Below are positions 1 through 45,275 of a stretch of DNA of 45,275 bases, piece after piece. The stretch spans positions 1 through 45,275 of the forward strand of contig JANXRG010000055.1 in NCBI GenBank assembly GCA_025353105.1, given 5' to 3'. This stretch comes from Verrucomicrobiota bacterium (GTDB taxonomy: Bacteria; Verrucomicrobiota; Verrucomicrobiia; Chthoniobacterales; SZAS-18). A program made the position numbers and the translations under genes. The first letter of the stretch is position 1; every line of letters starts with the position of its first letter. The notes beneath the pieces are model-generated. The model was given only the letters and a program-made list of their open reading frames with translations. It made no database searches and was not told the origin of the DNA.

Positions 1-1
1 C

Positions 2-1867
2 GGCGAAGAGCTCGTCATCGAGGCCGATCTCATCAAAGGCGGCCACGATGTCCTCACCGCGGTGCTCAAATGGCGCATGCAAGGCGACCGCCAATGGCAC
101 GAATCGCCGATGCAGCCCATCGTCGACGATCGCTGGCGGGGTGCCTGCGCCTTTGCCGCGGTCGGCGTCGGGGAATTCACGATCGAGATCTACACCAACC
201 GTTGGGAGAGCTGGCACAACGAGTTCACGAAAAAATTCGAAGCGGAAATCGCCAATCTCATGGTGGAAATTGAGGAGGGCGCCCTCCTGCTCGACGCGAC
301 GGCGGTGCGCGGCAGGCGCCGCGTTGCCGATGCCGCCGCCCTCCGCCGGTTCGCCGGCGAACTACGCACGGCGCCGACAAATGCGGCCGTGATGCAACTC
401 GCTAATTCCGGGGAGCTGCAGGCGCTGATGCTGGCGCATCCGGACCGTTCGCATTCCTTCGAGATGACACCGCCACACCGCGTGCGGGTCGACCGGCCGG
501 CCGCGCGTTTCGCGGCCTGGTACGAATTTTTTCCGCGCAGCGCGCAAGGCCTGGGCGATCGCGGCTCCACGTTTCGCGAATGCCTGCCGCGCATCGATGC
601 CGCGAAGGCGATGGGCTTCAACGTCATCTATTTCCCGCCCATCCATCCCATTGGTTTCACGAATCGCAAGGGTCGCAACAACTCGACCGCCGGCGAGCCG
701 GGCGATCCCGGCGTGCCGTATGCCATCGGCTCGAAATTCGGCGGGCACTACAGCATCGAGCCCGCACTCGGCACGATGAAGGATTTCGAGTGGCTCGTCA
801 AACAGCTCAAGCAACGCGGGCTGGAGCTGGCGCTCGACTTCGCCATCAACTGCTCGCCGGATCACCCCTACGTCACCGAGCACCCGGATTGGTTTCATCA
901 CCGGCCCGACGGCTCGATCAAGTTTGCCGAGAACCCGCCCAAGAAATACGAGGACATTTATCCGTTCAACTATCACTGCGACGACTGGAAGGCGCTCTGG
1001 AGCGAGATGCGCGACATCGTGCTCTTCTGGTCAAAGAAAGGCGTGCGCACCTTTCGCGTGGACAACCCTCACACCAAGCCCGTCGCGATGTGGGAGTTCA
1101 TCATCGCCGAGGTGCAGGAGAAATATCCCGACGTGATTTTCCTCAGCGAGGCGTTCACCAAGCCGAAGATGATGAAGCTGCTCGCGAAGGCCGGCTTCAC
1201 GCAGAGCTACACCTACTTCACCTGGCGCAATTACCGGAGCGAGTTGATCGAGTATTTCACCGAGCTGACGCAGACGGAGATGAAGGAGTATTTCCGCGGC
1301 AATCTCTGGCCAAACACGCCCGACATCCTCCCCTTCGGGCTGCAGAACGCGCCGCGCAGCGCGTTCATGATTCGCGCGCTGCTCGCCGCCACCCTGTCGT
1401 CGGTTTACGGCCTGTATAGTGGCTTCGAGCTTTGCGAGAACACGCCGTTTCCGCCGAAGGAGGAGTATCTGGACAGCGAAAAATACCACTACAAGGAGCG
1501 CGACTGGGACGCGCCCGGCAACATCAAGGATTGGATCACCAAGCTGAACGCGATTCGCCACGCCGAGCGGGCGTTACAGCTCTACGACAACCTCCGGTTT
1601 CACCACGCCGACAATGACGCGATCCTTTGGTATTCCAAGGTGACGCCCGCGCGCGACAGCGCCTTACTCATCGCGGTGAATCTCAATCCACACTTTTACC
1701 AGAGCAGTTTTGTCGACGTGCCGCTGGAGCATCTCGGCCTCGCGGATGGCACTGGCTACGTCGTGCACGATCTCCTCAGCGGGAACCGTTTCCAGTGGCA
1801 TGGCCGGCGCAATTTTGTCGGGCTCGATCCCGGCGCACCGGCCCACATCCTGCGGATCGAACGTTGA
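2..1867 (+). CDS. glgE: Alpha-1,4-glucan:maltose-1-phosphate maltosyltransferase, 5' truncated by window edge
   Basis: Transfers maltosyl units from maltose-1-phosphate to alpha-1,4-glucan in the cytoplasm (GlgE pathway of glycogen-like polymer synthesis). The frame is open from the first base; the part seen starts GEELVIEADLIKGGHDV, so about the first 30-40 residues of the usual ~660 are missing. Visible parts are a beta-sandwich N-domain, then the GH13 barrel. The nucleophile Asp is in FRVDNPHTKP (codon at 1061) and the general acid Glu in FLSEAFTKP (codon at 1148). The C-terminal beta domain is complete. DNPHTKP is a GlgE signature that separates it from other GH13 enzymes. Partner genes (treS, pep2, glgB) would have to lie upstream, outside the window. 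Identification is firm; only the start is unknown. Confidence 0.96.
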   Translation, partial: GEELVIEADLIKGGHDVLTAVLKWRMQGDRQWHESPMQPIVDDRWRGACAFAAVGVGEFTIEIYTNRWESWHNEFTKKFEAEIANLMVEIEEGALLLDATAVRGRRRVADAAALRRFAGELRTAPTNAAVMQLANSGELQALMLAHPDRSHSFEMTPPHRVRVDRPAARFAAWYEFFPRSAQGLGDRGSTFRECLPRIDAAKAMGFNVIYFPPIHPIGFTNRKGRNNSTAGEPGDPGVPYAIGSKFGGHYSIEPALGTMKDFEWLVKQLKQRGLELALDFAINCSPDHPYVTEHPDWFHHRPDGSIKFAENPPKKYEDIYPFNYHCDDWKALWSEMRDIVLFWSKKGVRTFRVDNPHTKPVAMWEFIIAEVQEKYPDVIFLSEAFTKPKMMKLLAKAGFTQSYTYFTWRNYRSELIEYFTELTQTEMKEYFRGNLWPNTPDILPFGLQNAPRSAFMIRALLAATLSSVYGLYSGFELCENTPFPPKEEYLDSEKYHYKERDWDAPGNIKDWITKLNAIRHAERALQLYDNLRFHHADNDAILWYSKVTPARDSALLIAVNLNPHFYQSSFVDVPLEHLGLADGTGYVVHDLLSGNRFQWHGRRNFVGLDPGAPAHILRIER

Positions 1868-1916
1868 TCCGGCCGCGATTCGCGCTAATAGGCGAAGCAG
1901 TGCTGGCCGGGCTCTT

Positions 1917-3101
1917 ATGAATGCGTCACGATTTTTCCTTGCGGTCGTCAGCCTCTTGCTCGCCGCCGCCCCGGCGGTCACCCGGGCCGCCACTCCCGCC
2001 GCCGCCCCCGCGCCCGCGGTTAAAGCCGCTTCCGATCCGACGGCGGCCACGCGTCGCGCCGTCCGCACCGTCCCGCTCCCGACCAAAGCCGGACCGGAGC
2101 CGACGCCCATTCAGCCCACCACCGCCGCGATTCGCGATCGCAATGCGCGGCTGCAAATTTTTCTCGATCGACAGCAATTTGGCCCGGGCAAAATCGACGG
2201 CTCGTGGGGACTTTTCGCGCGCGAAGCTTGGAAGCGCTATCAGCAGTCCAAGGAACAGCCCGCGGTCGATCCCCTCGCGATGTTGCCATCCGAGGTCGCG
2301 ACGTTTGAACCTCTCTACACGACCTACACGGTGACGACCGCGGACGCGACGCTCGTGGGCGAGATCGCCGGCACCCTGGCGGAAAAGGCGAAACTCAAGA
2401 TGCTGCCCTACACCTCGCTGGGGGCGATGGTCTCGGAGCGTTTTCATTGTTCTCCAGAATTTCTAAACCGGATCAATCCCGGGCTCAACGTGAACAAGCT
2501 CAAGGTGGGTACCACGCTCAACGTCCCGAATGTCGAGCCGTTCGATCTCCTTGCGATCCGCGCCGAGCGCCACCGCCTTGACGCGCTGGCAGCCGAGCGG
2601 AAGAAGCAATCCCAGGTCGCGCTCGCGTCCAATTCGAGTGGTCCGGTTCCGGTCCCTGTCCCGCTGCTCGGCGAGCAGCCGCTCACCACGGCCGAGCGCT
2701 ACAACTTGCGGGTGTCGACCGTCGACAAGCTCGTGGAGATTCGCGAGGGCACGCGGCTGGTGGCGTCGTTCCCAGTCACGCCGGGTTCGGAGACGTTGCC
2801 GACACCGAAGGGCAGCTGGGTGATTCGCTCCAAAGTGTTCTTCCCGGAGTTCCGCTGGGACGAGGCGATGCTAAACACGGGCAAGCGCAGCGATCAATTT
2901 CATCTGCTCCCGCCGGGCCCGAATAATCCGGTGGGCGTGATGTGGATGGGCCTCAGCAAGGACGGCATCGGCCTGCACGGCACGAATAACCCGAACACGA
3001 TCGGCCGCGCCGCCAGCCACGGCTGCATCCGCCTCGCGAACTGGGACGCCGTCCGCGTCGCCGCGTTCGTCGAGAAGGGTACGCACGTGTTGATTGAATG
3101 A
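1917..3101 (+). CDS. Exported L,D-transpeptidase (YkuD) with peptidoglycan-binding and LysM-like domains
   Basis: 394 aa. An N-terminal signal peptide (MNASRFFLAVVSLLLAAAP) is followed by an Ala/Pro-rich linker to about residue 65. A PG_binding_1-like segment (RLQIFLDRQQFGPGKIDGSW, about 75-110) and a LysM-like segment (about 160-205) come next. The C-terminal YkuD domain spans about 265-394. The catalytic motif is HGTNNP...SHGCIRL with the nucleophile at Cys370. The family forms 3-3 peptidoglycan cross-links or anchors proteins to peptidoglycan in the periplasm. The ATG at 1917 is preferred over earlier in-frame codons because it begins the signal peptide and clears the glgE stop by 49 bp. 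Family assignment is firm; whether it cross-links or anchors cannot be told. Confidence 0.9.
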   Translation: MNASRFFLAVVSLLLAAAPAVTRAATPAAAPAPAVKAASDPTAATRRAVRTVPLPTKAGPEPTPIQPTTAAIRDRNARLQIFLDRQQFGPGKIDGSWGLFAREAWKRYQQSKEQPAVDPLAMLPSEVATFEPLYTTYTVTTADATLVGEIAGTLAEKAKLKMLPYTSLGAMVSERFHCSPEFLNRINPGLNVNKLKVGTTLNVPNVEPFDLLAIRAERHRLDALAAERKKQSQVALASNSSGPVPVPVPLLGEQPLTTAERYNLRVSTVDKLVEIREGTRLVASFPVTPGSETLPTPKGSWVIRSKVFFPEFRWDEAMLNTGKRSDQFHLLPPGPNNPVGVMWMGLSKDGIGLHGTNNPNTIGRAASHGCIRLANWDAVRVAAFVEKGTHVLIE

Positions 3102-3151
3102 TTCGCGCGGTCCCAAGACGGATAGCCAGCAGATTGCGATTGTGCGGGGCG

Positions 3152-3168
3152 TGACACCATTTGTGTCA
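3152..3168. terminator. Short inverted repeat between convergent genes, possible weak bidirectional terminator
   Basis: TGACAC-CATTT-GTGTCA is a perfect 6-bp inverted repeat with a 5-nt loop, 50 bp after the transpeptidase stop and between two convergent genes. It is AT-containing and lacks a strong T-run, so terminator function is only a guess. Confidence 0.2.
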
Positions 3169-3305
3169 TTCAAAAATCGCCGCCCAAACCGCGCCGATCT
3201 GGGCGAGACCCTTGTTTTTCTCAGCAGGCGGGCAGTACCAACCCCGGGAGGGCAAAGGGCGAAACATTGGTGGGTGAAAGAGACAAAGCGGTGGCAGCTA
3301 ATGGG

Positions 3306-4871
3306 CTACACGCCCGCGGAAATCACATTGGCCGGCACGCCGAACGCGGAGTTTCCGACTTCGTCAACGGAGGCCAGCCGGGCGCGGAATTGCAGGTGCC
3401 GACGGCGCGTCCATTCGACGAGCGGATGCCAGGCCGCATGCACAAGATCATGCTTGATCAGCAAGTGCCAGATGCGATTCGAGCGCTTATAAAGATACGA
3501 CATGGCCAGATAAGGAGCCACCGACCGACCATCCTCCGGTCGTCGGTGCCAAATGGAAGCATGGGAGAAGAGTCGTTGGTACATCCAGCCGTAGCCGTGC
3601 GCCAACTCCTCCGGACTCAGGTGCCTCGGACGAAAGACCACGTGCGACGTGTCGTATTTACTCCAATCGCGGTGCAAGAGGCGCCCTTCGCCTTCCAGTT
3701 GTCGGAAGAGCGGAGTGCCGGGATAGGGCGTGAGAATGTGAAAGGTCGCACACTCGAGCCGGTTCGCCTCGATCCACTCGGCGGTGAGCGCAAAGACATC
3801 GCGGTGATCGTCATCAAACCCGAGCACGAAACTGCCGTTCACCTGGATGCCGTTGTCGTGCAGGATGCGCACCCGGCGCGCGTAGTCGTCCGTGCGCGGC
3901 GCGCGTTTACGCGCATGCGAGAGATTGGAATCGGACAGGCTCTCAAAGCCAATGAAAACGCCAGTGCAGCCAGCCAATGCCATCTCGCGGACGAGCGACG
4001 GATTGTCGGTGACATCAAGCGTGACCGCCGCGCTCCAGATTTTCTTGATCGACCGCAATCCGCGGCACAAAGCTTTTAGATATTCAGGGCGCGACCCAAG
4101 ATTGTTGTCGATGAACACGGCATACGGTTCGCCGTTGCCTGCAAACTCCGTCACGATCTGCTCCACGTCGCGCACCCGGTACGGCATGCGCAGGCCTTCG
4201 GTGGAAAGGTAACAAAAGCCGCACCGGTTATGGCAGCCGCGCGTGGCGATGAGGCTGGTGGTCGTGAGGAAACTCCGGGACGGCACCAGCGAGCGCCGGG
4301 GCGCGGGATCATCCCGATAGTTGTTCTCGTACATCACCCGGTACTCGCGGCGCAACCGCCGGTGGGTGACGTCGCTCAAAATCTGCGGCCAAAGCTGGAC
4401 ACCCTCGCCAATGGCCAGCGCGTCCGCATGCGGCGCGGCTTCTTCCGGGTTTGAAAGCACGTGCAGTCCGCCCAGGATCACGGTGGCGCCGCGCGCGCGA
4501 TACCACTGGGCAAGCTCATAGGCGCGACGTGCGAAAGTCAGATGGACGGTGATGCCAACGACCTGCGGCAGCGGATCGCAGGGCGGCGGCCCATGGAGGA
4601 GATTTTCGTCCCAATACTCGACGCGCCAGTCGGGCGGCGTGGCGCCGGCAATGCTGGTGAGGGCCAGGCTGGGCGTGAGCACATGTTTGCCGAAGCTGGC
4701 GTGCGGGTCCTTCGGATAAAACGGATTCAGCAGCAGCGCGTATTTTGCCTCAATGGACCTCGGTCGTATGATCTCATCCAGCGCGGGCGGTTCGACCATT
4801 TCCTTCGGCATCCACCGCGGACGAAGCCGGGTGCGAAACGGCAGTTCCGGATCGATCGCACGAGTCTTCAT
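3306..4871 (-). CDS. Radical SAM protein with N-terminal B12-binding-like domain
   Basis: 521 aa from the ATG at 4871. An in-frame TTG 33 bp upstream (4904) is less likely; AGGA lies 3 nt before the ATG. Residues about 40-180 form a Rossmann-like region typical of cobalamin-binding radical SAM enzymes (VVGITVHLTFARRAYEL, then GGLHVLSNPEEA and ADALAIGEG), without a DxHxxG lower-ligand motif. The 4Fe-4S/SAM motif is CHNRCGFC with cysteines 213, 217 and 220. The C-terminal part has the HILTPYPGTPLFRQLE pattern common in B12-radical SAM proteins. Such enzymes catalyse methyl transfers or rearrangements, often in lipid or secondary metabolism. No neighbour indicates the substrate, so the reaction is unknown. 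Confidence 0.88.
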   Translation of the reverse strand: MKTRAIDPELPFRTRLRPRWMPKEMVEPPALDEIIRPRSIEAKYALLLNPFYPKDPHASFGKHVLTPSLALTSIAGATPPDWRVEYWDENLLHGPPPCDPLPQVVGITVHLTFARRAYELAQWYRARGATVILGGLHVLSNPEEAAPHADALAIGEGVQLWPQILSDVTHRRLRREYRVMYENNYRDDPAPRRSLVPSRSFLTTTSLIATRGCHNRCGFCYLSTEGLRMPYRVRDVEQIVTEFAGNGEPYAVFIDNNLGSRPEYLKALCRGLRSIKKIWSAAVTLDVTDNPSLVREMALAGCTGVFIGFESLSDSNLSHARKRAPRTDDYARRVRILHDNGIQVNGSFVLGFDDDHRDVFALTAEWIEANRLECATFHILTPYPGTPLFRQLEGEGRLLHRDWSKYDTSHVVFRPRHLSPEELAHGYGWMYQRLFSHASIWHRRPEDGRSVAPYLAMSYLYKRSNRIWHLLIKHDLVHAAWHPLVEWTRRRHLQFRARLASVDEVGNSAFGVPANVISAGV

Positions 4872-4965
4872 GGATCCTGCGTGCGGTCTTGTGGTCCCAA
4901 GCAAACGGAGTGATTAGGAAACCATTGGTCAGCTATCGAATGCAAGGTCGGCTGCATACGAAAGG

Positions 4966-6330
4966 TCATTTGGATCGCTTACCGTGCTTGATCACGACGT
5001 CGACGCGTTGAAGCAGGTCGATGTATCGAAGCACGTCGCCTTTCACAGCGATGATGTCGGCGAATTTGCCCTCCTGGATGGTGCCGTAGTCCTGGTCGAC
5101 CTTCATCGAGACGGCGGGCCAGTAGGTGGCGGCGCGGAGGGCGCTCATGGGATCAACGCCGAGCTTGTTGACCCAGATGTCGAGCTCGCGCCACGTGGAC
5201 TGGTTGTGGAATTTCATCGGGATGCCGGAATCGGTGCCGATGAGCAGGACGACCCCGGACTTTTGCAACTGAGCGAACTTCGCAGCGGAGGTTTTCGCGC
5301 GGAGCGGCGTGATTTGATAGTAGGCAAACCGCCCGGGTTGCTTCACGGCGCCCTTGATGTCCGCGACGATGTCAGCCGGGACGTCGAGTTGCCAGCCCGG
5401 GTCGATGATGTGCATCGGATTGGCGACATTATATTCGTAATTGAAGAAGCCCTCGATCGTCGGGCACCAATACAGCGGGCCGAGCGACATCTTCGCCGTG
5501 CGCTCCTGGATGAGTTTGATGATGTCGGCGGGAAATTCCGGCGCGGTGGCCAGGCCGGTGTGCTCGAAGCGGTCGACCCCAAACTTCAGGCCGAGACGGA
5601 TTTCGTCGGGCCGGTGGGAATGCGCGATGACCGGCAGCTTGCGGGCGTGCGCCTCGCTCACGACGGCCTCGATCTCGGCCTCGGTCATCTCGTCCTGGTC
5701 GACGACTTTGATGACGTTCACGCCGGCGTCCGCGAGCTGCTTGACCTTGGCGCGCGCGTCGTCGGCGCCGGTGATGCCCCAGCGAAACGCCTCGGTACCC
5801 GGATAGGGCTGGTGCTGGAGGAATGGGCCCGAGACGTAAAGCGTGGGCCCGGCAATCTCGCCCTTCGCGATGCGCGAGCGCACGTTGAGGCTGGCCTCCA
5901 GCGGCGCGCCGAGGTCCATCGCGCTCGTGACGCCGGCGTTCAGCAGTTGGTGCGCGGCCGCCGGCATGATTTCCTTCTCGATCCGTTTGAGGTAGGTGGC
6001 ATCCCAATGCGTGTAGTCGGGATGGCCGAGCAGCATGAGATGGGCGTGGCATTCCCAAAGGCCCGGCAGCACGGACATGCCGCGGCAGTCCACGACTTCG
6101 GCGCCCGCGGGGACCGGAAGCGTGTCCACCGTGCCGACGGCCTTGATGCGCTCGCCATCGATCAGGACGACGCTGTTGTTGATGGGAGTGCCGCCCCAAC
6201 CGTCGATGAGTCGACCGCCGACCAGTGCGGTAATCTTCGCCTGCGCCGGTGCGGAGAGACCGAGACAAAGGACGGAGAACAGAAGACAGAGGAGGGGGCG
6301 AGACGGGCGCATCGGCATGGTTCGAATCAT
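4966..6330 (-). CDS. Secreted metal-dependent amidohydrolase
   Basis: 454 aa with a signal peptide (cleavage probably after AQA near residue 31), so periplasmic or outside the cell. The amidohydrolase fold is clear: LVGGRLIDGWGG at the start, the metal-binding H95-A-H97 pair in PGLWECHAHL, likely carboxylated Lys208 (VIKV), His237 (VIAHSH), His257 (RFEHTG) and Asp367 (IGTDSG). This arrangement matches the imidazolonepropionase/prolidase-like secreted amidohydrolases, which hydrolyse peptides, imides or lactams; the substrate cannot be read from sequence. ATG at 6330; an alternative ATG four codons later would hardly change the signal peptide. It stands alone, with 367 bp upstream. Confidence 0.9.
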   Translation of the reverse strand: MIRTMPMRPSRPLLCLLFSVLCLGLSAPAQAKITALVGGRLIDGWGGTPINNSVVLIDGERIKAVGTVDTLPVPAGAEVVDCRGMSVLPGLWECHAHLMLLGHPDYTHWDATYLKRIEKEIMPAAAHQLLNAGVTSAMDLGAPLEASLNVRSRIAKGEIAGPTLYVSGPFLQHQPYPGTEAFRWGITGADDARAKVKQLADAGVNVIKVVDQDEMTEAEIEAVVSEAHARKLPVIAHSHRPDEIRLGLKFGVDRFEHTGLATAPEFPADIIKLIQERTAKMSLGPLYWCPTIEGFFNYEYNVANPMHIIDPGWQLDVPADIVADIKGAVKQPGRFAYYQITPLRAKTSAAKFAQLQKSGVVLLIGTDSGIPMKFHNQSTWRELDIWVNKLGVDPMSALRAATYWPAVSMKVDQDYGTIQEGKFADIIAVKGDVLRYIDLLQRVDVVIKHGKRSK

Positions 6331-6697
6331 GAGCGCTTTGACTCCGCCCGAAAATCAAAAAGCAGAGGCTGACCGGAGAATCGTCTGACGCGGGCCAATT
6401 CTTCAACGCGACACCGCCGCGACGCGTCATTTTGGGGCTGATGAAAACCGGGGGCTCGGCAACCCCGGCAATCATCGTTCCGTCGGTGCCGCAACGTGGC
6501 GGCCGCAGGTGAGAGACGGACAGCTGGAAGTCCACGCGACGTCCGCTGGCTCTGGCGCGTTTGTTCAGTTTGATCGAGGACCCGAAACTCAGGACCTGTC
6601 GACTTAGCTGTACTTTGTCTGCACCTTTGGCTGCCTGCAGTGTCGGAGGAGACCGCCAAGCGGACGTCATCCGCGGATCGGCTGACCGCGGGTTTGG
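6331..6697. other. Intergenic region, 367 bp, no convincing gene
   Basis: It lies between the start of the amidohydrolase gene and the stop of the next leftward gene. No frame has family-like sequence. The only structure seen is a terminator-like hairpin at 6444-6468. The amidohydrolase promoter should be in the part nearest 6331 but is not recognisable. Confidence 0.5.
6444..6468 (-). terminator. Candidate rho-independent terminator
   Basis: Read on the minus strand, CCGGGG pairs with CCCCGG around a 9-nt loop and is followed at once by TTTT. It lies about 230 nt downstream of the gene ending at 6698. The T-tract is short. Confidence 0.35.
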
Positions 6698-7468
6698 TCA
6701 TTGCAAGGGGCCTCCGTAGACCCGCCAGACATAAACACTTCCACCGACAAACGTCATGTTTGGTGGATACCAGAAGGTGCCGGCCCGCTTCGACCAATAC
6801 AGGGTGCGAGGGGCATCGGGAAAACCGGGGTCGTAAACCGTGTAGCCGATGTTTTCGCCGTCGTCACCTTGCCGGCCCAGCACCAGAACCGCGTGGTTCG
6901 TATAGAGGTAGTCGGGCATGGTGGTCATATACGCCACGTAGTACTCGCCTTGGGTTAAAGCCAGGTCGAGCCGTGCCTTCGTTCGCGCCTGCTGGCCTCG
7001 CGGCTTCGGCAACACCACGCGCCAATTACCCAAACGGAAATAGGTCGGCCAGCCGAGTCCGATATTCTCCTGGACCACGCGCGCGCGCGTGCGGCTCAAG
7101 GCGCGCAAATCCGGCACGCCGGGGATGACGATTCGATGGGATTCATCCAGTTCATCCCGCCATGGGGCGCGTCGCGTGATGGCGCGGATGCGGTCCGCCA
7201 ACGCGGCATCATCGAGCGGGGGAAGAGCCGGGTCGAAGCGCGCAAACTTACGGAACTGCACCACCGCGCGGGACATGACGAAGCAACGCGTCGCATATCG
7301 TTTGGTTGATTCTTGGCGGAGACTGGGATGCCCATCCTGGTAGGCAAAGACGGTGTCGTTCGCAAAGGAGAACGTATCGCGCTCGAACGCAACGGGCGGC
7401 CGCGCCTGGACGCCCATGCTGGCAAGGAGGACACCGACCTGAAAAGCGACGCATCGAGACAGGCCCAT
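6698..7468 (-). CDS. Hypothetical secreted protein, possible papain-like cysteine-peptidase fold
   Basis: 256 aa from the ATG at 7468, which begins a signal peptide ending near QA at residue 22; an upstream in-frame TTG at 7489 is less likely. No family is recognised with confidence. The order of motifs resembles clan CA proteins (papain, C39, NlpC-like): Cys62 at the start of a predicted helix (RCFVMSRAVVQF), His192 in a strand (YTNHAVLVLG), and Asp213 in the following strand (YTVYDPGF). The segment between 85 and 180 may be an insertion. This is a pattern-based guess; the protein may equally be a non-peptidase with the same fold. It is the first of several leftward genes for exported proteins up to 9.5 kb. 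Confidence 0.6.
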   Translation of the reverse strand: MGLSRCVAFQVGVLLASMGVQARPPVAFERDTFSFANDTVFAYQDGHPSLRQESTKRYATRCFVMSRAVVQFRKFARFDPALPPLDDAALADRIRAITRRAPWRDELDESHRIVIPGVPDLRALSRTRARVVQENIGLGWPTYFRLGNWRVVLPKPRGQQARTKARLDLALTQGEYYVAYMTTMPDYLYTNHAVLVLGRQGDDGENIGYTVYDPGFPDAPRTLYWSKRAGTFWYPPNMTFVGGSVYVWRVYGGPLQ

Positions 7469-7526
7469 GGGGAGATGCTTCGTTCTCAATCACAAAAATT
7501 GTTCCGCGCCGGCTCGTTCAACGAGA

Positions 7527-8082
7527 TTACTTCTTCTGGAATGGCACGCTGACAAGCGTCTTGTCCCAATGCAGATTCATCTTCGCCGTCCCGGAGGCAT
7601 CGGGATCGGCGAACGTGATTTCAAAGGACTCCTGCGGCTGCGCCGCATTGTTGGCCGGCACTTCCACCCGGAGCACATCCGTTTCGGTGCCGGGGGCCAT
7701 CGCGCCCCAGCGATCCCATTTTGAATTGAAGGCAATCATCCAATTTACCTCACCGGGAATGGCGTAGAGCGAGTATTTGCCGGCCTTTAGTTCCTTCCCG
7801 TGAATCATCAGGTTGGTATTGGATTCGAATATCGTGGCCTCATTCGCACCGACCCGCCAGTACTGTCCGTAGGTAGGGTTGAAGCGCGCCGGCGCTTTTC
7901 TCGCCGAAGATGCGGCGTCCCCTCGCTAGTGGACGGCAGTAGGTCGCCTTGATCGAGACTCCATCCTTTTGAAAAGTGGCTTCCGCCCCCGGACTGTGAC
8001 TTTTGGTGTATTTCTTGAACAGCGGCAGTCCGATCGCCAACCCGGCGACAATGAGGCCGAGAATGAGAATCGTCTTTTTCAT
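7527..8082 (-). pseudogene. DUF2911 family protein, frameshifted by a 4-bp duplication
   Basis: The start is the ATG at 8082 (MKKTILILGLIVAGLAIGLP, one membrane anchor or signal). The frame continues through the DUF2911 signature YCRPLARGRRIFGE to GALQPY, then goes out of frame and stops near 7840. The rest of the domain continues in another frame: GQYWRVGANEAT, then LKAGKYSLYAIPGEVNW to the stop at 7527. The break falls on a tandem duplication, GTAGGTAG at 7869-7876 on the plus strand. Removing one copy of the 4 bp rejoins the protein as GALQPY-GQYWRVGANEAT, giving 183 aa, which fits the family. Either a real inactivating mutation or an assembly error; the function of DUF2911 is unknown. Confidence 0.85.
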
Positions 8083-8278
8083 GGGAATGGAGCTGGATGG
8101 GTTTCGTGACGAGAGCGCTTTTGCGTGGGGTGATGAATCATCCGGCTGCGTCGCGGGCGAATCTTGCACAGGGTTGGCGCCCTCCGGCAAGCCTGCGACC
8201 CGATGGTCGCGAACATGACACGATCTGCGACGCGTATTTTGACTCCTCAGCCAGCCTGACCACCTGACATGGCCGGGA

Positions 8279-8599
8279 TTATGGCGTGTGGCTCACCACC
8301 TGCACGTTGTACGTCTTGGAGTCGTACCCCAAGAAGCGATCGGAGTTCGCCGGGATGGTGGCGTTATGGTACTGCCAGAGGTCGGTGCCCCGCAACTTCG
8401 CCCGATACTTGACCGCGACCTGAGAGTTCATTGAGTTCGTGATCATCCATAGCCCAGTCGAGCGGGAAACGTGTGCGCGGACGCCTCCGAAGATCCAGAA
8501 TGTGGCTGCGCGAGCCGACGGCACCGGCAAGACCGCCGTGGTGCAAACAAAACCCACGAACAGCGCCGCAGAGGTGAACAAGATTCGAAGGAGCTTCAT
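8279..8599 (-). CDS. Small secreted protein of unknown function
   Basis: 106 aa. A clear signal peptide (MKLLRILFTSAALFVGFVC, cleavage probably after ARA near residue 31) leaves a mature part of about 75 residues rich in aromatic and polar residues (ATFWIFGG, TDLWQYHNATI). No cysteines in the mature part, no recognisable family. It sits in a run of leftward genes for exported proteins with gaps of about 90-200 bp, so a shared operon is possible but not shown. Confidence 0.6.
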   Translation of the reverse strand: MKLLRILFTSAALFVGFVCTTAVLPVPSARAATFWIFGGVRAHVSRSTGLWMITNSMNSQVAVKYRAKLRGTDLWQYHNATIPANSDRFLGYDSKTYNVQVVSHTP

Positions 8600-8687
8600 C
8601 GTCGTTGGGACGGCTATCTCAAATCTGTCTCATTGTAAGCGTCTGATGGCTCCCTCACCCCAAACTCGCATGGGCGAATGCCGGACG

Positions 8688-9518
8688 CTAGAGCGCGAAG
8701 CGGCGCCTCAGGAAAAAGCCGACCGCGACAAGGGCCATCGCACCTGCGGCGTACGTGCCCGGCTCCGGCACAAACATCTCCGTGAGACGGATGTTATCGA
8801 GGCCCACTTCATCACGGGTACTGCCGGCTCCCGAGGAATTAGTCGCCAACGTGAAGTTGAAGATAATTTGGCCGGCGTTTGGCACCGCCGCGCCGAGAGT
8901 AATCAATCCGGACGACAAATGGGTTCCCGCGATGGTCCCCTGCGCGTTTCCCGGCGTGAAAGTCAGGAGTCCCAGTCCCGTCGTGACGCCCGAGATGGTA
9001 TATGAAACATTCAGCGTCACACCTCGCGAAGTCTGGTTGTTGAAGTTAAAATCCAGTTGCAGCGTGAATTGATTGATCGCGGATCCCGTACCGTTGACCG
9101 TCGTCAGCGCAAATGAACCGAATGTTGAGGCGCCTCCGTTGGCTGGCACGAAGCCGAGCTCCTGTCCCGTCCCGAGGCTTCCCGGCTGTCCCCCAATGAA
9201 TCCGTAAACCCCATCCGAGTTGGCACCAAGAGGGGCTCCAAAGGCGGTGGTGCCGCCTCGAAACGTCGGGGCAAGTTGAAAAGCGAAAGCCCCCGAATTC
9301 AGCCCGCCAGGGCCGGGCGCCGCCACCGGAGCACTGCCGTTGTAGGCGCCGTTGTTCACGCCAGATTGGGTGTTATCAAAGTCGATGGTAATGCCCCCCA
9401 CCGGTACCGTGAGCTGGGCGCACACCTGGGAACCGGCCGCCAAACTCGCGAGCGCAACCACGCTGGCGGCGAAGACCCGGCCTCGACTGACTGCAACAAA
9501 TTGCTTCAAAGGTTTCAT
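8688..9518 (-). CDS. PEP-CTERM sorted extracellular protein
   Basis: 276 aa from the ATG at 9518 (MKPLKQFVAVSRGRVFAAS); an in-frame codon 11 residues earlier would put extra sequence before the signal peptide. The signal peptide ends near VCAQ. The mature part is rich in Gly, Asn, Ser and Thr, suggesting a beta-sandwich secreted domain. The C-terminus is a typical PEP-CTERM tripartite signal: VPEPGTYAAG, a hydrophobic helix, and a basic end (FFLRRRFAL). Such signals are processed by exosortase and usually mark surface or exopolysaccharide-linked proteins. No exosortase gene is in the window. The ligand or role is unknown. Confidence 0.88.
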   Translation of the reverse strand: MKPLKQFVAVSRGRVFAASVVALASLAAGSQVCAQLTVPVGGITIDFDNTQSGVNNGAYNGSAPVAAPGPGGLNSGAFAFQLAPTFRGGTTAFGAPLGANSDGVYGFIGGQPGSLGTGQELGFVPANGGASTFGSFALTTVNGTGSAINQFTLQLDFNFNNQTSRGVTLNVSYTISGVTTGLGLLTFTPGNAQGTIAGTHLSSGLITLGAAVPNAGQIIFNFTLATNSSGAGSTRDEVGLDNIRLTEMFVPEPGTYAAGAMALVAVGFFLRRRFAL

Positions 9519-9800
9519 CTGGATCACATTGCAAATAGGGCAACTTGTCATGGTCCCATCGAGTCCGCTTGTCCAGAAAATCTCGCGGATCTTTACGAAA
9601 TGGCGGATCTACAAGGAGAACGGTCTTTGTTGGTCCGCGCGCACGCCGCGTGGCTCTTGGCCCTCTAGAAATAGCGCCGGCTCGTGCGAAAGGGCTGTCG
9701 TGAAAAAAATGTGATGCTCCCCTTTGATCAAGGCAGAGGCATCCGTCTGCCATGAACAAATACCTTCGCGATCTCGGACACATCGTACATCCGCAGCCGT

Positions 9801-10121
9801 ATGACACAGCGATTCAGAAACATGAACCCCGTTGCTGTTCTGCCCATCCTCCGCTCCCCTCGTCACGTTGACCTCAATGACCGGGTCGGCCTGATCGAAT
9901 GGACGTTCGTTGAGGATGAATTAGGCCAACCCGTTGCAATGCAGTGTACGCTGAAATATGGGGCGGGGGGAAGTCCATGCAAGGTTTGCGTGGGCGCCGC
10001 GCTCGATCTGCCTGAGAAGCTTTGGAACGTCATCGAACAGGACGCAGTGATTGAAGCCCTCCGGGAAACGTTGGCGGATCCGGCGCGAAACGTGCCGATG
10101 TTTGGTTTCAAAGCGCACTGA
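9801..10121 (+). CDS. Hypothetical protein, 106 aa
   Basis: An open frame from ATG 9801 (a second in-frame ATG at 9822 is an alternative). No signal peptide, no membrane segment, and no family recognised. The sequence has soluble-protein character, with a predicted strand region (GLIEWTFVEDELG), two cysteines in CKVCVG and an amphipathic C-terminal helix (VIEALRETLADP). The CxxC pair could be structural or metal-binding. It is flanked by noncoding stretches of about 220-280 bp and has no partner. Coding status rests only on composition and length. Confidence 0.45.
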   Translation: MTQRFRNMNPVAVLPILRSPRHVDLNDRVGLIEWTFVEDELGQPVAMQCTLKYGAGGSPCKVCVGAALDLPEKLWNVIEQDAVIEALRETLADPARNVPMFGFKAH

Positions 10122-10344
10122 TTTCTCCGAGCGTGAGACCAGGCACCTCGGCACGCAGGTTTGCTGCAATCCGGTGGTGCCCTGCTCGCGAACTATGGGA
10201 GATGCTGGTGCAGCCTCGCAGGATGGATGGACGGAGGCGGCGCGCATCTCCATCATTTCGAACAACAACAACCCAATCCGCCCATAAAGCAGGAAAATTC
10301 CTGTTCTTTGAAACCGCAACGCTACCCAAACTCGATTCATTTAC

Positions 10345-10524
10345 ATGAACTCAAGCACCAACGATAAAATCAAGGGAACAGCCAAGGAAGCCAGCGGGAA
10401 AGTCAAAGAGATTGCGGGCAAGGTGACAGGCAATCCGAACCTTCAGGATCGTGGCACGGCCGAAATGGTGGAAGGCAAAATCCAGAAAAAGGTTGGCGAC
10501 GTGAAAAAAGTGTTCGGCAAATAG
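10345..10524 (+). CDS. CsbD family stress-response protein
   Basis: 59 aa, read directly from the sequence. The start MNSSTNDKIKGTAKEASGKV and the later IQKKVGDVKKVFGK show the CsbD pattern: a short, highly charged, Lys/Gly-rich protein with repeated [KE]GKxxE-type helices. CsbD is a small cytoplasmic protein induced under general stress in many bacteria; its biochemical role is unknown. The ATG at 10345 gives the normal family length. It lies 131 bp before the glycine-zipper gene on the same strand, and the two are plausibly co-regulated. No Shine-Dalgarno sequence is seen. Confidence 0.9.
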   Translation: MNSSTNDKIKGTAKEASGKVKEIAGKVTGNPNLQDRGTAEMVEGKIQKKVGDVKKVFGK

Positions 10525-10655
10525 CCCTACCCATCGGCCGGATCGCGCCGCTTCGTTTCGCATCCTTCACCCGGACCGGCGAATTCAACCGGCTTCTCTC
10601 ATACGCGAGCCAAAAATTGGCCGCGGCCATCACGCCCCTTTCTTCTAGAAATTCC

Positions 10656-11162
10656 ATGAACACATCCGACTCGAAATCAATTCCCTCGCCCTCCAATCCG
10701 GATCCGCTGACGGGTGAATCAGGTTCACATCCCCTCACGACCGGCGTCGGCGCGGCTGGTGGAGGAATCGCGGGGGCCGCATTGGGAGCGATGGGCGGAC
10801 CCTTGACGGCCGCCGTGGGAGCCGTGGTCGGGGCGGTCGTAGGCGGTCTGACGGGAAAGGGTTTCGGAGAGGGCCTCAATCCCACCGAGGAGGAAACCTT
10901 CTGGCGCGGAGCCCATCCGAGCCAGCCCTATGTCACGCCGAACGATTCCTACGAAGCCTACGCCACCGCTTATCGCGTCGGTTTTGAAGGCCATTCGAAA
11001 TACGCGCTGGCCGAAGAATCTTTCGAGACAGCCGAACCCAAATTGATGAGCGACTACCTCGTCACCAATCCCGTCATGCAATGGGAACTCGCCCGCCCGG
11101 CTGCGCGGGCCGCTTGGTTGCGGCGACAAGAACGAGTCGCTCGAGGCTCGCAGGGCGCGTAA
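10656..11162 (+). CDS. Glycine-zipper domain protein, possible stress-associated
   Basis: 168 aa from ATG 10656; an upstream in-frame TTG (10617) is rejected. After a Ser/Pro-rich N-terminus, residues about 29-65 form a glycine-zipper hydrophobic hairpin (GVGAAGGGIAGAALGAMGG then AAVGAVVGAVVGGLTGKGFG). The C-terminal half is polar, with Tyr and Glu (NPTEEETFWRGAHPSQPYV and DSYEAYATAYRVGFEGHSKY). Proteins of this form are common next to CsbD and other stress genes in Proteobacteria and Verrucomicrobia; the zipper may insert in a membrane or oligomerise. No signal peptide precedes it. Function unknown. Confidence 0.78.
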   Translation: MNTSDSKSIPSPSNPDPLTGESGSHPLTTGVGAAGGGIAGAALGAMGGPLTAAVGAVVGAVVGGLTGKGFGEGLNPTEEETFWRGAHPSQPYVTPNDSYEAYATAYRVGFEGHSKYALAEESFETAEPKLMSDYLVTNPVMQWELARPAARAAWLRRQERVARGSQGA

Positions 11163-11259
11163 TCACCTGTGGACAACGACTGCTTTTCGACATTTTAACT
11201 CTTCGGGGTGGCTTTCAGTGGCCATTCCATTGACGGCGGCGGAAACGGGAATCCTAGGC

Positions 11260-11853
11260 TCAAACGCGCGTCCACTCCTGCCAGCGCTCGCGGCCGGCGA
11301 AGAGTGGGAGGGAATCGGCCACCGGCTCATCGTGCGTCAGCCGGAACGAAGGGCGGAACAGTTCGTCGGTTTGCGCTGGAGTGAGTGGAAAGGGAGGTCC
11401 GTCGGGCTCTTCGCCTTGAAAGAACAACCCAACCAAACGGCCACGCGGGGGCAGAAGCTGCGTCATTCTTTGCGCGTAGACGGGCCAGCGCGCGGGCGGC
11501 ATGGAGCAGAGAAAAGTCCGTTCGTAAATGAGATCAAACGGACCGGTCAGCGATCGGTCGGCGAAGAAGTCGTCCAACCGCACGCGATCACCGAGAGGCC
11601 CAAGATGGTGGCGCGCCCGCTCCAGCGCCACAGGTGAAAAATCCATCGCGGTCACGTCGAATCCCGCATCATGAAACGCCTGGACCTCGTAGCCCGTTCC
11701 ACAACCGGGAATGAGCACGCGACCACCGCCCGGCGAACGTTGGAGAAATGCTCGCAACGCAGCCGGCACCCCGTGAAAATCCCACGGCGTCACGCCCGCC
11801 TCATAACGCACACTCCAGAAATCGCGTTGCGTGGAATCCGGGGCCTCACTCAT
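11260..11853 (-). CDS. SAM-dependent methyltransferase, thiopurine S-methyltransferase (TPMT) family
   Basis: 197 aa from ATG 11853 (MSEAPDSTQRDFWSVRYEAG); an in-frame TTG five codons earlier is less likely. The N-terminus with FWSVRYEAGVTPWDFHGVP is characteristic of the TPMT family. The SAM-binding motif I is VLIPGCGTGYEVQAF, followed by VTAMDFSPVALERA (motif with acidic Asp binding the ribose) and the FDLIYERTFLCSMPP segment. Members methylate thiols or halide/selenium compounds in the cytoplasm; the physiological substrate here is unknown. It stands alone, transcribed away from the DUF1800 cluster. Confidence 0.9.
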   Translation of the reverse strand: MSEAPDSTQRDFWSVRYEAGVTPWDFHGVPAALRAFLQRSPGGGRVLIPGCGTGYEVQAFHDAGFDVTAMDFSPVALERARHHLGPLGDRVRLDDFFADRSLTGPFDLIYERTFLCSMPPARWPVYAQRMTQLLPPRGRLVGLFFQGEEPDGPPFPLTPAQTDELFRPSFRLTHDEPVADSLPLFAGRERWQEWTRV

Positions 11854-12370
11854 GCCGTAAGATAACAAGAGACGGGACTTTTGGAGCTTGTTCTCCCGAT
11901 GTTTGCCCTCGATGTCGATGCGGACACATCGGTGAACGAAAGAATGGGCCGCATTGCATTTTTCATCGATCGAGTGGCCGGATATCGCCGCGGCCAGTCA
12001 GCGCTTCCGACGTTGCAAGAGGAGCGACCGGCGAGGTGGAAGGCAAGTCGGAATCATAAACGTCCGTTCAATTAGCAAAGGATTCAACGCGATCCATCTT
12101 GATCGCGAGGGCGGGATTTCTGCGGTTCGAGCCGCTCCAAACCAGCTCTGCCATCCGGAGCGAGCGCAGTGAGTCGAAGGACCTCGTGGTGCGAATTCTC
12201 GCTCACCGCGTTCTGCCCGGTCACGTGAGGCGTAAAATGCGATGGCAGGAAAGATTCCGATCTTTCGGCGCAACTTTTGCGTGGGTCGCGGCGTTAAACG
12301 CCTAGTCACAACACGTCTGCGCATTCGACCGCAGTCCCAGCAAACAACCGCCTCCAGCCCCTCCCCGACG
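11854..12370. other. Intergenic region, 517 bp, divergent promoters and a dispersed-repeat-like stretch
   Basis: It lies between the leftward methyltransferase and the rightward DUF1800 gene, so it should hold the promoters of both. No reading frame in it looks like a gene. The one recognisable element is the repeat-like stretch at 12146-12186. Confidence 0.5.
12146..12186. repeat. Possible dispersed intergenic repeat
   Basis: The stretch containing CCATCCGGAGCGAGCGCAGT and then GAGTCGAAGGACCTCG resembles a family of intergenic repeats of the type 'CATCCTGAGCGAGC..GAGTCGAAGGA' present in many copies in several bacterial phyla. Only one copy is in this window, so the repeat nature is from memory of similar sequences and not shown here. 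Confidence 0.4.
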
Positions 12371-15262
12371 ATGCAACTCCGCCTCCGCTCCCTCGTCACG
12401 CTCCTCGCGGTCCTTTGCGCGCCGCTCCCGCTCATGGCGGTCACCGGCACGGCCAACGTCGTCAACATTTCCACGCGCCTGAAGATCGAAACCGGCGACA
12501 GCGTCGGCATCGCGGGCTTCGTGGTGCAGGGCACCGGCAACAAGCAGGTGCTGATTCGTGCGCTGGGCCCGACGCTCACCGCGGCGGGCGTCACCGGCGT
12601 GCTCGCGGATCCGTTTGTCGATTTGTACGACGCGAGCGGTCAGATCATTGCGAGCAACGACAATTGGGATCAGACCGCGAATATTCAGGCATGGCACACG
12701 AGCCTGGGCCTGACGCTGCCGCAGGCGAGCGAGTCGGTAATTTCCATCTCGCTTGCGCCCGGCGCATACACGGCCGTCGTCCGCGGCGTCGCCAACACCA
12801 CGGGAGTCGCCCTGGTTGAGGTCTACGACTGCGATCTCGCCGCCCCGTGTTCACCCATCAACATCGCCACGCGCGGGATCGTTCGCTCCGGCGCCGCGGT
12901 GATGATCGCGGGCTTCGTCGTCCAGGGCACGGTCCCGAAGCAAGTCCTCCTGCGGGTGGTCGGCCCGACGCTCACGTCGTTCGGCGTGCCCAACGTCCTC
13001 ACGGATCCGCAGATGGATGTGTACAACAGCGCGAGCACAAAAATCTTTTCGAATAACGACTGGCAGACGCAAACCGCGCAGGGCGTCGCCGATGTCATCG
13101 CCACCGGAAAGGCACCCACGGATCCGCGCGAGCCAGCACTCGTCCTCAACCTGAATCCGGGTGCCTACACGGTCATCGTCAGCGGCGTCGGCGGGATGGA
13201 GGGCAACGCGCTGGTCGAGGTGTACGACCTGCAGCCGACCACCCCGGCGCCGACCCTGACCAACGGCACGCTATATCTCGCGGATCTTCGTCCGGCTCCG
13301 GGTGTCACGACGAATGGCTCGGGCACGGCGGCCCTCACCGTCAACCAAAGCGGAACTTCCGCCATCGTCAGCTTTACCTACTCCAACCTCAGCGGCACCG
13401 TCACGAGCGCGGACTTGGAAGGTAGCCCAGGCTCCGCCTACGCCGGCCTCGATCTGTTTGATCTGAATCCGAGAGCGGTGCAGGCGGACGGGACCTGGCT
13501 GTGGAATTTCGCATTCACAAACGGCAGTCTCACGTCGGCGCAGATCCTCGCTCTCATCCAAAGCGGACAAGTTCTGATCCGGGTTTACACAACGGCCGAC
13601 CCCGGGGGCGAGCTGCTGGCGCCCTTTAGTTCCGCCATTGGCGGCCAGACGTTTTCGCCTCCCGCGCCACCGCCCGCCTTTTCCCTCTCGCCCGTGACCG
13701 CGAGTGATGCCTCGCGCCTGCTGACGCAAGCGACGTTCGGGGCGACGAATGGCAGCCCATCCAGCGACAACACTTCGATCGGCTATGTCCAGACCAAGGG
13801 AATCGATGCGTGGTTGAACGAGCAGTTCTCGCTGCCAGTCACCCCGTTGATGAGCTACGTCGACTCGGTCTGGAATCCGTCCATCGGCAATACGCAGGGA
13901 GCAACCGCGGCCCATTATGGATGGTGGCTGCATTCGGTGACGGCGCCCGATCAACTTCGCCAGCGCGTGGCGTACTCGCTCAGTCAGATTCTGGTGGTCT
14001 CGTCCAATTCCGCCGGCTTGAACACCAATCCGATCGGCGTGGGCGCCTATTATGATGTGTTGCTGAACGACGCCTTCGGCAACTTCCGCCAGTTGCTCGA
14101 GGACATCACGCTCAATCCCGGCATGGGGGAGTTCCTCGACATGGCCGGTAACGCGAAGGGAAATCCCGCCATTGGATCGAACCCCAACGAAAATTACGCG
14201 CGTGAAATCAACCAGCTCTTTTCCGTGGGGCTTTATCAACTTCACCCGGACGGAACCTTGGAACTCGACGGTCGGGGGCTGCCGATTCCCACGTACGGAC
14301 AGTCGACGGTGACCAACTTCGCCCGGGTGTTCACCGGATGGAACTACGCCGCCCCCACGACTTCGTTTCCTCCCATCAACTTGCGGAGTCCGATGGTGAA
14401 GAATGCCAACAAGCATGAACCCGGATCGAAAAGCCTGCTGAATGGCCTGACCATCCCGTCCGTCACGACCGCCACGACGGCCACGATGGATTCGGACTTG
14501 AAGACCGCGCTCGACAACATCTTCTATCATCCAAACATCGGACCGTTCATTTCGCATCAGCTCATCCAGCGGCTGGTGACCAGCAATCCGAGCCCTGGCT
14601 ACGTCTATCGCGTCGCGCAGGTCTTTGCCAACAACGGAGCCGGTGTCCGCGGCGACTTGAAAGCGGTCATCAAGACGATCCTCGAAGACTACGAGGCGCG
14701 GACCACCGCCATCCTTGGCTTCCCCGGCACGGGGAAGCAGCTCGAGCCCGTTCTACGCACCACGAAAGTCATGCGCGCATTTGTGAGTAATCCGTTCACC
14801 AGCGGCGGCACCCTGGCGGCACCGTTCTATAACTTTGACTCGACATTCGGTCAGACGCCCCTGCGCGCCCTCACGGTCTTCAATTTCTACCCGCCGGAAT
14901 ACTCGGCCCCGGGCGATATCTCCAATGCGGGGCTCGCCAGCCCGGAGTTCGATATCACGACGGAAACGACGCTGATTTCGACGGCGAACTTCATTCGCAC
15001 GCTGATTTACAACGGCCAGGGCGCCGGGGCAAACAAGGTCAATCTTGATTTTTCAGCGTTCGCCAGCTTGGCGACAACCGACCCATCTGCCCTCCTTGAT
15101 CAATTGAACTTCCTGCTGATGGCCGGGCAAATGGACGCGACGATGAAGGGCCAGATTATGACTGCCGTCAACGCCGTTCCGTCCACGGATGGAGGCTTCA
15201 ATCGCGTTCGCTCCGCCGTCTATCTCATCACCGTCGCACCGCAGTATTCCACCCAGCGCTGA
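12371..15262 (+). CDS. DUF1800 domain protein with N-terminal beta repeats and a CHRD-like domain (copy 1)
   Basis: 963 aa. ATG 12371 is chosen because it starts the signal peptide MQLRLRSLVTLLAVLCAPLP; upstream in-frame codons give no sensible N-terminus. Residues about 25-155 and 165-290 are two related beta-rich repeats (IAGFVVQGTGNKQVLIRALG and IAGFVVQGTVPKQVLLRVVG). A CHRD-like segment follows (about 300-420, ending GQVLIRVYTTADPGGEL). The C-terminal part is DUF1800, with signatures NENYAREINQLFSVGLYQLH, FARVFTGWNY and FISHQLIQRLVTSNPSPGYV. It is exported; biochemical function unknown. It is followed 23 bp later by a DUF1501 gene, the usual partner, and the pair is repeated downstream. 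Confidence 0.92.
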   Translation: MQLRLRSLVTLLAVLCAPLPLMAVTGTANVVNISTRLKIETGDSVGIAGFVVQGTGNKQVLIRALGPTLTAAGVTGVLADPFVDLYDASGQIIASNDNWDQTANIQAWHTSLGLTLPQASESVISISLAPGAYTAVVRGVANTTGVALVEVYDCDLAAPCSPINIATRGIVRSGAAVMIAGFVVQGTVPKQVLLRVVGPTLTSFGVPNVLTDPQMDVYNSASTKIFSNNDWQTQTAQGVADVIATGKAPTDPREPALVLNLNPGAYTVIVSGVGGMEGNALVEVYDLQPTTPAPTLTNGTLYLADLRPAPGVTTNGSGTAALTVNQSGTSAIVSFTYSNLSGTVTSADLEGSPGSAYAGLDLFDLNPRAVQADGTWLWNFAFTNGSLTSAQILALIQSGQVLIRVYTTADPGGELLAPFSSAIGGQTFSPPAPPPAFSLSPVTASDASRLLTQATFGATNGSPSSDNTSIGYVQTKGIDAWLNEQFSLPVTPLMSYVDSVWNPSIGNTQGATAAHYGWWLHSVTAPDQLRQRVAYSLSQILVVSSNSAGLNTNPIGVGAYYDVLLNDAFGNFRQLLEDITLNPGMGEFLDMAGNAKGNPAIGSNPNENYAREINQLFSVGLYQLHPDGTLELDGRGLPIPTYGQSTVTNFARVFTGWNYAAPTTSFPPINLRSPMVKNANKHEPGSKSLLNGLTIPSVTTATTATMDSDLKTALDNIFYHPNIGPFISHQLIQRLVTSNPSPGYVYRVAQVFANNGAGVRGDLKAVIKTILEDYEARTTAILGFPGTGKQLEPVLRTTKVMRAFVSNPFTSGGTLAAPFYNFDSTFGQTPLRALTVFNFYPPEYSAPGDISNAGLASPEFDITTETTLISTANFIRTLIYNGQGAGANKVNLDFSAFASLATTDPSALLDQLNFLLMAGQMDATMKGQIMTAVNAVPSTDGGFNRVRSAVYLITVAPQYSTQR

Positions 15263-15285
15263 TTCCACGTTTGCATCCTCCAGCC

Positions 15286-16758
15286 ATGAAATCCCCGAAC
15301 AACCTGAATCGCCGCTCCTTCATCCGGCAGGCCGCCTGCGCCGCCGTCGGAACCCTTGGCATGACGAACGCATTGTGGGATCTTCGCCGCATTGCCGCCG
15401 CGACCATGAACAACTCCAGCGTGGCCGCGAGCAACTACCGCGCGCTGGTTTGCATTTTCCTATTTGGCGGCAATGACGCCAACAATATGATCGTGCCGAG
15501 CGACATGACGGACTTTAATAGCTACGTCGCTTCGCGCGGGATTCTGGCCCTGCCGGCCGCGGGACAGGTCGGCGGAATCCTCCCGATCAATCTAATTCCC
15601 GGTCGCGGCACCAATGACGGTCGCACCTTTGGTTTGCATCCTAACTTCGCCGATTACGCCTCGCCGAATGGCACGCTCCCGGGCGTTCAAAGCCTTTTTA
15701 ACAGCGGAAATCTCGCCGTACTTGGAAACGTCGGCACGCTGCTCTATCCAACCACCCAAAACGACTACCGGACCAAGCCGGGCAACCTGCCACCCCAGCT
15801 CTTTTCCCACAGCGACCAACAAGTCGAGTGGCAGACCAGTGTTCCGCAAATGGTGAACTCCAGCGGTTGGGGTGGCCGCGTTGCCGACCTGATGAATGCC
15901 AGCCTCGGGAGCACCCAGATTTCCACCTGCATCTCGTTGAATGGCACCAATACTTTCCAAGTCGGGAACACGGTCGTCCCTTATAGCGTCTCTCCGTCCG
16001 GCGCGATCGGCCTGACCGGCTACACGCCGGGGAGCGCGAGCGGCACCCAGTCGTACGCAATCGATCAACTGATCGCAGACAGCCACAATAATCTGTTTGA
16101 GAAGACGTTTGCCGCGACCACCCAACGCGCGCTGCAAAACAACCTTCTGCTCTCGGCCGCCCTCAGCCAGACCAATCCTAACGCCGCCCCCTATTCATCG
16201 TTCGACACTTCGTCGTCGATGGCGACCCAGCTCAAGATGGTCGCGCGACTCATCGCCGCGGCGCAAACCCCGGGATCCGGTTTGAATCCCAAACGCCAGA
16301 TCTTCTTCGTCTCGGTCGGCGGCTACGACACGCATTCCGGTCAGTTGACCGCGCAGAACAATCTCTACACGGAGCTGAACAACTCGCTTGCCGCATTTTA
16401 CGCGGCGATGACGCAACTTAGTTTGGCCAGCAATGTGACGGCGTTTACGTCGTCGGATTTTGGCCGGACTTTCCAGACGAATGGCGCCGGCTCGGATCAC
16501 GGCTGGGGCAGCCATCACCTCGTGATGGGCGGAGCGGTCATGGGCGGGGGCATCTATGGCCGCATTCCCGTGCTGCAAGCCGGTGGACCGGACGACGCGA
16601 CCAACAGCACCACGGGCCAAGGGCGCTGGATCCCGTCCGTTGCCGTCGATCAATACGCGGCAACCCTCGCGAGCTGGTTTGGAGTCAGCCCGACGGATCT
16701 TCCGACCGCGCTTCCCAACATCGGAAACTTCGCCAGTTCGAATCTAGGATTCGTTTGA
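15286..16758 (+). CDS. DUF1501 domain protein, Tat-exported (copy 1)
   Basis: 490 aa from ATG 15286 (MKSPNNLNRRSFIRQAACAA). The twin-arginine motif NRRSFIR followed by a hydrophobic stretch suggests Tat export. DUF1501 belongs to the alkaline-phosphatase/sulfatase-like superfamily; visible signatures are LVCIFLFGGNDANNMIV, PQLFSHSDQQVEW, FFVSVGGYDTHSGQL, FTSSDFGRTF and GSDHGWGSHHLVMGG, the last with the clustered His residues expected of a metal site. The in vivo substrate is unknown. The gene follows its DUF1800 partner after 23 bp, suggesting co-transcription. Confidence 0.93.
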   Translation: MKSPNNLNRRSFIRQAACAAVGTLGMTNALWDLRRIAAATMNNSSVAASNYRALVCIFLFGGNDANNMIVPSDMTDFNSYVASRGILALPAAGQVGGILPINLIPGRGTNDGRTFGLHPNFADYASPNGTLPGVQSLFNSGNLAVLGNVGTLLYPTTQNDYRTKPGNLPPQLFSHSDQQVEWQTSVPQMVNSSGWGGRVADLMNASLGSTQISTCISLNGTNTFQVGNTVVPYSVSPSGAIGLTGYTPGSASGTQSYAIDQLIADSHNNLFEKTFAATTQRALQNNLLLSAALSQTNPNAAPYSSFDTSSSMATQLKMVARLIAAAQTPGSGLNPKRQIFFVSVGGYDTHSGQLTAQNNLYTELNNSLAAFYAAMTQLSLASNVTAFTSSDFGRTFQTNGAGSDHGWGSHHLVMGGAVMGGGIYGRIPVLQAGGPDDATNSTTGQGRWIPSVAVDQYAATLASWFGVSPTDLPTALPNIGNFASSNLGFV

Positions 16759-17041
16759 AGAGTCAGCGGCCGCCGCGGGTCGCATGAACGATAGTACATC
16801 CGCGGTGCCGATCGGTCTCCAATTCTGCGCGCTGCATCTCAAAGCTGAGTTTGGTTCGGGGTCATTCGCTCGGGATGTGGCGCCGGGTGATTAGACGGCG
16901 TAAAGACTTCCACCGTAGGAAAAAGTTTTCGCGGTTTGCACGCCCTTTTGGCGCTTTCCCTGCTGAGTTTTTGGGTCATCACGCGGCCTCGCTCGTTTTC
17001 TTGGGCGGCCAAACCAGTCAGGCTCCTTTCCATTCTTCGCC

Positions 17042-19969
17042 ATGCATTCCCGCCTGCGCTCCCTCGTTTCCCTCGCCGCCCTCGTTCTTCTTCCCCTCGC
17101 CAGCCCATCCGCGTTTGGCGCGCCAAACGTTGTCAACCTGTCCACCCGCCTCAAGATTGAAACCGGCGGGAGCGTTGGAATTGCCGGATTCGTCATCCAG
17201 GGAACCGGGGTAAAGCCCGTGATGATTCGGGCGCTCGGACCTACGCTCAGCGCTCGGGGCGTGACCGGGGTTCTGGCCAATCCGTCGATGGAAATTTACG
17301 ATTCGGGCGGGACAAAGTTTGGCAGCAACGACGACTGGGACCAGACGGGCGACATCCAGACAAAGCATGCAACGCTCGGCCTCGCACTCCCGCAGGCTGC
17401 TGAATCGGTCATTTATGCCGTGCTGCCTCCAGGGGCCTACACGGCAATTGTCAGCGGGGTGGGAGGCACCACAGGCGTGGCCTTGGTGGAGGTGTACGAC
17501 ATGGACACCACCGCGACGTGCTCGCTCATCAATGTGGCCACGCGCGGCATCGTGCGGACCGCCGCAGAGGTCATGATCGCGGGCTTTGTCCTCAGCGGCA
17601 CGGGGACCAAGGACGTCATGGTCCGCGCGATCGCGCCGACGCTGATCCAGTACAGCGTTCCAAACGTGCTCAGCGATCCGACCATCGATGTCTACGACAG
17701 CACCGGCACCAAGATTTTCTCGAATGACAATTGGGCCACGCAAACGCTGCCGGCCACCGCCGCGACCATCACCGGCACGGGCAAGGCGCCCACCGACAGC
17801 CGGGAATCCGCGCTCGTCATGACGCTCAGCCCAGGCGCCTACACCGTGATCATGAGCGGCGTCGGTGGCGCAGTCGGCAACGCGTTGGTGGAAGTTTACG
17901 ATTTGGCCGCAACGACGCCGCCCGCGGTCAACGGCCAGGTCTATCTCACCACCCTGCGACCGGTGGCTGGGGCCGTGTCGACCGGATCGGGCGACGCGTC
18001 GATGATCGTCGCAGCCGATGGCCTGTCGGCGACCGTCAATCTCCCGCGCTACACCGGCTTGTCCGGCAACATCGTGGGCGCGCACATTGAGAATTCCAGC
18101 GGAGCCAACTTGTTTGACCTCAATCCGAATTCCATGCGCGTCGATGGCACGTGGCTCTGGACATTTGCCTTCACCAACGGAAGCCTCACGGCGGCACAAG
18201 TCGCCGACTTGATCCGGACGGGGCAAGTGGTGCTCCGGGTATATACGGACACCAATCCGGGCGGCGAACTCGCCGGCACGTTCGGGGCGGCCGCCGGCTC
18301 CACCACCTTCTCACCTCCCGCTGTCCCACCAACCCTGCCCGGCGGTACGCCCGCCGACTTCGACGCCTCGCGCTTCCTCGGCCAAGCCTCGTTTGGTCCG
18401 ACAAGCATCAGTTCGGTCTCGGATAAAACGTCGATCGCCTACGTGAAGAACAAGGGATTCAGCGCGTGGATTGACGAGCAATTCACGATTCCGGCGACGA
18501 CCTTCATGCCGGCGATGCCGCTACCGTTCGCGGACGCCGTCGTGCCCGCGCAGGTCGATCTGCCGAGCCTGTCAAACGTCTACTACACCTGGTGGCAGAG
18601 GTCGGTGACCGCGCCGGACCAGCTCCGCCAGCGCGTCGCCTACGCGCTCAGCCAGATCCTGGTCGTCTCGACGAACTCCGCCAACCTGAACGACCAGCCC
18701 TACTCGCTCGCCTCTTATTACGATTTGCTGCTGAACGACGCCTTTGGAAATTTCCGCACGCTTCTGAAGGACCTCACGCTCCATCCCTCGATGGGCGAAT
18801 TCCTCGACATGCTTAAGAACCAGAAGGGCACACCGAACGAAAACTACGCGCGAGAAATCAACCAGTTGTTCTCGATCGGCCTGTATCAACTCTACTCCGA
18901 CGGCACGCTTCAGCTTGATTCGCGCGGCCTGCCGGTCGCCACCTACGACCAGAACGCGATCATCGGGTTCGCGCGGGTGTTCACCGGTTGGTCCTATGCG
19001 GACGCGGGGGCAAACTTCTTTGCGGGACGCGTCTTTGCGATCGGCGTGACCCCGCCTTCCCTCACGACCCCGATGCTCCTCTTCCCGACGCGTCATGAAC
19101 CTGGAGCGAAGACGCTGCTCAACGGCGTGACCATACCCGCGTTGCCGACGGGAACGGCGGTGACGGCCGCGAGCGCCTACAGTGATCTCGACGCAGCAAT
19201 CAACTGCATCTTCAGCCACCCAAACCTCGGCCCGTTCATCGCGCGGCAGCTCATCCAGCGCCTGGTCACGAGCAATCCGAGCCCCGGCTACATCTATCGC
19301 GTCAGCCGCAAATTTGATGACAACGGCCAGGGGGTGCGCGGCGATCTCAAGGCCGTGGTGAAGGCGATTCTCAGCGACTACGAGGCGCGAACGACGGACA
19401 CGCTCGCCTTCCCCGGCACGGGCAAGCAACAGGAACCCGTCCTGCGCGTCGCGAAAGTGTTGCGCGCCTTCGGGGCCACCTCGACCAGCGGCAAATGGCT
19501 CATCGGCGGGACGGACGGAACGCTCGGCATGACGCCGCTGGCGGCACCGACGGTCTTCAATTTCTTCGCGCCCGACTACATCGCGCCGGGCGATCTGGCC
19601 AACGCCAACCTCCTCAGCCCGGAGTTTGACATCACCAACGAATCGACCATCACGACCGCGGCGAACGCGATGCGCTCTCTTGCGTTCGACGGCATCGGCG
19701 GTGGCGGCACGGACCGAACGAAGCTCAGCTTCAATCTCAACACCAGCACCGATCCGTGGATCGGGCAGAGCATCAATCCGACAACGCTGGTGGATCAATT
19801 CAATCTACTCCTAATGAGCGGGCAGATGCCGACAACCATGCGCGACAAGATTGCGACCGCCGTGGCGCTCACGAACAACGGTGGCACCTCCGGCGCGAAT
19901 CAACTCGAGCGGGTGCGAACAGCGGTCCATCTCATCATCACGTCCCCACAGTTCTCCACCCAGCGCTGA
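17042..19969 (+). CDS. DUF1800 domain protein with N-terminal beta repeats and a CHRD-like domain (copy 2)
   Basis: 975 aa from ATG 17042, which starts a signal peptide (MHSRLRSLVSLAALVLLPLA). It has the same architecture as the gene at 12371: two beta repeats (IAGFVIQGTGVKPVMIRALG and IAGFVLSGTGTKDVMVRAIA), a CHRD-like segment ending GQVVLRVYTDTNPGGEL, and DUF1800 with NENYAREINQLFSIGLYQLY, FARVFTGWSY and FIARQLIQRLVTSNPSPGYI. The conservation of order and motifs shows a paralogue; divergence is spread over the whole length, so the duplication is not recent. It is followed 37 bp later by a second DUF1501 gene. Confidence 0.93.
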   Translation: MHSRLRSLVSLAALVLLPLASPSAFGAPNVVNLSTRLKIETGGSVGIAGFVIQGTGVKPVMIRALGPTLSARGVTGVLANPSMEIYDSGGTKFGSNDDWDQTGDIQTKHATLGLALPQAAESVIYAVLPPGAYTAIVSGVGGTTGVALVEVYDMDTTATCSLINVATRGIVRTAAEVMIAGFVLSGTGTKDVMVRAIAPTLIQYSVPNVLSDPTIDVYDSTGTKIFSNDNWATQTLPATAATITGTGKAPTDSRESALVMTLSPGAYTVIMSGVGGAVGNALVEVYDLAATTPPAVNGQVYLTTLRPVAGAVSTGSGDASMIVAADGLSATVNLPRYTGLSGNIVGAHIENSSGANLFDLNPNSMRVDGTWLWTFAFTNGSLTAAQVADLIRTGQVVLRVYTDTNPGGELAGTFGAAAGSTTFSPPAVPPTLPGGTPADFDASRFLGQASFGPTSISSVSDKTSIAYVKNKGFSAWIDEQFTIPATTFMPAMPLPFADAVVPAQVDLPSLSNVYYTWWQRSVTAPDQLRQRVAYALSQILVVSTNSANLNDQPYSLASYYDLLLNDAFGNFRTLLKDLTLHPSMGEFLDMLKNQKGTPNENYAREINQLFSIGLYQLYSDGTLQLDSRGLPVATYDQNAIIGFARVFTGWSYADAGANFFAGRVFAIGVTPPSLTTPMLLFPTRHEPGAKTLLNGVTIPALPTGTAVTAASAYSDLDAAINCIFSHPNLGPFIARQLIQRLVTSNPSPGYIYRVSRKFDDNGQGVRGDLKAVVKAILSDYEARTTDTLAFPGTGKQQEPVLRVAKVLRAFGATSTSGKWLIGGTDGTLGMTPLAAPTVFNFFAPDYIAPGDLANANLLSPEFDITNESTITTAANAMRSLAFDGIGGGGTDRTKLSFNLNTSTDPWIGQSINPTTLVDQFNLLLMSGQMPTTMRDKIATAVALTNNGGTSGANQLERVRTAVHLIITSPQFSTQR

Positions 19970-20006
19970 TCTCCGCCTTTCGAGCGTCCACCTCCGTCTT
20001 ATCCCG

Positions 20007-21473
20007 ATGAATACGCCCAACCTCATCACCCGCCGCTCCTTTATGCGCCAGGCCGCCTGCGCGGCTGTCGGCACCGCCGGCCTAACCAATGCGCTCTTTG
20101 ATTTGCGCAAGATTGCCGCCTTCAGCCTCGGAAATTCCGATGTGCTGAGCGGCGATTACAAAGCCCTCGTCTGCCTGTTCCTTTACGGCGGCAACGACGC
20201 GAACAACATGATCGTGCCGACCTCGACGACTGATTACAACGGCTACACCGCAGCCCGCGGTGGCATTGCGCTCCCGCTTGCCGGAATCCTTCCGATCAGT
20301 CCGCTGACAAGCGATGGACGAACCTTCGGCCTCAACGGCAACCTGACCGGCCTCAAGTCGCTTTTCGACCAGCAGAAACTCGCGATTCTGGCCAACGTGG
20401 GTTCCCTCGTTGAGCCTCTCGCCAACGTCACCGACTACCGCTCGTCGAGCAAGCGCAAGCCGCCGCAGCTTTTCTCGCACAGCGACCAACAGTCCCAGTG
20501 GCAGACCAGTGTGCCGGACGTGGGTCTCGGCGCCGTGACGGGATGGGGCGGACGCATGGGTGAACTGGCGGCCCTAAAGGCGTTGAACTCCAGCGGTCAG
20601 GTTTCGGTCTGCATTTCGCTCAACGGTAACAACACGTTTCAGGTGGGCGACACGGTAGTCCCCTACAACGTCTCCACCAATGGCGCCGTGGGCCTCAACA
20701 ACTACATCTATGGTGCCCCAGTCGGTGCCAATGCGAACGACCTCCTTCGTTCCCGCGCGATCGACGACCTCATCGCGCTGAGCCACACGAACCTGTTCGA
20801 AAAGACCTTTGCCGCCACGGCTAAGCGTTCAATCGACAACGCCGCGTTGCTCAGGGTTGCCCTCAATCGGACCGATCCCGTGTTGGGCACGCCGCTCGCG
20901 ACCGTTTTCCCGACCACCGGATTAGGCAACCAACTCAAGATGATTGCCCGCTTGATTAAGGGTCGCGACGATCTGAATCTCCGTCGCCAAATCTTCTTCG
21001 TCTCGGTGGGCGGGTACGACACGCACACCAACGAAGTAACCGCGCAGAACGGCCTGTACGCCGAGCTCAGCGGGGCCGTCAGCGCTTTCTACGCCGCCAC
21101 GGTGGAAATGGCGGTGCAAGATACCGTCACCACCTTCACGGGTTCAGATTTCGGCCGCACCTACCAGGGCAATGGCAACGGTTCCGACCACGGTTGGGGC
21201 AGCCATCATCTGATCGTCGGCGGCGCGGTGCATGGCCAGAACATTTACGGGAACCGCGGCATGCCCGACCAGGTGCTCAACCAGACCGGCGCGCCCCACG
21301 TCAATCCCGACGACACCGGCCAGGGCCGCTGGGTGCCATCGACCTCGGTGGACGAATACGCGGCGCGCCTCGCGCTTTGGTTCGGCGTCAGCCAGACTGA
21401 TCTTGCGTCCGTTTTGCCGAACATCGGAAGGTTTAACACGAATTATACGGACCCAAAGCTGGCCTTTATCTAG
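20007..21473 (+). CDS. DUF1501 domain protein, Tat-exported (copy 2)
   Basis: 488 aa from ATG 20007 (MNTPNLITRRSFMRQAACAA); upstream in-frame codons lie inside the DUF1800 gene and give no signal peptide. Twin-arginine motif TRRSFMR. DUF1501 signatures are LVCLFLYGGNDANNMIV, PQLFSHSDQQSQW, FFVSVGGYDTHTNEV, FTGSDFGRTY and GSDHGWGSHHLIVGG. It is clearly a paralogue of the protein at 15286. One difference is a longer C-terminal insertion before the DDTGQGRWVPS segment. It closes the four-gene DUF1800/DUF1501 array. Confidence 0.93.
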   Translation: MNTPNLITRRSFMRQAACAAVGTAGLTNALFDLRKIAAFSLGNSDVLSGDYKALVCLFLYGGNDANNMIVPTSTTDYNGYTAARGGIALPLAGILPISPLTSDGRTFGLNGNLTGLKSLFDQQKLAILANVGSLVEPLANVTDYRSSSKRKPPQLFSHSDQQSQWQTSVPDVGLGAVTGWGGRMGELAALKALNSSGQVSVCISLNGNNTFQVGDTVVPYNVSTNGAVGLNNYIYGAPVGANANDLLRSRAIDDLIALSHTNLFEKTFAATAKRSIDNAALLRVALNRTDPVLGTPLATVFPTTGLGNQLKMIARLIKGRDDLNLRRQIFFVSVGGYDTHTNEVTAQNGLYAELSGAVSAFYAATVEMAVQDTVTTFTGSDFGRTYQGNGNGSDHGWGSHHLIVGGAVHGQNIYGNRGMPDQVLNQTGAPHVNPDDTGQGRWVPSTSVDEYAARLALWFGVSQTDLASVLPNIGRFNTNYTDPKLAFI

Positions 21474-21543
21474 GGCGCGACGAAGGCGGATCTTTCGCGC
21501 GATTTGGCTATTCAAATCACGCGACGTTCGTAGTCTGGGCGGC

Positions 21544-22446
21544 ATGTCCCAAGCCGCTCCCGACTTCACCAAGTTTCCGGCCGCCCAAAAGGCTGCCTAC
21601 CTCGGCGCGATCGCGTCGCTTACGACCGCCAACCGTCGCGCGTCGGACGCGGAGGTGGAGTTTCTCAACCATCTGGCGCAGGCGACCGGTCTCACCGAGC
21701 AGGAAGCGCGACACGTGATCGATTCCGCCCGTGATCAGGGTAGCGACAGCCTGCAGAAGAGTCTCGACGGGTTGAAGACCAGCGATCTCCGCTTCTCGCT
21801 CGTGCAGGACATGATTTCGTTCGCGCAATCGGACGGGCAATACACCGACGAGGAACAAGAGCGCATCGCGCAAATGGCCGAGTATCTCGGCGTCAGCGAA
21901 GAGCAGTTCGACGCGCTGCACCAGTACCAACAGGCCGCCGCGGACGGACAGAATGTGACCGATCCGAAGTTCCTCCAGCAGAGCGGACTCGGATCGCTCT
22001 TCAGCCAGCTCGGTCTCCCCAAGGGCGGCGGCATGCTGCCCGGCATTCTGGCCGCGGTCGGACCAATGATTCTCCAGCGCGTCCTCTCTTCGCGCAGCGG
22101 CCCCGGCGGACTTGGCGCCTCCGCGGGCGCGCCCGGTGGCGGCCTCATGGGTATTCTCGGTCAGGTGATGGGCCGCGTGGGTGGTGCGCCGCAACAGGCG
22201 TCCGCGCCGGGCAGCGGCGGCGGACTCATGGATATCCTGGGCCAGGTGATGGGCGGCATGGGCGGCACCCCGCAGCAAGCCTCCGCCCCATCATCCGGCA
22301 TGGGCGGACTCGGACAAATTCTTCAGGTGCTCGGACAATTGGGCGGCCCCAGCGGAGCGCCGCCCCAGCAGGCCACCGCCGCCCCGCAGGGTGGCGGCTA
22401 CGACTCCGCCGGCGAACTGATCGGAGCATTGTTTCCGCAGAAATAG
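21544..22446 (+). CDS. TerB-like protein with glycine/glutamine-rich C-terminal repeats
   Basis: 300 aa from ATG 21544 (MSQAAPDFTKFPAAQKAAYL), 70 bp after the DUF1501 stop; the longer open frame upstream overlaps DUF1501 and is rejected. Residues about 10-140 are helical and TerB-like, with two repeats containing acidic pairs (TANRRASDAEVEFLNHLAQA and FAQSDGQYTDEEQERIAQMA). TerB-like proteins are thought to bind metal or mediate protein contacts at the inner membrane. From about residue 150 the chain is Gly/Pro/Gln-rich, with about 27-residue repeats of the form GGLM-ILGQVMG--GG-PQQAS. No signal peptide. It may lead the small operon that follows, whose first gene starts 34 bp later. Function unknown. 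Confidence 0.72.
   Translation: MSQAAPDFTKFPAAQKAAYLGAIASLTTANRRASDAEVEFLNHLAQATGLTEQEARHVIDSARDQGSDSLQKSLDGLKTSDLRFSLVQDMISFAQSDGQYTDEEQERIAQMAEYLGVSEEQFDALHQYQQAAADGQNVTDPKFLQQSGLGSLFSQLGLPKGGGMLPGILAAVGPMILQRVLSSRSGPGGLGASAGAPGGGLMGILGQVMGRVGGAPQQASAPGSGGGLMDILGQVMGGMGGTPQQASAPSSGMGGLGQILQVLGQLGGPSGAPPQQATAAPQGGGYDSAGELIGALFPQK
22135..22386 (+). repeat. In-frame tandem repeats, about 81 bp each
   Basis: Two closely matching 27-residue units (22135-22215 and 22216-22296), with cores GLMGILGQVMG and GLMDILGQVMG each followed by PQQASAP, then a degenerate third unit (GLGQILQVLGQLGG...PPQQATA). They encode the C-terminal part of the TerB-like protein and may vary in copy number between strains. 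Confidence 0.75.
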
Positions 22447-22480
22447 GTGCGCAGCTGAACGCAACCTGTCGCTCAAACCG

Positions 22481-22823
22481 ATGCGGATTCATCCGGTCTG
22501 CGCGCTCGGCTGGGCGTCCATTGCCAGCCTCATCGCGAGCGGCACGACTGCCTCCGCCCGCCCGCCCACTCCGCCGTTGCCGGCCGGTGGGTTCGTGGAG
22601 CCGGAGACATTTCTGATCACGAGGGTGTTGTCCACGGCGGCGATTCCGTCTCGCCATTATCATGTTCCAAAAAAATGTACCGCGTGTCACGACTAGTTCC
22701 GGAGAACGAGTGATGGATTCGGCCACGATCGCGGTCGCGGTTCGAGCGCTGAACCGTCGACCTCTCTGGCGTCGAATTGCTTGCGAAGGTTTGCGCGAAG
22801 GAATATCAATGACGATTCGATGA
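22481..22823 (+). pseudogene. TonB_C-like secreted protein, frameshifted at an A7 tract (or expressed by slippage)
   Basis: ATG 22481 starts a signal peptide (MRIHPVCALGWASIASLIAS) and a short region FLITRVLSTAAIPSRHYHV. The frame then crosses seven A's (22669-22675) and stops 15 nt later at a TAG (22694-22696). With one A fewer the reading continues VPRVTTSSGERVMDSATIAV and runs to a TGA at 22821-22823, giving 113 aa. That second part carries the RVTxSSG--xxD pattern of the TonB C-terminal domain and matches the gene at 23592 (RVTQSSGRSEIDAIAFDY). The repaired stop overlaps the start of the next gene as ATGA, strong support that the second frame was or is translated. Mutation, sequencing error or slippage cannot be separated here. 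Confidence 0.7.
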
Positions 22824-23569
22824 CTCGTCACCTGCACCCTCGTCTCAAGCGTGGGCGACGGCATCAGATCGCTGGATGGCTCATGATCAGCATCGCTGGT
22901 CTCGTTGGCGCTGGCGCATCCGCCCTTGCCTCCCCGTATGCCGACGCTCTCAGTGCGCTGAACCGCCGGCAATACGAGGAAGCCGCCCGTTTATTCGGTC
23001 ACGCCATCGCCTCGAATCTTCAGCCTGGGGAATCGCTTTGGTACCGCGCGGAAATCCGGGCGTACCAGCGGCGTCCAGCCGACGCGTATGCAGATTGCGA
23101 TCGCCTGAGGCAGCTCGCGCCGCGGTCGTCCGCCTCCCTGCTGGCGCGCGCCCGCGTGTGCGAATTGCTCGGGGACGACCCGGGAGCCGAGCGCAGCCTG
23201 CGCGCGGCGATCGCGGCGTTTCCCATGTCCCCGCGGGCGTACAATTCCCTCGCGTGGCGACTCGCGACCAACCCATCGGCCGGCGTGCGCAACGGACGCG
23301 AAGCCGTGCGACTCGCACAGCGCGGCTGCGACCTGACGCATTTTGAAAGTTGGGGTTATCTCGACACTCTCGCCGCCGCCTACGCCGAGGCCGGCAACTG
23401 GACGGAGGCGGTCCGCGTTCAACGGGACGCCATCGAACGCGTCAAACGAAAGATCTCCCATGGGCCGGCGAACGAGACCCTCGAAGAAATGAACGTACGA
23501 CTGCGCGAATTCCAGTCGTCGAAGCCCTATCGCCGTCAGCCCGACCGGGAGGTTTTGGTCGACAGTTAA
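22820..23569 (+). CDS. Exported TPR protein
   Basis: 249 aa. ATG 22820 is chosen over upstream in-frame codons because it overlaps the repaired stop of the preceding gene (ATGA) and gives a basic N-terminus followed by a hydrophobic segment (IAGWLMISIAGLVGAGASAL). The rest is TPR-type helical repeats: residues about 45-110, then YNSLAWRLATNPSAGVRNGR and WGYLDTLAAAYAEAGNWTEA. The last two form a version common in Planctomycetes and Verrucomicrobia (LAWxLATxP..VRxGxxAVxLA). The role is probably protein-protein interaction in the periplasm. It sits between two TonB_C-like genes, so a shared function in envelope or transport is possible. Confidence 0.82.
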   Translation: MTRHLHPRLKRGRRHQIAGWLMISIAGLVGAGASALASPYADALSALNRRQYEEAARLFGHAIASNLQPGESLWYRAEIRAYQRRPADAYADCDRLRQLAPRSSASLLARARVCELLGDDPGAERSLRAAIAAFPMSPRAYNSLAWRLATNPSAGVRNGREAVRLAQRGCDLTHFESWGYLDTLAAAYAEAGNWTEAVRVQRDAIERVKRKISHGPANETLEEMNVRLREFQSSKPYRRQPDREVLVDS

Positions 23570-23591
23570 TTGCTCCAGCCGACTCCAGCCC

Positions 23592-24299
23592 ATGCAACAC
23601 ATAAAATCATCCTCCCTCGCCTGTGCCGTGTTTTTCGCGCTCGCGTGCCCTTCGGTCGCGCGGGCCAAGGAACCCGCGAAGCCGGCGAGCAACATGAAGT
23701 TTCTTAAGATCCCCACCGAATACCTGATCACCCGCACCTTGCAGTCGACGAGCGGTCCGCTCCGCACCTACCGCGTGGTGATCACAATCCCGCCCACCGC
23801 CAATCCCAGGGCCGCGCAGGCCCGGGTTACGCAGAGTAGCGGAAGAAGCGAGATCGACGCGATCGCGTTTGACTACGCTCGGGAGATGGTGAAAACCCCG
23901 GCCCTCCGGGCGCTCGTCGGCACGAAAGAACTGGTCTTCCCGCTGGTGGTCGAGCCGCCACAACTGGATTCGTCGTTACGCGCGGACGAGGGGAAGAGAC
24001 CCATTCCACCGGATAAAGACGTGTCATTTCCGGATTCGGGGATCGTTCTGTACGATCAAAACACTCAGGTCCATCCTTCGATGAGCTTCCACGGGAAGAT
24101 GCGGATCATTTTCCCGCCGGCGGGCGGCTACGCCAAAGAAGTCTGTATCCTGGCGCCCTCGGGCGATACCAATACGGACAAATTCTTCCTGCGGTATCGA
24201 CTTTCAAACTGGCAAATTCGCCGATCCTCCAAGGAGCCGCAAATCTTGGACGTCGATTTTGGCGTCCGGCGCGATCCCCACCGTCCCCTCAGCTGGTGA
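23592..24299 (+). CDS. Secreted protein with two TonB_C-like segments
   Basis: 235 aa from ATG 23592. Signal peptide ending near VARA (residue 25). Residues about 42-125 contain YLITRTLQSTSGPLRTYRV and ARVTQSSGRSEIDAIAFDYA, resembling the TonB C-terminal fold. A second such segment follows at about 165-230 (MRIIFPPAGGYAKEVCILAP, then FLRYRLSNWQIRR). It lacks an N-terminal TonB membrane anchor beyond the signal, so it is not a classical energy transducer. It starts 22 bp after the TPR gene, and its end overlaps the convergent kynB gene by 11 bp. The TonB_C link is from pattern only. Confidence 0.7.
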   Translation: MQHIKSSSLACAVFFALACPSVARAKEPAKPASNMKFLKIPTEYLITRTLQSTSGPLRTYRVVITIPPTANPRAAQARVTQSSGRSEIDAIAFDYAREMVKTPALRALVGTKELVFPLVVEPPQLDSSLRADEGKRPIPPDKDVSFPDSGIVLYDQNTQVHPSMSFHGKMRIIFPPAGGYAKEVCILAPSGDTNTDKFFLRYRLSNWQIRRSSKEPQILDVDFGVRRDPHRPLSW

Positions 24300-24921
24300 A
24301 CTCGATCGGCCGGAGCACCGCCCGAATCGGCGAGCCGTCACCGCCGGAGATCTTCAACGGCAGCGCGATCAGCTCGTAACGGCCCGGCGGCACGCCGTCG
24401 AGCTGGAGGTTCTCGAGGATGTGAATCCCGGCGCGACCGATTGCGTGATGGATCGGCAGCGTCTTTGAATCGACCGCGTCCACCGACGGCACATCCACGC
24501 CGAGCAACCGCACGCTGCGCGCGGCGAGCCACTCGATCGCCCCGACCGAGAGCGTGGCGATGCGATCTGGAAAGCGGCTTCGATCGCGACCCGGCGCGGT
24601 GCGCAAGAGAAGTCGCGGCGTGTCGGCGAAATCCAGCGACTCCAACGCGGAAACCGGGATCTCACGATCGCTCGCGATCTCCGCGACCAACGCCGGTCCG
24701 ATGAAAATTTCCAGCGCCAGTCGCTCCATGGTCTCGCCGTGCGAATCGTAATGAAAGGGCGCATCCGCATGCGTGCCGTTGTGCGAACTGGTGGAGAAAC
24801 TCGAAAGATTTACGGACGCGCCCTCGGCGATCCGGAGCGACGTCTTCTTTTGAAACTCCGCATCGCCCGGCCAGGGAACGGTCCCCTCATCGAGCGGAAG
24901 CGAGATGTCGTAAATCTTCAT
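24289..24921 (-). CDS. kynB: Kynurenine formamidase (cyclase family)
   Basis: 210 aa from ATG 24921 (MKIYDISLPLDEGTVPWPGD), the normal length for bacterial KynB. The metal-binding motif H47-NGT-H51-A-D53-APFH57 is intact. The C-terminal LENLQLDGVPPGRYELIALP and SPIRAVLRP segments match KynB closely. The enzyme hydrolyses N-formyl-L-kynurenine to kynurenine in tryptophan degradation. No kynA or kynU is in the window, so a related cyclase-family amidohydrolase role remains possible. Its stop overlaps the convergent TonB_C-like gene by 11 bp. A palindromic element lies between it and msrA. Confidence 0.85.
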   Translation of the reverse strand: MKIYDISLPLDEGTVPWPGDAEFQKKTSLRIAEGASVNLSSFSTSSHNGTHADAPFHYDSHGETMERLALEIFIGPALVAEIASDREIPVSALESLDFADTPRLLLRTAPGRDRSRFPDRIATLSVGAIEWLAARSVRLLGVDVPSVDAVDSKTLPIHHAIGRAGIHILENLQLDGVPPGRYELIALPLKISGGDGSPIRAVLRPIEFTS

Positions 24922-24986
24922 GGGTTCACTCCGTTGGTTGGTCTCAGATCCGCAGGCGATGATGCCTCGAAACCGAAAGCAGTGAA

Positions 24987-25089
24987 AGGTGGAACGCGAC
25001 TTCCGGGCGCGTTGCCAAAAACAAATGCAGCCCGGGACCCGCGGGCTGCCAAGCCCACTGGCAACGCGCCCGGAGGTCGCGTTCCACCT
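24987..25089. repeat. Nested palindromic element (copy 1)
   Basis: Outer arms of 31 nt, 24987-25017 and 25059-25089, are inverted copies with a single mismatch (arm start AGGTGGAACGCGACTTCCGG). The 41-nt centre holds a second perfect 8-bp hairpin, GCAGCCCG (25027-25034) with CGGGCTGC (25042-25049). No reading frame is plausible. A related element is at 27057-27196, with the same arm sequence but a different centre, so this looks like a dispersed REP- or MITE-like family. It could also form a terminator for the leftward msrA gene, but no T-run follows. Confidence 0.85.
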
Positions 25090-25137
25090 GGCTGCGAGCG
25101 GATTGGTCAGTTCAATCCGAGGCGACGCCCGATCCAC

Positions 25138-25761
25138 CTACTTCGCCTCCTTCGCCAGCGTCTTCTTGAATTTGTCGACCTTGGGTCGCACCACAAACTG
25201 GCAATACGGATTGCCCTGGTTGTTCTTGAAGTAATCCTGGTGATAATTCTCCGCGACGCAGAATTTCTTCAGCGGCGAAATCTCGGTTGCGATCGGTTTC
25301 GATAATTCCTTCTGCGCCTCGACCTTCGATTGCTCGGCGATCTTTTTCTGCTCGTCGCTCTCGTAAAAAATTACGGAGCGATACTGCGTGCCGACATCGT
25401 TGCCCTGCCGGTTGACCTGCGTCGGGTCGTGCGCCTGCCAGAAAAGCTCGATCACTTTCGCGTAACTGATCTTCTCGGGGTCGAAGGTCACTTGCACGAC
25501 CTCCGCGTGGCCCGTCGCGCCGCCGCAGACCTGTTCATAGGTGGGGTTGTCGACCGGGCCGCCCGCGTACCCGCTGGTCACCTTGATCACGCCGGGCACG
25601 AGCAGGTAGCAACCTTCGACACACCAGAAACATCCGCCGCCGACGGTGGCGGTTTCGACTTTGGCGGGAGCGGGCGATTCAGCATTCATGCGGGGCGTGG
25701 AGCAAAGGACAATGAGGGCCGCAACGATGACGAACGCGGCACGGAAGAAGGATGAATTCAC
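25138..25761 (-). CDS. msrA: Peptide-methionine (S)-S-oxide reductase, exported
   Basis: 207 aa. MsrA reduces methionine-S-sulfoxide in proteins. Start is GTG 25761 with a signal peptide (FFRAAFVIVAALIVLCSTP), placing it in the periplasm. The catalytic motif is GGGCFWC, with Cys44 as nucleophile and Cys47 nearby. Further family motifs are GVIKVTSGYAGG, NPTYEQVCGGATGHAEVVQV, FWQAHDPTQVNRQGNDVGTQ and the C-terminal YHQDYFKNN. GCFWC in place of GCFWG occurs in a subset of MsrA. No msrB is adjacent. Identification is firm. Confidence 0.95.
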   Translation of the reverse strand: MNSSFFRAAFVIVAALIVLCSTPRMNAESPAPAKVETATVGGGCFWCVEGCYLLVPGVIKVTSGYAGGPVDNPTYEQVCGGATGHAEVVQVTFDPEKISYAKVIELFWQAHDPTQVNRQGNDVGTQYRSVIFYESDEQKKIAEQSKVEAQKELSKPIATEISPLKKFCVAENYHQDYFKNNQGNPYCQFVVRPKVDKFKKTLAKEAK

Positions 25762-25840
25762 CTTTGGTGGGATGCGGGAGCCGGCAAGATATTCCTCATC
25801 GGGAAAGTCGCCAGCTCAGACACGGCGCCGCGCGCGCCGT

Positions 25841-26977
25841 TCAATTGCTCGTCGGCACGCTGACCTTTGGGCCTGTTCCCGGCGGGCTCGGCGGCTGGCG
25901 CAGCATCGTCTCGATTTCGTCGGAGTATGGTCCGGCCGGCGCCGCTGGCGCGCTGCGTGCAAGCGGTGCCGCGTCCGGGGTCGCCGCCTCGGCCGTGGCG
26001 ATCTTGAAATTATCAATCGCCATCACAATCGCCTCGGCCATGGCCTGCCGATAGGCGGGAAAGGAAATCCGTCGGGCTTCGTCCGCATTCGAGAGAAATC
26101 CGCCCTCGACGAGCACGGCCGGGAGCTGATTCTCGCGCAGCACATGGAAGCGGGCGCGCTTTATGCCGCGATCGTCGAGCGGCAGGCGGTTCAGCAACGC
26201 CGCGTGCATGGCCGTCGCCAGAGCCATGTTCTCGGGATCATGCGCGTTGCCCTGCCATTGCTGCAGCTCGGCGAGCGTGGGCGCACCGTCGCCGTTGTAG
26301 GAGGGCACCAGCCGCGGCGCCATGAGGTACGTCTCGATCCCCGTGCCAATGCCGCTGCCCGCGTTGAAATGAATCGAGATAAAGAGCCCGCTGTCGCGGA
26401 AGCGGTTCGCAATCCGCGTGCGATCCTCGAGCGAGATGAAGGTGTCGTCCTTTCGGGTCATCTCAATCCGGTAGCCGCGCTTCTTCAGCAGGAGGTCGCG
26501 CACGCGGTAGGCGACGTCGAGCGTGAATTCCGACTCCGTGCCGAACGGGCTGACCGCCCCTCGATCGTGTCCGCCATGGCCGGGATCGAGGATGATGGTC
26601 CGCACCGCGCCGAGGTTGCGCAGGCGATGCGGTCGCAGCACCGGCTCGACGAGCTTCGTTAGATCATTGCGCGATAGATAGATCGCGTCGCCGAAGGCCA
26701 GCAGCGGAAAACTCAGAATAAACTTGATGCCCTGAACGTAAAACTCCTTGGAGCTGATGGAGCCCCGCAGGCTGCGGCCGGGCGAGACAAGCTGGATGGA
26801 CCCGGCCGGTCCGCCGGTGAGCAGGCGCAGTTCGTAGAAATCAGCCACGTCATTGAGCGGGACATACTCGCGATTTTCGAAGGTCGCCAGCTTCCACGTC
26901 TGGGCACGGCAGGGCAGCGCCCCAAGGCAGAGCGCCACCAGAAAAACGAGGATAAGCCAGCGTCGCGGGGAGTTCAC
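25841..26977 (-). CDS. N-acetylmuramoyl-L-alanine amidase (Amidase_3), exported
   Basis: 378 aa from GTG 26977; signal peptide RRWLILVFLVALCLGALP. Residues about 27-125 are a poorly characterised N-domain, possibly copper-amine-oxidase-like (REYVPLNDVADFYELRL). The zinc amidase domain spans about 125-330: ILDPGHGGHDRGA, then Glu in FGTESEFTLD, LFISIHFNAG and LVEGGFLSNADE, with the His and Glu ligands all present. A Pro/Ala-rich tail of about 45 residues follows. The enzyme cleaves the bond between MurNAc and L-Ala in peptidoglycan during growth or division. It is divergent from valS, with 331 bp between the two start codons holding palindrome copy 2. Confidence 0.93.
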   Translation of the reverse strand: MNSPRRWLILVFLVALCLGALPCRAQTWKLATFENREYVPLNDVADFYELRLLTGGPAGSIQLVSPGRSLRGSISSKEFYVQGIKFILSFPLLAFGDAIYLSRNDLTKLVEPVLRPHRLRNLGAVRTIILDPGHGGHDRGAVSPFGTESEFTLDVAYRVRDLLLKKRGYRIEMTRKDDTFISLEDRTRIANRFRDSGLFISIHFNAGSGIGTGIETYLMAPRLVPSYNGDGAPTLAELQQWQGNAHDPENMALATAMHAALLNRLPLDDRGIKRARFHVLRENQLPAVLVEGGFLSNADEARRISFPAYRQAMAEAIVMAIDNFKIATAEAATPDAAPLARSAPAAPAGPYSDEIETMLRQPPSPPGTGPKVSVPTSN

Positions 26978-27056
26978 AACCGGCCGGTTCGCCCCCGGCC
27001 ACCTCCCTCTGTAGCCAAAATCGTTCCCCGGCGGGAGATAATTTTGCGGCGCGGCC

Positions 27057-27196
27057 GGTGGAACGCGTCCGGGCGCATTGGCAAAGGGCAGGGCCGACCG
27101 TTCCCGGTCGTCCTAAACTCGTCGGTGCGACACGCCAACGGGAAACATTTGCCGCTGCCCGGCGTGGTTTTGCCAACGCGCCCGTCGCGTTCCACC
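27057..27196. repeat. Nested palindromic element (copy 2)
   Basis: Outer arms 27057-27083 (GGTGGAACGCGTCCGGGCGC...) and 27171-27196 (TGCCAACGCGCCCGTCGCGT...) pair with two mismatches and one gap. They carry the same sequence as the arms of the element at 24987. The centre is longer (about 87 nt), contains GGGCAG/CTGCCC and GACCG/CGGTC inverted repeats, and is unrelated to the first centre. It lies between the divergent amidase and valS genes, so it is not a terminator. It may affect either promoter. Confidence 0.8.
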
Positions 27197-27308
27197 AGGT
27201 CAGGCGGCGTATTTCCTGGCCGAGGCGATCCATCGCCGAGATTGCGTCCCCCATCCCATTCCATGCCTCCGGTCCGATTCTGTGCTACCGATCCGGCCCG
27301 ACAAATCC

Positions 27309-30053
27309 ATGACCGGCAGCCCCTCCAACGAACTGGCAAAGACCTACGAGCCCAAGGCCGTGGAGGAGCGCTGGTACGCGGATTGGCTGGAAAAGGGTTT
27401 CTTCCACGCGGATCCGGCGCGCGTCAGCGAACAGCGGCCCGCCTATTCGATCGTCATCCCGCCGCCCAACGTGACCGGCGTCCTCACGCTCGGTCACGTC
27501 CTGAACAACACCATTCAGGACATCCTCGCCCGACGCGCGCGCATGCTCGGCAAGGAGGTGCTTTGGCTGCCCGGCACCGATCACGCCGGCATCGCGACCC
27601 AAAGCGTGGTGGAAAAAACCCTGCGCAAGGACGGGCTGATGAAGCACCGCGACGACCTCGGCCGCGACGCACTCATCGCCAAGATCTGGGCGTGGCGCGA
27701 AAAATACGGCGGCATCATCTTGCAGCAGCTCCGTGCGCTCGGCGCGTCGTGCGACTGGTCGCGCACGCGCTTCACGATGGACGAGGACTATTCGCGCTGC
27801 GTCACGCGCGTCTTTGTCGATCTCTACAAGAAGGGCCTGATCTATCGCGGCAAGCGCATGGTGAATTGGTGTCCCGCCTCGCAGACCGCCGTGTCCGACG
27901 AGGAAGTCGAGATGCGCCCGCAAGACGGCGCGCTCTATTATTTCCGCGTCGAGGTGATCGAAGAACCAGGCACGTACCTGACGATTGCAACGACGCGGCC
28001 GGAAACGATTCCGGGCGATACCGGAATCGCGGTGAACCCCAAGGATCCGCGGTATGCGCACTTAATTGGCAAGCACGCGCGACGTCCGCTGCCGCTGGAG
28101 AATCAGGCGTCACTCCCGATCGTGGGCGACGACGCGATCGATATCGCATTCGGCACCGGCGTGCTCAAGGTCACGCCTGCGCACGACAAGGTGGATTACG
28201 AGCTGGGACTGCGGCACAAACTGCCGGCGGTCGACGTCCTGCATCCGAACGGCAGGATGAACGCGCTGGCCGGGAAAGATCTCGACGGCTTGGATCGATT
28301 CGAAGCGCGCAAGAAAGCGGCTGAGCTACTCGAGGCCAGCGGCGCGATGGTGAAGACGGAGCCATATCAAAACAATATCGGCTTCAGCGAGCGAGGCGGC
28401 GTGCCCATCGAGCCGAGGTTGAGCGAACAATGGTTTCTGAAATATCCGAGCCAGAAAGAAGCCCGCGATGTGGTGCGCGACGCGCAGATGCGCTTCTTCC
28501 CGGATCGCTGGGCCAAGGTTTATGACCACTGGATGAGCAACCTCCAGGACTGGTGCATCTCGCGCCAGCTTTGGTGGGGACATCGGATTCCGGTGTGGTA
28601 CCGGAAATCAAAGGAGGAGGGAACAAGGAACAAGGAAGAATCGGCCAAAGGTGCCGAGATTTATTGTGGTGAAGTTCCTCCCCCGGACGCCGAAAATTGG
28701 ACTCAAGACCCCGACGTGCTCGACACGTGGTTCTCGTCCTGGCTCTGGCCGTTTGCGACGATGGGCTGGACCGGCGACAAGGAAGTCGACGCGAAGATCG
28801 CCACGCTCGCGAAATTTTATCCGACCGCGGATCTCGTGACGGCTCCGGATATCATCTTCTTCTGGGTCGCCCGCATGATCATGGCGGGGTTCGAGTATAT
28901 GGGCGGGATGCCGTTCCGAAACGTCTATTTCACCGGCCTCATCCGCGACAAGCAGGGCCGCAAGATGTCGAAGAGCCTCGGCAATTCGCCCGACCCGCTC
29001 GATCTGATCTCGAAATTCGGCGCCGACGCCCTGCGTCTCGGGGTGATGCGCGGCGCGCCGCTCGGGCAAGACATTCTGTTCGACGAGAAAAACGTCGAGT
29101 TGGGTCGCAACTTCTGCACGAAACTTTGGAACGCCGCGCGTTTCCGGCAGATGCAGGGCGGAGACCGCGAGGGCGATATCCAGCGCGCGCTGCTCACCAG
29201 CGACGACAAGTGGATCCTGCTCCGGCTCGACGCCGCGATCCGCGAGGTGTCGCTTGCGCTCGACGAATACCGCTTCAGCGATGCCACGCAATCGCTCTAC
29301 CGCTTTTTCTGGAACGAGTATTGCGACTGGTATCTCGAAGCCTCGAAAGCGGTGCTGAATTCCACCGACGAACCGCGCAAAGCCAACACGCTCGCGGTGA
29401 TGGATCTCGTCCTCGCGCACACGCTGCGCCTGTTCCATCCGTTTCTCCCGTTCATCACGGAGGAACTCTGGCACGGCATGGGATTCAATGACGAACTGCC
29501 CGCGCGCCAGGGCGGTGAGACGATCATGTTCGCCCACTGGCCCGCCGCGCTGGACGAAAATTTCAAAGCCCACTACGGCCTCGACGAGACGGACGCGAAG
29601 CTAGTCGCCGCCAAGCAGGAGGTGGTGGGCGCGGGCCGCGCGCTGCGCCGCGATTTCAACCTCGCGTCAAATTTGCGGGTCCGCTTCGTTCTCAAGCCCT
29701 CCACCCCGATCGCGCCGCACGAGGCCGAGGTGATGCGCATTTTGCTCAACGCGGAAACGCTGGAGACCAACGCCGCCTTTGGGCCTCCCAAAGGCACGCC
29801 CTCCGCCCTCACGGCGCTCGGTGAGTTGTATCTTCCCCTCGAGGGATTGATCGATCCCGCGGTAGAACGCGAACGGCTCACCAAGGAAATCACCCGGGTC
29901 GGAGCGGAACTCGCCAAGGTGCGCGCGAAACTCGCGAGTGGAAATTTCGTAAAGGGCGCACCCGACGCCGTGATCGCCGAGCACCGCCAGCGCGAGGCCG
30001 ACTGGAACGAAAAGCTCGGGCTGCTCGCGAAAATGCGCGACGCGCTGGCTTAG
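27309..30053 (+). CDS. valS: Valyl-tRNA synthetase
   Basis: 914 aa from ATG 27309; an in-frame GTG nine codons earlier is less likely. It charges tRNA-Val. Class I motifs: PPPNVTGVLTLGHVLNN, where TLGH (60-63) stands at the HIGH site, and RKMSKSLGNSPDP with KMSKS at 552-556. The editing domain has TTRPETIPGDTGIAVNP. The anticodon-binding domain (FHPFLPFITEELWHGMG) and the C-terminal coiled-coil arm (from about residue 855) are present. A short insertion KSKEEGTRNKEESAKG after VWYR is encoded by a purine-rich repeat at 28610-28640. The stop overlaps the convergent GTPase gene by 4 bp. Identification is firm. Confidence 0.98.
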   Translation: MTGSPSNELAKTYEPKAVEERWYADWLEKGFFHADPARVSEQRPAYSIVIPPPNVTGVLTLGHVLNNTIQDILARRARMLGKEVLWLPGTDHAGIATQSVVEKTLRKDGLMKHRDDLGRDALIAKIWAWREKYGGIILQQLRALGASCDWSRTRFTMDEDYSRCVTRVFVDLYKKGLIYRGKRMVNWCPASQTAVSDEEVEMRPQDGALYYFRVEVIEEPGTYLTIATTRPETIPGDTGIAVNPKDPRYAHLIGKHARRPLPLENQASLPIVGDDAIDIAFGTGVLKVTPAHDKVDYELGLRHKLPAVDVLHPNGRMNALAGKDLDGLDRFEARKKAAELLEASGAMVKTEPYQNNIGFSERGGVPIEPRLSEQWFLKYPSQKEARDVVRDAQMRFFPDRWAKVYDHWMSNLQDWCISRQLWWGHRIPVWYRKSKEEGTRNKEESAKGAEIYCGEVPPPDAENWTQDPDVLDTWFSSWLWPFATMGWTGDKEVDAKIATLAKFYPTADLVTAPDIIFFWVARMIMAGFEYMGGMPFRNVYFTGLIRDKQGRKMSKSLGNSPDPLDLISKFGADALRLGVMRGAPLGQDILFDEKNVELGRNFCTKLWNAARFRQMQGGDREGDIQRALLTSDDKWILLRLDAAIREVSLALDEYRFSDATQSLYRFFWNEYCDWYLEASKAVLNSTDEPRKANTLAVMDLVLAHTLRLFHPFLPFITEELWHGMGFNDELPARQGGETIMFAHWPAALDENFKAHYGLDETDAKLVAAKQEVVGAGRALRRDFNLASNLRVRFVLKPSTPIAPHEAEVMRILLNAETLETNAAFGPPKGTPSALTALGELYLPLEGLIDPAVERERLTKEITRVGAELAKVRAKLASGNFVKGAPDAVIAEHRQREADWNEKLGLLAKMRDALA

Positions 30054-30568
30054 GCGTTGGCCGCGGGAGTCTCCGCCGCCGCCATCATCTCGGCGAGCTT
30101 CACGAACGCCTGTTCGACGCACTCGCCCGATTTGGCGCTGGTCACGAATGCGTGGCCTTTTTCACCCGCCAGGCGCGCAATCGCCGCGGGCGTCACGCGC
30201 CATAAATTTGTGAGGTCGCTCTTGTTCACCAGAAACACGAGCGGCACATCGCCGTGGTTGACCGCGACCTCGTGCGCGACGCGGATGGCTTCCTCGAGCG
30301 TTTCGGGCTGCGTGCCATCGGCCACCACGAGATGGCCTGACGACCCCCGCAAGTATGGCGAATGCGAGATGCGGTCTGCGGAATCGCCGGCCATATCCCA
30401 GATGACGAGTTCCACCTGCCCACCGTTGGCGTGCACGGTCTTCTTGTCCACCTTCGCTCCAACGGAGGCCTGATATTTCTCCGAGAAGATGCTCTTCACG
30501 AACCGCGCGACGAGACTCGTCTTGCCGACGCCGGGGGCGCCGAGGAGGCAGATTTTTTTCTTCGTCAT
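30050..30568 (-). CDS. Ras-like small GTPase
   Basis: 172 aa, ATG 30568. All five G motifs can be placed: P-loop GAPGVGKT (10-17), switch I region SEKYQASVGAKV (Ser35 where Rab/Ras have Thr), WDMAGD (57-62), NKSD (115-118) and TSAKSG (143-148). The residue after DxxG is Asp62, where Ras and Rab carry the catalytic Gln, so GTP hydrolysis may need a partner. It is cytoplasmic, with no C-terminal lipidation motif. It is the last gene of a leftward set with a roadblock-like membrane protein (56-bp gap) and a coiled-coil protein. It belongs to the bacterial Ras/Rab/Arf-like families; its subfamily and target are unknown. Confidence 0.9.
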   Translation of the reverse strand: MTKKKICLLGAPGVGKTSLVARFVKSIFSEKYQASVGAKVDKKTVHANGGQVELVIWDMAGDSADRISHSPYLRGSSGHLVVADGTQPETLEEAIRVAHEVAVNHGDVPLVFLVNKSDLTNLWRVTPAAIARLAGEKGHAFVTSAKSGECVEQAFVKLAEMMAAAETPAANA

Positions 30569-30624
30569 GCCGGGACCGCTACGGGAGTAAATACCCCGCG
30601 GCGCGCGCCCGGAAGAAAAATCGG

Positions 30625-32334
30625 TCAGCGCTCTCGGGCACTGTCCAGTAACTGCAACCGCAACGAAACCGTGTTCGTCGCGCCCGATTTCGGCGGACCG
30701 GCGCGCACGATGGCCGGCGGTGCGTCAAGCGCATTGAGGGCGGTTGCCACCACCGACGCACGAAACATTTCGCCCGTCGCCTCGATCTGCGTCTGTCGGC
30801 CAAGCTTTGTCGCCGGGTCCACCGCCTCTCGCGCGATCGCGGCGGCTTTTTCAACTTCCTCGCGCTGCGCCGGACCAATCGCCTCACCGTTTCCATCGAA
30901 ACGAATGAGAATCGCTTCGACGCGGCTGGCGAGTTCGTGCCAGCGCAGCAAATCCGTATCAATCAGTTTTGCATCGTCGACCTTCGCGATGCCCGGAACG
31001 GCGCGCGCATTTCGGCGAAATAATTCAATCCACGCATGCGGCGCGGTGCCCTCGACGCGTAACGTGCCGGAATCGAACTGCAACTTCACGCCCTCTGGCG
31101 CCGCCAGTTCCTGCTTGGCCCGGCGCTCGATGAGCGCGGGATCCAGGCTGTAAAACGACTCCCAACGCGCGTCGATCGCGGATTCGGGAAATCCCGCCGC
31201 CCGCGTGATCAACCCCGGGTCGCGCGCCAGCGGATCGCGCAGACCGCGAATCTTGATTGGCGTGACATCGAGCTGAGCGGACGTCGTCATGATCCCGGGC
31301 TCAGTATCGAGCGCCTTGACGAGATCCGCCCGCCGTCCGCGCTCCAAGTGCTGGCTCCACACCGCATAGGCGATCCATCCCAGATAACCGAGGGCGATCA
31401 GCGCGAAACCCCAACGCAGCGGACGCAAATTTAATTTCTTCCGCGACGGCACCGACGATTCCGAGCGCAGGCATGCCTCGAGCTCCGGCCGGCAAACGTC
31501 GAACGCGCTCGTGTCGCCTTGGAACCGGTTCAACGCGGCGTGATGCAGCGCGTGGATGCCGTCGAGTGTGTCCTGCAGCACTGTCCGGTAATCGGCCGCC
31601 GGCGTGCCGCGAATGGTCGCCGCCAAAATCGCCTTCGGGCCGCGCTCCATCCAGACGCGGAATTCGCCGACCTTGATCGCATCGAGTGATTCGCCCGCAT
31701 CCGTCTTGAAGGAATCGGTCACAAACTGCCCGATGGCCGTGAGCATGCCGGAAACCATGTCAGAGTCCGCGCCGGGCGCGCCGGGAATCGAAACGTATTG
31801 CAAGAGCACCCCAGACTCGCGATGAATGAGAAACACCTGCTCGGCGCGGTATTTCAGCGTCTGCCGAAGCGCGATCTCACCGACCGAGATGCCGGAACGC
31901 CATGCTTCCAGCCGCCATTTGAGGCCCTGCATCGAAAACGTCCGCGACGTCATCTCGCGGATCGCCTGAAGGGTCGATTCAAACGCCTGAGCGATCGCGC
32001 GGCGAATCGTCGGCGCGATCACGGGCGCCAGCAGATCGGCAAAATACTGAGGCTGGCGCCGGATCGATTGGGAGACCGTTTCCTCGACCGTGGGTCGCAG
32101 CGCTCTCGCGAGCAGGCGATCGTGCGGGCCGCGCTTGGCCAGCGCCTCAGGCAGGGCGTCGCTGATTTCCTGAAGGCGTGTCGCGGGGTCGGCCAGCTTG
32201 CGCAGCGCCTCCTGCTCGGGCCCGAGGAGCAACTCGCGCAACGCCTCGAAGTCTTCCGCCGGCGGCGACGCGGCTGGCTGACCGTTGCGAATTCCGCCGC
32301 CGTGGCGCTCGGGTTCGAGGGGGCGTTCGCTCAT
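30625..32334 (-). CDS. Membrane-anchored protein with roadblock/longin-like, BON-like and degenerate OmpA-like domains
   Basis: 569 aa from ATG 32334 (MSERPLEPERHGGG). An earlier in-frame start would overlap the upstream coiled-coil gene. Residues 25-155 are helical. About 160-290 resembles the roadblock/longin-like domains that bind small GTPases (AEQVFLIHRESGVLLQYVSI, DSDMVSGMLTAIGQFVTDSF and KVGEFRVWMERGPKAILAAT). One transmembrane helix is at about 308-326 (WGFALIALGYLGWIAYAVW). After it come GLRDPLARDPGLI, a BON-like segment (GVKLQFDSGTLRVEGTAPHA) and a weak OmpA-like end (AILIRFDGNGEAI ... NTVSLRLQL). The topology would put the roadblock part in the cytoplasm and the BON/OmpA-like part in the periplasm. 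Domain calls are by pattern; likely GTPase partner by adjacency. Confidence 0.72.
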   Translation of the reverse strand: MSERPLEPERHGGGIRNGQPAASPPAEDFEALRELLLGPEQEALRKLADPATRLQEISDALPEALAKRGPHDRLLARALRPTVEETVSQSIRRQPQYFADLLAPVIAPTIRRAIAQAFESTLQAIREMTSRTFSMQGLKWRLEAWRSGISVGEIALRQTLKYRAEQVFLIHRESGVLLQYVSIPGAPGADSDMVSGMLTAIGQFVTDSFKTDAGESLDAIKVGEFRVWMERGPKAILAATIRGTPAADYRTVLQDTLDGIHALHHAALNRFQGDTSAFDVCRPELEACLRSESSVPSRKKLNLRPLRWGFALIALGYLGWIAYAVWSQHLERGRRADLVKALDTEPGIMTTSAQLDVTPIKIRGLRDPLARDPGLITRAAGFPESAIDARWESFYSLDPALIERRAKQELAAPEGVKLQFDSGTLRVEGTAPHAWIELFRRNARAVPGIAKVDDAKLIDTDLLRWHELASRVEAILIRFDGNGEAIGPAQREEVEKAAAIAREAVDPATKLGRQTQIEATGEMFRASVVATALNALDAPPAIVRAGPPKSGATNTVSLRLQLLDSARER

Positions 32335-32389
32335 GCCGGGTTGGAATTCGGAGCACCCGCGCTGCGCGGACGCGCCTGGCCGATTGACG

Positions 32390-32974
32390 TCAGCCGCCCG
32401 CCTGATGGTCTGGCATGGCAGGAACATCACCGCGCAGGCGCATCGCGATCTCGCCGAGCATGTCGGCCAGGGCATGGCGATCCGTCTTGTCTTCGCGCAG
32501 CGCGGCGGATTCCCGCGCCAGGTGCGACGTCAGCGAGTCGAATTTATGCTGCAATTCCTCCGCCAACAGCCGGTGCTGCTCGCGCGTTTGCGTCGTCAGA
32601 TCGCGCGTGGCGCGTCCGCTCGATTCGACCAACTGCGAGAGTTTTTCGTCCAGCGCGCTGTCGCCGGTGGTGCGGTCGGCGACGGATTGTTTGAGCTGGC
32701 GGGACCGCTCCTCACGCTCCGCGGCCACGTGACCGTTGAGGCTCTCGACCTCCGACTTGAAGTGCGTTTCAAACTGCTCGAGCCGGCGGCGGAATTCCTC
32801 ACGAGCTTCGCCGATTTCGCGCGTCAGACGTTCCTCGAGGCGGACAAAGCGCTTCTCGATGTCGCGCAGGTTGGGTCCGAAAAGAATTTCGCGAGTTCGC
32901 TCAAGGCTATTGGGGTTGGACAGGCCGTTGGCCGGGGTCGCGGGATCGACCGCGGCTATTTCGTTCTTCTTCAT
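32390..32974 (-). CDS. Coiled-coil protein of the GTPase module
   Basis: 194 aa from ATG 32974 (MKKNEIAAVDPATPANGLSN). Upstream in-frame codons add low-complexity Arg/Ser sequence unlike a real N-terminus. From about residue 30 nearly the whole chain is charged, heptad-like coiled coil (RDIEKRFVRLEERLTREIGE, EEFRRRLEQFETHFKSEVES, THQ-like repeats of QTREQHRLLAEELQHKFDSL). Immediately before it is ERTREILFGPNLRDIEKR. No signal peptide or membrane segment. It is the first of the three leftward genes, 55 bp before the roadblock-type membrane protein. It probably acts as a scaffold or effector; no homologous function is known to me. Confidence 0.75.
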   Translation of the reverse strand: MKKNEIAAVDPATPANGLSNPNSLERTREILFGPNLRDIEKRFVRLEERLTREIGEAREEFRRRLEQFETHFKSEVESLNGHVAAEREERSRQLKQSVADRTTGDSALDEKLSQLVESSGRATRDLTTQTREQHRLLAEELQHKFDSLTSHLARESAALREDKTDRHALADMLGEIAMRLRGDVPAMPDHQAGG

Positions 32975-33246
32975 GGCTGAGGAGGGTACGGGTGGAGAAA
33001 TCGCGCGGGTCCGCGAGATCCGGGGACCAACGCTTTGTCTAGCCGTCCGCCCCGACCACGTCGAGCCTATTTCCCAAGGACCGGCGCGCTGGCGCGGGTC
33101 ATAAGCGGCCAGGGCTTGTTCCATTTAACCAATTACGCACGAGAGACTAACCTCGGACCTAGCAAAACTGGAAGCGACCGGCCGCTTGACCCTCCCACCG
33201 AATCCGCGTAAAACTCGCGCTCGCTTTTGCCCCGACCCAAACACTC

Positions 33247-33252
33247 AGGAGG
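33247..33252 (+). promoter_or_regulatory. Strong Shine-Dalgarno site setting the accB TTG start
   Basis: AGGAGG lies 8 nt before TTG 33261. Clear ribosome binding sites are rare in this window. The spacing favours the TTG over the overlapping in-frame GTG at 33252, which lies in the site itself. Confidence 0.75.
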
Positions 33253-33260
33253 TGGCCGTC

Positions 33261-33719
33261 TTGGATATAAAAGAAATCAAACTCATCATCGACCTGATGA
33301 AGAAGAACGACCTCTCGGTGTTCAAATTGGAGACCGAGGGATTCAAGATCGTCCTCGAACGCGGTTCCGGCGGTGGGTTCACCGTCGCCACGGCGGCCCC
33401 CCTGGGCGTCGCACCTCTCGCGCTGGCTCCCGCGGTCGCGTCCCCGGCGACGCCCGCTGAATCCGCCGCGCCCAAGGTGGCCGAGGGTCGCGAGATTGCC
33501 TCGCCAATGGTCGGCACGTTCTATGATGCCGGTTCGCCCGAGTCGCCCGCCTATGTAAAGGTCGGCGACATCGTGAACGAGGACACCGTCGTCTGCATCA
33601 TCGAGGCAATGAAAGTGATGAACGAAATCAAGGCCGAGACCTCGGGAGTGGTCACCGAGATTTTGGCGGAGAATGGCAAGCCCGTGCAGTTTGGCCAGCC
33701 GCTCTTCCGGGTGAAGTAA
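33261..33719 (+). CDS. accB: Acetyl-CoA carboxylase biotin carboxyl carrier protein
   Basis: 152 aa. Carries biotin for the carboxylation of acetyl-CoA, the first step of fatty acid synthesis, in the cytoplasm. The start is TTG 33261, giving (M)[16 protein letters not shown], the typical AccB N-terminus; an AGGAGG sits at the right distance. An Ala/Pro-rich linker spans about residues 45-72. The biotinyl domain follows, with the modified Lys118 in EAMKVMNEI and FGQPLFRVK at the end. accC follows after 7 bp, so they form an operon. Identification is firm. Confidence 0.96.
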
Positions 33720-33726
33720 CGCGGCC

Positions 33727-35085
33727 ATGTTCAACAAAATCCTCATCGCCAACCGCGGCGAGATCGCACTGCGCGTCATCCGCGCCTGCAAGGAACTCGG
33801 GATCAAAACAGTCGCCGTCTACTCCACGGCCGACGCCGATTCGCTTCCCGTCCAGGTGGCCGACGAGGCCATCTGCATCGGCGGCCCGGCCAGCGCGGAC
33901 AGCTACCTCAAGATTGATCGCATCATCAGCGCGGCGGAGATCGCCGACGTGGACGCGATTCATCCGGGCTACGGCTTCCTTTCGGAGAACGCGCATTTCG
34001 CGGAGGTCTGCGCGAGCTGTAACATCAAGTTCATCGGCCCGCCGCCGTCGGCCATGCGTGCGATGGGCGACAAGAATACCGCGCGCGAAACCGCCAAGGC
34101 GGCCGGCGTGCCGATCACGCCCGGCAGCGACGGGGTGATCGACACCGAGACCGAAGCGCTGAAGATCGCGCGCAAGATCGGTTATCCGGTGATGATTAAG
34201 GCGACCGCCGGCGGCGGCGGCCGCGGCATGCGCCCCGCGCACAACGACGGTTCGCTGGTCAGCGGTTTTCATAGCGCGCGCACCGAGGCGGAAAAGGCGT
34301 TCGGCAATCCGGGCGTCTACCTCGAGAAGCTCATCGTGGAACCGCGCCACATCGAATTCCAGATTTTCGCCGACGAGCATGGCCGCGTCGTGCACCTCGG
34401 CGAGCGGGACTGCTCAATCCAGCGCCGCAACCAGAAAATCGTGGAGGAATGCCCGTCGCCGTTTCTGAATGACGACCTCCGTAAAAAAATGGGCAAGGCT
34501 TCCGTGAAACTCGCGCAGGCCGTCGGCTACGAGGGCGCGGGCACGATCGAGTTCCTCGTCGACAAGCGCGGCAACTTTTTCTTCATGGAAATGAACACGC
34601 GCATCCAGGTCGAGCACACCGTAACCGAGGAGGTGTACGGCGTGGATCTGGTGAAGGAGCAGATCTGGGTCGCGAACGGCCAGCATCTTTCCGACGGGGT
34701 CGCGAATCCGCGCCCACGCCATTTCGCCATTCAGTGCCGCATCAACGCGGAGGATCCAACGCGCGACTTCCAGCCCTGCCCCGGCCGCATCGATCTTTAT
34801 TACGCGCCGGGCGGCCGCGGCGTCCGCGTCGATTCCCACGCCTACAGCAAGTATCTCATCCCGCCGAACTACGACTCGATGATCGCGAAGTTGATCACCC
34901 TCGGCTCCACCCGCGCGAGCAGCATCGCGCGGATGAGTCGCGCGCTCGGTGAATACATCATCGGGGGCATCAGCACGACGATTCCCTTCCAGCAGATGAT
35001 CATGCGCAACGCCGATTTCCGAAAAGGAGAATACGACACCGGGTTCGTCGATCGGCTGCTCCGCACGGGCGGGACGAAGGGGTGA
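33727..35085 (+). CDS. accC: Biotin carboxylase subunit of acetyl-CoA carboxylase
   Basis: 452 aa, ATG 33727. Uses ATP and bicarbonate to carboxylate the biotin on AccB. Motifs: [20 protein letters not shown] at the start, [17 protein letters not shown], the Gly-rich ATP loop [12 protein letters not shown], the catalytic [20 protein letters not shown], and [20 protein letters not shown] in the C-terminal domain. Length and motifs are typical of stand-alone bacterial AccC. Seven bp separate it from accB. Identification is firm. Confidence 0.98.
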
Positions 35086-35090
35086 GGACC

Positions 35091-35111
35091 GGCGGCGTCC
35101 TGGCAGCCGCC
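35091..35111 (+). terminator. Hairpin after accC, weak terminator candidate
   Basis: GGCGGC-N9-GCCGCC, 5 bp after the accC stop. A short T-run (35127-35131) follows only after about 15 nt, too far for a standard terminator. Confidence 0.3.
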
Positions 35112-35147
35112 AGAATATGAGAAGAATTTTTGACCTAAAAGGCTTCC

Positions 35148-35173
35148 GCGGGTCCTCCATCGCGAGGGCCCGC
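35148..35173 (+). promoter_or_regulatory. Stable hairpin in the leader of thiE
   Basis: GCGGGTCCTC-CATCGC-GAGGGCCCGC forms a 10-bp stem with one G-U pair and a 6-nt loop, ending 14 nt before the thiE ATG. It would lie close to the ribosome site. It does not match the TPP riboswitch. Regulatory role is a guess; it could also be part of a dispersed repeat. Confidence 0.4.
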
Positions 35174-35187
35174 CCCAGCGTCGCGCC

Positions 35188-35856
35188 ATGAAATCACTGC
35201 CCGATTGCTTCCTCTACGGCATCCTCGACCTCGGGTACGTTGACGCCGCGACCGCGCCGCTGGTCGCGCGCCAGATGCTCGCGGGAGGCGTGGACATCCT
35301 GCAAATCCGCGCGAAGCGAATGCCCGCCCCCGCCATCGTCTCGGTGGCGGAACAGATCGCGCCGCTTTGCCGCGACCACGGCGCGCCGCTCATCATCAAC
35401 GATCATCCGTGGCTGGTGGCGCGCTGCCACGCGGCCGGTTGCCACATCGGCCAGGACGACGGCCCCCTGGCCGCCGCCCGCGACAAGGCCGGACCGGAGA
35501 CCATCGCTGGGCGTTCCAGCCACAGCCTTGACCAGGCGCGCGCCGCGCGCGACGAAGGCGCCGACTACCTTGGCTTCGGGCCGATCTTCGCCACGCCCAC
35601 CAAGCCCGATTACGTGGCCATCGGCCTCCAGGACATCGCAAAGGTTCACCGTGAAGTCTCCGACCGCCCGATTTTCTGCATCGGCGGCATCAAGCTGGAA
35701 AACCTTGAGCAAGTCCTCGCCGCCGGCGCCCAGCGCGTCGTCATCGTCTCCGATCTCCTCCGCGCCCCCGACATCATCGCGTACGCAAAGGCTTGCCGGT
35801 CTCTGCTCGAGACCGACAAGCTGTCGACAATTGACCGTCGAAGATCGACCGCCTGA
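35188..35856 (+). CDS. thiE: Thiamine-phosphate synthase
   Basis: 222 aa, ATG 35188. Joins HMP-pyrophosphate and thiazole phosphate to thiamine phosphate. TIM-barrel motifs: GGVDILQIRAKRM, APLIINDHPWLVARCHAAGC, HIGQDDGPL, GRSSHSLDQA, YLGFGPIFATPTKPDY and FCIGGIKLENLEQVLAAGAQ. The pattern QIRAKR differs slightly from the usual QLRxK but keeps the positive residues. The last ~12 residues (LSTIDRRRSTA) are encoded by a GTCGAC/CCGTCGA-rich stretch, and probably not functional. No other thi gene is nearby. The preceding hairpin is not a recognised riboswitch. Confidence 0.93.
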   Translation: MKSLPDCFLYGILDLGYVDAATAPLVARQMLAGGVDILQIRAKRMPAPAIVSVAEQIAPLCRDHGAPLIINDHPWLVARCHAAGCHIGQDDGPLAAARDKAGPETIAGRSSHSLDQARAARDEGADYLGFGPIFATPTKPDYVAIGLQDIAKVHREVSDRPIFCIGGIKLENLEQVLAAGAQRVVIVSDLLRAPDIIAYAKACRSLLETDKLSTIDRRRSTA

Positions 35857-35950
35857 ATCTCTTTCCCTTTTGCGCATTCCATCCGAGAATTCGCTCCCGC
35901 TCCTGCCTTCACCTCTAGCCGTCGACCGCCGTCCGTCGACCGTCGACTCC
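35823..35950. repeat. GTCGAC-rich short repeats around the thiE stop
   Basis: One block covers the last thiE codons and stop (GTCGAC at 35823, ACCGTCGA at 35834, ATCGACC at 35844). A second block at 35921-35950 reads GTCGACCGCCGTCCGTCGAC and then CGTCGACTCC, ending 9 bp before the next ATG. Both are clusters of CGTCGAC-type units. They have extended the thiE reading frame and fill the gap to the next gene. Confidence 0.6.
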
Positions 35951-35959
35951 TAAAAAACC

Positions 35960-36874
35960 ATGCCTGTTCTCATCGTCGGCTCCGTCGCCCTCGACAACGT
36001 CAAGACTCCCGTGGAGGAGCGCACCGATCTGCTTGGCGGGTCCGGTTCGTATGGAGCAGTTGCCGCGAGTTTTTTCGAGCCACCCCAACTCGTTGCCGTC
36101 GTCGGGTCGGATTTTCCGGGTACCCATCTTGACTACCTCAAATCCCGCAAGATTGACCTGACCGGGTTGCAGCAGGCCGAAGGCTCCACCTTTCGCTGGT
36201 CGGGCGAATACATGCTGGACATGAACCAGCGCCAGACGCTGTCGGTCGAGCTCAACGTCTTCGAGCATTTCAATCCGACCCTCCCCGACGCGTACCGCAA
36301 GACACCGTACGTGCTCCTCGGCAACATCGCGCCTTCACTGCAGTCGCGCGTTCTCGACCAGATCGAAACGCCGCGCTTCGTCATGGCCGACACCATGGAC
36401 CTCTGGATCACGGTGGCCCGGCATGACCTCGAACACTTACTCAAGCGCCTCGATCTGATCGTGCTCAACGACATGGAGGCGAAGTTGCTCACGGACCAGC
36501 CCAACCTGATCAAGGCGGCGCACGCGATTCGAAAAATGGGTCCGCGCTACGTCTGCATCAAGAAAGGCGAGCACGGCGCGATGCTTTTCGGCGATCCCGG
36601 CGCGGGCGAATTTTTCAGCTGCCCGTCCTTCCCGGTGGCTAACTTAATCGATCCTACGGGCGCGGGCGACTGCTTCGCGGGCGGGCTGGCCGGGCATCTG
36701 GCGCGCGGGGATCAACCGGTCGTGAAATTTGCCGAGCTGCGCCAGGCCATCGTGTACGGCAGTGTGCTGGCGAGTTACGCGGTCGAGTCCTTCAGCTTCG
36801 AGCGACTGCGGAAACTTCGTCCGGCGGAAATCGAAGCGCGTTACGCGGAGTTTCAACGCATCAGTCAGTTTTAG
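35960..36874 (+). CDS. PfkB-family carbohydrate/nucleoside kinase
   Basis: 304 aa, ATG 35960. N-terminal LIVGSVALDNVKTPVEER, then the PfkB glycine pair region (LGGSGSYGAVAAS) and the C-terminal signature NLIDPTGAGDCFAGGLAG, with the catalytic Asp in GAGD. PfkB kinases phosphorylate sugars, adenosine or related alcohols in the cytoplasm. The DTMDLWI and NDMEAKLL segments are typical of a ribokinase-like subfamily often annotated as sugar kinase. Substrate cannot be assigned. It follows thiE after 103 bp and precedes the PHP phosphatase by 38 bp. Confidence 0.9.
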   Translation: MPVLIVGSVALDNVKTPVEERTDLLGGSGSYGAVAASFFEPPQLVAVVGSDFPGTHLDYLKSRKIDLTGLQQAEGSTFRWSGEYMLDMNQRQTLSVELNVFEHFNPTLPDAYRKTPYVLLGNIAPSLQSRVLDQIETPRFVMADTMDLWITVARHDLEHLLKRLDLIVLNDMEAKLLTDQPNLIKAAHAIRKMGPRYVCIKKGEHGAMLFGDPGAGEFFSCPSFPVANLIDPTGAGDCFAGGLAGHLARGDQPVVKFAELRQAIVYGSVLASYAVESFSFERLRKLRPAEIEARYAEFQRISQF

Positions 36875-36912
36875 CCGGACCGCGCCGCGGGGTCCGCCAC
36901 CGCGCCCGTCGT

Positions 36913-37731
36913 ATGCTTTCCGACTATCACGTCCACACGCCGCTCTGCCGGCACGCGATCGGCGAACCGGCCGAATACATCGCCGCCGCCCGGAGCGCGG
37001 GGCTCGACGAGATCGGTTTTTCCGATCACTGCCCGATGGCTGGGCCGGAGCCGTTCGACGACTGGCGCATGGATCGCGCGGACTTGCCCCGCTACCTCAC
37101 GATGATCGAGCTGGCGCGCGCGGAGGCCGCACCGTTTCCCGTGAGGCTCGGGTTGGAATGCGATTTCATCGCCGGACACGAAGGCTGGATCGAAGAGCTG
37201 ACCAAAATGGCGGACTGGGATTATCTCATTGGCAGCGTGCATTACGTCGCGCCGGGCTGGGACGTGGATAATCCGAGATACGTCGCGCGATTCAATCAGT
37301 CGCCGACCGCCGTGAACGAAATCTGGACGATGTACTGGCTGGCCTACGCGAAGATGGCGGCGAGCGGCTTGTTCGATTTTCTGGCGCATCCCGATCTGCC
37401 AAAGAAATTCGGACATCGTCCGGCGGGTGATCTGCGCCGCTTCTACGAGCCGGCCATCGCGGCCGCGGCAAAATCGGGCGTCGCCATCGAGATCAGCACG
37501 GCTGGATTACGCAAGCCGGCCGGCGAGCTGTATCCGGCGCAAGATTTTCTCCTCCTCGCCCGCGAGGCGGGAATCGAGATCCTGATCAACTCCGACGCGC
37601 ACGCTCCGGCCGAGATCGGGCTCGACTTCGCCAAGGCCGTCGACGCCGCCCACGCCGCGGGCTTCACGCACACGCTGCGGTTTGATCGGCGGCAACGGCG
37701 ACGGGTTCCGCTTGCCGACGGGACCGCGTAA
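36913..37731 (+). CDS. hisJ: Histidinol-phosphatase, PHP family
   Basis: 272 aa, ATG 36913. The PHP metal-binding motif YHVHTPLCRHA is at the start, followed by EIGFSDHCPM, GLECDFIAGHEGWI, YLIGSVHYV, FDFLAHPDLPKKFGH, AIEISTAGLRKPAGELYP and INSDAHAPAEIG, matching HisJ/HisK-type histidinol phosphatases. These dephosphorylate histidinol phosphate in histidine biosynthesis using a trinuclear metal centre. No other his gene is in the window, so another PHP phosphoesterase role is possible but less likely. The next start is only 16 bp downstream of its stop. Confidence 0.88.
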   Translation: MLSDYHVHTPLCRHAIGEPAEYIAAARSAGLDEIGFSDHCPMAGPEPFDDWRMDRADLPRYLTMIELARAEAAPFPVRLGLECDFIAGHEGWIEELTKMADWDYLIGSVHYVAPGWDVDNPRYVARFNQSPTAVNEIWTMYWLAYAKMAASGLFDFLAHPDLPKKFGHRPAGDLRRFYEPAIAAAAKSGVAIEISTAGLRKPAGELYPAQDFLLLAREAGIEILINSDAHAPAEIGLDFAKAVDAAHAAGFTHTLRFDRRQRRRVPLADGTA

Positions 37732-37747
37732 GTATGGACTGGATCCA

Positions 37748-38746
37748 ATGTTTGCCAGCACTCGCACCCGTTACATCGCCAGTGCAACAACAGCTCTCGT
37801 GGACTCCGTCGTCGTTTCGGCGCTGCTCGGACTGCTGCTGAATTTGATCGCCGTCGGCGTTTTCAAGAACTACACCGCGGCACTTTTCCTTGTCGCGCCG
37901 GCGCTCATGGGCTTCGCCGCGAGCGTCCTGTTCGCGCGCTGGAACGGATCGATCACGATCCGGCAATCGCTTGGGGTGAACCTGCTGTCGCTCTTGTTCG
38001 CGGCCGTCGTGATGCTCCTGGTGAAATGGGAAGGACTTATCTGTCTCGCGATGGCGGCGCCCATCGCGCTGGTGGCCGGCTCGATTTGCGGGGCCGCGGG
38101 CGTCACGCTGCCCCGCCGGGGCACGAAGCCAGTTCCGCCGGGGTCAGCGCTGTTGCTGCCGTTTTTCGTGTTCGTACCCTGGGGCGAGGCGCGACTCGAT
38201 CTGGCCACGCCCGCGTCGATCGTGAGCACGAGCATCGTCCTGCCCGCGACACCGGCGGAGATCTTGCCCCACCTGCCGCATTTCACGATCGAGGCGGAAC
38301 CTGACTTCATCGGCTTCCGCGCGGGCATCGCTTATCTGTTGGCCACGCGGACGGCCGGAACGGGCTTGGGCGCCGCGCGTGACTGCATTCTCTCGACGGG
38401 CACGATGGTCGAGCGCATCACGACGTGGAGTCCGCCGCATCATCTCGCGTTCGACGTGGTCGAGACGCCGCCTCCAATGCTTGAGATGAGCCCCGATGCG
38501 GGCGTGCACCCACCGCATCTGCACGACACGTTCGTCTCGAAGCGAGCCGAGTTTCGCCCTGAGACGCAGGCGGACGGGACGACGCGCCTCACCGGGACAA
38601 GCTGGAACGAGCAGCGTCTGTGGCCGGGTTGGTACGGGCTGCCTTGGTCCGGCGCCATCGTCCACGCCATTCACCAGCGCGTGTTCGAGCAGCTCCGGGT
38701 GGATATTGAGAAGGATCGCGCTCGCCGGCGCCTCGCGCAGCATTGA
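37748..38746 (+). CDS. Membrane protein with C-terminal SRPBCC-like domain
   Basis: 332 aa from ATG 37748 (MFASTRTRYIASATTALVDS); upstream in-frame codons overlap the phosphatase gene. Four to five hydrophobic helices lie in the first 165 residues (VVSALLGLLLNLIAVGVF, AALFLVAPALMGFAASVLFA, LLSLLFAAVVMLLV, ICLAMAAPIALVAGSICGAA and ALLLPFFVFVPW). From about residue 175 to the end the pattern (VLPATPAEILPHLPHFT, MVERITTWSPPHHLAFDVVE, TRLTGTSWNEQRLWPGWYGL) resembles SRPBCC/START-type hydrophobic-pocket domains. Ligand unknown. folP starts 6 bp after its stop, so they are probably co-transcribed. Confidence 0.8.
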   Translation: MFASTRTRYIASATTALVDSVVVSALLGLLLNLIAVGVFKNYTAALFLVAPALMGFAASVLFARWNGSITIRQSLGVNLLSLLFAAVVMLLVKWEGLICLAMAAPIALVAGSICGAAGVTLPRRGTKPVPPGSALLLPFFVFVPWGEARLDLATPASIVSTSIVLPATPAEILPHLPHFTIEAEPDFIGFRAGIAYLLATRTAGTGLGAARDCILSTGTMVERITTWSPPHHLAFDVVETPPPMLEMSPDAGVHPPHLHDTFVSKRAEFRPETQADGTTRLTGTSWNEQRLWPGWYGLPWSGAIVHAIHQRVFEQLRVDIEKDRARRRLAQH

Positions 38747-38752
38747 ATCGCC

Positions 38753-39646
38753 GTGGATCCGCTCCCGCTCGCCCTGCCGAAACGCTCGCTCGATCTCTCG
38801 GGCCGGCCGCTCGTGATGGGCATCATCAATCTCAACGCCGATTCCTTTTCCGGCGACGGCACGCTCGACCTCGAACAAGCCCTCGCGCAGGCGCGCCGGA
38901 TGGTCGCGGACGGAGCGGATATGATCGACGTCGGCGGCGAAAGTGCGCGCACAAACCGAAGCCCAATTTCAGAGCAGGAGGAGATCGATCGCGTCGTTCC
39001 ATTCAACGAAAAACTTCTCGCGGAGTTCGGCTGCCCGGATGCGCGCGACGGTTCGCTGACGCCGATTCCCGAGGATGGGCCGGTTTTTCCGCCTGTGCTA
39101 TCCGTCAACACCTGGCGTCCCGCCGTCGCGGAAGCCACGCTCGCCGCCGGGGGCGAGTTTCTGAACGACATGAGCGCGCTGCCCGACAGCACAAACGCGC
39201 GTATCGCCGCACAGCATCGCGCCGCGTTGCTCATCATGCACAGCGTCGGGCCGCCCAAGGTCGCGCAGACCCACGTGCGCTACGACGATGTCATGGCCAC
39301 GCTCGAATCGTTCTTTGCGGAAAAAATCGCGCTCGTTGTCGCGGCCGGACTTTTGCGTGAGGCCATCGTGCTGGATCCGGGGATCGATTTTGCGAAACAG
39401 CGCGACGACAATCTCACCGTGTACCGGGAGTTATCGCGCCTGGCGCGTTTTGGCCGGCCGATTCTGTTGCCCGTATCGCGCAAGACGGTGATCGGCGACG
39501 TGCTGCAACTTTCCGAGCCCACGGACCGCGACGCGGGCACGGTCGCGTGCCTGGTGGCTGGCATGGTGCGCGGCGCCACGATCTTCCGCGTGCACAACGT
39601 GCGGGCTTCGGTGCAGGCCGTTCGCACCGTTCGCGCAACAACGTAA
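38753..39646 (+). CDS. folP: Dihydropteroate synthase, divergent
   Basis: 297 aa, GTG 38753. Condenses p-aminobenzoate with dihydropterin pyrophosphate in folate synthesis. The frame of DHPS motifs is present: VMGIINLNADSFSGDG, MIDVGGESAR, FLNDMSALPD, IVLDPGIDFAKQRDDNL, LPVSRKTVIG and FRVHNVRA. Several conserved positions differ: NAD in place of TPD, SART for STRP, Asn119 (SVNT) where most have Asp, and HN for HD. An insertion of about 20 residues lies at 93-114. Length is slightly above the usual ~280. Either a divergent functional FolP or a DHPS-like protein. Six bp separate it from the upstream gene. Confidence 0.8.
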   Translation: MDPLPLALPKRSLDLSGRPLVMGIINLNADSFSGDGTLDLEQALAQARRMVADGADMIDVGGESARTNRSPISEQEEIDRVVPFNEKLLAEFGCPDARDGSLTPIPEDGPVFPPVLSVNTWRPAVAEATLAAGGEFLNDMSALPDSTNARIAAQHRAALLIMHSVGPPKVAQTHVRYDDVMATLESFFAEKIALVVAAGLLREAIVLDPGIDFAKQRDDNLTVYRELSRLARFGRPILLPVSRKTVIGDVLQLSEPTDRDAGTVACLVAGMVRGATIFRVHNVRASVQAVRTVRATT

Positions 39647-39734
39647 CGAGAGTCGGATCGGGATCGGCGCACACCGCGACCGGACCGCCTTTTTTTGGCG
39701 GGACGCGAGCCTGCAATTCCACTACGGTGCGCCC

Positions 39735-40457
39735 ATGGCGCTCACCGGCCACAGCTTCAAGCAGACCGTGATGGAAAACACGCTCCGCCATTGCGAGTTT
39801 TTCAAGGGACTGCCGGCCACGGACATGGAGCAAATTTCGGCCTTCACCGTCACCAGGACGCTGGCGAAAGGCGATTACCTCTTTCACGAAGGCTCGAAGG
39901 CCGAGGGCTTTTACATTGTGCAAAACGGCGCGGTCAACGTGCATCGCGTCGGCGCCGGTGGGAAAGAGCAGGTGCTGCATGTGTTTCGCGCCGGCGAATC
40001 GTTTGCCGAGGCTACCCTTGCGACCGACATGGCGTATCCCGCGGAGGCGCGCGCGACGGAATCAACGGTGGTGGTGCTCGTGCCGAAGGCGGAGTTCATC
40101 GGCCTGCTGCGCGGCCGGCCGGAGCTTGCGCTGCGCATGCTCGGCGCCATGAGCCAGCATCTGCGCCAACTCGTCACGCTCGTCGATGATTTGACGCTCA
40201 AGGACATGGAGACGCGGCTGGCCAACTGGCTCCTCCAGCGCTGCCCGCGCCCGATCACTGACGCGCCCGCCGTCGTCCTGCTCGACCAGACCAAGCGCGT
40301 GCTCGCCGCTGAAATGGGTGCGACCAGCGAAACGCTTTCGCGCGCGCTGGCCAAGCTGCGTGAGCACCAGCTGTTGCAGGTGGACGGCAATATCCTGACC
40401 GTGACGCGACCCAAGGAACTGGAGAAATTGCTCGCACGGCACCTCGGCGAACTTTGA
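39735..40457 (+). CDS. Crp/Fnr family transcription regulator, DNR/NnrR-like
   Basis: 240 aa, ATG 39735. Cyclic-nucleotide-binding-type sensor domain at about residues 20-140 (GDYLFHEGSKAEGFYIVQNG) and a C-terminal winged helix. The recognition helix has E-T-L-S-R (GATSETLSRALAKLREH), the FNR/DNR form that reads TTGAT half sites. Only one cysteine is in the N-terminal part, so it is not an Fe-S FNR; this fits heme-type nitric-oxide sensors such as DNR, though the heme cannot be seen. A near-consensus FNR-like box lies 22 bp after its stop, in front of nnrS, its probable target. Confidence 0.9.
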   Translation: MALTGHSFKQTVMENTLRHCEFFKGLPATDMEQISAFTVTRTLAKGDYLFHEGSKAEGFYIVQNGAVNVHRVGAGGKEQVLHVFRAGESFAEATLATDMAYPAEARATESTVVVLVPKAEFIGLLRGRPELALRMLGAMSQHLRQLVTLVDDLTLKDMETRLANWLLQRCPRPITDAPAVVLLDQTKRVLAAEMGATSETLSRALAKLREHQLLQVDGNILTVTRPKELEKLLARHLGEL

Positions 40458-40478
40458 ATCAACGAAGGACACGCGGGC

Positions 40479-40492
40479 TTGACGGAGATCAA
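40479..40492 (+). promoter_or_regulatory. FNR/DNR-like operator upstream of nnrS
   Basis: TTGAC-GGAG-ATCAA matches the FNR/DNR consensus TTGAT-N4-ATCAA with one change. Its centre is about 85 bp before the nnrS ATG. The adjacent regulator has the matching recognition-helix residues. Confidence 0.6.
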
Positions 40493-40570
40493 GATCGCGC
40501 GCGTTTCGGCATGGCGCGGAACGCAGGATCGCGGGAGCCTGCCCGAGCGATTCACCCGCTCCCGATCTAA

Positions 40571-41779
40571 ATGTCACAGCTGACTAACCGCTCCCCCGCC
40601 GACCAGCCTACGCGGCCCACTTTCCTCGCGCTCTGCCCCGGCGAGCCATTCCGGATCTTTTTCCCGGTTGGCCTCGTGCTGGGCCTCATTGGGGTGACGC
40701 TGTGGCCCCTGTATTTCGCCGGGGTGATCGGGACCTATCCACCCGTGGTGCATGCGCGCCTGATGATCGAGGGAATGATGGCCGCGTTCATCTTCGGTTT
40801 CCTCGGCACGGCCGGCCCGCGCCTCACGGAAACCGCCCGGTTTTCCTGGCGAGAAGTCGGCGGCTTGCTCGCGCTGCAACTGGGCGCGTGCGTTGCGCAT
40901 CTCGCAGGACGGCCGCTCATCGGCGATGCGCTCTTCCTGGTTGCCCTGCTCTTTTTTGTCCGGGCGATCGGCTCGCGATTCCACGCGCGCAGCGATCTAC
41001 CGCCCCCAAATTTTGTGCTCGTTGCCCTTGGCTTGATCAGCGGCACGACCGGCGCCGCGCTGATCGTCTGGAGCGAAGCCATCGGCGCTCCGTCGAGCGC
41101 GTACCGCCTCGGCAGCGCGCTGTTGAACCAGGGTTTTGTGCTCTTCCCCGTCCTTGGGGCGGGCGCCTTTCTGCTCCGCATGTTTTTGGGGCGATCCGCC
41201 GGCGATGACGCTCCCGTCTTGCGCGCGCCCTCACCGGAATGGCGCGCGAAGGCGCGACTCTATGGCTCGCTCGGCGCCGCGGTTCTCGCGTCGTTCGTGT
41301 TGGACGCCTTCGATTTTCCGCGAATGGCCGGCTTGCTTCGAGCGCTGGCCATCGGCGCATATCTCGTGGTCGGCATGCCAATCTTCGCGCGGCCGGCGTC
41401 ATTTCTCGCGCACTGCCTGCGGCTCGGATTGGTGCTGATTGTTGTCGCGCCGATCTGGCTGGCGATTTTTCCGTTTCGGCCTCTGGCCGGGTTGCACATC
41501 GAGTTCATCGGCGGTTTCAGCGTCATCGTCTTCACCGTCGGCACGCGCGTGATCTTCGGCCATGGCGGGCAGGCCCATCTCCTCAATCGACGCCTGCCGT
41601 TCTTGATGGTCGTCGTGGCACTGCTCATCCTGTCGCTGCTGACCCGGATCGGCGCCGATTTTGTAGAGTCGTCGCGGGCAGAACATCTTGTCCTCGCCGC
41701 GGCGATCTGGCTGGCCGCCGCGCTGGTGTGGGGCATCCGCGTCCTGCGGCACGTCGCCACGCCGGACGCGGGGCATTGA
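40571..41779 (+). CDS. nnrS: NnrS family membrane protein, nitric oxide/nitrosative stress response
   Basis: 402 aa, ATG 40571. NnrS proteins have about 12 transmembrane helices and are linked to resistance to nitric oxide and nitrosative stress; they bind heme and copper in studied cases. Visible motifs: LALCPGEPFRIFFPVGLVLG at the start, HARLMIEGMMAAFIFGFLGT, LNQGFVLFPVLGAGAFLLRM, LHIEFIGGFSVIVFTVGTRV and IFGHGGQAHL. Hydrophobic helices run through the whole chain. Preceded by a Crp/Fnr-type regulator and an FNR-like box, and followed by an azurin-like protein, which supports a nitrogen-oxide setting. Confidence 0.93.
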   Translation: MSQLTNRSPADQPTRPTFLALCPGEPFRIFFPVGLVLGLIGVTLWPLYFAGVIGTYPPVVHARLMIEGMMAAFIFGFLGTAGPRLTETARFSWREVGGLLALQLGACVAHLAGRPLIGDALFLVALLFFVRAIGSRFHARSDLPPPNFVLVALGLISGTTGAALIVWSEAIGAPSSAYRLGSALLNQGFVLFPVLGAGAFLLRMFLGRSAGDDAPVLRAPSPEWRAKARLYGSLGAAVLASFVLDAFDFPRMAGLLRALAIGAYLVVGMPIFARPASFLAHCLRLGLVLIVVAPIWLAIFPFRPLAGLHIEFIGGFSVIVFTVGTRVIFGHGGQAHLLNRRLPFLMVVVALLILSLLTRIGADFVESSRAEHLVLAAAIWLAAALVWGIRVLRHVATPDAGH

Positions 41780-41877
41780 ATATCCCACCCGCGGCGCAGG
41801 AACATTCCCGCAACGAAATCAACGGTTTCATTGTCTCAATTCATCGCGGAGCGACCATCGCCTCCTGAGCAACCCCA

Positions 41878-42390
41878 ATGAGCACACGGCCACTGTTCCG
41901 GAATTCTTCCATTTTTGTCCGAAGCGTGCGTCTTGGGACGGTCGCCGTGGCAGCCACCCTGCTGGCGGGCTGCGGACCCAGCGCGCCCACCACGCCGCCC
42001 GTGGCGGAAAAGAGGATTACGATGACGGCAACTGACGACATGAAGTGGAACATCACCAGAATCGACGCAAAGCCGGGTCAGAAACTGATCCTTACACTCA
42101 CGAACGCGGGGACCGCGCCCAAAGCCACGATGGGTCACAACTTGTCGGTGCTGACGAAGGGCACCAATGTGAACAAGTTCGTCGAGGCGGGAGCGGAGCA
42201 CGCGGCGAATTCCTATGTCGATCCCGCGATGAAGGGAAACATCATCGCTTCCATCCGGCTGCTCGGATCGGGTGAGTCCGACTCCATGACTTTCAACGCC
42301 CCGATGGTGCCCGGCGAATACGACTTCGTCTGCACGTTTCCCGGTCATGCCGCGGTCGGCATGAAGGGGAAACTGGTCATTGCGCCGTGA
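41878..42390 (+). CDS. Azurin-like blue copper lipoprotein
   Basis: 170 aa, ATG 41878. A lipobox LLAGC (Cys32) after a hydrophobic segment makes it a lipoprotein of the periplasm. The type I copper site is complete: His87 in ATMGHNLSVL, Cys152 in YDFVCTFPGH, His157 and Met162 in AAVGMKGK. Azurins carry electrons, for example to nitrite reductase or cytochrome peroxidase. It follows nnrS after 98 bp on the same strand, with the regulator upstream, so it may serve denitrification or NO detoxification. No reductase gene is in the window. Confidence 0.92.
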   Translation: MSTRPLFRNSSIFVRSVRLGTVAVAATLLAGCGPSAPTTPPVAEKRITMTATDDMKWNITRIDAKPGQKLILTLTNAGTAPKATMGHNLSVLTKGTNVNKFVEAGAEHAANSYVDPAMKGNIIASIRLLGSGESDSMTFNAPMVPGEYDFVCTFPGHAAVGMKGKLVIAP

Positions 42391-42512
42391 TACCCACAGG
42401 GAAAACACCTCCCTTCACTGACGGCCAGCGTCCGACCGTGATGCGCAGGGCTGCCGAAGAAAATCACGTTGCCACGGACCCTGTCCCAGCCATACTCCAA
42501 CCCGCCATAGTT

Positions 42513-42587
42513 GACCCCTTCGACTAGCGGTTAGGTCACGGCCCTCTCAAGGCTGGAGCACGGGTTCGATTCCCGTAGGGGTCGCCA
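42513..42587 (+). tRNA. tRNA-Glu (CTC)
   Basis: A full cloverleaf can be folded by eye: acceptor stem GACCCCT/AGGGGTC, D-arm GAC..GTC with TAGCGGTTAG loop, anticodon stem CGGCC/GGCTG (one G-U pair) with loop CTCTCAA (anticodon CTC at 42546-42548), a 4-nt variable region and T-arm ACGGG-TTCGATT-CCCGT. The discriminator is G with CCA encoded at 42585-42587. The tyrosine recombinase starts 72 bp downstream, so its 3' end is the likely integration site (att) of the element. Confidence 0.97.
42561..42587 (+). mobile_element. Presumed left attachment site in the tRNA-Glu 3' end
   Basis: Tyrosine recombinases of this position usually integrate at the T-arm/3' end of the tRNA gene and leave an intact copy. 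The other att repeat would lie beyond the window, so the exact core is unknown. Confidence 0.45.
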
Positions 42588-42659
42588 CTATTTGCCAGAG
42601 TAAATCGTGGTTTTCGTCCGAATTTCCTTGCAGTTTCGGACACTTTTCGGACAGTTTTC

Positions 42660-43949
42660 ATGCAGATTAACCGCATGAACACGAAGCGCGACAAGTTCCC
42701 CCTCTCGATTTCGAAAGGCTCGGCGACGGTCAAAATTTACCGCGATCGCACAAAGGCGAGCGGCACCTATTACCGCGTTTGCTTCTACATGGGAGCGAAG
42801 CGACACCGACTCAGCTGCGCCACGCTTGAGGAAGCGAAGGCCGAGGCCAATGCGAAGGTGGACGCTCTGTCTCGAGGGGACATGGATGCGCTGCAATTGA
42901 CCGGCAAGGACCGTTTGGTCTACAGCCGGGCATTGGAGAGCCTCCGGCCCTATGGGGTCGCCTTAGACGCCGCAGCGCACGAATACGGCGAAGCAAAGAA
43001 GATTCTGGAGGGATTCTCTGTTTCGGACGCTGCCCGCTTTTACATGCGCCACCACGGACGAAAGGTGACTTCGAAACGCGTGAGCGAGGCAGTGGAGGAG
43101 ATGCTTACGGCGAAGGCTGAGAAGGGTGTAAGCGTGAAGTACCTGGAGGATTTGCGCTACCGACTCAGAAAGTTCGCAGGAGCGTTCGCCTGCAACGTGG
43201 GGTCCATAGTGCCCGATGACGTTCGGACGTACTTGGGGTCGCTGAAGCTCGCGGCGCGCGGCCACAACAATATGCTTTCGACCATCACGACTTTTCTGTC
43301 CTTTTGTGCGCAGCGGGGGTGGGTTTCGGAGGACTCAGACCTTCTCAAGGGGATCGACAAGCGAAAGGAAAAATCTGTCCCTGTCGAAATTTTCACACCA
43401 AGAGAGATGGCCGCATTGCTGAATGAAGCGTCTGACGAGCTTCGCCCCTGCTTGGCTCTAGGTGGGTTTGCTGGACTACGGTCGGAAGAAATACTTCGTC
43501 TTGAATGGTCCGATGTTGAGCGGAGACCAGGCTTCATTGAAATTGCAGCTGCGAAGGCGAAGACGCAGGCGCGGCGGCTGGTGCCCTTGGCTGACAATTT
43601 GGGTAGCTGGCTGGCAGAATCGTCTCAGTCTTCAACCGGAAAACTTTGGCCGTACAGTAAGCCGTACTTTTTCGAGACGCTTCGTGACACCCTCGATCGG
43701 ATAAACAAGAAGCGGGCGAAGGGCGCCGCGCAATTTGTCTGGAAGAACAACGCATTGCGCCATTCGTATATAAGCTATCGACTGGCTGAAATTCAGGATG
43801 TGAATCGCGTTGCTCTGGAGGCTGGAAATTCGCCGCGAATGATTTTCCAGCATTACCGCGAGCTTTGCACGCCAGCGGACGCGAAGACATGGTTCTCGTT
43901 GTCGCCGGTCGCGTCTCCCATAATCCTTAGAATGAAAGCGAGTCGATGA
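42660..43949 (+). CDS. Tyrosine recombinase / integrase
   Basis: 429 aa from ATG 42660 (a second ATG at 42675 is an alternative). N-terminal arm with FYMGAKRHRLS; core-binding helices around 140-230; catalytic domain 240-410. Catalytic residues: Arg274 (FAGLRSEEI), Lys301 or 299 (AAAKAKTQARRLVPL), Arg367 in NALRHSY and the nucleophile Tyr399 in FQHYREL, with His398 at the H/W position. The usual His three residues before Arg367 is Asn364, a change found in some active family members. It lies directly after tRNA-Glu and drives integration or excision of the element. The next gene overlaps its stop by ATGA. Confidence 0.95.
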   Translation: MQINRMNTKRDKFPLSISKGSATVKIYRDRTKASGTYYRVCFYMGAKRHRLSCATLEEAKAEANAKVDALSRGDMDALQLTGKDRLVYSRALESLRPYGVALDAAAHEYGEAKKILEGFSVSDAARFYMRHHGRKVTSKRVSEAVEEMLTAKAEKGVSVKYLEDLRYRLRKFAGAFACNVGSIVPDDVRTYLGSLKLAARGHNNMLSTITTFLSFCAQRGWVSEDSDLLKGIDKRKEKSVPVEIFTPREMAALLNEASDELRPCLALGGFAGLRSEEILRLEWSDVERRPGFIEIAAAKAKTQARRLVPLADNLGSWLAESSQSSTGKLWPYSKPYFFETLRDTLDRINKKRAKGAAQFVWKNNALRHSYISYRLAEIQDVNRVALEAGNSPRMIFQHYRELCTPADAKTWFSLSPVASPIILRMKASR

Positions 43950-44443
43950 CCGTGCCATTTCCTTCACCCTTTGAGTTGGCGCAACTCGCTCAACGCATAC
44001 CGAAGGCGAAATGCAATCGCGATGCTATTCGCTCAGCGCTTCTACTGTGGTTTGAAGCTGTTTATGCGCTGGAAGAATCAAAGGACACTGACGGGATCGA
44101 GCCCTTCGAAATTCGGAATCATTGTACGCGTATCATCGAGAACATTTGCGAAAACGCGGCAGATGAGAGGCACCGGGACGCAACGGCTGCCGCTTTCTTT
44201 AGCGATCCGGCCCATCAGCGGATATCAGCCAGAGATGCTTACGCGTTCTTCATGCAAACCGTGAAAGACTCCCGCGACATCAAGACCTTCGAAGGATTCT
44301 TGAAAGCATGGGAGAACTTTCACCCGCCGAAAGGGCTCGCGCTCACGCCGTTTGCGGTTGAGCACTTTCGCTCCGAACGCGAGGCAAAGCGCAAGAAGGC
44401 CGGCCGCGAAGCAAAGAAAAGAAGCCGTAGTAAAACTGGCTAG
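43946..44443 (+). CDS. Island hypothetical protein, 165 aa
   Basis: It begins at the ATG overlapping the integrase stop (ATGA at 43946-43949), so the two are translationally coupled. No family recognised. It is soluble and mainly helical (AIRSALLLWFEAVYALEE, NHCTRIIENICENAADERHR) with a Lys/Arg-rich end (EREAKRKKAGREAKKRSRSK). The basic tail and coupling suggest a nucleic-acid-binding or integrase-assisting role, but this is a guess. Confidence 0.75.
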   Translation: MTVPFPSPFELAQLAQRIPKAKCNRDAIRSALLLWFEAVYALEESKDTDGIEPFEIRNHCTRIIENICENAADERHRDATAAAFFSDPAHQRISARDAYAFFMQTVKDSRDIKTFEGFLKAWENFHPPKGLALTPFAVEHFRSEREAKRKKAGREAKKRSRSKTG

Positions 44444-44628
44444 CAAAATCGTCTCACGACTTGCGATGTTGCTCGCCAGACGGAGAACCGAAGCGGCTAT
44501 GCTGGCGCAGGACAACAGTCCGGCCGTGGCGGACAAACCGGTCACACCTTGCGGTGACCGTCGGACATTTCGGGTCGCGCGCAGACAGCCAACACTTTGT
44601 AGCGAATGGCTGTGCAATCATGCGCGCC

Positions 44629-44838
44629 ATGAACTCAACTGACGCGCCCATAGCGGGCCAACACGCAGACGAAATCCTAAGCAAGGCAGAGGCCGCGACC
44701 CGCCTTAAGGTCAGCATTCGCACGCTCGACGCGTGGATGCGGATTGGTCGCGTTCCCTACCTCAAGATCGGCAAGACAGTCCGCTTCCGCTGGCCGGACG
44801 TACTGAAACATCTCAACCAAAACGCTCGCATCCATTGA
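44629..44838 (+). CDS. Helix-turn-helix protein, excisionase/AlpA-like
   Basis: 69 aa from ATG 44629 (an ATG three codons earlier, 44620, is an alternative). The sequence ILSKAEAATRLKVSIRTLDA then WMRIGRVPYLKIGKTVRFRW and PDVLKHL is the MerR-like helix-turn-helix/wing pattern of excisionases and phage regulators (HTH_17 type). It follows the integrase within 700 bp in the same direction, as such genes do in integrative elements; likely role is directing excision or controlling the integrase. The longer open frame upstream is not supported. Confidence 0.85.
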   Translation: MNSTDAPIAGQHADEILSKAEAATRLKVSIRTLDAWMRIGRVPYLKIGKTVRFRWPDVLKHLNQNARIH

Positions 44839-44946
44839 CCAAACGGCCCCACCCGTCATGCAACAGGCGAGGCCATTAAGGTTACGAATAATCAACCCAC
44901 CTTAATCGTTTTCCCAGTGCGTGGCAAGGGGCAGCAAGCCTCTTCC

Positions 44947-45252
44947 ATGAATACCTCAAACACCTATTCGTCTTCAGACTCCGACCTGCCATCAGCAGCA
45001 AACGCGGGCAATGTCCCCGCTCCAACTTTCCCCGTGTGGATTCGGCTTCCGCCACCCGGAAGGCCGTGCACCTGGACGGGCTTGTCGCGATCTGGCCTGA
45101 ACCAGTTAATCCTCCCTTGCGCAGCCAACGGCCACAAGCCGCCCGTGCGCTCGGCATCCTTACGAAAGCCGGGTGCGCTAAAGGGAGTCCGTCTAATCGA
45201 CCTCAAGGCGCTCCTTACGTACCTCGACACCATGGCGGAGGGCGGGAAATGA
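44947..45252 (+). CDS. Island hypothetical protein, possible small DNA-binding protein
   Basis: 101 aa from ATG 44947 (an in-frame GTG at 44917 is possible). A Ser/Thr/Pro-rich N-terminus is followed by WIRLPPPGRPCTWTGLSRSG and LNQLILPCAANGHKPPVRSA then SLRKPGALKGVRLIDLKALL, with a helical end (LTYLDTMAEGG). The LSRSGLNQLI...SLRK..AxKGxRLID order resembles a wing-and-helix DNA-binding protein like small island regulators, but no family can be named. The next gene begins at ATGA across its stop. Confidence 0.6.
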   Translation: MNTSNTYSSSDSDLPSAANAGNVPAPTFPVWIRLPPPGRPCTWTGLSRSGLNQLILPCAANGHKPPVRSASLRKPGALKGVRLIDLKALLTYLDTMAEGGK

Positions 45253-45275
45253 AAGATTCATCCCGTAAGAAGAAG
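45249..45275 (+). CDS. Start of a further island gene, cut by the window end
   Basis: ATG 45249 overlaps the preceding TGA (ATGA). Only MKDSSRKKK is visible, a basic N-terminus. The coupling and lack of a stop support a real start; nothing more can be said. Confidence 0.5.

Follow-up and report, generated by a model that had tools for sequence, protein, structure and literature searches.

The window analysed here is a stretch of 45,275 nucleotides, and at positions 22481–22823 two open frames follow one another around a tract of seven adenines, immediately before an intact TPR gene. The question raised by this locus is whether it encodes a protein made in two forms, a single short protein, or the remains of a broken gene. 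On the evidence below, the fragment is probably a degenerate pseudogene belonging to a small family of genes, a reading to which we assign a probability of about 0.8.

Layout of the fragment and its likeness to the neighbouring paralogue

The coordinates given by the first-pass annotation are exact, with the ATG at 22481, the A7 tract at 22669–22675 and the TGA at 22821–22823, all on the plus strand. The first frame (frame A, 22481–22696) encodes 71 aa, comprising an N-terminus that by eye resembles a signal peptide and the start of a domain (PETFLITRVLSTAAIPSRHYHV), and it is closed by a TAG at 22694–22696, shortly past the A7 tract; the window contains five A/T runs of 7 bases, this tract included. 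The second frame (frame B, 22617–22823, plus strand), whose codons begin at coordinates that are multiples of three, is open from 22617, carries PRRRFRLAIIMFQKNVPRVTTSSGERVMDSA and stays free of stops up to its TGA, which overlaps the ATG at 22820 of the intact TPR gene (22820–23569, plus strand) as ATGA. Joining the two frames by skipping one A yields 113 residues. The intact two-domain TonB_C-like paralogue at 23592–24299 on the plus strand (the 23592 gene) serves for comparison.

A profile of the first domain was built from eight relatives only: the 23592 gene, a pair of copies from contig C97 of the fragment's own genome, a further two from genome G001, and single ones from G004, G031 and G057. 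Against this profile, the frame A ORF scores 7.3 bits, narrowly above all 5000 of its self-shuffles (maximum 7.1), and frame B scores 16.1 bits, above all 5000 of its own (maximum 9.8). The joined reading reaches 18.2 bits, compared with a maximum of 5.5 among 2000 self-shuffles, and frames A and B match consecutive parts of the first domain. The likeness to the paralogue that had been noticed by inspection is thus above chance in both frames and in the joined reading. Since both frames surpass all their shuffles, both pieces most likely descend from a 23592-type gene, and homology to an intact family is what a pseudogene would display.

Furthermore, the fragment shares a signal-peptide-like start and the LITR...P and RVTxSSG motifs with the 23592 gene and its relatives in G001, G004, G031, G039 and G057. 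Compared with these proteins, it has no second domain, is divided between two frames, and lacks the KELxF block and, around the YRVxxxxPP strand, some 7 positions of the domain.

The label "TonB_C-like" from the first-pass annotation applies only indirectly. In a Pfam search, neither the fragment nor the 23592 protein gave a match, the curated cut-off of TonB_C (PF03544) not being reached, whereas the second domains of two relatives, L048 on C97 and L044 in G004, pass it and that of a third relative lies just below. The AlphaFold model of the 23592 protein, computed from a four-row alignment with a mean pLDDT of 44 and not taken as proof, is poor but places a strand at residues 58–65. A PDB search with this model returned weak matches only, TonB C-terminal domains among them.

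Position of the frame change and the missing parts of the domain

In a codon-by-codon junction scan, +1 junctions from 22663 to 22681 score 15.6–18.3 bits, and an upstream junction at 22624–22630 scores 15.7–16.5 bits. With the upstream junction, frame B contributes PRRRFRLAIIMF, which aligns to the family strand. Whichever junction is used, about 5–7 residues are absent relative to the relatives. Taken together, the scan and a frameshift-aware alignment place the frame change between approximately 22624 and 22684. The continuation in another frame proposed by the first-pass annotation is retained, but the A7 tract is only one candidate site for the change within this interval.

With the junction at the A7 tract, model positions 35–40 remain empty, and about 7 of the 97 domain positions are lacking. 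This gap falls on the site of the YRVxxxxPP-like strand, which is kept in all nine relatives read. In addition, the alignment of the fragment stops at model position 79 of 97, leaving the last 18 unmatched. In the frameshift-aware alignment, the score rises by only 1.2 bits with the shift, from 25.9 to 27.1. As control, the G039 orthologue of the 23592 gene, which carries a true one-base shift, gains 25 bits in the same program (127.1 vs 102.2) and covers positions 3–97, with no position lost at the shift and one skipped earlier, at position 44. The gap, the unmatched end and the 1.2-bit gain, set against this clean control, argue that the lesion is not one A. The earlier proposal that a single A is at fault is thus not borne out, because its removal still leaves the gap of about 7 positions around the strand and the last 18 positions unmatched. 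A deletion whose length is not a multiple of three would be the simpler event, judged from these alignments. A further frame change near 22760–22823, where AKEYQ-stop-RF by eye resembles SKELYFQF, was not adopted by the frameshift-aware alignment.

In the preferred reading, the fragment would be a surplus copy, old and diverged, of a gene for a small exported TonB_C-like protein of the 23592 type. Situated just upstream of the TPR–TonB-like gene pair, it would no longer have an intact frame and would be without one or more core pieces of its domain. The simplest event would be one small deletion that is no multiple of three in length, estimated from the relatives at approximately 14–20 bases; the A7 tract would fall within the break or close to it. 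The 3′ part, which does not follow the codon pattern of the genome, would now act only as spacer and as the start region of the TPR gene. The homology of both frames, the missing positions, the codon pattern and the absence of the copy from two syntenic relatives are observed; the deletion itself, the loss of function and the lack of any role for the fragment are inferred. A disabled reading frame with loss of conserved positions is present, and ordinary bacterial pseudogenes caused by small indels resemble the fragment in their lost frame, absent core residues and drifting codon pattern, and in lacking a counterpart in syntenic relatives, with no notable difference from the present case. The fragment is real but ordinary, and carries little biological weight.

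Codon pattern, the ATGA overlap and rival readings

In frame A, GC3 is 0.84 over the 50 codons of 22481–22630 and 0.50 over 22631–22666, and in frame B it is 0.48–0.53; the drop lies near 22630, approximately 40 bases upstream of the A7 tract. The 32 ORFs of the window treated as genes range from 0.59 to 0.85, and 48-codon stretches as low as frame B occur 41 times among the 10761 in these ORFs, all within two ORFs at the window end, the integrase gene and its neighbour. The phage-type integrase gene and the following ORF (42660–44443) have GC3 values of 0.66 and 0.59, and this region is possibly a mobile element.

The ATGA overlap had been regarded as proof that the second frame was selected as coding. 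The GC3 of 0.48 in frame B, against 0.59–0.85 in the genes, speaks against this, and the 48-codon open frame required for the overlap arises in about 20% of trials with random sequence from a first-order model of matching composition. Near the same overlap, in 22798–22823, AAGGA stands six bases 5′ of an ATG at 22809, which opens a four-codon frame (MTIR, stop) whose end is the ATGA shared with the start of the TPR gene; it could be a coupling mini-ORF or a product of chance.

The low GC3 of frame B points to an absence of purifying selection on the broken part. The 5′ part of frame A, however, still has a GC3 of 0.84 over 50 codons, so that decay is uneven along the fragment and this part might still yield a short secreted peptide; this value and the stop-free run of frame B to the ATGA overlap count against the pseudogene reading. 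The 71-aa frame A ORF alone might accordingly be a short functional exported peptide with the remainder as spacer, a reading favoured by the same GC3 value and by the signal-peptide-like start recognized by eye. It is nevertheless improbable, for the ORF ends within a domain and no relative of 71-aa length was found. To a similar degree, it is unlikely that an assembly or sequencing error conceals a different tract length and an intact short one-domain paralogue. The genome is a draft of 121 contigs and does contain a short one-domain relative (L048, 2106–2561, 151 aa), but with an altered number of A's the strand and C-terminal block are still absent and the domain is not restored, the GC3 of frame B remains 0.48, and other A7 tracts of the window sit in intact genes.

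The first-pass annotation also proposed an expressed switch, in which slippage or length variation at the A7 tract yields two protein forms. This reading is very unlikely, even though the tract falls inside the interval where the frames can join and frame B stays open as far as the ATGA overlap. At this site, A runs of 5 or more are absent from all nine relatives, and the comparison of tract length thus fails to support a conserved tract. The joined product is without the domain core, and a one-unit change in the tract still misses the strand and the C-terminal block. Entering frame B requires one A lost or two gained, and the gain of one A leads into the third frame, which meets a stop about a dozen codons on. 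In E. coli, transcriptional slippage on homopolymers rarely removes a base, and fewer than 1% of transcription deletions begin inside uninterrupted homopolymer runs (PMC5574713). In the case of Citrobacter rodentium tssM1, functional slippage occurs at an A11 tract with adenosines gained (PMC4256274); both tssM1 and the fragment have an A tract shortly 5′ of a stop and a continuation in another frame. Unlike tssM1, the fragment has seven A's rather than eleven, needs one base lost or two gained, produces no complete domain and has a tract that is not conserved. Meanwhile, the ORFs holding two further A7 tracts in genes of the window (30553 and 34483) are intact. Slightly less credible still is an operon leader using both frames, in which frame A would give an exported peptide and occasional A7 slippage into frame B would couple translation to the TPR gene through the ATGA.

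From the first-pass view of a broken gene, the disrupted copy of a 23592-type gene with its continuation in another frame stands, and the A7 tract as lesion, the selected overlap and the switch are not supported. A plausible one-base mend with a neat stop–start overlap calls for a check of the relatives, the codon pattern and the completeness of the domain before it is taken for a switch.

Relatives, synteny and other broken copies

The order of a TPR gene followed by a TonB-like gene is common to G001 and G004. Upstream of this pair, G001 has a minus-strand gene that by eye is pseudouridine-synthase-like, and G004 has a gene that by eye is aspartyl-tRNA-synthetase-like; the domain profile found no extra copy upstream of the pair in either genome. 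Searches for an intact orthologue of the fragment were negative in 57 related genomes, in 388 genomes from the phylum scanned with the domain profile, in 3 genomes of the genus compared at the DNA level, and in one contig scan with the two-domain family.

Broken copies occur elsewhere in the family. In the genome of the fragment (G000), a TonB_C-type copy on the minus strand of contig C58 (L089, approximately 2153–2530) is cut by an in-frame TAG (...ANAHPKP-stop-GMTTLRVYVNKDG...) and adjoins an intact copy (L089, 1570–2055). The G039 control (L067, approximately 4267, contig C23), which belongs to another MAG, has no long homopolymer near its one-base frameshift. In addition, the window itself contains two successive pairs of a DUF1800 gene (with CHRD) and a DUF1501 gene, at 12362–16758 and 17042–21473, which apparently represent a tandem duplication.
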